Below, in pieces: positions 1 through 36,394 of a stretch of DNA of 36,394 nt. How positions within the stretch are numbered: position 1 is the stretch's first letter; every line of letters begins with the position of its first letter. Made by a program: the position numbers and the translations under genes. This stretch comes from Clostridium sp. DSM 8431 (GTDB lineage: Bacteria; Bacillota; Clostridia; Clostridiales; Clostridiaceae): assembly GCF_900116755.1 (NCBI RefSeq), contig NZ_FPBY01000011.1:1-36394 (forward strand). The letters are read 5' to 3'. Under the pieces are notes generated by a model. That model made no database searches. It was not told the origin of the DNA and saw only the letters and a program-made list of their open reading frames with translations.

Positions 1-2
1 TT

Positions 3-170
3 AAAGAAAAATCAAAGGAACGTTATAAAATAGAAGCAAAAAATAGTGAATTAAAGCATAGACATGGATATGATATAGCATCATCTTCAGGTCTAATTGC
101 CATGAAAATGCAAGGTGCGTTAGCAATATTCACGGTAAATGTTAAAAGAATATTGAAGTTATTAGGATAG
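3..170 (+). CDS. IS1182-like DDE transposase, C-terminal end (cut by window edge)
   Basis: Open frame from the window edge to TAG, 55 residues, starting KEKSKERYKIEAKNSELK and ending in a hydrophobic stretch rich in small residues and a KRILKLLG tail. The pattern of an R-Y/ExKN pair, then H-R-H-G-Y-D and a GAL-IFTVN-KR end is the usual C-terminus of IS1182-type DDE transposases. Only the 3' end is present, so activity cannot be judged. It is followed by a hairpin terminator and then a terminal palindrome, as expected for the right end of an insertion sequence. Recognised by motif memory only. Confidence 0.7.
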   Translation, partial: KEKSKERYKIEAKNSELKHRHGYDIASSSGLIAMKMQGALAIFTVNVKRILKLLG

Positions 171-200
171 AAATCCTAATAAAGCACAAAAAACTAAACA

Positions 201-250
201 AAAAGGGAGTTAATGTAACTAAAATTTATTAGTTTAATTAACTCCTTTTT
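201..250 (+). terminator. Rho-independent terminator of the transposase gene
   Basis: Long inverted repeat: AAAGGGAGTTAAT on the left pairs with ATTAACTCCTTTTT on the right (one mismatch), with an inner AACTAA/TTAGTT stem, ending in a T run. Confidence 0.75.
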
Positions 251-264
251 GATTTTGGAATAGC

Positions 265-294
265 GCACTAGAAAAACTTAAAGTTTTTCAGTGC
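265..294. repeat. Subterminal palindrome at the right end of the IS1182-like element
   Basis: GCACT-A-GAAAAACTT is followed after one base by AAGTTTTTC and AGTGC, a near-perfect 30-bp palindrome about 95 bp past the transposase stop. The element probably ends just after it, around 294-297 (AGTGCCCTC). The next gene frame begins inside this palindrome, which supports an insertion boundary here. The left end of the element is outside the window. Confidence 0.55.
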
Positions 295-1286
295 CCTCAT
301 ACTGGAAAATGGCCTTTTTTATTGGTTTAGGTATTTTTTTTATTTTATCTTTTAACATTATGATTAATAATATAAATTTTGTATCTCAGAATATTTCTAA
401 TTTTACTGGAAACGAAATAATGAGGCAGGAATTTGTAATATATTTTTTATCATGGTTAATACTATTTTCAGTATACTTTGCTATTACAGGATTAGATAAA
501 AAAAGCTCTATGTTTTTCTTATATAGTGGCCCTTTTTCTAGAGAAGAAATTAAAAGAAATCAAATATTATTCTTATTTATTATAAACATTTTTATTTGTT
601 TAACCTATGCATATATTTTTATTTGTGTTAGCTACAGAAATAAAGATATAATAATGTACATTTCAAACTATTATAAAATGTTTATAAAAGATATTTCAAG
701 ACTTTTTATATCAGGGACAGCATTTATTTCTTATATTATATTAATGGATACCTTATTTTCTAGTGTAGTATTAGAAATTATTATTATAATAACAGAACCT
801 TTTTTATTTTTTATAGGTATAAATCTTGCAAATAGTGTATGCATAAATTTATCTGGCTTAGATATTTCTCAGAGTACAATTATTAGGAAAATATATGAAA
901 TTATTTATTGCATTTATGGATACTTTGTAGGTGAAATTAAGCCTGAATATTATAAATATACAGAATTACAAACTATTCCTTTTATATTTATACTTATACT
1001 TAGTATGTTTATCTTAGCTTGGTTTTTAAATAAATCTGCAAAGATAAATAACAGTAATAAATTATTCATTATTGAAAAAGCACAAGTAATAGTAGAGTTT
1101 TCTTTTATATCTGTATTGGTTTTATTTTTTGCTAATATTTTAATAAAAATATTATTTGAAGGAAATTATTTAAATATTACTAAGGGTACATCTAACGCAA
1201 TTTCTTATATTGTATTACTATCAAATTTTATCTTAATAGGTGCACTTGTTAAGTTTGCAAACAAAAGATTAAAGAAATATATTTAA
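291..1286 (+). CDS. Polytopic membrane protein, ABC-2-like permease, 5'-truncated by IS
   Basis: About 330 residues with roughly eight hydrophobic segments and a cytoplasmic loop containing SGPFSREEIKRNQ, as in clostridial ABC-2-type exporter permeases; the exact family is not certain. The first GTG (291) lies inside the IS terminal palindrome and has no ribosome binding site. Host-like sequence seems to start near residue 4 (YWKMAFFIGLGIFF), which resembles the first membrane helix of such permeases after a missing short cytoplasmic N-terminus. The likely upstream ATP-binding partner is not in the window. I infer that the IS removed the native start, so the protein may not be made. The C-terminal half is intact and the stop is clean. 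Confidence 0.6.
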   Translation: MPSYWKMAFFIGLGIFFILSFNIMINNINFVSQNISNFTGNEIMRQEFVIYFLSWLILFSVYFAITGLDKKSSMFFLYSGPFSREEIKRNQILFLFIINIFICLTYAYIFICVSYRNKDIIMYISNYYKMFIKDISRLFISGTAFISYIILMDTLFSSVVLEIIIIITEPFLFFIGINLANSVCINLSGLDISQSTIIRKIYEIIYCIYGYFVGEIKPEYYKYTELQTIPFIFILILSMFILAWFLNKSAKINNSNKLFIIEKAQVIVEFSFISVLVLFFANILIKILFEGNYLNITKGTSNAISYIVLLSNFILIGALVKFANKRLKKYI

Positions 1287-1364
1287 AATTGACATAATTT
1301 TATTAACAAAACTTACTCTATTTGAATAGTATATATTAATCTAATGAATAGGGGTTGAGTTACT

Positions 1365-1604
1365 ATGTCAAAGAGAAATAGAAATCAATGCTGTTGTTGT
1401 ACTAATAACTGCTGCACAAGAAGATGCAATTCAGGATGTGGATGCAATAATGGATATGGATACGGATACAATAATGGTTTTGGCGGATTCGGTGGATATG
1501 GTGGATTTGGTTATAATTCATGGTTTCCAATTATATGGATTCTATTATTATTCGGATTTGGTGGATTCGGATTTGGTGGATTCGGCGGTGGCTGGTTCTG
1601 TTAA
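1365..1604 (+). CDS. Small Cys/Gly-rich protein with one membrane segment
   Basis: 79 residues in three zones: a basic Cys-rich head (residues 1-27, ten Cys in CCCC, CC and CxC clusters), a Gly/Tyr/Phe repeat region (28-51) and a hydrophobic WFPIIWILLLFGFGG segment followed by (GFGG)n and a final Cys. GGGGTTGAG sits 8-9 nt before the ATG. The composition recalls the tiny YjcZ-like and spore-coat Gly-rich proteins of Firmicutes, but I cannot assign a family. It is monocistronic, with its own terminator. The Cys clusters suggest cross-linking or metal binding, which is only inference. Confidence 0.6.
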   Translation: MSKRNRNQCCCCTNNCCTRRCNSGCGCNNGYGYGYNNGFGGFGGYGGFGYNSWFPIIWILLLFGFGGFGFGGFGGGWFC

Positions 1605-1649
1605 AAAATTAGCTAATTGACAATTTATTAGTTAGCTTTAGTTCTTTAG

Positions 1650-1684
1650 AATGCGGATTAATATTAATCCGCATTTTATTTTCT
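1650..1684 (+). terminator. Rho-independent terminator
   Basis: Perfect 26-bp palindrome (AATGCGGATTAAT and its complement, 1650-1675) followed by TTATTTTCTTTT. It closes the small Cys/Gly-rich gene. Confidence 0.85.
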
Positions 1685-1750
1685 TTTATTTGATATTTAT
1701 TTGTCTTAAGGATATAATTCTAATGAGTAATATAATGGAGTGATAATTTT

Positions 1751-2461
1751 ATGGAAGAAAGATTACAGAAATATATGGCATCCTGCGGAGTTGCCTCAAG
1801 AAGAAAATGCGAAGAATTAATTTTAGATAAAAAGGTTAAAGTTAATGGATTAGTAATAGAAGAGCTTGGAACTAAAGTTACACCTGGAAAAGATGTAGTT
1901 GAATATAACGGAAAAATAATAGAACCAGAAAAAAGACATGTTTACATAATGCTTAACAAGCCTGAAGGAATAATAACTTCAGCAAAGGACGAAAAGGGTA
2001 GAGAAACAGTTGTAGATTTAATTAATGTAGATGAAAGAATTTACCCAATAGGAAGACTGGATTATGATAGTTCAGGTCTTATTATTTTAACAAATGATGG
2101 AGAAGTATATAATAAGATAATTCATCCTAGAGAAAAGATTATGAAGAAGTACATTGTTGTTGCAAAGGGAGAATTCTCAAGTGCAGACCTTAATAAATTC
2201 CAAAAGGGAATAGATATTGGGGGATATGTTACAGCACCTGCCAAAATAAAAGTATTAAAATATGAAGATGATAAATCTACAGTTGAAATAGGTATTCATG
2301 AAGGGAAAAACAGACAAATTAGAAGAATGTGTTCAGCAGTAGGTCATGAAGTTTTAGCTCTTAAGAGAGTGCAGATAGGAGAAATAAAACTTGGCTATTT
2401 AAAAAGAGGAGAATACAGAGATTTAACTAAAGCTGAACTTGATTATATAAAAACTTTATAG
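1751..2461 (+). CDS. rluB: Ribosomal large subunit pseudouridine synthase B-like
   Basis: 236 residues. The N-terminal S4 RNA-binding domain (about 1-60) begins MEERLQKYMASCGVASRRKCEE. The RsuA/RluB catalytic domain follows, with the signature GRLDYDSSGLIILTNDG in which Asp104 is the expected nucleophile, and the late motif GKNRQIRRMC. It isomerises a uridine in 23S rRNA during ribosome maturation. The ATG is preceded by a GGAG at 1737-1740. It is followed 21 nt later by a methyltransferase gene with its own AGGAGG site, so the two RNA-modification genes are probably cotranscribed. Length is normal for the family. RluB and RluE/RsuA-type paralogs are hard to separate by sequence alone. Confidence 0.88.
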   Translation: MEERLQKYMASCGVASRRKCEELILDKKVKVNGLVIEELGTKVTPGKDVVEYNGKIIEPEKRHVYIMLNKPEGIITSAKDEKGRETVVDLINVDERIYPIGRLDYDSSGLIILTNDGEVYNKIIHPREKIMKKYIVVAKGEFSSADLNKFQKGIDIGGYVTAPAKIKVLKYEDDKSTVEIGIHEGKNRQIRRMCSAVGHEVLALKRVQIGEIKLGYLKRGEYRDLTKAELDYIKTL

Positions 2462-2482
2462 AAGCTTTAGGAGGATATAAAT

Positions 2483-3025
2483 ATGTTTAAGTATGTTTCA
2501 GATGTTAGTGTTATAAGTCATTCTATAATAAAAAATTTTTTAGAAAGAAAAGTTACAGCTATTGATGGAACTTTAGGAAATGGCCATGATACAGATTTTT
2601 TAGCAGATAATTTTGAAAAAGTTTATGCCTTTGATATTCAAAAGCAGGCCTGTGATAATTATATAGAAAAGAATATTCAAAATGTAACTGTTATAAATGA
2701 TTCTCACAGTAATTTTGAAGAATATATAAAGGAAGAAGTAGACTGTATAATGTATAATCTTGGCTTCTTACCAGGAGGAGATAAGACAATTACAACTATG
2801 CATAAAAGTTCTTTAAAAAGTATTAAGGATGGATTAGAACTTTTAGCATCAGGAGGTATAATGACAATATGTATTTATACTGGTCATGATGAAGGAAAGA
2901 AAGAAGAAAGTTGCATAATGGAATTTTTAAGAGAACTTCCAAAAAATAAATTTGGAGTTATGGAACATAGATTTATTAATAGAAAAAATAACCCTCCTGC
3001 CCTTGTGGTAGTAGAAAAAAAGTAA
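2483..3025 (+). CDS. mnmM: Class I SAM methyltransferase, MnmM (YtqB) family
   Basis: 180 residues, the usual length for YtqB-type methyltransferases. The SAM-binding motif DGTLGNGHDT lies at 28-37 and the family hallmark YNLGFLPGGDK at 91-101, followed by the T-T-HKSSLKSI segment. The C-terminus HRFINRKNNPPALVVVEKK matches the usual ending. MnmM methylates the wobble-uridine modification of tRNA (nm5s2U34 to mnm5s2U34) in Firmicutes that lack MnmC. An AGGAGG lies about 8 nt upstream of the ATG, and the gene is 21 nt after rluB. Both neighbours modify RNA, which fits a translation-maintenance pair. Confidence 0.85.
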   Translation: MFKYVSDVSVISHSIIKNFLERKVTAIDGTLGNGHDTDFLADNFEKVYAFDIQKQACDNYIEKNIQNVTVINDSHSNFEEYIKEEVDCIMYNLGFLPGGDKTITTMHKSSLKSIKDGLELLASGGIMTICIYTGHDEGKKEESCIMEFLRELPKNKFGVMEHRFINRKNNPPALVVVEKK

Positions 3026-3135
3026 GATGATTTATTAACAAATTTCAATTAATATTGAATAGACGTGAATAAAATGATAAAATTAAATTGCAATTTTAAA
3101 TAGTAATTTGATATATATGATAGGGTGAATGGTTA

Positions 3136-4032
3136 ATGGAAAAGGATAAAAATGATCAAAGTAAAGATTTAATGAGAATAATCCAAGTTAAGTTTCCAAA
3201 ACTTAGTAAGGGACAGAAACTTATTGCGGAGTACATATTAAAAAATTATGATAAGGCAGCTTTTATGACTGCAGCAAAGCTTGGAGATTCTGTAGGTGTA
3301 TCTGAATCTACAGTAGTAAGATTTGCAAATGAATTAGGATTTTTAGGTTATCCTAAATTACAAAAAGCTCTTCAAGAGCTAATAAAAAATAAGCTAACAA
3401 CTGTTCAAAGATTAGAGCTTTCAAAGGACCTTATTTCTGATGGAGATACTTTAAAGGGAGTATTAAAGGCAGATATGGAAAATATAAGAGCAACTCTTGA
3501 AAAGATAAACCCTTATACCTTTGAACAAGTTTTAAATTCAATTTTTGAAGCAAAGAAAATATATATAATAGGCCTTAGAAGTTCTACAGCTCTTGCTGAA
3601 TTCTTAGGATTTTATTTGAATATAATTCTTCAAAATGTAAGAATAGTAAGCTACGGAATTTCAGACATTTTTGAACAAATGATTAATGTGGGAGAAGGAG
3701 ATTTAGTTATAGGGATTGGTTTCCCAAGATATGCAACAAAAACTATAGATGCCTTAGATTTTTCTAAGAGAAGAGGAGCTAAGGTTTTAGCACTTACAGA
3801 TAGTTTATTATCTCCACTTGCTTCACATGCAGATTATACGTTAATAGCTCAAAGTAATATGGCTTCATTTGTTGATTCATTAGTAGCACCTTTATCAGTA
3901 ATAAATGCACTTATAATAGCAGTAGGAATGAGAGAAAAGGAAAGTATTTCAGATACATTTACAAATCTTGAACTTATTTGGAGAGATTATAATGTGTACT
4001 CATATAATAACCGTAATATGATGGACGAGTAG
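3136..4032 (+). CDS. MurR/RpiR family transcriptional regulator
   Basis: 298 residues. The N-terminal HTH_6 domain (about 10-90) has the helix-turn-helix AAKLGDSVGVSESTVVRFANELGFLGYPKLQ. A C-terminal SIS domain follows (about 125-260) with IYIIGLRSSTALAEFLGFYL and GDLVIGIGFPRYATKTIDAL, which binds phosphosugars. Family members usually control amino-sugar or sugar-phosphate catabolism, but no such operon is adjacent. The N-terminus MEKDKNDQSKDLMRII is a little extended. The gene is monocistronic between an upstream gap of about 110 nt and a strong bidirectional terminator shared with the convergent cellulase gene. Its ligand and targets cannot be inferred from the window. Confidence 0.85.
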   Translation: MEKDKNDQSKDLMRIIQVKFPKLSKGQKLIAEYILKNYDKAAFMTAAKLGDSVGVSESTVVRFANELGFLGYPKLQKALQELIKNKLTTVQRLELSKDLISDGDTLKGVLKADMENIRATLEKINPYTFEQVLNSIFEAKKIYIIGLRSSTALAEFLGFYLNIILQNVRIVSYGISDIFEQMINVGEGDLVIGIGFPRYATKTIDALDFSKRRGAKVLALTDSLLSPLASHADYTLIAQSNMASFVDSLVAPLSVINALIIAVGMREKESISDTFTNLELIWRDYNVYSYNNRNMMDE

Positions 4033-4036
4033 TATA

Positions 4037-4085
4037 ATTTAAGCCTAAACAAGATAGAAGTTATATTGTTTAGGCTTAAATTTTA
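4037..4085. terminator. Terminator between convergent regulator and cellulase genes
   Basis: Perfect 16-bp arms (ATTTAAGCCTAAACAA, 4037-4052, with complement 4066-4081) followed on the + strand by TTTTATTT. The minus-strand T run is weaker, so it is best as a + terminator but likely serves both genes. Confidence 0.8.
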
Positions 4086-4095
4086 TTTAGGTTAT

Positions 4096-5649
4096 CTAGT
4101 CAAATTTATACTCAAAATTACTAATTACTTTTCCAGTGCCTTGAATAGAAATAACTATAGAAGAATTTGCGAGGATAGTTGTTTTCCAAGCTTGAGGTGT
4201 AACAACATAATATCCATTTTCTTCAGTTATCTTAACATCCCAGTAATTAGTAAACACAATATCATTTTTCTTTATCTTAAAAGACCAATTGTTAATGTCA
4301 CTTGAAGTGTTATTTTTTAAAGTGAAATCAGCTTGGTAAGCACCGCCCCAATCATTAATTTTTGAAGTTATTGAAATCTTTTCATTATCTGTTGGAGTAG
4401 TAGTTTCTGTACCAGGATTAGTATTACCACTGTCTGGTTTAGTATTGCCTGAATCAGGGTTGGTTACATCTGTGCTTGGTTTATCATCTTCAGTAGCTTC
4501 AGGATGTACATTTTTATATCCTCTAATTAAAGCATCTTTAATATCACTAAAGTACCAGTTTAAAGTACTTCTATTTAGTAATCCAAAAGTTTCACCCTTA
4601 TTAGTTTCAGCATAGTTGTTATCCCACCATACACAAGGAATACCTCTCTTTTGAGCAGCTGTAACATAATATTCAGCAAGCTCTGCTCTTGAAGAAGTAT
4701 TATTTTTATTTATAGAACCAAATTCACCAATAACAACAGGAACTCCTTTAGATTTAAAAGTATTTAAGTAAGAATCTAATTCTACATCTAAAGAATATTT
4801 GTCATAAGAACTTCCCCATGTGTTAACTGAATTGCTGCTTGTGTCCATAGCAAAGAAGTAAGGAGAATATGCATGAACAGATGCAATTACATTTTTATCA
4901 TCTGGAACTTTAAAATCATTCATTGTAGTAGATGAACCAGAAGCTGCATAAGTTGGCATCATAACAGCTCTAGATAAGTTATTACCACCAGTTTTTCTTA
5001 TAGATTCTAAAGCAGCTGCGTTATATTTATTTACAACATCACGAGATTCACTTGTACCACCTGTCCATTCATAAGGAGTTCCTTCAAGTCTTGGTTCGTT
5101 AAGAGTTTCAAATATTAAATGATCATCATAATCTTTGAAAGCTTCAGATATTTGAGTCCAAAGAGTTTTTAGTTTTGGAGTTACTGAAGATTCTTTAGCG
5201 TAAGTTGGAATAACCCAGTTTCCTTCATGATGAGTATTTAAGATAACATAAAGATCATCTGCTATACAATAATCAACAACTTCTTTAACTCTCTTTACCC
5301 ATTCTTCATTAAGTTTGTTATTACCATCTAAGTGTTCTCCCCAAGTAGTTGGTATTCTTATGGTTTTAAATCCAGCATTTTTGATTTTATCAATCATAGC
5401 CTTTGTAGTAACAGGATTTCCCCAGCCTGTTTCAAAGGATATTGGTGAAGTATTATAAGACAGGTTAGTAATCTTAGCATCTAAAGTATTTCCAAGATTC
5501 CACCCAACTCCCATTTCCTGCACAATTTCACTTGCAGATCTCATAGAAGCAGCTTGTACTTCAAGAGGATTTCTTGAAATTGAAAGTGATGAGAAAATAA
5601 TTGTTGCTCCAGCAATGATAGAACAAGTTTTTAATAAAGATCTTTTCAT
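4096..5649 (-). CDS. Secreted endoglucanase: GH5 catalytic domain + Thr/Pro linker + CBM2
   Basis: 517 residues. A signal peptide ends near VQAAS (residues 1-35). The GH5 domain runs about 36-380, opening GVGWNLGNTLDA as in GH5_4. Glu185 in TLNEPR is the acid/base and Glu309 in VVIGEFGS the nucleophile; IRIPTTW (98-104), NTHHEG and CVWWDNN are also present. A D/P/T/N/G-rich linker (about 385-422) joins a C-terminal CBM2 (424-517) with spaced Trp for cellulose binding. There is no dockerin or SLH domain, so it acts as a free secreted enzyme on beta-1,4-glucan. The layout matches Clostridium cellulovorans EngD. GGGAG lies 8 nt before the ATG. It is transcribed alone, and the esterase at 15.9 kb could cooperate with it on plant wall. 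Confidence 0.93.
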   Translation of the reverse strand: MKRSLLKTCSIIAGATIIFSSLSISRNPLEVQAASMRSASEIVQEMGVGWNLGNTLDAKITNLSYNTSPISFETGWGNPVTTKAMIDKIKNAGFKTIRIPTTWGEHLDGNNKLNEEWVKRVKEVVDYCIADDLYVILNTHHEGNWVIPTYAKESSVTPKLKTLWTQISEAFKDYDDHLIFETLNEPRLEGTPYEWTGGTSESRDVVNKYNAAALESIRKTGGNNLSRAVMMPTYAASGSSTTMNDFKVPDDKNVIASVHAYSPYFFAMDTSSNSVNTWGSSYDKYSLDVELDSYLNTFKSKGVPVVIGEFGSINKNNTSSRAELAEYYVTAAQKRGIPCVWWDNNYAETNKGETFGLLNRSTLNWYFSDIKDALIRGYKNVHPEATEDDKPSTDVTNPDSGNTKPDSGNTNPGTETTTPTDNEKISITSKINDWGGAYQADFTLKNNTSSDINNWSFKIKKNDIVFTNYWDVKITEENGYYVVTPQAWKTTILANSSIVISIQGTGKVISNFEYKFD

Positions 5650-5676
5650 AGTTTAATCATCTCCCTTATTTCTTTG

Positions 5677-5727
5677 ATGTAATTATTTACATAAATTCAA
5701 TATAATATCTTAAAGAAATAAATTCAA
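5677..5727 (-). promoter_or_regulatory. Cellulase promoter with palindrome over the start site
   Basis: On the minus strand, TTGAAT (5727-5722), a 17-nt spacer and TATATT (5704-5699) form a sigma-A-like promoter. An inverted repeat ATGTAA-N4-TTACAT (5692-5677) lies at about +1 to +16, where a bound repressor would block initiation. The regulator is unknown and no clear cre site was seen. Confidence 0.45.
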
Positions 5728-5964
5728 TAATAATTCGTGAAAGTGTGCTATTAATACATAAAGTTAGTCATTGTTATTAATAAAAATTAGAATACTACCA
5801 GTTTTAGCATTACCAGCATGTAAAATAACATAAATTTTTCTTTTATAATTTTTATATTTATTCTATAATGAACAGTATAGTTGATTTGTATTGCTATGAA
5901 GAATTTCAGATTAAAAGGTTATATCAGTTAAAGAATACATTAAGAATATTTAAGAAGGTTTTTT
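5728..5964. other. AT-rich divergent intergenic region, no gene seen
   Basis: Between the cellulase promoter and the acetyltransferase gene. No RNA structure or coding frame with a ribosome binding site was seen. TATAAT-like sequence near 5870 may serve the downstream gene. Confidence 0.4.
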
Positions 5965-6471
5965 ATGAATAATACAATTGAAATAAAAGGAAAAAGGCTT
6001 AGAATAACTTCTACAAAAATTGAAGAGGCAGCTTTATATTATGAAAACTTTACTGAAGAGGTAGTAAAATACCAGCTTGCAAATTCTTTTAAGTCTATAA
6101 AAGAAGCTGAAAGTTTTTTGCAGGAATTTATAAATTTAAGTATAAAGGGTGATAATACTATGCTTAGCTTGTGGAATGAAGAAGATAAGTTTGTTGGAAG
6201 TATAGAGCTTTATAATTTGAAGGATGAATGTCCGGAAGTTGGAATTTGGATATGTGAAGATGAAAGAAAAAAGGGATATGCTTATGAAGCTTTACTTCTT
6301 ATAAAAGATTTTTTAAAAGAAAATTATAAGATAGAAGGACTTATTTTTGCAGCTGATATTTTAAATATACCAAGTTTACAGTTAATAAAAAAGCTTAATG
6401 GAAAAAAGATGAGCTTTGATATTGTATCAGATTTTGGAAAGGTGCTTAAGCTAGAAAGCTATATATTTTAA
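5965..6471 (+). CDS. GNAT-family N-acetyltransferase (RimJ/RimL-like)
   Basis: 168 residues with an Acetyltransf_3-type pattern: the N-terminal strand IEIKGKRLRIT, the central strand MLSLWNEEDKFVGSIELYNL, then EVGIWICEDERKKGYAYEALLLIKDFL, in which ERKKGYAYEA is the acetyl-CoA pyrophosphate-binding loop (R/Q-x-x-G-x-A). A late LNIPSLQLIKKLNGKK helix matches the N-x-x-S-x-x-L-x-x-K motif of the fold. It transfers acetyl from acetyl-CoA to an amino group; the substrate is unknown. AGAAGG lies 7 nt before the ATG. It is monocistronic with a shared terminator. Confidence 0.82.
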   Translation: MNNTIEIKGKRLRITSTKIEEAALYYENFTEEVVKYQLANSFKSIKEAESFLQEFINLSIKGDNTMLSLWNEEDKFVGSIELYNLKDECPEVGIWICEDERKKGYAYEALLLIKDFLKENYKIEGLIFAADILNIPSLQLIKKLNGKKMSFDIVSDFGKVLKLESYIF

Positions 6472-6525
6472 AGGGCATGTAGTTTTGAACAGTCTATTTT
6501 GTTCAAAATTACATACCCTTTTATT
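6471..6525. terminator. Terminator between convergent acetyltransferase and EamA genes
   Basis: Twenty-base arms 6471-6490 and 6501-6520 pair with one G-U or mismatch (AAGGGCATGTAG versus ACATACCCTT and the inner TTTTGAAC/GTTCAAAA), followed by TTATTTTAT. It overlaps the acetyltransferase stop codon by one base. Confidence 0.8.
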
Positions 6526-7479
6526 TTATGCTGCCTTTTTAAGCTTAATATTTTTATTATTTTTAAGTGATGGAAGTATTGATGTCATTGAACCACACAA
6601 TATTAATAATATACCTATAAGCATATTAAAAGATAAAGATTCTTTTAAGATTATTAAAGCTAGTATTGGAGCTAAAATTGGTTTGAAGAAAAATACTAAA
6701 GATGTCTTAGTTGCTGAAGTTTTTTCTAGAGCCTTAAAATAGCATGCATAACCTATACCAGTATTTATTATACATATATAAATCATTACTGGAAGTGTAG
6801 ACATGGTAAACCCTGATGATAATGGTATTTTTGAAAAGATTTGAAGATTGTGGTTTAAGAAGAATTCTGAAATGCTTTCTATATGTGTTAGTAAGATCAG
6901 CATAAGCATTTCTAAGCTTCCAAAAATAAAGTTAAAGCATGTTACAACAATTCCTCCATATTTAGCACATTTCTTTTTTCCACATACTCCATATAAAGCA
7001 AAGGTTAGAGTTGAAGCTATAGTTAGTGTTATTCCTAAAGGATCTAACTTTGTACTTAAAGGATTAATTATTATAACACTTCCTAAAATTTCTAGAATTA
7101 AAGCTATAATATTGTTTGTATAAATTGCTTCTTTTAATAGGAAGTATGAAGAAATTGTTACAAAGACTGGATTGCAGCTAAATAAAACTGCTACAACAGA
7201 GGCTTTAGTATAAAGAACTGATAATTGATATAAGCCCATACTTATAGTTGTTCCTAAAAAACCTAGAAGGGCAAAGAATATGTAATCTTCTTTATCAATA
7301 GAAAGATTCTTTTTTATAAGAGCTTTTAAGGCAAAAGGCATTAAGAATAGACCACCAACAAAGAATCTTATAAAGGTAACTTCAATAGGATTAAAACTTC
7401 CTGTAACTAACTTTAAAGCTATTTCCATGGTACTAAAAATAATAGTAGTTAAGAAGATATATGTATAGTCTTCTTTCAT
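6526..7479 (-). CDS. EamA/DMT superfamily transporter
   Basis: 317 residues and about ten hydrophobic helices in two homologous EamA halves (about 5-140 and 150-295). The first half has SFNPIEVTFIRFFVGGLFLMPFAL and the tract YQLSVLYTKASVVAVLFSCNPVFVTI; the second has YACYFKALEKTSATKTSLVFFFKPILAPILALIILKESL, the usual end of each repeat. Such proteins export amino acids or other metabolites by proton antiport, and the substrate cannot be read from sequence. GGAGGA lies 6 nt before the ATG. It is divergent from a second EamA gene, with overlapping promoters. Confidence 0.85.
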   Translation of the reverse strand: MKEDYTYIFLTTIIFSTMEIALKLVTGSFNPIEVTFIRFFVGGLFLMPFALKALIKKNLSIDKEDYIFFALLGFLGTTISMGLYQLSVLYTKASVVAVLFSCNPVFVTISSYFLLKEAIYTNNIIALILEILGSVIIINPLSTKLDPLGITLTIASTLTFALYGVCGKKKCAKYGGIVVTCFNFIFGSLEMLMLILLTHIESISEFFLNHNLQIFSKIPLSSGFTMSTLPVMIYICIINTGIGYACYFKALEKTSATKTSLVFFFKPILAPILALIILKESLSFNMLIGILLILCGSMTSILPSLKNNKNIKLKKAA

Positions 7480-7501
7480 AATATTCCTCCTTTAGCTTTT
7501 A

Positions 7502-7550
7502 ATTGTAAAATTACAATGTTTAGTATATAATGTGGATAATTATTAGTCAA
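7502..7550. promoter_or_regulatory. Overlapping divergent promoters with shared operator
   Basis: Plus strand: TTGTAA (7503-7508), 17 nt, TATAAT (7526-7531). Minus strand: TTGACT (7550-7545), 17 nt, TATACT (7527-7522). The inverted repeat ATTGTA-N4-TACAAT (7502-7517) covers the plus -35 and lies just downstream of the minus start, so one regulator could control both transporter genes. Confidence 0.5.
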
Positions 7551-7589
7551 CTTATACATATTACTGTAGGAAGAGAGGAAAGAAAGTAG

Positions 7590-8483
7590 ATGAACAGCAA
7601 GATTAAAGGTAATATTATGCTAATTATTACAGCATTAATATGGGGAAATGGTTTCGTTGCTCAAAGTGTAGGCATGAATTATATAGGGCCTTATACTTTT
7701 TTATGCGTTAGAGGAATTATAGGAGGTATATTTTTAATTCCATGTATATTTATACTTAATAAATTTAACCTTATAGATGATAGTAAGGTTAAAGGAAATA
7801 AAAAGGAACTGATAATTGGAGGTATTCTTTGTGGAGTAGTTGTATGTATTGCAAATATTTTTCAACAGTTAGGATTATTATATACATCTGTAGGAAAGTC
7901 AGGCTTTATAACTGCTTTATATATAATTATAGTTCCATTACTTGGTGTCTTTATTAAAAAGAAAGTACAAAAGAAAATATGGTTATGTGCTTTTATAGCT
8001 TTGATAGGTTTATATCTTCTTAGTATAAATGGAGAAATGGCAATAAATAAAGGAGATATACTTTCTTTAATATGTGCATTTTTCTTTTCAATTCAGATAA
8101 TGTTAGTAGACCACTATACTCCTTTAGTAAATGGAGTTAAGCTTTCATGTATACAGTTTCTTGTATCAGGAATAATTTCAGCTATTCCAATGTTTATTTT
8201 TGAAAAACCAAGTGTAAGTGGAATTTTAGCAGCTTATATTCCATTACTTTATGCTGGCATTATATCCTTTGGCGTAGCATATACTTTTCAAATTATTGGT
8301 CAAAAGTATACAGATGCAGCTTCAGCTTCTCTTTTAATGAGTTTAGAATCAGTTTTTGCAGTTCTTGGAGGATGGATGATACTTGGACAAACTCTTAGTT
8401 TTAAAGAAATAATGGGAGCGGCTATTATGTTTTTGGCTATTATACTGGCACAAGCACCATTAAAATTCTTTTTAAATAAGTAA
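7590..8483 (+). CDS. EamA/DMT superfamily transporter
   Basis: 297 residues, ten predicted helices, two EamA halves. The N-terminus IKGNIMLIITALIWGNGFVAQ and GPYTFLCVRGIIGG are classic for the family, and each half ends with the expected pattern (YTSVGKSGFITALYIIIVPLL; YTDAASASLLMSLESVFAVLGGWMILGQTL). It is a paralog of, and divergent from, the other EamA gene, but the two belong to different subgroups. GAGAGG lies upstream of the ATG. Export of a small metabolite is the family role; the substrate is unknown. No terminator hairpin is obvious; a solo terminal repeat of the IS1595-like family begins 5 nt after the stop. Confidence 0.85.
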   Translation: MNSKIKGNIMLIITALIWGNGFVAQSVGMNYIGPYTFLCVRGIIGGIFLIPCIFILNKFNLIDDSKVKGNKKELIIGGILCGVVVCIANIFQQLGLLYTSVGKSGFITALYIIIVPLLGVFIKKKVQKKIWLCAFIALIGLYLLSINGEMAINKGDILSLICAFFFSIQIMLVDHYTPLVNGVKLSCIQFLVSGIISAIPMFIFEKPSVSGILAAYIPLLYAGIISFGVAYTFQIIGQKYTDAASASLLMSLESVFAVLGGWMILGQTLSFKEIMGAAIMFLAIILAQAPLKFFLNK

Positions 8484-8487
8484 TGAT

Positions 8488-8523
8488 AGTCTTTAATAGA
8501 TAAATGTTGGTAAGGTTTGAAAA
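8488..8523 (+). repeat. Solo left-end terminal repeat of the IS1595-like/MITE family
   Basis: AGTCTTTAATAGATAAATGT then TGGTAAGGTTTGAAAA matches the left terminus of the IS at 18951 at nearly every base over about 36 nt, then similarity stops. No right-end copy follows before the next gene. It lies 72 nt upstream of the start of the next gene. Confidence 0.65.
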
Positions 8524-8594
8524 ATATAAATTTTTATCACTTTTATTAATAATACAGGCTATACTAATATATAATACTAAATTAAGGATTAAAA

Positions 8595-9029
8595 ATGGAT
8601 AATAATATCAATATGAGCGAAAATGATAAGTTTCTTTATTATCTTTTAGATATTCAAGAAGCAGCAGTGCAGCTTGTACTGTTTGCAGATCTTTTATCCT
8701 ATGAAGTTGCCTTAGAAGGTAAAGATATAATATTAAGTAGGTATTATAATACTGGTAATTCAATAAAAGATTCAGATATAGATGTTCTAGTTTTGAAGTC
8801 TTTGTATATATATGCAATAGCAAGAGTTATGTTTTTCTATGTAGCTATTCAGAGATATAACTATTTAAGTAACTTAAAACAGCAGGGAGAGTGGCAGTAT
8901 TCACTAGAGCCTAATATATTAATCAACATAAATAATATCTTCAGTTTAATTGCTTTAGTATTAGGTATTGATGCTTCATGGGAAGTTTATAGTAGAGATA
9001 TTGCTGTCCCTGTATTTGGAATAAGATGA
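8595..9029 (+). CDS. Conserved-looking hypothetical protein
   Basis: 144 residues; I do not recognise a family. The N-terminal half is acidic and helical (MDNNINMSENDKFLYYLLDI), followed by ISYEVALEG-like helices and a hydrophobic SLYIYAIARVMFFYVAI stretch, with a second hydrophobic segment near ININNIFSLIALVLGI. No signal peptide, Cys motif or known catalytic motif. The ribosome binding site is weak (AAGG, about 7 nt before the ATG). The gene is isolated between the EamA transporter and the ornithine carbamoyltransferase gene, and codon use matches its neighbours, so it is probably a real gene of unknown role. Confidence 0.6.
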   Translation: MDNNINMSENDKFLYYLLDIQEAAVQLVLFADLLSYEVALEGKDIILSRYYNTGNSIKDSDIDVLVLKSLYIYAIARVMFFYVAIQRYNYLSNLKQQGEWQYSLEPNILININNIFSLIALVLGIDASWEVYSRDIAVPVFGIR

Positions 9030-9056
9030 TTAATATACTATTACATTAAGTATATT

Positions 9057-9116
9057 TGCATAAATATGCATTTTTTGTTATTTTTGCTGGAAAAATCATT
9101 GAAAATAGTGTATAAT
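9057..9116 (+). promoter_or_regulatory. ArgR-like box and promoter of ornithine carbamoyltransferase
   Basis: TGCATAAATATGCA (9057-9070) is a perfect 14-bp palindrome close to the ArgR operator TGAATAWWTATTCA. TGGAAA (9088-9093), 17 nt, TATAAT (9111-9116) is a plausible promoter, and the second TGTATAATTAT-like half lies on the -10. This places arginine control before the gene; it is inference from the consensus. Confidence 0.5.
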
Positions 9117-9158
9117 TATAAATGTATCGTAACTAAAATATAATAAGGGGGCATTATT

Positions 9159-10157
9159 ATGGCGTTAAACTTAAGGGGCAAAAGTTTTTTGAAATTATTA
9201 GACTTTAGCAGTGAAGAAATTAAATATTTAATAGATTTATCAAAGGAATTAAAAACTTTAAAAAGATGTGGCATTGCACATGATAAATTAAAGGGAAAAA
9301 ACATAGTATTACTATTTGAAAAAACTTCAACTAGAACAAGATGTTCCTTTGAAGTTGCAGGACATGATCTTGGTCTTGGAGTAACTTTCTTAGATTCAAA
9401 AAGTTCTCAAATGGGTAAAAAGGAAAGTATCAAAGATACAGCAAGAGTTCTTGGAAAAATGTTTGATGGTATTGAATATAGAGGTTTTAAACAAGAAACA
9501 GTTGAAGCTTTAGCTAAATATTCAAAGGTGCCTGTATGGAATGGATTAACTGATGAATTCCATCCAACTCAAATGATTGCAGATCTTTTAACTATTGAAG
9601 AAAAGAAGGGTTATTTAAAAGGAATTAATTTAGTTTATATGGGTGATGCAAGATATAACATGGGTAATTCATTAATGGTAGCTTCAGCAAAAATGGGAAT
9701 GAATTTTACAGCATGTGCACCTAAGGAGCTTTTCCCAAGTGAAGAACTAGTTAATGAATGTAAAAAAATTGCAAAGGAAACAGGTGGAAGTATCACTTTA
9801 ACAGAGGATGTTAAGGAAGGTACTAAAAATGCTGATGTAATTTATACAGATATATGGGTTTCTATGGGCGAGCCAGCTGAAGTATGGGATGAAAGAATTA
9901 AAATTCTAAAACCATATCAAGTGAATGAAAGTGTTATGAAAAATGCAAAGGAAGATGCAATATTTATGCACTGTCTTCCATCATATCATGATGATGAAAC
10001 TGATGTAGGAAAAGAAGTTATCAAGAAATATGGTTTAGAAGATGGAGTAGAAGTTACAAACGAGGTCTTTGAAGGAAAGCAATCTGTTGTATTTGATGAA
10101 GCAGAAAATAGAATGCATTCAATAAAGGCTATAATAATGGCCACTATTGGAGCTTAA
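9159..10157 (+). CDS. argF: Ornithine carbamoyltransferase
   Basis: 332 residues, normal length. The carbamoyl-phosphate signature STRTR is at 57-61 in [15 protein letters not shown], followed by [23 protein letters not shown] and the ornithine loop [17 protein letters not shown]; the C-terminal [15 protein letters not shown] is standard. It makes citrulline from ornithine and carbamoyl phosphate, or runs in reverse in the arginine deiminase route. No arcA, arcC or other arg gene is adjacent, so argF and arcB cannot be told apart by context; the ArgR-like box fits either. AAGGGGG lies 7 nt before the ATG, and a terminator follows. Confidence 0.95.
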
Positions 10158-10178
10158 AGTTTAAGTACTTAAATTAAG

Positions 10179-10233
10179 AACTGTCATTAAATTATGAGAA
10201 ATTTCTTATGATTTTATGACAGTTTTATTTTTT
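10179..10233 (+). terminator. Rho-independent terminator
   Basis: AACTGTCAT (10179-10187) pairs with ATGACAGTT (10216-10224), with inner pairing around TTATGAGAAATTTCTTATGA, then TTATTTTTTTG. Confidence 0.8.
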
Positions 10234-10301
10234 TGTAATAATTTTTGTAATAAAATACTAATGATAAATATACAATATTTTACAGAAAGGGCTGTAGAAA
10301 A

Positions 10302-11246
10302 ATGAAAAAAAGCTTATTTATATATGAAAGTCATTATGGCACAGCTAAGAAAATAGCAGGAATTTTTGCACTTATATGTGGAGGTGGAAAGGCCTGTGAT
10401 GTAAAGAAGATTAATCAAGATATTAGTGTATATGACAATGTTATTTTTGTTGTAGGCTTTCATGGAAATGATACTGCCATGTTCATTAAAAAATATATTT
10501 CAGAAAATAGAGAGGCTCTTTTAAATAAGAAGATAGCTTATACTGGTGTTGGAATATCAGAATATGGAAGTTATGGTTATTTAAAAAGCATTGAAGAGGT
10601 TTTAGGAAGAAAGGTAGATTACAAAAGATTTGTTCATGGTGAAATAAGAGTTGAAAAGCTTACTCTTGAAGATAAAAATATTCTTGAGGAATTCTTAAGT
10701 AAGCAGAATATGAATCTTATTGCTCTTGGTGTATTTAAGGAAAAGGAAGCAGCAGATGAAGGATATGAAATGGCCTTAGTTATTAATAAAGGTGATAAGG
10801 TTTTAAATAGAGACAAATTAAAAGAAGAGATTATAGCTTTTATAAATAAACATAATACTTGTGCTTTAGCTTCTGGGTCTAATGATTTTATGAGATGTAC
10901 TCCTATTGAATATTTATATATTAATGATAATTTTTATTTTATAACTGAAGGTGGCTTAAAGTTTAGAGGACTTATAGAAAATAAAATAGCAGCGGTATCT
11001 ATATTTGAAGAATACTCTGGCTTTAATAATTTAAAGGGATTACAAGCAGAAGGAGACACAGAAATTATAGATAGAGAAAGCAACGAATATAAAATGGTAA
11101 TGGATGCTAAAGGCATTAATCCAAAATTCTTAGAAAAATCTCCTGTTAATATGAATTTAGTTAAACTTAAAGTATCTAAGGTAGAATTTTTAAATTCAGA
11201 TTTTAAGAATATGGATTATGATGCAAAGCAGGTTTATGAGTTTTAA
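10302..11246 (+). CDS. Flavodoxin domain fused to FMN-binding split-barrel (PNPOx-like) domain
   Basis: 314 residues in two domains. The N-terminal 1-155 is a flavodoxin-like fold of the protoporphyrinogen-oxidase/HemG type: MKKSLFIYESHYGTAKKIA is the phosphate loop and NVIFVVGFHGNDTAMFIKKYISEN the next motif. Residues 175-314 are a pyridoxamine-5'-phosphate-oxidase-like split barrel (NKHNTCALASGSNDFMRCTPIEYLYINDNFYFITEGGLKF) that normally binds FMN. Flavin reduction or stress-related electron transfer is likely; the exact substrate is unknown. The coding frame is uninterrupted, so this is a true fusion. The spacer to the ATG carries GAAAGGG. It is not in an obvious operon. Confidence 0.78.
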   Translation: MKKSLFIYESHYGTAKKIAGIFALICGGGKACDVKKINQDISVYDNVIFVVGFHGNDTAMFIKKYISENREALLNKKIAYTGVGISEYGSYGYLKSIEEVLGRKVDYKRFVHGEIRVEKLTLEDKNILEEFLSKQNMNLIALGVFKEKEAADEGYEMALVINKGDKVLNRDKLKEEIIAFINKHNTCALASGSNDFMRCTPIEYLYINDNFYFITEGGLKFRGLIENKIAAVSIFEEYSGFNNLKGLQAEGDTEIIDRESNEYKMVMDAKGINPKFLEKSPVNMNLVKLKVSKVEFLNSDFKNMDYDAKQVYEF

Positions 11247-11401
11247 GTTTTGTTTAAGCATGATGATGTATAATTTAAAAAAATAACGTTAAATTAAGTA
11301 AATAAACTTTTATTAGATTAGAAATTTAGAAACAGAAAAAAAATATATACCATATAACTTAATTTGGCGTAAATAAAAATATACATTAGGAGATTGTAAA
11401 G

Positions 11402-12271
11402 ATGAAGAGGATGTTTAGGTACATAGCAGCATTTTTTATATTAAGTTTTGCTCTGACAGGATGTACAAATAGTCAATTAAATTCTAAAATCATTAGTGAA
11501 ACTTCAAATGGAGATTTTTCAATATGCTTTATTAATTCAGGTAAATCAGATTCTATTTTAGTTATGTATGAAGGAAAGTCCTATTTAATAGATACTGGTA
11601 CAAAGGATTCTGTAGATGCTATTAAGAAGGCTTTAGAAGCTAATAATGTAGAAAGTCTTGATGGAGTTTTCTTAACTCATACCCATAAGGATCATATTGG
11701 AGGACTTAAAAAGCTTTCAAAGGAATATAATATTCCAATAGTTTATTCAGCAGAAATATCAATGAATAAAGAGGAGGGAACAAATGCCATAGACTCTTTA
11801 GTTGATAATGAGCTTAATTTAAAACATGAAAAACTTAAAGCTGGAGATAAAATTAATATTACTGATGATGTTTATTTTGAAGTTTTAGGGCCTATAACTT
11901 ATAACTCAGATGATGACAATGATAACTCATTAGTTTTAAGAATTAATGTAAATGGTAAAACTGTACTTTTAACTGGAGATATGCAGTTTGCTGAAGAAGT
12001 AAGTTTAATGGATTCAGGAGTGGATGTAAAAGCTGATATTCTTAAGGTTGGAAATCATGGTAATAAAGATGCAACTTCAAAGGAATTTGCTGAGGCTGTA
12101 GATCCTTCTATTGCAGTTATTACAACTGATAGAGAAGAGGATTCTGGAACAGCTTCAAAAAGGGTTAGAAAGTTATTTGAAGAAACAAATCTTTATATAA
12201 CTGATGATTATGATGTTGGTTTATTGGTTACAATAACTAAGTCTGGAGAGATAGAAGTTACATCTAAGTAG
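11402..12271 (+). CDS. Lipoprotein metallo-beta-lactamase-fold hydrolase, ComEC/Rec2 C-terminal-like
   Basis: 289 residues. A lipoprotein signal with lipobox LTGC (Cys21) anchors it outside the membrane. The MBL domain starts at SICFINSGKSDSILVMYEGKSYLIDTG, a ComEC-like opening, followed by the metal motif HTHKDHIGG (93-101), the LLTGDM Asp and GNHGNKDATS. The order and the VAVITTDREEDSGTASKRVRKLFEETNLYITD end match standalone ComEC-type MBL proteins, which probably cut DNA or phosphodiesters at the cell surface. It is convergent with a lipoprotein nuclease gene across one terminator, giving a nucleic-acid-handling neighbourhood. AGGAG lies about 8 nt before the ATG. Confidence 0.85.
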   Translation: MKRMFRYIAAFFILSFALTGCTNSQLNSKIISETSNGDFSICFINSGKSDSILVMYEGKSYLIDTGTKDSVDAIKKALEANNVESLDGVFLTHTHKDHIGGLKKLSKEYNIPIVYSAEISMNKEEGTNAIDSLVDNELNLKHEKLKAGDKINITDDVYFEVLGPITYNSDDDNDNSLVLRINVNGKTVLLTGDMQFAEEVSLMDSGVDVKADILKVGNHGNKDATSKEFAEAVDPSIAVITTDREEDSGTASKRVRKLFEETNLYITDDYDVGLLVTITKSGEIEVTSK

Positions 12272-12283
12272 ATATAAAAAAGA

Positions 12284-12322
12284 AGAGGATATTGTAGTGA
12301 TATAGGCACTATAATATCCTCT
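12284..12322. terminator. Bidirectional terminator between convergent genes
   Basis: 16-bp arms (AGAGGATATTGTAGTG and its complement at 12307-12322, one mismatch) flanked by A- and T-rich runs on both sides. Confidence 0.8.
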
Positions 12323-12338
12323 TAATATATATGTACAA

Positions 12339-13391
12339 TTATGGATTACACTTTTTACAAGGGTCATAACCCTCAGCAATTATCTGCTCTCTAGATTCAT
12401 TAACATCTTTTCTATCAGCTGAATCTTTCTTTGGAGCGCTAGAACAAGCTGGAAGGTGGAACTTATGTGAATTTGTATTTAACACGTAAGAAGCAGATGT
12501 TGAAGTAGCAGTTTGATTTGAATTTTTATTGGAAGTACTACTTGAACTATTGCTTGAATTACTACTTGCTGAACTTCCTGCTTGTCCATTTGCTGTTAAG
12601 TGGCTTGTTCCATCAGCATAGTTTATAGTTATACCAGGCTGATTATTATAAGCATATACATTAAAGCAAATTCCTTCACCTTTATCTTCAACAGATTTAG
12701 CTTCCATTAAAACACCAGAAGCTACTAAGTTATTACCATCATATATAGGAGTAACTCTATATAGTACATGGTTACCAGTTTCTTTTACGTAATCAGCCAC
12801 CATATTTTCAAAAGGTAACATTCCAGTTACATTTAAATAACGAGTTCCAGTTATTAAGTTTTTAGCATTAGCATTTTCAGCAGTAAGCTGGTAGCCAATA
12901 AGGTGACATCTATTATAAAGATATTTACCATCTACATTATCATATTTAACAGACTGCCATCCTGATGGTTTTACAGATGAAATACTTTCTCTTTCTTCTG
13001 TTGGCATTAAGTCCTTTCCTATATTAGCATAAGCTACGCCACATCTTCCTAATCTATCTAAATCACTATATCTTTCAAAGGAAACTGTAGTATAATCGCT
13101 ATCAGTAAAGTATGGAACATTGTTATTTATTGCTACATAAGCTTTATCTGAAAAAGCAGGTATATCTTTTAAAGCAACAGTTTGGCTAGAGTCACTTTTG
13201 TTACTTGCATTAGTAGAACCTGTATTTGAAGAAGCTGAGTCTTTATTTTCACTTGTATTAGAGCTTGGAGAAGACTCAACTTGAGTTGAATTACTTGCAG
13301 TAGTATTAGAAGGCTGAGAGCTACAACCTACTAAAGTCATTATACATATTGCTGGTATAAGCAGCTTTTTTAAAAATTTTGATTTAATCAT
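12339..13391 (-). CDS. Lipoprotein DNA/RNA non-specific endonuclease with C-terminal Ada-type metal-binding domain
   Basis: 350 residues. Lipobox LVGC (Cys23), then a Ser/Asn/Thr-rich spacer (24-70). The nuclease domain (about 75-255) has LYNRCHLIGYQLTAENANAKNLI, in which His163 is the expected catalytic His and the following Asn residues the metal site, as in streptococcal EndA-like enzymes. A second Ser/Asn-rich spacer (270-300) precedes a C-terminal zinc-type motif, YVLNTNSHKFHLPAC (Cys316) and REQIIAEGYDPCKKCNP (Cys345, Cys348), as in Ada-like metal-binding domains attached to secreted nucleases. It probably degrades extracellular DNA. Start overlaps the upstream gene end by 8 nt (ATGA-type coupling), so the two are cotranscribed. 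Confidence 0.88.
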   Translation of the reverse strand: MIKSKFLKKLLIPAICIMTLVGCSSQPSNTTASNSTQVESSPSSNTSENKDSASSNTGSTNASNKSDSSQTVALKDIPAFSDKAYVAINNNVPYFTDSDYTTVSFERYSDLDRLGRCGVAYANIGKDLMPTEERESISSVKPSGWQSVKYDNVDGKYLYNRCHLIGYQLTAENANAKNLITGTRYLNVTGMLPFENMVADYVKETGNHVLYRVTPIYDGNNLVASGVLMEAKSVEDKGEGICFNVYAYNNQPGITINYADGTSHLTANGQAGSSASSNSSNSSSSTSNKNSNQTATSTSASYVLNTNSHKFHLPACSSAPKKDSADRKDVNESREQIIAEGYDPCKKCNP

Positions 13392-13800
13392 TGGTATAAA
13401 TCTCCTCAGTTATTTTATCGTGGGAAGAACCTTTGAATTCTTCAGTTTGTGTAAGTTTCCATTCATTATCAATTGTAATATCTAAAGTAAAGTCTGATGG
13501 ATAATCTCTATTCCATTTGTATACTATAATTTTTTCTATACTTTCAATATGCTCTGCTAAAGGCATATTTTCTACAAAACAATAATCTTCTTTTGATGCT
13601 TTAAATAAAAAGTTTTCATCAACAATGATATTTTGTGATGCAGCATCATTAGAAAATTGTTTATAAGAATAAGAATTCATATATAATTTAGAGCCTTTTG
13701 TTAAGTTTAGAATATGTTCTCTTAAAATTCTGTCCTGACTTTGTCTGCGATTATTGAACATCATACCATTATTATTGTCTAGACATACTATAACTATCAT
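13384..13800 (-). CDS. Conserved hypothetical protein cotranscribed with the nuclease
   Basis: 138 residues, beginning MIVIVCLDNNNGMMFNNRRQSQDRILREHILNL, a pattern I have seen in clostridial proteins (sometimes misnamed ribonuclease Z); no metallo-beta-lactamase motif is present, so I do not accept that name. It contains SKEDYCFVENMPLAEHIESIEKIIVYKWNRDYPSD, which recalls dihydrofolate-reductase-like folds, but I cannot assign one. No signal peptide. GGAGA lies just upstream and the 3' end overlaps the nuclease gene by 8 nt, so translation is coupled and the two products may work together. Confidence 0.6.
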   Translation of the reverse strand: MIVIVCLDNNNGMMFNNRRQSQDRILREHILNLTKGSKLYMNSYSYKQFSNDAASQNIIVDENFLFKASKEDYCFVENMPLAEHIESIEKIIVYKWNRDYPSDFTLDITIDNEWKLTQTEEFKGSSHDKITEEIYTND

Positions 13801-13916
13801 AACTAATCTCCTTTCTTTTATTATTATCGGCTTTTTAAATTATAACATGACTAGTAATATCAGATCTAAAATATATTTTTAAATTTTTAAATATAAAAGA
13901 AGAATTTTTGTATAGT

Positions 13917-13948
13917 GGTCTTTAATAGAGAAATGTTGGTGAAGTTTA
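13917..13948 (+). repeat. Solo left-end terminal repeat of the IS1595-like/MITE family
   Basis: GGTCTTTAATAGAGAAATGT then TGGTGAAGTTTA matches the left end of the IS at 18951 over the first 24 bases without mismatch. No right end is visible before the MFS gene, which starts 87 nt later. The opening GGTCTTT is preserved, unlike the 8488 copy. Confidence 0.65.
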
Positions 13949-14034
13949 GAAAGTCAGAAGTACATTGATTTTTTTTGTAAAAATATGTTATTATATGGAA
14001 TGAAAAATATAATGGGAATGGGGGGAAAATTAAT

Positions 14035-15211
14035 ATGAGCAGGGAATCTAGATTTTATATAATCATGAATGTGATAAAGGGATGTATAGGAACTATAAAT
14101 TTAGGAGTTTGTACGAGCTTTTTAATAACAAAAAGTTTAAACTTATTTGAAATATCAATAGTATATTCTATATTACTGGGAACTACATTAATATTTGAAT
14201 ACTTATCAGGAAATCTTGCAGATAAGTGTGCTAGAAAAAAGATATATGCTTTTGGACTTTTATTAACTGCTATTCAGTATATATTTTATGCATTATTTGT
14301 AGATAAAATTTATATATATAGCAGCAGTTTCAGGAGGATTAGGTGATGCATTTATAAGTGGTTCCTTAGAAGCATGGATCACCCAGGTTGAAAAGAAATC
14401 AAAAAGACAAGATACTTTGGGAAAAGTCTTTTCTCTTAGTAAAAGTTTTTCTTCAATTACAGCAATAATTTTTAGTTTATTGGTTGGAATCCTACTAGAG
14501 ATAGATTTAATATATTTTTATTTAGCAGCTGGATTTATATTTTTGATAATGGGATTTATAAGTTTGATATGTTTCGAAGATAATGTTGGAAGTATAGAAG
14601 AAAATAATTCTTATACCATAAAAGCATTTAAAACCTTTATACATGAACCTATATATATTTTCTTAAGTATAGTACTAGCATCAGCTTTTTCATCTTATTC
14701 TATTTTTATTCTTGTATGTCAAAATAAAGCTATTAAATTAGAAGGAATTGAAGGTAATCTGCCATTTTTATATGCTTTCTATTTAATTGGAACAGCAATA
14801 GCAGGTTTTATATATGGCAAAAAATATATCAATATGGATGTCTATAAATATATAACAGTATTATTCTTAATTATGAGTATAAGCTATATATTAATGTATT
14901 TTAGTGAAAATATATATTTATATGTAGTTGGATTATTTATATATGGCTTAGGTTTTGGAAGTATTCTTCCTATTTTCTTTACTTGGTCCTCAAGTATTAT
15001 TGATAATAGCCAATATGTTTCATTATTATCATTAATGAATGCAGTTTCTTCATTTGCATCAGTAATTACTAATATAATAGTTGGGAAGATAATTAATAGT
15101 TATACAATTAATATAGGTATGATTATAGCAGGAGTATTATCTTTTGCAAGTTGTATGATAATAGTTTTTATAAAAAGAAAAGATATAAATATTTTGGATA
15201 TGATAAATTAG
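14035..15211 (+). pseudogene. MFS transporter interrupted by a frameshift in a (TA)n run
   Basis: Two frames together read as one MFS transporter of about 392 residues. Frame 1 from 14035 covers the first three helices, with LSGNLADKCARKK being the MFS signature loop, and ends at 14346 in non-native sequence. The + 1 frame continues with IYIAAVSGGLGDAFISGSLEAWITQ and LGKVFSLSKSFSS, then eight or so helices to 15211. The break lies in TATATATATA (14311-14320); adding one TA unit restores a single frame. GGGGGG lies 10 nt before the ATG. It is followed after 16 nt by a VOC gene. It could be sequencing error, phase variation or a dead gene. Drug or metabolite export is the family role. Confidence 0.75.
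14311..14320 (+). repeat. (TA)5 run at the MFS frameshift
   Basis: Five TA units. Six units would keep the transporter in one frame. Confidence 0.6.
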
Positions 15212-15227
15212 TAAGGTAGGTATTCAT

Positions 15228-15686
15228 GTGAACTTTAAATTAGCATTATTAGCAGTAAAAGATATTAATGTTTCTAAAAAGTTCTATAAGGAACTTTTTG
15301 ATCAAGAAGTCGTTCTTGACTTAGGACGAAATATAACATTTAGTGGTGGATTTGCAATACAAGAGGATTTTGCATGGCTTGTAAATCTGCCTGCTAATTC
15401 TGTTATAGAAAAATCTAATAATATGGAATTGTATTTTGAGGTAGATGATTTTGATGAATTTATACAAAAGATTAAGGATTATAAAGATATAGAATATGTA
15501 CATCAACCTAAGAAACATGAATGGCAGCAAAGAGTTGTTCGTATTTATGATCCAGACCATCATATTATAGAGATAGGGGAGTCTATGGCAGTTATAGCAA
15601 AACGGTATCTTAGAGAGGGCTATTCAGTAGAGGAAACATCAAAAATTATTCAGCATCCAATTGAATTTGTTGAAATGTATAAATAA
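15228..15686 (+). CDS. VOC (glyoxalase/bleomycin resistance) family protein
   Basis: 152 residues. NFKLALLAVKDINVSKKFYKELFDQEVVLDLG is the typical first beta-alpha-beta of the VOC fold; RIYDPDHHIIEIGESM carries the usual His/Glu-type metal ligand segment near residue 110. A C-terminal extension (ESMAVIAKRYLREGYSVEETSKIIQHPIEFVEM) of helices is present. The start is GTG with AAGGTAGG 7 nt upstream; an ATG in another frame is not used. It lies 16 nt after the MFS gene, so cotranscription is likely. Substrate unknown; it may be a small-molecule resistance or isomerase-like protein. Confidence 0.78.
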   Translation: MNFKLALLAVKDINVSKKFYKELFDQEVVLDLGRNITFSGGFAIQEDFAWLVNLPANSVIEKSNNMELYFEVDDFDEFIQKIKDYKDIEYVHQPKKHEWQQRVVRIYDPDHHIIEIGESMAVIAKRYLREGYSVEETSKIIQHPIEFVEMYK

Positions 15687-15922
15687 TAATATAGTTGAAC
15701 AATCCTATTTAAAATTTAGATCTTAGAATAATTACTTTTTAAGAACTAGAGTGTGACAAAAGAAAAATAAGTTAATTGTTTTATTATGAAACTTGACTTA
15801 CCTTCGTTTGCTGAGTAAGTTCCAGTTACCAAATATAAAATTTGGACTGTCACTTACCTTTTGCATGGCTTACAAAGTGGCTTTCAGCGCTAAAAAGCGT
15901 GGTGTTAGCCACTTTATTCTAT
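15687..15922. other. Structured intergenic region between convergent genes
   Basis: Several hairpins are packed in 236 nt: CTTAC...GTAAG near 15798-15820; CCAAAT-ATAAA-ATTTGG near 15829-15845; GTGACA (15753) with TGTCAC (15848); and a stem of 9 pairs, AAAGTGGCT (15874-15882) with AGCCACTTT (15907-15915), enclosing AGCGC/GCGTGG. The last one is probably a terminator on one or both strands. No coding frame or known RNA family was recognised. Confidence 0.4.
15874..15922. terminator. Likely terminator hairpin
   Basis: AAAGTGGCT and AGCCACTTT arms with an inner GCGC/GCGT stem. T-rich TTATTCTATTTAT follows on the + strand only. Confidence 0.5.
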
Positions 15923-16711
15923 TTATATAAATTTCATTTCTTTAAACCAATCAGCACATAAATTTGCCCATCTCTTAACATAAGGAACTTCGTCAGTTAA
16001 ACCAAGACCATGATGTCCTTTTGGGAACACATGAAGTTCAAAAGGAATACCTCTATCCTTTAAGGCTTTTGCATAAAGCATAGAATTTTCAGGAGGAACT
16101 GTAGTGTCTTCAGCAGTTGTCCAAATAAATGCTGGAGGAGTATCCTTCTTTACCTGCTTTTCACAAGAAAGCTCAGCTGCTAAATATTCAGGAGCATCTT
16201 CTCCAATAAGATTATTTCTTGAACCTAAATGAGCATATTCTTGAAGATTAATTACTGGGTAACATAATATACTCATATCAGGTCTGCAGCTTACTTTATC
16301 TATTTCATCAAGTGGCCCCACCATTCCATTATCAAAAAAAACAGAAGCAGAAGCAGCTAAGTGTCCACCAGCTGAAAAACCTAATATTCCAATCTTTTCA
16401 GCATTAATATTAAATTCTTTAGCATTGTATCTTACATATCTTATGGCTCTTTGTGCATCATGAAGTGGACTTGGATGTTTGTATTCTGGAGCAATACGAT
16501 ATTTTAAAACAAAGGCATTAATTCCTAAAGTATTTAACCACTTGGCAATAGGTTCACCTTCATGATCTGCTAAAAATTCATATCCGCCTCCTGGAAGTAC
16601 AATAATTGCTGGATGAATTTTATTATCCTCAATTAAATAGGAAGTAATACTTGGTATCTGGCTTTCTTTAGATTTATCAAAACCTGGATAGTTAGAATAA
16701 ATTTCTATCAT
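15923..16711 (-). CDS. Alpha/beta hydrolase, acetyl-xylan-esterase / BD-FAE-like
   Basis: 262 residues. It has the oxyanion motif LPGGGYEFLADHEGEP, the nucleophile elbow GFSAGG (Ser113), Asp202 in TTAEDTTVPPENS and the catalytic His234 in KGHHGLGL. This COG0657-type set belongs to small esterases that deacetylate xylan or feruloylated sugars, with the D-x-x-V-P-x-x-N-S charge-relay turn. There is no signal peptide, so it is cytoplasmic and acts on imported oligosaccharides or other small esters. AAAGGA lies upstream of the ATG, and the gene is monocistronic and divergent from the PBP gene. Confidence 0.85.
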   Translation of the reverse strand: MIEIYSNYPGFDKSKESQIPSITSYLIEDNKIHPAIIVLPGGGYEFLADHEGEPIAKWLNTLGINAFVLKYRIAPEYKHPSPLHDAQRAIRYVRYNAKEFNINAEKIGILGFSAGGHLAASASVFFDNGMVGPLDEIDKVSCRPDMSILCYPVINLQEYAHLGSRNNLIGEDAPEYLAAELSCEKQVKKDTPPAFIWTTAEDTTVPPENSMLYAKALKDRGIPFELHVFPKGHHGLGLTDEVPYVKRWANLCADWFKEMKFI

Positions 16712-16848
16712 AAAATCAAATCCTTTCTTGCATAAAAGTTCTAAGTTTACAATTATTTATAAAACATGGTATTATTGAGAATGATATCATATTTACTTAA
16801 AGTATAACATAATTAAGCACAATAAAAGAAGAAGGGGAGAAGTAAAAT

Positions 16849-18870
16849 ATGAATAAAAATTTAAAAATTGCTATCTTTGCAGGTATAGTTGTAGTAGCTG
16901 CTGCAGCTGCTGGATCAATTTATTTTGTATCAAAAAGTTCTACTAAGGCTGAAATGGTAGTTTCTAATTATTTTGAATTACTTAATAATAAGGAATACTC
17001 AGAAATGTATAAGCTTCTTTCAGAAGAAAGTAAAAGTAAAATTTCAGAAGATGATTTTGTTAAAAGAAACAAAAATATTTATGAAGGAATAGATGCTGAA
17101 AACATTAAAGTTACAATAGGTGACAATAAAAAGGATAAAGGTAATGTTACTATAAACTACGATACTGAAATGAATACAGCAGCAGGGGAATTAAGCTTTT
17201 CAAACTCAGTTGAAGTAGTTAAAGGAGATAATAAGGAATATAACGTTAATTGGTCTTCAAATGTTATTTTTCCAGATTTAGATGATGATAATAAAGTTAG
17301 AATAAATACTAGTAAAGCAAAAAGAGGAAGTATCCTAGATAGGAATGGAAACATTATAGCTAGCGATGGAATAACAGCAAATGTAGGAATAGTACCAGGA
17401 AAACTTGAGAATAAAGATGCAGCTATTAGTTCTTTATCTTCAATTCTTGGAATTTCAGTAGAAGACATAAATTCAAAGTTAAATGCATCTTACGTAACTG
17501 ATACAACTTTTGTACCATTAAAGACTATATCTGATAATGATGCAGAAACTAAGTCAAAGCTTTTACAAATTAAAGGAGTTCAAATTAATGATAAAAGTGC
17601 AAGAGTTTATCCACTAGGACAAACTACAGCCCACTTAACAGGATATGTTCAAGCTGTTACAGCAGAAGATTTAGAAAATTTAAAAGGACAAGGCTATAAT
17701 TCTAATTCTGTAATTGGTAAGTCTGGTCTTGAAAAACTTTATGAAGAAAAGTTAAAAGCTGTTGATGGGGCTGAAATATATATTACTGAAGCTAATGGTA
17801 AAAAGAAAAGTATATTAGTTTCTAAGGAATTACAAAATGGACAAGATGTTAAGCTTACTATAGATACTAATCTTCAAAATAGTCTTTATACTCAGCTTTC
17901 AAATGACAAGGGAGCTGCAGTTGCTATGAACCCTAATACTGGAGAAGTTTTAGCCTTAGTAAGTACACCATCTTATGATCCTAATGACTTCATTTTAGGT
18001 ATGTCAAATGAAAAGTGGGACAGTCTTAATAATGATGCAAACAAACCATTATATAATAGATTTAAGGCGTCCTTTGCACCAGGTTCAACATTCAAGCCTA
18101 TAACAGCAGTAATTGGACTTGAAACTAAAACTTTAGATAAAGATGCTGATAAAAATATAAGTGGATTGTCTTGGCAAAAAGATTCAAGCTGGGGAAGCTA
18201 TAATGTTACAAGAGTTCATGAATATGCTAATGCAAACTTAGATAATGCTTTAATTTATTCAGATAATATTTACTTTGCTATGGCAGCTCTTGATATAGGA
18301 AAAGACAACTTTACTTCTAAGCTTAATAGCTTTGGATTTAATGAGGAATTACCATTTAGCTTTGGTCTTACACCTTCAAGCTATGGAAAAATGGATAGTG
18401 ATGTTAAACTTGCAGATAGTGGATATGGTCAAGCAGAAGTTCTTGTTAATCCAGTTCACTTAGCTACAATGTACACAATGTTTAATAATAATGGAACAAT
18501 GATAAAACCAACTTTAGAATATAAAGCTAATGCAAAGGGCGAAGCATTTAAAGAAAATGTGGCTTCAAAGGACACAATAAATTCAGTTGTTAATGGAATG
18601 GTTCAAGTTGTAGAAAATCCAAATGGAACAGCTCATAATGCTGGAATCCCTGGACTTACTATTGCAGCTAAAACAGGAACAGCAGAAATAAAAGCATCTC
18701 AAGATGATGCTACAGGAACAGAAACAGGATGGTTTGTGGCTACAACTACAAATCAAAATGATAATAATCTTCTAATTGTTTCAATGGCAGAAGATGTGAA
18801 GGACAAGGGAGGAAGCCACTATTTAGTACCTATGGTTAGACAATCAATGGCTTCTTATTATGGAAAATAG
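16849..18870 (+). CDS. Penicillin-binding protein, MecA/NTF2-like transpeptidase (PBP2a/PBP3-like)
   Basis: 673 residues. One N-terminal membrane anchor (5-27), then a MecA-type NTF2-like domain (about 30-145), a PBP dimerisation domain (155-320, with KAKRGSILDRNGNIIA), and the transpeptidase domain (345-670). SxxK is at 413-416 in GSTFK, SxN at 471-473 (SDN) and KTG at 608-610 in KTGTAE. It cross-links peptidoglycan outside the membrane. The NTF2-like domain links it to PBP2a and enterococcal Pbp5-like enzymes that have low beta-lactam affinity, so it could contribute to intrinsic beta-lactam tolerance; this is inference. AAGGGGAG lies 8 nt before the ATG. It has its own terminator. Confidence 0.92.
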   Translation: MNKNLKIAIFAGIVVVAAAAAGSIYFVSKSSTKAEMVVSNYFELLNNKEYSEMYKLLSEESKSKISEDDFVKRNKNIYEGIDAENIKVTIGDNKKDKGNVTINYDTEMNTAAGELSFSNSVEVVKGDNKEYNVNWSSNVIFPDLDDDNKVRINTSKAKRGSILDRNGNIIASDGITANVGIVPGKLENKDAAISSLSSILGISVEDINSKLNASYVTDTTFVPLKTISDNDAETKSKLLQIKGVQINDKSARVYPLGQTTAHLTGYVQAVTAEDLENLKGQGYNSNSVIGKSGLEKLYEEKLKAVDGAEIYITEANGKKKSILVSKELQNGQDVKLTIDTNLQNSLYTQLSNDKGAAVAMNPNTGEVLALVSTPSYDPNDFILGMSNEKWDSLNNDANKPLYNRFKASFAPGSTFKPITAVIGLETKTLDKDADKNISGLSWQKDSSWGSYNVTRVHEYANANLDNALIYSDNIYFAMAALDIGKDNFTSKLNSFGFNEELPFSFGLTPSSYGKMDSDVKLADSGYGQAEVLVNPVHLATMYTMFNNNGTMIKPTLEYKANAKGEAFKENVASKDTINSVVNGMVQVVENPNGTAHNAGIPGLTIAAKTGTAEIKASQDDATGTETGWFVATTTNQNDNNLLIVSMAEDVKDKGGSHYLVPMVRQSMASYYGK

Positions 18871-18880
18871 TATTTAAGGA

Positions 18881-18919
18881 AAAATGATATCTCTAAGTAA
18901 TTTAGAGGTATCATTTTTT
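18881..18919 (+). terminator. Rho-independent terminator
   Basis: AAAATGATATCTCTAA (18881-18896) pairs with TTTAGAGGTATCATTTTTT, loop GTAA. Confidence 0.85.
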
Positions 18920-18950
18920 GTTATAGCAAATTAAAAATCTTTCTATAGAG

Positions 18951-19915
18951 GGTCTTTAATAGAGAAATGTTGGTAAGGTTTGAAAATAATATTTGTGGCA
19001 ATAATGGTATATGAGGTGAATAAAAATGATTAAAGTAGATACTGATTATACTAAATTAAAAGACCATGTAAATGTACTATTAAAGAATAATATCTATGAT
19101 AAAAGAAAGATGGATGAATGTCCTAACTGTAAATCAAAGATATACATAAAGTATGGTAAATTCAATGGAATTCAGCGTTTTAAGTGTAAAGAATGTAAAA
19201 AAACTTTTTCTTTAGCAACTAATTCTATTTGGAGCTATTCTAAAAAGAAACCATCTGATTGGTTTAAATTTTGTGAACTTATTTTAGAGAAAAAAGTATT
19301 GAGGGAATGTTCAAAGATTTTAAATATAAACATTAATACAGCTTTTGCATGGAGGCATAAAGTTTTAGAATCTTTACAAAAAATACAAAGTCAAGTTATG
19401 CTAAAAGGAAACATACATATGACTAAAATTTCTGTAAAAGAGAACTTTAAAGGAAAGAAAAAAATATATACAAATAAAAGAGAAAAAGTACTAGTGGTAT
19501 CAGGGTGTGGGGATATGGATACTATGCTTTTAATTCCACTATGCAAGAGAGTGTGGAGCTTTAAGGAATTTGAGCTAAAGGTTGTTCCTAGAATTAGTGC
19601 AAACTCTAATATTATACCTTATGTGGATAGGTATATTTATTTAGCAGCTAAAAAATATACAGCAGCTTCATATAAGAATATACCAGCTGATAATGAAATT
19701 ATAAAAAACTTTAGGATAATCTATAAAAATTGGTTTAATAGATTTAATGGTGTTGCAACTAAGTATCTATCTCATTATTTATCTTGGTTTGTAATGTTTT
19801 GCAGAGAAAAAATATTTAATGATATAGATCTTTTGTATGAATTAATAGAAAGTTAGTATGATAGTTCTATTTTAATCAGTAGGTAAACTGCAACAACATT
19901 TATTTATGAAAGACC
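18951..19915 (+). mobile_element. IS1595-like insertion sequence with 31-bp imperfect terminal inverted repeats
   Basis: A 965-bp unit. The left end GGTCTTTAATAGAGAAATGT and the inverted right end GGTCTTTCATAAATAAATGT share 24 of 31 positions, including GGTCTTT and AAATGTTG. One transposase gene fills it. No flanking direct repeat of the 8-bp size expected for IS1595-type elements was found (left CTATAGAG, right ACCATGTC), so the insertion is old or the ends are slightly wrong. The same termini recur at 8488, 13917, 23254 and 32999. Confidence 0.75.
19026..19856 (+). CDS. IS1595-family-like transposase with apparently degenerate catalytic residues
   Basis: 276 residues. The N-terminal zinc ribbon has Cys32, Cys35, Cys54 and Cys57, followed by KKTFSLATNSIWSYSKKKPSDWFKF and a helix-turn-helix (LRECSKILNININTAFAWRHKVLESL), as in IS1595/ISXO2-type transposases. 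The C-terminal NWFNRFNGVATKYLSHYLSWF is also typical. But where the family normally has an acidic D-E pair before the KG motif, this protein has Thr133-Lys134 (HMTKISVKENFKGKKK). The usual V-D-R site reads VVSGCGD, and the usual H-x-N third site reads IIKN. A possible Asp201 remains. So the frame is intact but the acidic site seems lost: a dead transposase or one with a changed role. Family comparison is from memory. Confidence 0.7.
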   Translation: MIKVDTDYTKLKDHVNVLLKNNIYDKRKMDECPNCKSKIYIKYGKFNGIQRFKCKECKKTFSLATNSIWSYSKKKPSDWFKFCELILEKKVLRECSKILNININTAFAWRHKVLESLQKIQSQVMLKGNIHMTKISVKENFKGKKKIYTNKREKVLVVSGCGDMDTMLLIPLCKRVWSFKEFELKVVPRISANSNIIPYVDRYIYLAAKKYTAASYKNIPADNEIIKNFRIIYKNWFNRFNGVATKYLSHYLSWFVMFCREKIFNDIDLLYELIES

Positions 19916-20000
19916 ACCATGTCTGAAAGAGCAATATCTATTAAACATTATTTTCTTTTACAATGAATTTCCAAAAAAGATAGCATTTTTATTAAAATCT

Positions 20001-20029
20001 TTGCTTTAACTAGGTTTTTAGGGTATTAT
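20001..20029 (+). promoter_or_regulatory. Promoter of the NTPase-protease operon
   Basis: TTGCTT (20001-20006), 17-nt spacer, TATTAT (20024-20029), about 39 nt before the ATG. No LexA box of the GAAC-N4-GTTC type is visible. Confidence 0.5.
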
Positions 20030-20067
20030 ATTATTAATGATAAGAGAAGAATAGAGGATTGAAAGAT

Positions 20068-21486
20068 ATGAAGCTGCTAAAAGTACAAGAACGTTTTATT
20101 AAAAGTAAACCTAATGAATACAATATTATAAAAGGAAGATCAAATACAGGGAAAAGTGAAGCTATTTTACATAGAATTTTAAATATGTCTAATAATTTTG
20201 CTTACGAAGAAGAGGATAAAATTCTTGTGGTTCAAAAGGAAAAGAATTCTAAAGATAATTTAGAAAGCAGATATAAAGATGTTAAAAACAAGCATGACTT
20301 TAAATATGTATCTTTACTATCTTCTAAAAATGATCCTGAATTTATAACTCTAAGTAAACTTATTTCAAAATATTCAAATGAAGAAAAAGTAGCTTCTCTA
20401 AAAGAAAAGAAAGATATAGTACTTGAAGTTTTAAATAATAATGAATTTAGATTCTGCAAAAAGCTTAAATCAGAAAATCTTCACCTTATTTTAAGTGAAA
20501 TTAGATTTATGAAAAATAATAAAGTTAAAAGTGAAGAGGACTATTTAAATTTATTAGGAACTCCAATGCGTCTTAGAAGAAAGTCAAAAGCTAGATATGA
20601 TATGTATAACTTTTTTAAAATTTATAATGAAGCTTTACTATCTAAAAATCTTCAAGATGAAGAAGATAAAGTGCTTGAAGCTTTAGAAGAAGTTTTAAGC
20701 CTTAAGACAAAGGGATATGTACATATATTTATTGATAATGTTGAATCCTTATCAAAAATTGAATTAGATTTCCTTTTAAGTTTATATAATAAAAAGACTT
20801 ATGGAAGTGTAAACATGGCAGTTGATATTGATAAAGGAGAAAATATATATTCAGCTCTTGTTAAAAAGGGAAGAGTATATGCTAAGAAGGTTTTTGGAGA
20901 TAATAAGAAAATATTTAATTTTAAAACTGATGTTGCTGAAAGAAATATAAAAAATATTCTTATAAATAATGAAGAAAAGATACTAGATAAGTATGAATTC
21001 TTAGATTTAAAACATAGAAGAGAATTTGACTTTACTCTTGAGGATAATGGTCATGAAGTAAGTTTTGTTGGCGAAGAAAAGGATAAGTACAATAAGGCTG
21101 AGCTAGTGGAAGTGCCAGTGTTTAACAATATTGCAGCTGGGGAACCTATTCTTATAAATCCAACTCAAGAATCGGCTTTCTCTCTTCCAAAGTATTGGGT
21201 TAAGGGCGGAAACAATAAGTTTATACTAAAAATCAAAGGTGATTCTATGATTAATGCCAACATAGATGATGGAGATTTAGTAGTAATAGAACAAAATAAT
21301 TCTCCAGTTAACGGAGAAATAGTGGCAGTTAATATTGATGGAAGTGCTACATTAAAGAGATTTAAAATGGAAAAAGAAAAAGTGCTTTTACTTCCTGAAA
21401 ATGAGAAATATGCACCTATTGAAGTTACTAAAGAACAGGAATTTTTTGTACTTGGAAAGGCTATTGGTGTTATAAAAAGGAAGTAA
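20068..21486 (+). CDS. UvrD-like NTPase domain fused to LexA/S24 autoprotease domain
   Basis: 472 residues from the ATG at 20068, which has AGAGG 10 nt upstream; a TTG at 20059 would add three residues but lies against the site. Residues 1-290 resemble the N-terminal half of UvrD/PcrA: Walker A GRSNTGKS (23-30), Walker B-like IFIDNVESLSKIELDFLL (from 221), and MAVDIDKGENIYSAL where motif III is expected. Motifs V and VI are absent and motif II is DNVE rather than DEaQ, so helicase activity is doubtful. The C-terminal 130 residues are LexA-like: VPVFNNIAAGEPI contains the Ala357-Gly358 cleavage site, GDSM the catalytic Ser393, and ATLKRF Lys430; LLPENEKY and GKAIGVIKRK are typical. There is no N-terminal HTH. 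It is the first gene of a unit with a histidine kinase and response regulator. RecA-stimulated cleavage is inference. Confidence 0.8.
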   Translation: MKLLKVQERFIKSKPNEYNIIKGRSNTGKSEAILHRILNMSNNFAYEEEDKILVVQKEKNSKDNLESRYKDVKNKHDFKYVSLLSSKNDPEFITLSKLISKYSNEEKVASLKEKKDIVLEVLNNNEFRFCKKLKSENLHLILSEIRFMKNNKVKSEEDYLNLLGTPMRLRRKSKARYDMYNFFKIYNEALLSKNLQDEEDKVLEALEEVLSLKTKGYVHIFIDNVESLSKIELDFLLSLYNKKTYGSVNMAVDIDKGENIYSALVKKGRVYAKKVFGDNKKIFNFKTDVAERNIKNILINNEEKILDKYEFLDLKHRREFDFTLEDNGHEVSFVGEEKDKYNKAELVEVPVFNNIAAGEPILINPTQESAFSLPKYWVKGGNNKFILKIKGDSMINANIDDGDLVVIEQNNSPVNGEIVAVNIDGSATLKRFKMEKEKVLLLPENEKYAPIEVTKEQEFFVLGKAIGVIKRK

Positions 21487-21496
21487 GGGAAGGTAA

Positions 21497-22595
21497 ATGG
21501 AGAAAAGGGTAACTGAGCTATATATTTTAATTGTTTTTTTTTTGCATATTATTAATAGGTCAAGATAAGCTAAGTAGTTATGATACTATTATAAATATAA
21601 GTTATGTTATATTTTTAGTTTTGCTAGAGCTTTCAAAATATTTTTTAAAGATAAATAAAAATATTATAAGTATGTTTCAGATTATGATTATTATTATAGT
21701 TAAAATTCAAGGGTTTAGTGCAGTTAATTTATTTATTCCATTAATGGTGTATGAAATATTTAATTGGAGTATTATAAATTTTATAGTTATAATTACGGTT
21801 ATTTCAAGCAATTTTACTTTTTTTAAAGAACCTATAAGTAATGAAATTATATATACAATTTTATTATATTTATATCTTTTTGAAGCTGAAAGCAAGTTTA
21901 AGGATAAAATTGAGCTTAAAAGACTTAATAAACTTCAAGGTCTTCAGAAGGATATGCTTCAGGAAAAGGTAGTTAATATACGAAAATATATGGAGCAGAA
22001 GGATATAACAGCTGCATTAAAAGAAAGAAATTATATGGCACAAAAAATTCACGATCATATGGGGCATAGGGTTACAAGTGCAATAATGCAATTAGAAGTA
22101 GTTAAGGAAACTATGGGAAAAAGTAATGAAATCAGCATGAAATATCTTCTTACTGCTATGGATAGTCTTAGATGTGGTATGGATGAAGTAAGAGAGTTTC
22201 TAAGAAATTCAAAGCCAGGAGAAGGCGTTGTATCTCTTGAAGAAATAAAAAAGGATTTACTATCTTTTCAGTATAGCACTAATATAAAGACTCATATTGA
22301 AATTAAAGGAGATATAAAAAGGTTTAAAACTTCTCAAATTGCAGTAATTCAAGATAATTTAAGAGAAGCTTTAACTAATGCTTCAAAGTATTCTAAAGCC
22401 TCTAATTTATATTTTTCTATTAATGTATATAATAAATTTGCAAGAATAGGTATAAGAGATGATGGAAGAGGCTCTAGTGATATAACTAAAAGTCTTGGAC
22501 TTATGGGGATGGAAGAAAGAATAGAAGCTATTAATGGTAAGATTCAGTTTTATAATGATGAAGGTTTTGTTATTAATATGATTATTAATTTTTAG
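21497..22595 (+). CDS. NarL/LiaS-type sensor histidine kinase, frameshift in poly-T near the start
   Basis: About 365 residues. The native start is very likely ATG 21497, 10 nt after the previous stop with AAGGGAAGG 4-5 nt upstream. In the given sequence this frame dies at 21566 after a run of ten T (21534-21543); removing one T joins it to the kinase frame (read from about 21531). The N-terminal region has about five membrane helices with no large outside domain. Then come HisKA_3 with KIHDHMGHRVTSAIMQLE (phosphorylated His), an N-box in DNLREALTNASKYSKAS and a G-box GIRDDGRGS. It phosphorylates the downstream regulator. The mRNA is probably shared with the NTPase and response-regulator genes. 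Confidence 0.85.
21534..21543 (+). repeat. Poly-T(10) run in the kinase start region
   Basis: Ten T after ATTG. A nine-T run would give a single frame from 21497 and an uninterrupted first membrane helix. Confidence 0.7.
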
Positions 22596-22608
22596 GGGGA
22601 TAGTTTAG

Positions 22609-23229
22609 GTGGCTGTTAAAATTATAATTTGTGATGATGATGCTTTAATAAGGGAAAGTTTAAAGATATTACTTCCTTTAAAAGGTGATGTAGAAGTAGT
22701 TGGAGAAGCCCAAAATGGGCTAGAAGCAGTTACATTATGCAGAGAAAATGAAGTAGATGTAGCTTTAATAGATATACGAATGCCAAAGATGAATGGAGTA
22801 GAGGCAGTACGTGAAATTGTAAGAAATACAAATACTAAGTGTCTTATTCTTACAACCTTTGATGAAGAAGATTATGTTAATGAAGCTCTCTCTTATGGGG
22901 CAAAGGGATATATTTTAAAGAATAACTCGCCAGATCAAATTGTGAATTCAATAAATTCAGTATTTAACGATACAATAGTAATGAATGAAACGATTTTAAG
23001 CAAGATTCAGGGAAATGGTACTAAGAGTCTTTTTAATAATTATGACTTTACCCACAGGGAAAAGGATATAATAATAGCTATAAGTGAAGGCCTTAGCAAT
23101 AAAGAAATAAGCAAGAAACTTTTCATATCTGAAGGAACTGTTAGAAATTATATTACAGCAATTTTAGATAAGACAAGCTTAGAACATAGAACAGCCATTG
23201 CCGTCAACTATTTAAGGGGGAATTTATAG
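22609..23229 (+). CDS. NarL/LuxR-family response regulator
   Basis: 206 residues. The receiver domain (1-118) has the acidic pocket CDDDA, phosphoacceptor Asp55 in ALIDIRMPKMNGVEAV, Thr in ILTTFDEED and Lys in KGYILKN. A GerE/LuxR-type HTH (about 145-205) reads TFHREKDIIIAISEGLSNKEISKKLFISEGTVRNYI with the conserved recognition helix. The start is GTG with GGGGGAT about 8 nt upstream; 13 nt separate it from the kinase stop. It most probably pairs with that kinase. The target genes are unknown; autoregulation or control of the first operon gene is plausible. Confidence 0.92.
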   Translation: MAVKIIICDDDALIRESLKILLPLKGDVEVVGEAQNGLEAVTLCRENEVDVALIDIRMPKMNGVEAVREIVRNTNTKCLILTTFDEEDYVNEALSYGAKGYILKNNSPDQIVNSINSVFNDTIVMNETILSKIQGNGTKSLFNNYDFTHREKDIIIAISEGLSNKEISKKLFISEGTVRNYITAILDKTSLEHRTAIAVNYLRGNL

Positions 23230-23253
23230 GGTAAAGATAAAAATATCTTGAAT

Positions 23254-23339
23254 TCTTTCATGAATAAATGTTGTTATAGTTTATTTAAATATTCTAATAA
23301 TATGATTTTGAAATTTCACCAACATTTATCTATTAAAGA
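23254..23339 (-). mobile_element. MITE of the IS1595-like family (86 bp), reverse orientation
   Basis: The right end TCTTTCATGAATAAATGTTG appears first, and the left end (inverted) CAACATTTATCTATTAAAGA closes it. The two ends share the pattern TCTTT-ATA-AAATGTTG of the IS termini; the interior (about 25-30 bp) is unrelated to the IS. It sits 25 nt after the response-regulator stop and may form a hairpin in its 3' end. Confidence 0.7.
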
Positions 23340-23391
23340 TTATTATAACGAAAGTTTTTTATTTTTTCACATAACTTTTTGCTAATAGAGA

Positions 23392-23432
23392 AAAGGAACT
23401 ACCACACTATTTTTTAGTGGGACAGCCCCTTT
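23392..23432 (-). terminator. Possible terminator hairpin at the end of the amidohydrolase gene
   Basis: Imperfect arms AAAGGAACTACCACACTA (23392-23409) and TAGTGGGACAGCCCCTTT (23415-23432). The stop codon of the gene is in the loop. The T run on the minus strand is poor. Confidence 0.4.
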
Positions 23433-24199
23433 ATTTTATTAAAAACTTCAACTAATTTATTTTTAGTTTCCAAAAACAATTTTTCATCATATCCATTAAC
23501 AACTTCATCTCCAAACTGCCTATCTTCAATATAAATATTATATGGAAGTTCTATTTGAATACATTCAAGCTTGTTTTTGAATTTGTTTCCATAATACTCA
23601 GTAATAAACCCACCTAAAAACAATTCATTTTCCTTAACTTTAAAATTATTTTCTCTAAATATCTTACTTACTTTATTTAAACTTTCCTTTGAGCTGGATT
23701 TATTATTTTGATTACTTATAAGAACAGTATTTTCCTGTTTATCATAATAGCTATGAAGATCTAGTAAATATACTTTCTTAAAGTGTTTAAGTTTTTCTTT
23801 AATCAAAGATTCTAAAGTGTTATGGTAAGGATTATAGTAAAATCTTATTCTATCTTCAATTTCTTTTTTTGATATTGAACTTTTATAGATTTCTTTTCCA
23901 TAGGCTGTAGCTTGAAATACTAAGCTTGTCCTAAATTTAATAGGATTTTTTTTATGAACCTTTCTATTAACATCAATAACATATCTATTTAATTTATTTT
24001 CAAGGATGGTTATGTCCATGTTTTTAAGAAAATCATAAAGCTCAGGTAAAAACCAATCACTATTAGATAAAATAGCATCTTTTTTTAACTTTTCTTTTAT
24101 TGAAGATGGTATTACTGTGCCACTATGGGGCATACTTACAATTAGTGGATAGGTATTAGAGTTTTTGTTATATATTTCAAATATACTTTCTTCTTTCAT
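23414..24199 (-). CDS. N-formylglutamate amidohydrolase-like protein
   Basis: 261 residues. YPLIVSMPHSGTVIPSSI carries the family's metal motif (P-H-S-G), followed by SDWFLPELYDF, NRYVIDVNRKVHKKNP (Asn-Arg-x-x-x-D-x-N-R), LLDLHSYYD and FLGGFITEYYGN. These match the N-formylglutamate amidohydrolase (HutG/FGase) family. The family cleaves N-formyl or similar amides in His degradation, but no hut gene is nearby. It may have another substrate. The ATG is preceded by AGGAGATGA. It is divergent from an SDR gene. Confidence 0.82.
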   Translation of the reverse strand: MKEESIFEIYNKNSNTYPLIVSMPHSGTVIPSSIKEKLKKDAILSNSDWFLPELYDFLKNMDITILENKLNRYVIDVNRKVHKKNPIKFRTSLVFQATAYGKEIYKSSISKKEIEDRIRFYYNPYHNTLESLIKEKLKHFKKVYLLDLHSYYDKQENTVLISNQNNKSSSKESLNKVSKIFRENNFKVKENELFLGGFITEYYGNKFKNKLECIQIELPYNIYIEDRQFGDEVVNGYDEKLFLETKNKLVEVFNKIKGLSH

Positions 24200-24337
24200 A
24201 AGTCATCTCCTACATAAGCTATATTAAGTATAGTAACAAGGAAAGTTTTAATATGCAAGTAAGTCTATTATATTGACATAATTTTATAATATGATATTTT
24301 ACATTTATAAATGAAAAAATTTAAGGAGAAGATATAT

Positions 24338-25048
24338 ATGAGTTATGAAAATAAAGTTGCTGTTATTACAGGTGGAGCACAAGGCATAGGAAAAGCTATT
24401 GCTGATGAATTTAGAAAAAATGGCTGCAACGTATGTATTATAGATATAAAAGACAATGATTATTTTGTTGGGGATATTTCTAAAAAAGAAACTTTAGATG
24501 AGTTTGTAGAAAAGGTAATTAGTGATTTTGGTCATATTGACTATTTGATTAATAATGCAATACCTTTAATGAAGGGAATAGATGATTGTACATATGATGA
24601 GTTTAACTATGCATTAAGAGTTGGAGTTACTGCACCATTTTATCTTTCAAAATTATTTATGCCATACTTTAATAAAGGCGCATCAATTATTAATATTTCA
24701 TCATCAAGAGATAGAATGAGTCAGCCAAATACTGAGAGTTATACTTCAGCAAAAGGTGGAATTTCAGCATTAACCCATGCCCTTGCAGTAAGTTTAGCAG
24801 GAAAGGTTAGAGTAAATTCCATATCTCCAGGATGGATTGATACATCTTACACAGAATATACAGGAGCAGATGCTATTCAGCAACCTGTACATAGGGTGGG
24901 TAATCCAATGGATATTGCTAATATGGTTTTATTCTTGTGTTCAGATAAAGCAGGGTTTATTACTGGAGAAAATATCTGTATAGATGGTGGAATGACAAAA
25001 CAGATGATTTATTCAGGAGAGTTTGGATGGAATTTAGATGTTGACTGA
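24338..25048 (+). CDS. SDR family NAD(P)-dependent oxidoreductase
   Basis: 236 residues from ATG 24338, chosen because AAGGAGA lies 7 nt upstream; the first ATG (24311) would need the site inside the gene. The Rossmann motif TGGAQGIGKA is at 11-20, NNA in DYLINNAIPL near 72, and the catalytic Tyr135 and Lys139 in YTSAKGG, with SS near 121. PGWIDTSYTEYTGADAI and GENICIDGGM are usual SDR features. The short loop between NNA and the catalytic region is slightly shortened compared with ketoreductases. The substrate is not deducible. It is followed by a riboswitch, so it is the last gene of its transcript or alone. Confidence 0.85.
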   Translation: MSYENKVAVITGGAQGIGKAIADEFRKNGCNVCIIDIKDNDYFVGDISKKETLDEFVEKVISDFGHIDYLINNAIPLMKGIDDCTYDEFNYALRVGVTAPFYLSKLFMPYFNKGASIINISSSRDRMSQPNTESYTSAKGGISALTHALAVSLAGKVRVNSISPGWIDTSYTEYTGADAIQQPVHRVGNPMDIANMVLFLCSDKAGFITGENICIDGGMTKQMIYSGEFGWNLDVD

Positions 25049-25114
25049 TTAATTTAATAATGATATCATTAACAAGTAATTTAGAATTCATTAAAATTAA
25101 AATAAATAGAAATT

Positions 25115-25240
25115 AGTTTTCTAGGGTTCCGCAGGAGACTTTCTTGGCAGGTCCGAGAGAAAACACACAAGTTAATTTGTGTTCACGGAAGGATAAAAGC
25201 CTGGGAGATATATTTTTAATATTTCTCCTAGGCTTTTTTC
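25115..25240 (+). promoter_or_regulatory. ykkC-class riboswitch, guanidine-I type, with terminator
   Basis: The aptamer includes CTAGGGTTCCG (25121-25131), GGTCCGAGAGAAAACAC (about 25150-25166), a P2-like helix ACACACAAG...TTTGTGTT, CACGGAAGGATAAAAGCC (25184-25201) and the conserved 3' end TGGGAGA. These match the guanidine-I (ykkC subtype 1) consensus I know; the GGTCCGAGAG and GATAAAAGCC blocks argue for subtype 1, but subtypes 2a-c cannot be excluded. The 3' end AGCCTGGGAGATAT pairs with ATTTCTCCTAGGCTTTTTT to form a terminator, as in an ON switch in which ligand prevents termination. Confidence 0.8.
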
Positions 25241-25266
25241 TATATAAAAAAAATTATAAATTTCTT

Positions 25267-25295
25267 TTGACAGTGGCACTTGTTATAGATATGTA
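25267..25295 (+). promoter_or_regulatory. Possible promoter between the riboswitch and the radical SAM gene
   Basis: TTGACA (25267-25272), 17 nt, TATGTA (25290-25295). If used, the radical SAM gene would have expression independent of the riboswitch. Confidence 0.4.
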
Positions 25296-25345
25296 AGTCT
25301 TTTTAGTAATACTAAAGAAAAGAAAAATTTAAGGAGGAAAATTTG

Positions 25346-26032
25346 ATGAGTTATTTTAGTTACAAAGATATTTATATAGAGGATGGAAAGAGAGTTTTAG
25401 AAATTAATGTGCTTCCAGAAAAGTACTGTAATTTTGACTGCATATTTTGTCCTATTGGAAGATCAAAAAATAAGGTAGATAAGCAAGTTGAATTTGAAAA
25501 CATAGAAGATTCATTATCTGAGTTAAAGGATATGATAGAAAAAACAAAACCAGAATTAGTATTTATTAATTCAAAGGGAGAAGCCTTTGTAAATGATAAG
25601 CTTCCATATATTATTGATTTTATAAAGGAAAATGGAGTGAAAGTAAGACTTCTTTCTAATGGATACTTACTTGGAAGAGAAGAATATAAAAAAATAGCTA
25701 ATAGCTGTGATGAAATTTTTGGAGAAATAAAAACAATAACAGAAGAGGATTTTAAAAGAATTCAAAGACCTATTGAAGGATATACATTAGAAGAATATAT
25801 TTCTAATATGATAGAGTTTAATAAACAATATGAAGGAAAGTTTATATTTGAGGTTACTATAGTTAAAGGTTACAATGATGATGAAAAAACCATTGAAAAG
25901 TTAAAGGATATTATTAATGAAATAAAGCCTGATAAAGTAATTGTTGCAAGGATGGAAGATGAACCATTTAAGAAAAAGCTAGGCATAAGTGATGAAAGAT
26001 TTGAGGAAATTTCAAAGGAGTTACTTAAATAA
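25346..26032 (+). CDS. Radical SAM protein (COG0731-like)
   Basis: 228 residues from ATG 25346, with AAGGAGG 8 nt upstream (a TTG at 25343 lies just before). Cys28, Cys32 and Cys35 in CNFDCIFCPIGR form the CxxxCxxC cluster motif that binds the 4Fe-4S and SAM. ELVFINSKGEAFVNDKL and VKVRLLSNGYLL are the next strands of the partial TIM barrel. The compact length and N-terminal strand LEINVLPEKYCNFDC resemble COG0731 (wyosine-synthase-type) proteins, but the target cannot be named. There is no C-terminal auxiliary cluster. It is 100 nt downstream of a guanidine-type riboswitch, which would connect it to guanidine stress or metabolism if transcription runs through. Confidence 0.8.
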   Translation: MSYFSYKDIYIEDGKRVLEINVLPEKYCNFDCIFCPIGRSKNKVDKQVEFENIEDSLSELKDMIEKTKPELVFINSKGEAFVNDKLPYIIDFIKENGVKVRLLSNGYLLGREEYKKIANSCDEIFGEIKTITEEDFKRIQRPIEGYTLEEYISNMIEFNKQYEGKFIFEVTIVKGYNDDEKTIEKLKDIINEIKPDKVIVARMEDEPFKKKLGISDERFEEISKELLK

Positions 26033-26059
26033 TAGTAAGGGCTATAATGTGACAAGATT

Positions 26060-26113
26060 ATAATTTACCTACCTAAATTCAAAAAAATTTTTTAGTTTAT
26101 ATAGGTAAATTAT
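26060..26113 (+). terminator. Long hairpin, possible terminator
   Basis: ATAATTTACCTA (26060-26071) pairs with TAGGTAAATTAT (26102-26113), perfect 12-bp arms with a 30-nt loop rich in A and T; ATTTTAATC follows. It probably ends the radical SAM transcript. Confidence 0.5.
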
Positions 26114-26173
26114 ATTTTAATCTCAATAATTCTATGATATAAAATAATTAATTATAGGAAGGTGGTGCTTAAT

Positions 26174-27205
26174 TTGAAAAATAATAAATTAGTAATTGGA
26201 TATATAGGAAATGGAAAGAGTACAAATAGATATCATCTGCCATTTGTTTTGCAAAGAAAAGATAAATTTCAGGTGAAGACTATTTATAGAAGAAATCCAG
26301 ACCATGATGTTTGGGACTACATAGAAGGTGTACATTATACAAATAATATTGAGGAGCTTTTAAATGATGAAGAAATTGATATGGTAGTAGTATGTACAAA
26401 GCATGATAGTCATTTTAAATATGCAAAAATGGTTTTAGAGCATAATAAACACTGTCTTGTAGAAAAACCTTTTATGGAAACTAGTGCGCAGGCTAAAGAA
26501 ATCTTTGAATATGCAAAAGCTAAAGGATTATTTGTATCTGCATATCAAAATAGAAGATTCGATAGCGACTTTTTAACAGTTCAAAAGGTTATAGAAAGTG
26601 GAAAGCTTGGAGATTTACTTGAGATGGAGATGCATTTTGACTACTATAGACCAGAAGTACCTTTAAATACTTATGAATTTAAGCCTGAGGCATCATATTT
26701 ATATGGTCATGGATGTCATACTTTAGATCAGGTAATAAGTTATTTTGGAAAGCCAGATAAAATACATTATGATGTGCGTCAGCTTTTAGGAGAAGGACAT
26801 ATGAATGATTATTTTGATTTGGATCTATACTATGGAATCTTAAAAGTATCTGTAAAATCAAGCTATTTTAGAATAAAGGAAAGACCAAGCTTCGTTGTTT
26901 ATGGTAAAAAGGGAATGTTTATAAAGGCAAAAAAAGATCGTCAGGAAGAATGTTTAAAGATGTTTTATATGCCTGATAATAAGGACTTTGGAAAAGACAG
27001 GACTGAAGACTTTGGAACTATAACTTATTATGATGAAGAGGGTGATTTCCATGAAGAAAAGGTTAAGACTGTAGATGGAGATTATGGAAGAGTATATGAT
27101 GGAATTTATGATACTATAGTTAACCACACAGAAAAGGTTATTAAAGATGAGGAAACAATTCTTCAGATGGAAATGCTTGAAGAGGGAATTAAAAATTTAA
27201 AATAA
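26174..27205 (+). CDS. Gfo/Idh/MocA-family NAD(P)-dependent oxidoreductase
   Basis: 343 residues from TTG 26174, chosen because GAAGGTGGTG ends 7 nt upstream; GTG 26162 or 26165 lies inside that site. The N-terminal Rossmann domain has GYIGNGKSTNRYHLPFVLQRK, a G-x-G-x-x-x motif close to the family; the central EKPFMETSAQAKEIFEYAKAKGLFVSAYQNRR carries the catalytic-site Lys in EKP and the usual QNRR. The C-terminal domain includes HGCHTLDQVISYFGKPDKI, with the His of the active site. The pattern resembles inositol dehydrogenase or YdgJ-like proteins. Its substrate is unknown. It is separated from the radical SAM gene by a hairpin, so cotranscription is not clear. Confidence 0.85.
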   Translation: MKNNKLVIGYIGNGKSTNRYHLPFVLQRKDKFQVKTIYRRNPDHDVWDYIEGVHYTNNIEELLNDEEIDMVVVCTKHDSHFKYAKMVLEHNKHCLVEKPFMETSAQAKEIFEYAKAKGLFVSAYQNRRFDSDFLTVQKVIESGKLGDLLEMEMHFDYYRPEVPLNTYEFKPEASYLYGHGCHTLDQVISYFGKPDKIHYDVRQLLGEGHMNDYFDLDLYYGILKVSVKSSYFRIKERPSFVVYGKKGMFIKAKKDRQEECLKMFYMPDNKDFGKDRTEDFGTITYYDEEGDFHEEKVKTVDGDYGRVYDGIYDTIVNHTEKVIKDEETILQMEMLEEGIKNLK

Positions 27206-27218
27206 ATTTATATAAAAG

Positions 27219-27253
27219 AGAGCTGTAGGTTTGACCTATGGTTCTTAATTTTT
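27219..27253 (+). terminator. Terminator of the Gfo/Idh/MocA gene
   Basis: AGAGCTGTAGGT (27219-27230) pairs with ACCTATGGTTCT (27234-27245) around a TTG loop with G-U pairs, followed by TAATTTTTATT. The same stem-loop core recurs after the nitroreductase gene at 28046. Confidence 0.65.
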
Positions 27254-27317
27254 ATTCTTGGTAAGAATTTATTAATATAGGCTGTATTATAGATAAAAGT
27301 GATGAATCTTTAATAGC

Positions 27318-27373
27318 TAGGCTATATTTTAATGAGTGATTTGAATTATCACTTTATTTGAAAATATAGCCTA
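27318..27373. repeat. Imperfect 56-nt hairpin in the intergenic gap
   Basis: TAGGCTATATTTT (27318-27330) pairs with AAAATATAGCCTA (27361-27373), with an inner GTGAT/ATCAC. No T run. It could be a transcript structure or an operator; its role is unclear. Confidence 0.5.
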
Positions 27374-27450
27374 TATTAATTTAATAAAATGAACAAAATA
27401 ATTATGAAGAAAGAATAGCATTAATAAAAATATTGCTAGGAGGACTAAAG

Positions 27451-28011
27451 ATGAATGAAGTATTAAAATGTATAAAAGAAAGAAGAACTACAAGAAAATT
27501 TAAAGCAGAACAAATAAAAGATGAAGAGGTGCAGCAAATAGTAGAAGCAGGTCTTTATGCACCAAGTGCTGAAAATCATCAGTCTTGGCATTTTACAGCT
27601 ATACAAAATAAAGATATATTAGATGAAATGAATTTTGAGACAAAAGAAGTTTTTAAAAAGTCAGATAATGAAACCTTTAGAAGAGTTGGAAACAATGAAA
27701 AGTTTGTGCCTTCATATGATGCACCTACAGTAATTTTAATCTCAGGAAATAATGATTGTAATTTTAAAGATGTAGACTGTGCAGCAGCTACTCAAAATAT
27801 GCTTCTTGCAGCACATTCTTTAGGAGTAGCATCATGTTGGGCTGCGGCTACTGCAGCTGTATTTAATGGTGAAAAGAATGAATATTTTAGAGATAAATTA
27901 AATATACCAGATAACTATACTCCATTACATGCAGTGCTTCTAGGATATTCAGATAATACACCTTCAAAAGCACCTAAGAGAAAAGATAATACAGTTAATT
28001 ATGTGAAATAA
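27451..28011 (+). CDS. Nitroreductase-family FMN-dependent oxidoreductase
   Basis: 186 residues from ATG 27451, with AGGAGG 7 nt upstream (a TTG at 27433 is upstream of that site). CIKERRTTRKFKAEQI is the N-terminal FMN-binding motif; APSAENHQSWHFTAIQNKD and LAAHSLGVASCWAAATAA complete the usual set, and LGYSDNTPSKAPKRK near the C-terminus matches the phosphate-binding end. Such enzymes reduce nitro groups, flavins or quinones with NAD(P)H. Cys in SCWA is unusual but not informative. It is monocistronic, with a terminator sharing the TAGGTTTGACCT-type loop. Confidence 0.87.
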   Translation: MNEVLKCIKERRTTRKFKAEQIKDEEVQQIVEAGLYAPSAENHQSWHFTAIQNKDILDEMNFETKEVFKKSDNETFRRVGNNEKFVPSYDAPTVILISGNNDCNFKDVDCAAATQNMLLAAHSLGVASCWAAATAAVFNGEKNEYFRDKLNIPDNYTPLHAVLLGYSDNTPSKAPKRKDNTVNYVK

Positions 28012-28045
28012 TTATAATTAAATAGAAGATAAATAATTATAAAAG

Positions 28046-28078
28046 AAAGCCATAGGTTTGACCTGTAGCTTTAAATTT
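28046..28078 (+). terminator. Terminator of the nitroreductase gene
   Basis: AAAGCCATAGGT (28046-28057) pairs with ACCTGTAGCTTT (28061-28072), TTG loop, then AAATTT. It shares its core with the terminator at 27219. Confidence 0.6.
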
Positions 28079-28208
28079 ATATAAAATTTTTATAAAATAG
28101 ATATGCAAAATGTTTGAAAAAATTTAGTAGAAGTTATAAAGCTAGGTAATGTAAACTAGTTTTAGATAATGAGCTAAACAATAAGAAATTTTCATAGGAG
28201 GTAAATGT

Positions 28209-28483
28209 GTGGGATTTTTCAAGAAATTAGGAGGAACAGTAGGAACAGTTGCAGGAGTTGAAAAGGAATAGTAACTACAGCTTCAATTGGAATTGATGGT
28301 GTGGATGCTATTTTAGAAGATCATGATTCAACACATCTTGTGGAAAATCCTAATATGCATCATGTGTCACCACATTATAGAACTTTACCTGATGGTAGAG
28401 AGATTTGGGTAGACGGAGATGGAGATGCTAGTGTTGATACCTTTGAGGGATGGATGCAACATAATCCGGATTATAGAAGATAG
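28209..28483 (+). pseudogene. Small gene broken by a one-base frameshift
   Basis: GTG at 28209 with AGGAGG 7 nt upstream starts VGFFKKLGGTVGTVAGV and soon stops in a TAG (28269-28271). The +2 frame continues with GIVTTASIGIDGVDAIL and the conserved-looking HHVSPHYRTLPDGREIWVDGDGDASVDTFEGWMQHNPDYRR to 28483. Adding one G to GTTGAAAAGG would make a single 91-residue protein with VGKGIV. I do not recognise the family; DGREIWVDGDGD is metal-like in appearance. The part from 28301 could be translated alone (GTG), but it lacks a good ribosome binding site. Confidence 0.6.
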
Positions 28484-28650
28484 ATTGATAAGGAATGGTA
28501 GCCAATAAAAATAAAGTTGCATGTAGTAAGCATACAGCTTTTTGTATTTGCTGAAAAATAAAAATCCCAGGTTAACCTTAAATTATAATTTCAAATATCC
28601 ACCTTCAACATATATTAATATAAGCAATAAGTATATAAAAAGGGTGAAAT

Positions 28651-29748
28651 ATGAAAAAGAAAAAGCTACCTAGTGAAAAATATTTTGGTAAATTAGAATC
28701 AGTATTTTCTTTTTATGATGCCATGCCTACAGGTGTTACTATTTCTGAAGAGGGACGAATTTTTGTTAATTTCCCTAAGTGGGGAGATGATGTAAAGTTC
28801 ACAGTAGGGGAAATTGTAGGTGATAAATTAGTACCTTATCCTGATTTACAAACTAATAAAGTAGATTATGATAATTTGCAGAATTGTTTTATAAGTGTAC
28901 AGAGTATTGTTGCAGATGGATGTGGTACCCTTTATGTTCTTGATACTGCTTCTCCAAATTTTTCAGAGCCTATAGAGGGAGGAGCAAAGCTTGTAGCAAT
29001 AGATCTTAAAACTAATAAAATGAAAAGAGTTTATACATTTTCAAATGATGTAGTGCTTCCTACTACATACTTAAATGATGTTCGTTTTGATTATCGTGTT
29101 GGCAAAGAAGGATATGCATATATTACAGATTCATCAGATAAAGGACCAGGCGGAATTATTGTAGTAGATTTAAGTGATGGCAGAGCCTTTAGACGTTTAA
29201 ATGGTGATTTATCTACAGCAGCAGATCCAGATTTTATTCCAAAGGTAGAAGGAAAAATAATGCTTAATAGAAATGAAAGAAAAGAAACTTCTGATGTTAC
29301 AATAGGTGCAGATGGAATTGCAATATCTGAAGATGGAAAGATATTATACTTCTGTCCTCTTGCAAGTCGTGATTTATATTCAATAGAGACTGAAGTTTTA
29401 AGGGATGAATCCATTCCAGATAAAGCCCTTCATTCCTATGTTAAATATTTAGGAGAAAAGGGTGCATCTGATGGATTAATTACAGATGGAAAAGGCACAA
29501 TATATGCAGGGGATTACGAAAATAATAGTATAAGAAAGATTACAAAAGATGGAGTAATGGAAACTATTCTTCATAGTCCATATTTATTGTGGCCAGATAC
29601 CTTTACTATAGGATATGATGGATATTTGTATGTTATAGTAAATCAATTGCATAGACAAGCAAGGTATCACTATGGAAAAGATTTAAGAGAAAAACCTTAT
29701 AGTTTATTTAGAGTGTTTATAGGTGAGTTGCCTGCAGCTACAAAGTGA
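28651..29748 (+). CDS. Beta-propeller protein of the Yellow/MRJP (L-dopachrome tautomerase-related) family
   Basis: 365 residues, no signal peptide. GVTISEEGRIFVNFPKWGDDVKFTVGEI is the first blade; GCGTLYVLDTASPNF, NDVRFDYRVGKEGYAYITDSSDKGPGGIIVVDL, GADGIAISEDGKILYFCPLASRDLYSI and ASDGLITDGKGTIYAGDYENNSIRKI follow, and LWPDTFTIGYDGYLYVIVNQLHR ends it. This order is that of the Yellow/MRJP or SMP-30-like bacterial group, which probably binds sugar-like or lactone ligands and may act as a lactonase or isomerase; no activity is proved. GGGTG lies upstream of the ATG. It is the only intact larger gene in the 28-33 kb zone of broken genes. A hairpin terminator follows. Confidence 0.82.
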   Translation: MKKKKLPSEKYFGKLESVFSFYDAMPTGVTISEEGRIFVNFPKWGDDVKFTVGEIVGDKLVPYPDLQTNKVDYDNLQNCFISVQSIVADGCGTLYVLDTASPNFSEPIEGGAKLVAIDLKTNKMKRVYTFSNDVVLPTTYLNDVRFDYRVGKEGYAYITDSSDKGPGGIIVVDLSDGRAFRRLNGDLSTAADPDFIPKVEGKIMLNRNERKETSDVTIGADGIAISEDGKILYFCPLASRDLYSIETEVLRDESIPDKALHSYVKYLGEKGASDGLITDGKGTIYAGDYENNSIRKITKDGVMETILHSPYLLWPDTFTIGYDGYLYVIVNQLHRQARYHYGKDLREKPYSLFRVFIGELPAATK

Positions 29749-29780
29749 GGGGGTAACACCTATCACCTCCACCATAAATT

Positions 29781-29835
29781 CACGACTACTTATAATGTGG
29801 CTTAAACAGCCGATTACAGTTAGTCGTGTTTTTTT
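29781..29835 (+). terminator. Terminator of the propeller gene
   Basis: CACGACTA (29781-29788) pairs with TAGTCGTG (29821-29828), with inner TAATGTGGCT/AGCCGATTA pairing, then TTTTTTT. It overlaps the decayed lipoprotein signal that follows. Confidence 0.75.
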
Positions 29836-30148
29836 ATCCTTTATATTAGGCGAATGTGGAAATACAACGGATATTGCTAATAATAGAGGTAATCCAAATG
29901 GATTTAATCCTGAAATGTTTAGTGGAAATGTATCAGAAGAAAAAGATATTCAATTTGAATGTAAGACTGCTAATGGTGTGACAATTAGATGAACTATTTG
30001 TATTCCATAAAATTACAACGGAAATGTAAAATATCTAGTTGCTATTCTTTCTCACGGTATCTTAGGTGATAGAAATCAAGGTGAAGTTTTTATAGATTTA
30101 GCAGATTTTGAAAATGCCAAGATTAATATTTATATATCATTAAAATAA
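29795..30148 (+). pseudogene. Decayed lipoprotein alpha/beta hydrolase remnant
   Basis: One frame from ATG 29795 to 30148 with two internal stops (TGA 29990-29992, TAA 30008-30010). It begins MWLKQPITVSRVFLSFILGECGNTTD, a lipoprotein-signal-like stretch in which the lipobox is damaged (GEC), then runs SGNVSEEKDIQFECKTANG and, after the stops, YLVAILSHGILGDRNQ, which resembles the core strand SHG of dienelactone-hydrolase-type enzymes. The rest of the hydrolase is missing. Its 5' end overlaps the terminator of the propeller gene, so its own promoter is gone. Confidence 0.5.
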
Positions 30149-30194
30149 TTTACAATTAAATTATGGTTAAAATAAAAGAGAATAAGAATATAAA

Positions 30195-30229
30195 AAGTGA
30201 TGATAGAGATAATCTGTCATCATTTTTTT
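30195..30229 (+). terminator. Terminator-like hairpin
   Basis: AGTGATGATAGA pairs with TCTGTCATCATT around GATAA, followed by a T run (30223-30229). It probably belongs to the decayed gene before it. Confidence 0.7.
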
Positions 30230-30422
30230 AAGAAAAGTATAAATTTTTCATTGTTAGAAATACTAAAAAGTACAGATTTTCTGGTATAATAAATTATGAT
30301 TATAAAAATATCAAAAAATATGTTTTATTGGTTCTGTTCATTGTTTTTTTCTCCTTTTATAGGGCTGAGAAGATCAATGTTCATTTAACTTAATAGAATG
30401 AAAAGAAAGTAGGAGGAAGAAT

Positions 30423-30695
30423 ATGATTAACAAATATGATTTCATGTTTAAGTATTTACATAATGCAACTAAGGAAGAAAGACATATTGATGAGATGAAT
30501 AATTTTGCAAAACAACATCCTATACTATTTACAAAATGTCATTTTCTATTTAGACCAATAGTTAACTTTGATGAAAATAGTAACGAATACAAAGAAGCAA
30601 GAGAGAAATTAGAAGAAATATTTAATAAAAATGAAGAGGATTTTAAAGAGTTATTTGATGTAATTAGAGAAAAGTTTTCTGGTAAGTACTTTTAG
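30423..30695 (+). CDS. Small hypothetical protein
   Basis: 90 residues, mostly charged and helical (NKYDFMFKYLHNATKEERHIDEMNNF...; EYKEAREKLEEIFNKNEEDFKEL). No family recognised, no signal or membrane segment. AGGAGG lies 6 nt before the ATG, which supports a real gene. It sits between a dead hydrolase and a murA remnant, and codon use is ordinary. Confidence 0.55.
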   Translation: MINKYDFMFKYLHNATKEERHIDEMNNFAKQHPILFTKCHFLFRPIVNFDENSNEYKEAREKLEEIFNKNEEDFKELFDVIREKFSGKYF

Positions 30696-30703
30696 GATAA
30701 ATA

Positions 30704-31051
30704 AACAAACATTTAGAAGCAATTTCATTAAAGCTTATGGAAATATGAGTAAATATTGAAACTAGTGATTGTAGTATAAGAGTTAGCAATGATAAAAAGT
30801 TAAAGCCAGTAAATGTAAAAACTGAAGCTTATCCAGGATTTGCAGCAGACATTCAGTAGTCTCTATCTGTATTATTAAGTATTACAGAAGGAAGAAGCTC
30901 TATATATGAGAACATATAGGAAAATAGATATAAACATATCAACGAATTAAATAAAATGGGTGCTAAAATTGAAATTGAATATATAGATAGAGGTTATCCT
31001 CAAATTGAGGAAAAGCTTAAATTATTAGGAGCAGATATAATAAGAAAATAA
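30704..31051 (+). pseudogene. murA: murA (UDP-GlcNAc enolpyruvyl transferase) C-terminal remnant
   Basis: One frame of 115 codons with three stops (TGA near 30745, TAG near 30857, TAG near 30917). It reads NKHLEAISLKLMEI, then VKTEAYPGFAADIQ, ENRYKHINELNKMGAKIEIE, and YIDRGYPQIEEKLKLLGADI. These match the C-terminal half of MurA (T-x-P-Y-P-G-F-x-T-D-x-Q; EnRfxHxxELxrMGA; hiDRGYexiexKLxxLGA). The segment between MGAKIEIE and YIDRGY is missing, including the normal D-L-R-A-x block, so there is an internal deletion as well as stops. It is a dead fragment with no promoter seen. Confidence 0.75.
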
Positions 31052-31126
31052 ACTTTATTTTGGCATAGATGAAATGAAAATATATATTCTTATTGGAAGA
31101 GTAGCAGTAGTTTTAGTACTAATAGT

Positions 31127-31177
31127 AAGACAGTAGGTAGATTTGCTTTATACAAATCTACCTACTGTCTTATTTTT
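31127..31177 (+). terminator. Strong terminator
   Basis: 18-bp perfect arms AAGACAGTAGGTAGATTT (31127-31144) and complement (31154-31171), then TATTTTTC. Confidence 0.85.
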
Positions 31178-31295
31178 CATTATATTTTACATTTAATGTA
31201 GAGTGGAAAACAGCAAATAGATTTAAAATAAAACATTAGAAAAATATAAATAAAATGTAAAAAAATACATATATATGTGTAAGGAGGAGAGTATT

Positions 31296-31608
31296 ATGAG
31301 TTTTAAGAAAAAAGTTATTTTAAGTATTTTTGCATTTATTTTTGTGAGTATTATAAATGTGAAAGCAGCTTATGCAATGGATACAGTAAATGGAGATAAT
31401 TATACTGCGTCTTCTGCATATAACATGGGAAGATATATAGAAGGTAAAAGTGTAACTGCCATTCTGCCAGCAGAAGAAAGCAGTTCGTATTTCTTCAGTA
31501 ATTCCTTTCTTAGCTGTTAACTGCGATGGAGAAAGAAATTCACTTACTTTTGACTGTACTTATGATTTAGCAAATACAAATTATAAAACTGTAATTTCCA
31601 AGAGGTAG
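31296..31608 (+). pseudogene. Secreted protein fragment with a frameshift
   Basis: ATG 31296 has AAGGAGGAGAG 5-6 nt upstream. A signal peptide (MSFKKKVILSIFAFIFVSIINVKAAYAM) is followed by SSAYNMGRYIEGKSVTAILPAEESSSYF, which resembles prepeptidase C-terminal (PPC) domains of secreted clostridial proteins. The frame then ends at 31520 after a shift; another frame reads VIPFLAVNCDGERNSLTFDCTYDLANTNYKTVISKR to the TAG at 31606. So it is a truncated and frameshifted remnant. The next gene starts 5 nt later. Confidence 0.5.
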
Positions 31609-31612
31609 TATT

Positions 31613-32716
31613 ATGAGGATAAATAATTATGTACAAATGGTATCTTTTAAGCAATCTTTATGTAATAGGAAAAAGAATAGTAGATTAAATAATTTTGTTA
31701 ATAAAGATACAATAAATTTGAGTAAAAAAGCTTCTAAAAGCTTAAAAAAAGGAATATCAGAAAATAGAAAAATTGATGAGAATATAAATATTTCAAGCTA
31801 TCTTGAAAAAATAGATAAGAAGAATGAAAAGACTATAAATGAGGCAGGAAGTAAGCTTAAAGCTCAAGTTAAGTAGGAAGATGAATTTAGTGCTTATGAG
31901 GATATTTTAAAGGATAAGTATAAAAAGCTTGCTTTAATAGCTAAGAATCATTCTAATCCAGAAGATTATATAATTAATAAGTATTTTAATCCAAATTCAT
32001 CTGATTATGTAGCTGATTTAACTGATACTGAACGTCAGATTGCATTTACAAATGAAATTCAGATGTTGAATACAGGAGAGCTTTCATCATGTGATTTAAG
32101 AGATTCTGCTTTTAGAGGTTTGGGTAGTAAAAATGAAGGTTTACTTAATATGAGTAAAAGTGAATTCCATAGAAATTTAATAAATAATCAGTTTAGCAAT
32201 ATATTGAAAGAAGCAGGGATTAATACAGCTTTTAGTTTTAATATAAATATTGATCCCTATTCCTATTCTGTCAATATAGAAGGTAGTAATGGTAGCGTTT
32301 CAGAGGAAATAAAAAAACTTTTAGAAATGGATGAAAATTCATCTGAACTCTTTAAACACATTATTATATCATCATTAGATAATAATCATAATAACAAAAA
32401 GATAACAGATGAAGGAAAGCTAAAGTTTAATTTATATCATCAGTGTTTAGAAGTAACAGGTCTTGATATAAGAGAGTTAGAAGAGAAAGATGGCACCTAT
32501 TATACCAAAGAGGGAAAAGATATTATAGATGTGTATAATGATGCAGTAGAAAAATCTTTAGATGAGGGTAATAGTTACATGCCTATAAGAGATGCTGTTA
32601 GTTATAAAAAGTGGTTTTCAGAAATGGTTCATTCAGTTTCAGAAAAGGGCTGGAACAATTTAAAGGATATGTTTTTAGATATTAAGGTTACAGATAAAGG
32701 ATTTATAGATTTGTAG
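31613..32716 (+). pseudogene. Hypothetical protein interrupted by one in-frame TAG
   Basis: A single frame of 367 sense codons plus one amber codon at 31874-31876 (KLKAQVK-stop-EDEFSAYEDIL). The N-terminal 87 codons are basic and helical; the rest (DEFSAYEDILKDKYKKLALIAKNHSN...; NIDPYSYSVNIEGSNGSVSEEIKKLLEMDENS...; DAVSYKKWFSEMVHSVSEKGWNNLKDMFLDIKVTDKGFIDL) looks like an intact conserved domain, tentatively DUF4885-like. A TGG to TAG change would explain it (Trp expected). AGAGG lies 7 nt before the ATG. No frameshift on either side, so this is the most recently broken gene here. Confidence 0.65.
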
Positions 32717-32802
32717 GTGTCATTACGAAGAATTGAAAATAAAAGATATGAATAGAAAATTTAGTGGGTTTTAAAATTTTCTGTAAGTCCTCTGTTTTAT
32801 AA

Positions 32803-32952
32803 GCATATTCAAGTATCATAACATTTAGCAGCTGCCAAATTGGTGAGGAAGCTGTTCAATTTGGTATTTATGCTTGTAGTCCTGAGGAGTCATCCTTTAA
32901 AGCAACTTTCACAAATATGGAGATGACTGAGTGCAGGTGGCTGTCATATTAG
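32803..32952 (+). pseudogene. DUF1349-family C-terminal remnant
   Basis: Fifty codons ending GEEAVQFGIYACSPEESSFKATFTNMEMTECRW, close to the usual DUF1349 end (GVYACSPE.SSF.A.F.NM.IT.C.W). The rest of the protein is absent; the frame is closed upstream by a TAA. DUF1349 domains are concanavalin-like lectin/glucanase folds. Confidence 0.6.
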
Positions 32953-32965
32953 ACAGTCCTTTTTG
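32939..32965 (+). terminator. Terminator overlapping the DUF1349 remnant stop
   Basis: GGCTGTC (32939-32945) pairs with GACAGTCC (32952-32959), then TTTTTG. It survives from the ancestral gene. Confidence 0.65.
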
Positions 32966-32998
32966 TTTATAGTAGAAATAAAAATTTTTATATAATGA

Positions 32999-33085
32999 TC
33001 TTTAATATATAAATGTTGGTGAAATTACATTATTATATATAAATCATATATCAATCAAAGTATAACAACATTTCTTTATGAAAGA
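32999..33085 (+). mobile_element. MITE of the IS1595-like family (87 bp)
   Basis: The left end TCTTTAATATATAAATGTTG and the right end (inverted) TCTTTCATAAAGAAATGTTG bracket an interior that is not transposase sequence. It shares termini, length and the TATAACAACATTT right-end block with the MITE at 23254, but is in the opposite orientation. No convincing target duplication was found. Confidence 0.72.
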
Positions 33086-33146
33086 CTAGAATATAAGAAA
33101 ATTAAATAAATAGTTTTAACTTTTTAGCAGCTTAATATTGAAACTT

Positions 33147-33181
33147 AAAAAAGGGCTTGTCACTAACGTCACAGCCCTTAA
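33147..33181 (-). terminator. Terminator of the redox operon
   Basis: On the minus strand TAAGGGCTGTGAC pairs with GTGACAAGCCCTT around GTTA, followed by TTTTT. It ends 14 nt after the last gene. Confidence 0.8.
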
Positions 33182-33194
33182 ATCTTATATATTC

Positions 33195-33581
33195 TTATTT
33201 TGCAGTATATTCATCAATTAATTCAATAGCTTCTCTAATCATACTATCACAGTGTTCTTTCTTTTTACCACCTTTCTCAGCATTAGCTTTAAGTAATTCA
33301 GAACAAATAATAGTACCTTCGTGATTATTCATTATTGTTTTCTTAAATTCTCTAATTTTTGCTGGATCTTCAATGCCTTTTGCACCTAAAACCATTAATG
33401 CACTAGTAACAGCTCCGCAAGTGCTTCCACTTTTCATTCCTCCACCAAAGTTACATGAAATACATGAAGCTATATCTTCAGTTAGTCCAATTTCTTCAGC
33501 ATAAGTTTTCATAATCGCTTGAGCGCAGTTATCTGCTCCTGATTCTCTTAGTTCCATTGCTTTTTCTACGTGTTTATTCAT
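33195..33581 (-). CDS. C_GCAxxG_C_C family redox protein
   Basis: 128 residues with the family motif: Cys19 in DNCAQAI, Cys in SCISCNFGGGMKSGSTCGAVTSALMVLG, and further Cys in IICSELL and EHCDSMI. These proteins are small, with multiple Cys that probably form disulfides or bind metal, and are usually found with redox or flavin enzymes in anaerobes. AAGGAGA lies 7 nt before the ATG. It is the last gene of the minus-strand group, 26 nt after the NapH-like gene, so it is probably cotranscribed. Confidence 0.85.
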   Translation of the reverse strand: MNKHVEKAMELRESGADNCAQAIMKTYAEEIGLTEDIASCISCNFGGGMKSGSTCGAVTSALMVLGAKGIEDPAKIREFKKTIMNNHEGTIICSELLKANAEKGGKKKEHCDSMIREAIELIDEYTAK

Positions 33582-33607
33582 GTTATTATCTCCTTAAAAC
33601 TCTTATA

Positions 33608-34183
33608 TTATTTATTTTTATATTTTAATTTGCATATTCCCTGTGTCATAGTACCCATAGGGCAGAATGTACACCATGTTCTAGGTTTATATAGCACCAT
33701 TACAATTAATCCAATTAGTGTGGAAGTTAACATTATGCTATAAAAACCAAAGCTGAATTTTGCTATCCAGTCTGGAACAAGTCCTGGAGTATATGCAAAA
33801 TGCCAAGGCACTTTAAAGGTCCAGAATAATTTAATTACTTCAGTTAAGTTACTAGCACCTGCTGCAACTAAGTAGGTTTGAAATATCATATTACAAAACA
33901 TAAGTAAAAAGAATATTAAAAATCCATATCTAAATTGTTTTGATAAAATCCACTTAGGAGCAAGTCTATTTCTTGAACATTTTTTATTTTGACCTATCAT
34001 AACAAATAGCTGACTTCTGCCACACATATTGTTACAAAACCACTTGTTTCCATATATCATAGCAAAAATTAAGGGTAATGTAAAATCTATAAGTCCAAGC
34101 CAGGCAAATAATATATTAAAGAAACCTAAGGAAAAATAAACTATTGCCCATATCCACATATATTGATACCATTTCTTTTTCAT
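33608..34183 (-). CDS. Membrane 4Fe-4S protein, NapH/NosR-like
   Basis: 191 residues with about four membrane helices. FCNNMCGRSQLF has C-x-x-x-C, and the C-terminal CTFCPMGTMTQGICKL is the NapH-like second Cys set that often carries a 4Fe-4S cluster. The second full ferredoxin motif of classic NapH is absent, so it is a short form. It probably passes electrons between the menaquinone or a ferredoxin and a partner. It starts at the stop base of the ferredoxin gene (overlap of one base at 34183), so the two are translationally coupled. Confidence 0.82.
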   Translation of the reverse strand: MKKKWYQYMWIWAIVYFSLGFFNILFAWLGLIDFTLPLIFAMIYGNKWFCNNMCGRSQLFVMIGQNKKCSRNRLAPKWILSKQFRYGFLIFFLLMFCNMIFQTYLVAAGASNLTEVIKLFWTFKVPWHFAYTPGLVPDWIAKFSFGFYSIMLTSTLIGLIVMVLYKPRTWCTFCPMGTMTQGICKLKYKNK

Positions 34184-34389
34184 TATATTTTATCTCCCTT
34201 GCTTATTATTGTTATGCATCCTGCTGGACATACGTTAAAGCACATTCCACATCCTACACACTTTTCAATATCTACTTCAGCAAAACATCCATGTACAATT
34301 GAAATAGCTTTTCTAGGACAAGTATTGTAACAGGCACCACAGGATACACATCTGTTTTTATCTACATTAGCTGTCTTTTTTGATATCAT
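34183..34389 (-). CDS. 2x[4Fe-4S] ferredoxin
   Basis: 68 residues with two CxxCxxCxxxCP motifs: CVSCGACYNTCP and CVGCGMCFNVCP, each expected to hold one 4Fe-4S cluster. It is compact and cytoplasmic, coupled to the NapH-like gene by a one-base overlap. It probably delivers electrons to or from the membrane protein. The ATG has GAGGT upstream. It is preceded by a hairpin and an operator-like palindrome after the Crp/Fnr gene. Confidence 0.9.
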   Translation of the reverse strand: MISKKTANVDKNRCVSCGACYNTCPRKAISIVHGCFAEVDIEKCVGCGMCFNVCPAGCITIISKGDKI

Positions 34390-34414
34390 ATTTATACCTC
34401 ACTAATTTTATAAA

Positions 34415-34463
34415 ATAAAAAGCATCTTGCCTTCGATATATAGAATATCAAAACCTAGATGCT
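34415..34463 (-). terminator. Hairpin after the Crp/Fnr gene (terminator or leader)
   Basis: On the minus strand AGCATCT (34463-34457) pairs with AGATGCT (34427-34421), enclosing a GATAT/ATATC stem; TTTTTATTTTA follows. It can act as a terminator for the regulator. A TATATA element inside it (about 34443-34438) could also be the -10 of the next operon, so the two roles overlap. Confidence 0.55.
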
Positions 34464-34468
34464 ATGTA

Positions 34469-34483
34469 TGTGACATAGTCACA
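34469..34483. promoter_or_regulatory. Crp/Fnr-like operator TGTGACATAGTCACA
   Basis: Perfect palindrome TGTGAC-ATA-GTCACA between the regulator gene and the ferredoxin gene. The half sites fit the TGTGA core of CRP-type sites, but the spacing is one base shorter (15 rather than 16). It lies about 40-50 nt upstream of a possible start of the ferredoxin operon, as for class II activation. Confidence 0.5.
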
Positions 34484-34501
34484 TTTCTATAATTTCATTA
34501 T

Positions 34502-35167
34502 TTAAAATTCATTTTTAATCATATTTTTTAATTTATCTTTATCAAGAACCTCTATCTGACCTCTCTTTAAAGATAAAATTCCTTCACTTACAAAGTATTT
34601 AAGAATTCTTGATACAACTTCTCTGGCGCTTCCAATTTGTTTTGCAATTTCATCTTGAGTTACTTTTATTATGTTACTGTTTTGTTTTGTAGTTTCATCT
34701 AATATGAAATTAGCAATTCTTTCATCAACCTTCATAAACAATAATTGCTGCATAGTCCACATTACTTTGGTGAATTTTTCAGTGGCACTTTTATAGATGT
34801 ATAGTCCAACCTTGGGATTTTCCTCCATTACATTATTAAGTTGTTTTGAAGGAATAAGGTAAACTTCAGTATCAGAAACTGCTTCAATAAGTATATCAAA
34901 GGCTATGGAGTCCATTAAGCAGGATGCAGCTAAGACACATACTTCACCTTCTAAAACTTTGTATAATGTTATTTCTCGTCCTTCTGGAGAAACTATAAAG
35001 GCTCTAAGTTCACCTTTTTTAACAGCAAATATTCCCTTGCAGCTTTTATTAAAATCATTTACTATTCTTCCATTTTCAAAAGATATTTCATAAATTGATG
35101 CCGATAGTGTTTGCTGCTGAGTTTTACTTAAGTCTTTCCAAAAATCAAATAAAGTTATATAATCCAT
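34502..35167 (-). CDS. Crp/Fnr family transcriptional regulator
   Basis: 221 residues. The N-terminal cNMP-like beta barrel (about 10-120) includes GIFAVKKGELRAFIVSPEGREITLYKVLEGEVCVLAASCLM; the long dimerisation helix follows, and the C-terminal HTH reads VTQDEIAKQIGSAREVVSRILKYFVSEGIL. Its recognition helix has R-E-x-x-S-R, keeping the R/E/R positions of CRP that contact TGTGA, which fits the nearby palindrome. Only two Cys occur in the sensor part (CV-LAASC), so an Fnr-like cluster is not evident; the ligand is unknown. AGGAGG lies about 8 nt before the ATG. It probably controls the downstream redox genes. Confidence 0.88.
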   Translation of the reverse strand: MDYITLFDFWKDLSKTQQQTLSASIYEISFENGRIVNDFNKSCKGIFAVKKGELRAFIVSPEGREITLYKVLEGEVCVLAASCLMDSIAFDILIEAVSDTEVYLIPSKQLNNVMEENPKVGLYIYKSATEKFTKVMWTMQQLLFMKVDERIANFILDETTKQNSNIIKVTQDEIAKQIGSAREVVSRILKYFVSEGILSLKRGQIEVLDKDKLKNMIKNEF

Positions 35168-35370
35168 TTTTATATCCTCCTGATTAAGTTATTATAACAT
35201 GACTTAATAAAAATGATTATGTAGGCTTAAAGAAACATTGGCTTTTGCTGTCTTCAAAAGAAGAAAATGAAGAAAAAATGATATTTGTGGTAAATGATAT
35301 TAATTGGGTTTATAATAAACATTAATAAAATATATAGTTAATGGGTGACAGTAAGAAAGAAGGAAATATT

Positions 35371-35880
35371 ATGTATATAAAGAATGCTAATGAGAGCCTT
35401 AAGGAAACATTTATTCATGAGGAGTATATTCCTATTGAAGTAAAATGGAGTGCATCAGAGGAAAAACCAGAAACTATTGCAAATATTAAGTGGGGAAATT
35501 TATATAACTCATTACTTGAGATTGGTGTAAGTAAGGCAACTGGTTTAGTTAAATGTATTAAGTTAGTTGCTGCAGAAAAGATTTTTATAGATTCAGATTA
35601 TAAAATAAAAGATGCAGAATGTGAAAATGGGCATCCTATGTTTGAAAAAGAATTATTAAAGGATAAAATGACTATTGATTCAGGCTTCATGTTGGAAGTT
35701 CATGTTGTTGAAAATTCAATTATATTATTATTATCCAATGATGAAATCAGTAAATATATTGTTTCTGATGAAGTTAAATTTGGGGTTAATAAGAATAATG
35801 AGCTAAGTTGTATTGTTTTATTTTCTATAGAAGATAAAGATATGAAGTGGATTAAAAATGAATTGAAGTATATGCTATAG
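35371..35880 (+). CDS. Hypothetical protein
   Basis: 169 residues from ATG 35371, preceded by AAGGAA 9 nt upstream; ATG 35341 would add ten residues with no clear site. I do not recognise a family. Sequence is a mixture of beta-like stretches (IANIKWGNLYNSLLEIGVS; MTIDSGFMLEVHVVENSIILLLSNDEI; GVNKNNELSCIVLFSI) with no signal peptide or Cys motif. The composition recalls small immunity-type proteins of clostridia, but no toxin partner is next to it. The gene stands alone. Confidence 0.6.
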   Translation: MYIKNANESLKETFIHEEYIPIEVKWSASEEKPETIANIKWGNLYNSLLEIGVSKATGLVKCIKLVAAEKIFIDSDYKIKDAECENGHPMFEKELLKDKMTIDSGFMLEVHVVENSIILLLSNDEISKYIVSDEVKFGVNKNNELSCIVLFSIEDKDMKWIKNELKYML

Positions 35881-36060
35881 CTATTGCTATTAGAATTTTA
35901 ATGAAAAAAGTGTTTGAAAAGGTAAAAAATAATTGCATTATTTTTCTTTTAGGTTCTTTTACGGTCTATGATTACTTTTTAACATCGTAGTTTCCTTATA
36001 TACTGAAAAGTACTGAATTTATTAGTTTTCCAACATTATTAAATTTTATACTTTCCTCGT
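35881..36060. other. Intergenic region, no gene seen
   Basis: AT-rich sequence with no coding frame or clear RNA structure between the hypothetical gene and the CRISPR-like repeats. Confidence 0.4.
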
Positions 36061-36157
36061 ATTTGAAATGCTAAATAGTGTAGACTTTAATTAGGATCAG
36101 GAAATATTTATTCAAAAGTATTTAATAATTTGAAATGCTAAATAGTGTAGACTTTAA
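36061..36157 (-). CRISPR. Two-repeat CRISPR-like unit (one spacer)
   Basis: An identical 30-nt sequence starting ATTTGAAATGCTAAATAGTG occurs at 36061-36090 and 36128-36157, separated by a 37-nt unique sequence. Repeat and spacer sizes are those of clostridial type I-B arrays. The reverse complement ends CATTTCAAAT, like the 3' handle of such repeats, so the array would read from the minus strand with an AT-rich leader at 36158-36240. No third repeat at 67-nt intervals on either side and no cas gene in the window. A remnant or solo array is likely; a coincidental repeat is possible. Confidence 0.5.
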
Positions 36158-36268
36158 AGCAAAGAGTTAGGGATGTAGATTTTAATTTTGCTAGCTCTTT
36201 TTAAATTCAAATTACAATTGGAAATTTATTTCATCCCTTAGGTGGTGAAATGATTGGCCGATACATAG

Positions 36269-36303
36269 TAACTATTGTTAATAACTTTGACAATAGTTAT
36301 TTT
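36269..36303 (+). terminator. Terminator-like hairpin
   Basis: TAACTATTGT (36269-36278) pairs with ACAATAGTTA (36290-36299), then TTTT. No gene of the window ends nearby on the + strand. Confidence 0.6.
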
Positions 36304-36335
36304 GTGCGCCCAGCATGGGCGTGCACTCAATGTCG
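36304..36335 (+). mobile_element. Group IIC-intron-like 5' end immediately after a terminator
   Basis: GTGCGCCCAGCATGGGCGTG followed by CACTCAATG begins directly after the TTTT of the hairpin. It is close to the start of group IIC introns I know (GTGYGCCCRGCATGGGYG...), which insert after terminator hairpins. The sequence then diverges (TCGTCAACTTAGC...), so it is a fragment or a look-alike; the window ends before any domain V or intron-encoded protein. Confidence 0.4.
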
Positions 36336-36394
36336 TCAACTTAGCAATAAGAGACTTAAAAAAGAAACCTTAGATTAAATTTTTTTCAATAGCT

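Follow-up and report, generated by a model that had tools for sequence, protein, structure and literature searches.

A short UvrD-LexA fusion protein of Clostridium, apparently descended from a helicase-nuclease with the same predicted self-cleavage switch

Main finding

In Clostridium sp. DSM 8431, a gene at 20068..21486 (+ strand) of the 36,394-nucleotide stretch analyzed in this study (positions 1 to 36,394 of contig NZ_FPBY01000011.1; hereafter the window) was predicted to encode a protein of 472 amino acid residues, in which half of a UvrD-like helicase is fused to a LexA-type autoprotease domain. Judging from sequence comparison, this short UvrD-LexA fusion (the short form) is the descendant of a rarer, full helicase-nuclease carrying the same LexA-type switch, and its pattern of kept and lost motifs is consistent with a nucleotide-binding pseudo-enzyme joined to a putatively working switch. 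The results suggest that damage to DNA may inactivate a protein directly and not via gene expression. A literature search of titles and abstract openings found no description of a UvrD-LexA fusion, a weak result because subscription papers were mostly beyond its reach.

Domain organization of the window protein

All features of the fusion gene given here are on the + strand. AGAGGA (20053..20058), read from the sequence as ribosome-binding-site-like, is located 9 nt ahead of the ATG. Residues 13–289 (20104..20934) form a UvrD/Rep domain 1A+1B half, residues 301–347 (20968..21108) a linker, and residues 348–472 (21109..21483) a LexA-type autoprotease domain, which was assigned by family matches and structure comparison. 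The linker aligned with the one ahead of the S24 domain in the long form of the family described below. Among the parts listed in this alignment, domain 2A with motifs IV–VI and the nuclease domain were absent from the short form, leaving a gap directly before the linker.

The S24 domain scored 116.5 bits, above the LexA family cut-off (TIGR00498), with the model aligning only from model position 72 onward. In structure comparison, the S24 half was 36–38% identical, over 122–123 residues, to its three top-matching LexA chains of solved structure, and the best structural matches included LexA bound to RecA filaments. The predicted cleavage site Ala357-Gly358 (21136..21141) in NIAAGEPI, the predicted nucleophile Ser393 (21244..21246), and the predicted general base Lys430 (21355..21357) were kept in the window protein and in 43/43 short forms, all of which have IAA followed by Gly at the cut; Ser393 and Lys430 were assigned by motif reading and the short-form alignment. 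The short forms counted here are those of 47 carriers in the genus minus G034, G035, G036, and G047, which are affected by a contig end, a stop, or fragmentation. By predicted fold, family score, and residues, the window protein is an S24 autoprotease for which self-cleavage is predicted, in agreement with the initial annotation, which had named the same residues.

The absence of a repressor HTH, also proposed in that annotation, was borne out by the lack of any HTH family match at E 1. Having neither an HTH nor a LexA box at its gene, the window protein is not a classic repressor, as had been surmised, and is outside the LexA repressors. It shares with them the C-terminal autoprotease domain, the Ala-Gly site, and the Ser/Lys pair, but has a UvrD half where LexA has its HTH domain and a predicted cleavage end of -IAA in place of -VTA or -ITA. 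UmuD and HumD are similar to the fusion in having an S24 autoprotease domain without an HTH; UmuD, however, has merely a short N-terminal tail, whereas the N-terminal part of the fusion is a helicase half of about 300 residues.

Conservation and loss of helicase motifs

Structure prediction, which the initial annotation had recommended, and structure comparison found a UvrD 1A/1B fold in the N-terminal half. With this fold and no HTH match, neither of the two outcomes that would have refuted that annotation arose. The motif losses agreed with the degenerate UvrD-like half proposed there on the basis of Walker A GRSNTGKS (residues 23–30; 20134..20157) and the Walker B-like IFIDNVES (residues 220–227; 20725..20748). 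Among the short forms, Gln7 (20086..20088), belonging to what we take to be the Q motif, was Gln in 43/43, the Walker A Lys was found in 42/43, and the motif II Asp in 40/43, while the catalytic Glu was found in 4/43; IFIDNVES is a decayed motif II with Asn224 at the position of this Glu. In motif Ia, presumably a DNA-contact motif, the window protein has Q56 and K57, in comparison with T and Y/F in the 8 long forms compared. Because the motif II Glu was kept in 4/6 short forms from other Clostridiaceae genera, the decay seems to have been gradual, and loss of hydrolysis is probably not universal among the short forms.

The N-terminal half resembles a UvrD half that has lost 2A by internal deletion, most members also being without the catalytic Glu, and can probably no longer hydrolyze ATP or translocate. 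It is similar to the UvrD/PcrA/Rep helicases (PF00580, PF13361) in its 1A+1B fold, Q motif, and Walker A, but the short form has no 2A and hence no motifs IV–VI, and the motif II Glu has been lost in 39/43. With neither 2A nor the catalytic Glu, the window protein is placed outside the UvrD helicases, and the motif losses led us to reject an active ATPase or helicase for most members. The best reading of the half is a module that binds nucleotide and serves as the cargo of a self-cutting switch. The suggestion that it senses damage or ssDNA is too simple; the likely sensor is RecA on ssDNA, acting through the LexA domain.

Short and long forms of the family

Some match was obtained in 66/68 genomes of the genus, many of them to ordinary LexA, and the short form, read by architecture, was present in at least 47/68. 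Among these 47 carriers, one copy had an internal stop and one was in pieces. A long form of about 815 residues was found in 8 genomes of the genus and a form without S24 in 6 (L052–L057). The latter are UvrD helicases, with HSDR_N_2 present in L053 and absent from L054 and L057, and some of them may be broken long forms.

In the two long-form proteins scanned, UvrD_N, UvrD_C, HSDR_N_2 (which we take to be a PD-(D/E)XK-type domain), and Peptidase_S24 were found in a single chain. A set of 42 long forms was compared, in which L166 and L167, drawn from a different collection, are duplicates of two other genes in the set. By a pattern-based reading, with motif names as we understand them, helicase motifs I, II, III, IV, and VI were intact in 42/42 and motif V in 41. 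The S24 Ser and Lys, the motif II Glu, and the nuclease Asp were each present in 42/42, and the nuclease ExK in 41/42. The scissile Gly was replaced in 2/42, namely L044 (genome G028) and L064 (Ilyobacter), which have ISAD and VSGD in the alignment and keep Ser and Lys; these two are perhaps uncleavable. Predicted structures of the long form (three sequences) had a mean pLDDT of 38 and were not used.

A family search at E 1e-60, pooling all forms, found matches in 48/146 genomes at a threshold that missed the window's own gene. In a phylum sample, 17/398 genomes matched at E 1e-60, 14 of them across the full length. Ilyobacter polytropus (Fusobacteriota) carries the long form under the generic annotation 'S24 family peptidase', and this long form, on plasmid pILYOP01, was the one record among 3723 matching plasmid records that covered 80% of the query. 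A phage origin of the short form was rejected, as 101/50,697 phage records matched, all of them over less than 80% of the query. With the window protein, pattern-based scans of IMG/VR found no match; the long-form alignment gave three, all weak and UvrD-type.

Ancestry and selection

The short form apparently arose once, within Clostridiaceae, by internal deletion of a restriction- or defence-type helicase-nuclease bearing this switch. In the N-terminal-half tree (83 rows, quick search), 41 short forms were located on one side of a branch with a starred support of 100, and branches with unstarred supports of 82–94 put their clade inside the long forms of the genus, some rows being long. In a tree of the S24 domain only, long and short forms grouped together, apart from LexA (99, starred), and the short forms were not recovered as one clade (3 changes). 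The trees leave out L020, L036, L059, L061, and 6/42 long forms, presumed to be near-duplicates, and include two added short forms from named species, the only ones from other genera.

Short-form distances tracked LexA distances from the same 35 genomes (r 0.74; 0/2000 permutations as high), as mostly vertical descent would predict. Identity to the window protein in 34 other genomes was 26–58% for the N-terminal half and 43–84% for S24; the Clostridium cibarium relative (L159) is 66% identical. Between the window gene and its closest relative, L003, dN was 0.21 and dS 0.95 for residues 1–300, and dN was 0.08 and dS 1.7 for residues 349–472. Because dN was far below dS in each, both halves appear to be under purifying selection, with the protease half more constrained.

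Regulation and genomic context

Upstream of the lexA genes of the genus, GAAC-N4-GTTT was found in 35/36 readable cases, mostly 50–90 nt before the start; 40 regions were fetched, 4 had no recognized ORF, and the lone exception was at a contig end. Among 57 family genes (43 short, 8 long, and 6 without S24), scanned over 300 nt upstream and the first 60 nt, 6 had a site within one mismatch of GAAC-N4-GTTC, one of them exact, and the window gene had none. LexA-box regulation of the fusion genes is thus unsupported. The whole window contained 3 sites of this type with at most one mismatch, versus 5.9 expected, and a promoter scan gave 15 sites versus 11.9 in shuffles.

A NarL-type two-component pair (21531–23229) is encoded on the same strand, 45 bp 3′ of the fusion gene, and the + strand between them has no terminator-like site; the pair was not among the families common to at least 4 of 20 short-form loci. 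On the other side, 16849–18870 encodes a penicillin-binding protein (PBP) that contains a MecA_N domain and falls close to the PBP4(5) family (645 bits versus a cut-off of 700). A PBP-family gene also adjoins the short form in the closest relative (L115, G038) and was inside the fetched stretch in 3/20 relatives. An IS1/IS1595-like transposase ORF (19026–19856) is located within a putative element (18953–19913) flanked on both sides by imperfect inverted repeats of the TCTTT..AAATGTTG type, pieced together from repeat pairs I1 and I2 and direct repeat D7, the pair itself being absent from the 25 listed; the element would stop about 155 bp short of the fusion gene. The same terminal repeats face each other in the 86-bp region 23254–23339, which is MITE-like for this element. 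The repeat search around the fusion gene found nothing bearing on that gene.

A conserved short-form operon was rejected, as none of the neighboring gene families recurred in a majority of the 20 loci. The most frequent one, of about 311 residues, occurred at varying positions in 9/20 loci, and a family of about 400 residues adjoined the short form in 4/20, on either side. Transport and metabolic Pfam families were the commonest among 120 proteins within 3.5 kb of the short form (best 25 of 151 families); methylpurine-DNA glycosylase was found in 3/120 of these proteins (L115–L134; within the same best 25 of 151).

Among 101 proteins near the long form in 20 loci, ResIII (8), SWI2/SNF2 (7), NERD (6), HRDC (6), DUF3427 (4), and PLDc (4) were prominent, and ordinary genes such as MatE and MCP ranked lower (best 25 of 121 families). 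A NERD-HRDC gene adjoined the long form in 6/20 loci (L135, L136:5816-6886, L138, L139, L140, and L141), and its product and the long helicase-nuclease-S24 protein are a possible two-gene system. Gene names and positions suggest that the long form is an accessory gene of restriction or defence type and that the short form derives from it by domestication. In a PADLOC search of the family proteins and one neighbor, the long form matched GajB models of Gabija (best 134.9 bits) and a NERD+UvrD model, which general UvrD kin may match likewise; unlike these defence proteins, it carries a nuclease domain and S24 on a single polypeptide. No PADLOC model, GajB included, matched the window protein at E 0.001.

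Fate of the predicted cleavage fragment and proposed function

The predicted N-terminal fragment ends in -IAA in 43/43 short forms. Of 36 LexA proteins of the same genus, the 35 with a readable site have [VI]TA|G and would end in -ITA or -VTA, and long forms end in -IAA in 30/42 and in -VAA in 4/42. According to a study of Clostridium thermocellum (PMC12203970), ClpXP degraded the -IAA-ended fragments of RsgI3 and RsgI8, whereas three other Clp proteases did not, an -FAA-ended fragment resisted ClpXP, and an -SVA-ended one was degraded, so that, in these cases, two Ala residues were neither needed nor sufficient. By this analogy, -IAA is a credible degron, LexA's -VTA may serve as one too, and the contrast between the two is weaker than it looks. 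The P2 Ala may also be conserved for the cleavage loop. In Escherichia coli and Staphylococcus aureus, the LexA N-terminal fragment is cleared with Clp proteases (PMC10584840), and clpX and recA are both present in the window genome.

Sequence and predicted structure show the domains and catalytic residues, the loss of motifs, the relationship to the long form, the lack of a LexA box, and purifying selection. On top of these, there is about an even chance that the fusion is a damage-labile pseudo-helicase that acts as a brake in healthy cells and is removed post-translationally by the SOS signal. Its N-terminal half would bind nucleotide and a target, and the LexA-type domain would keep the protein dimeric. 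RecA filaments on ssDNA would induce the LexA-type domain to cut itself at Ala357-Gly358, freeing the N-terminal half and exposing -IAA as an ssrA-like tail, and ClpXP would destroy the tailed half, so that the brake would be gone after damage. Dimerization, nucleotide binding, and the brake role are steps that we infer, as are the RecA trigger and the ClpXP executor, the last two because of the -IAA end, the Clp precedents, and the presence of clpX and recA. Release of the N-terminal half by cleavage, as the initial annotation had it, is possible in itself, though the conserved -IAA end points rather to its destruction.

Cleavage could alternatively activate the protein, with the freed N-terminal half or a trimmed LexA-type dimer contributing to repair or to the tolerance of damage. 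Cleavage activates the S24 protein UmuD, the fragments of the fusion would part in the same way, and an NCBIfam UmuD-type subfamily matched at 81.7 bits, though under its cut-off of 110. We consider this unlikely, since the conserved -IAA end, on the degradation data above, predicts an unstable N-terminal fragment, and the window gene has no LexA box, whereas umuD-type genes are usually SOS-induced. Slightly less probable still is a RecA-independent switch, in which nucleotide binding or ligand loss in the N-terminal half sets off self-cleavage. Kept nucleotide-binding residues with decayed hydrolysis residues would suit such a sensor, and the N-terminal domain of IrvR, an S24 relative departing from RecA dependence, is reported to mediate its autocleavage (PMC7101444). 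However, the S24 domain of the fusion scored above the cut-off of the LexA family, LexA being RecA-responsive, and its best structural matches include LexA on RecA filaments.

It is improbable that the fusion is a transcription repressor using the UvrD half in place of an HTH as its DNA binder. The LexA C-terminal half is conserved, and UvrD 1A/1B domains touch DNA in full helicases, but no HTH family matched, motif Ia is altered in the window protein, and the DNA-binding cleft is incomplete without 2A. Least probable of all is a nonfunctional, decaying relic of the long helicase. Motif decay, the fast N-terminal half, and the stopped and fragmented copies would suit it, but the short form is present in at least 47/68 genomes, dN is well under dS in both halves (window versus L003), the S24 residues are kept in 43/43, and distances track those of LexA.

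The damage-labile brake can be extended, more tentatively and with doubt somewhat outweighing confidence, to an SOS output bypassing transcription: on the RecA signal, the domesticated pseudo-helicase would cut itself, expose a ClpXP tail, and a brake on DNA metabolism would vanish soon after damage, the ancestral helicase-nuclease-LexA protein having been a nuclease against invaders, fitted with a switch through which RecA would trigger its self-destruction (or arm it). LexA, UmuD, and phage repressors are the proteins that usually undergo RecA-stimulated self-cleavage. If a helicase-nuclease and its widespread domesticated fragment do so as well, the SOS signal would reach DNA enzymes directly, beyond gene control, and be tied to defence.
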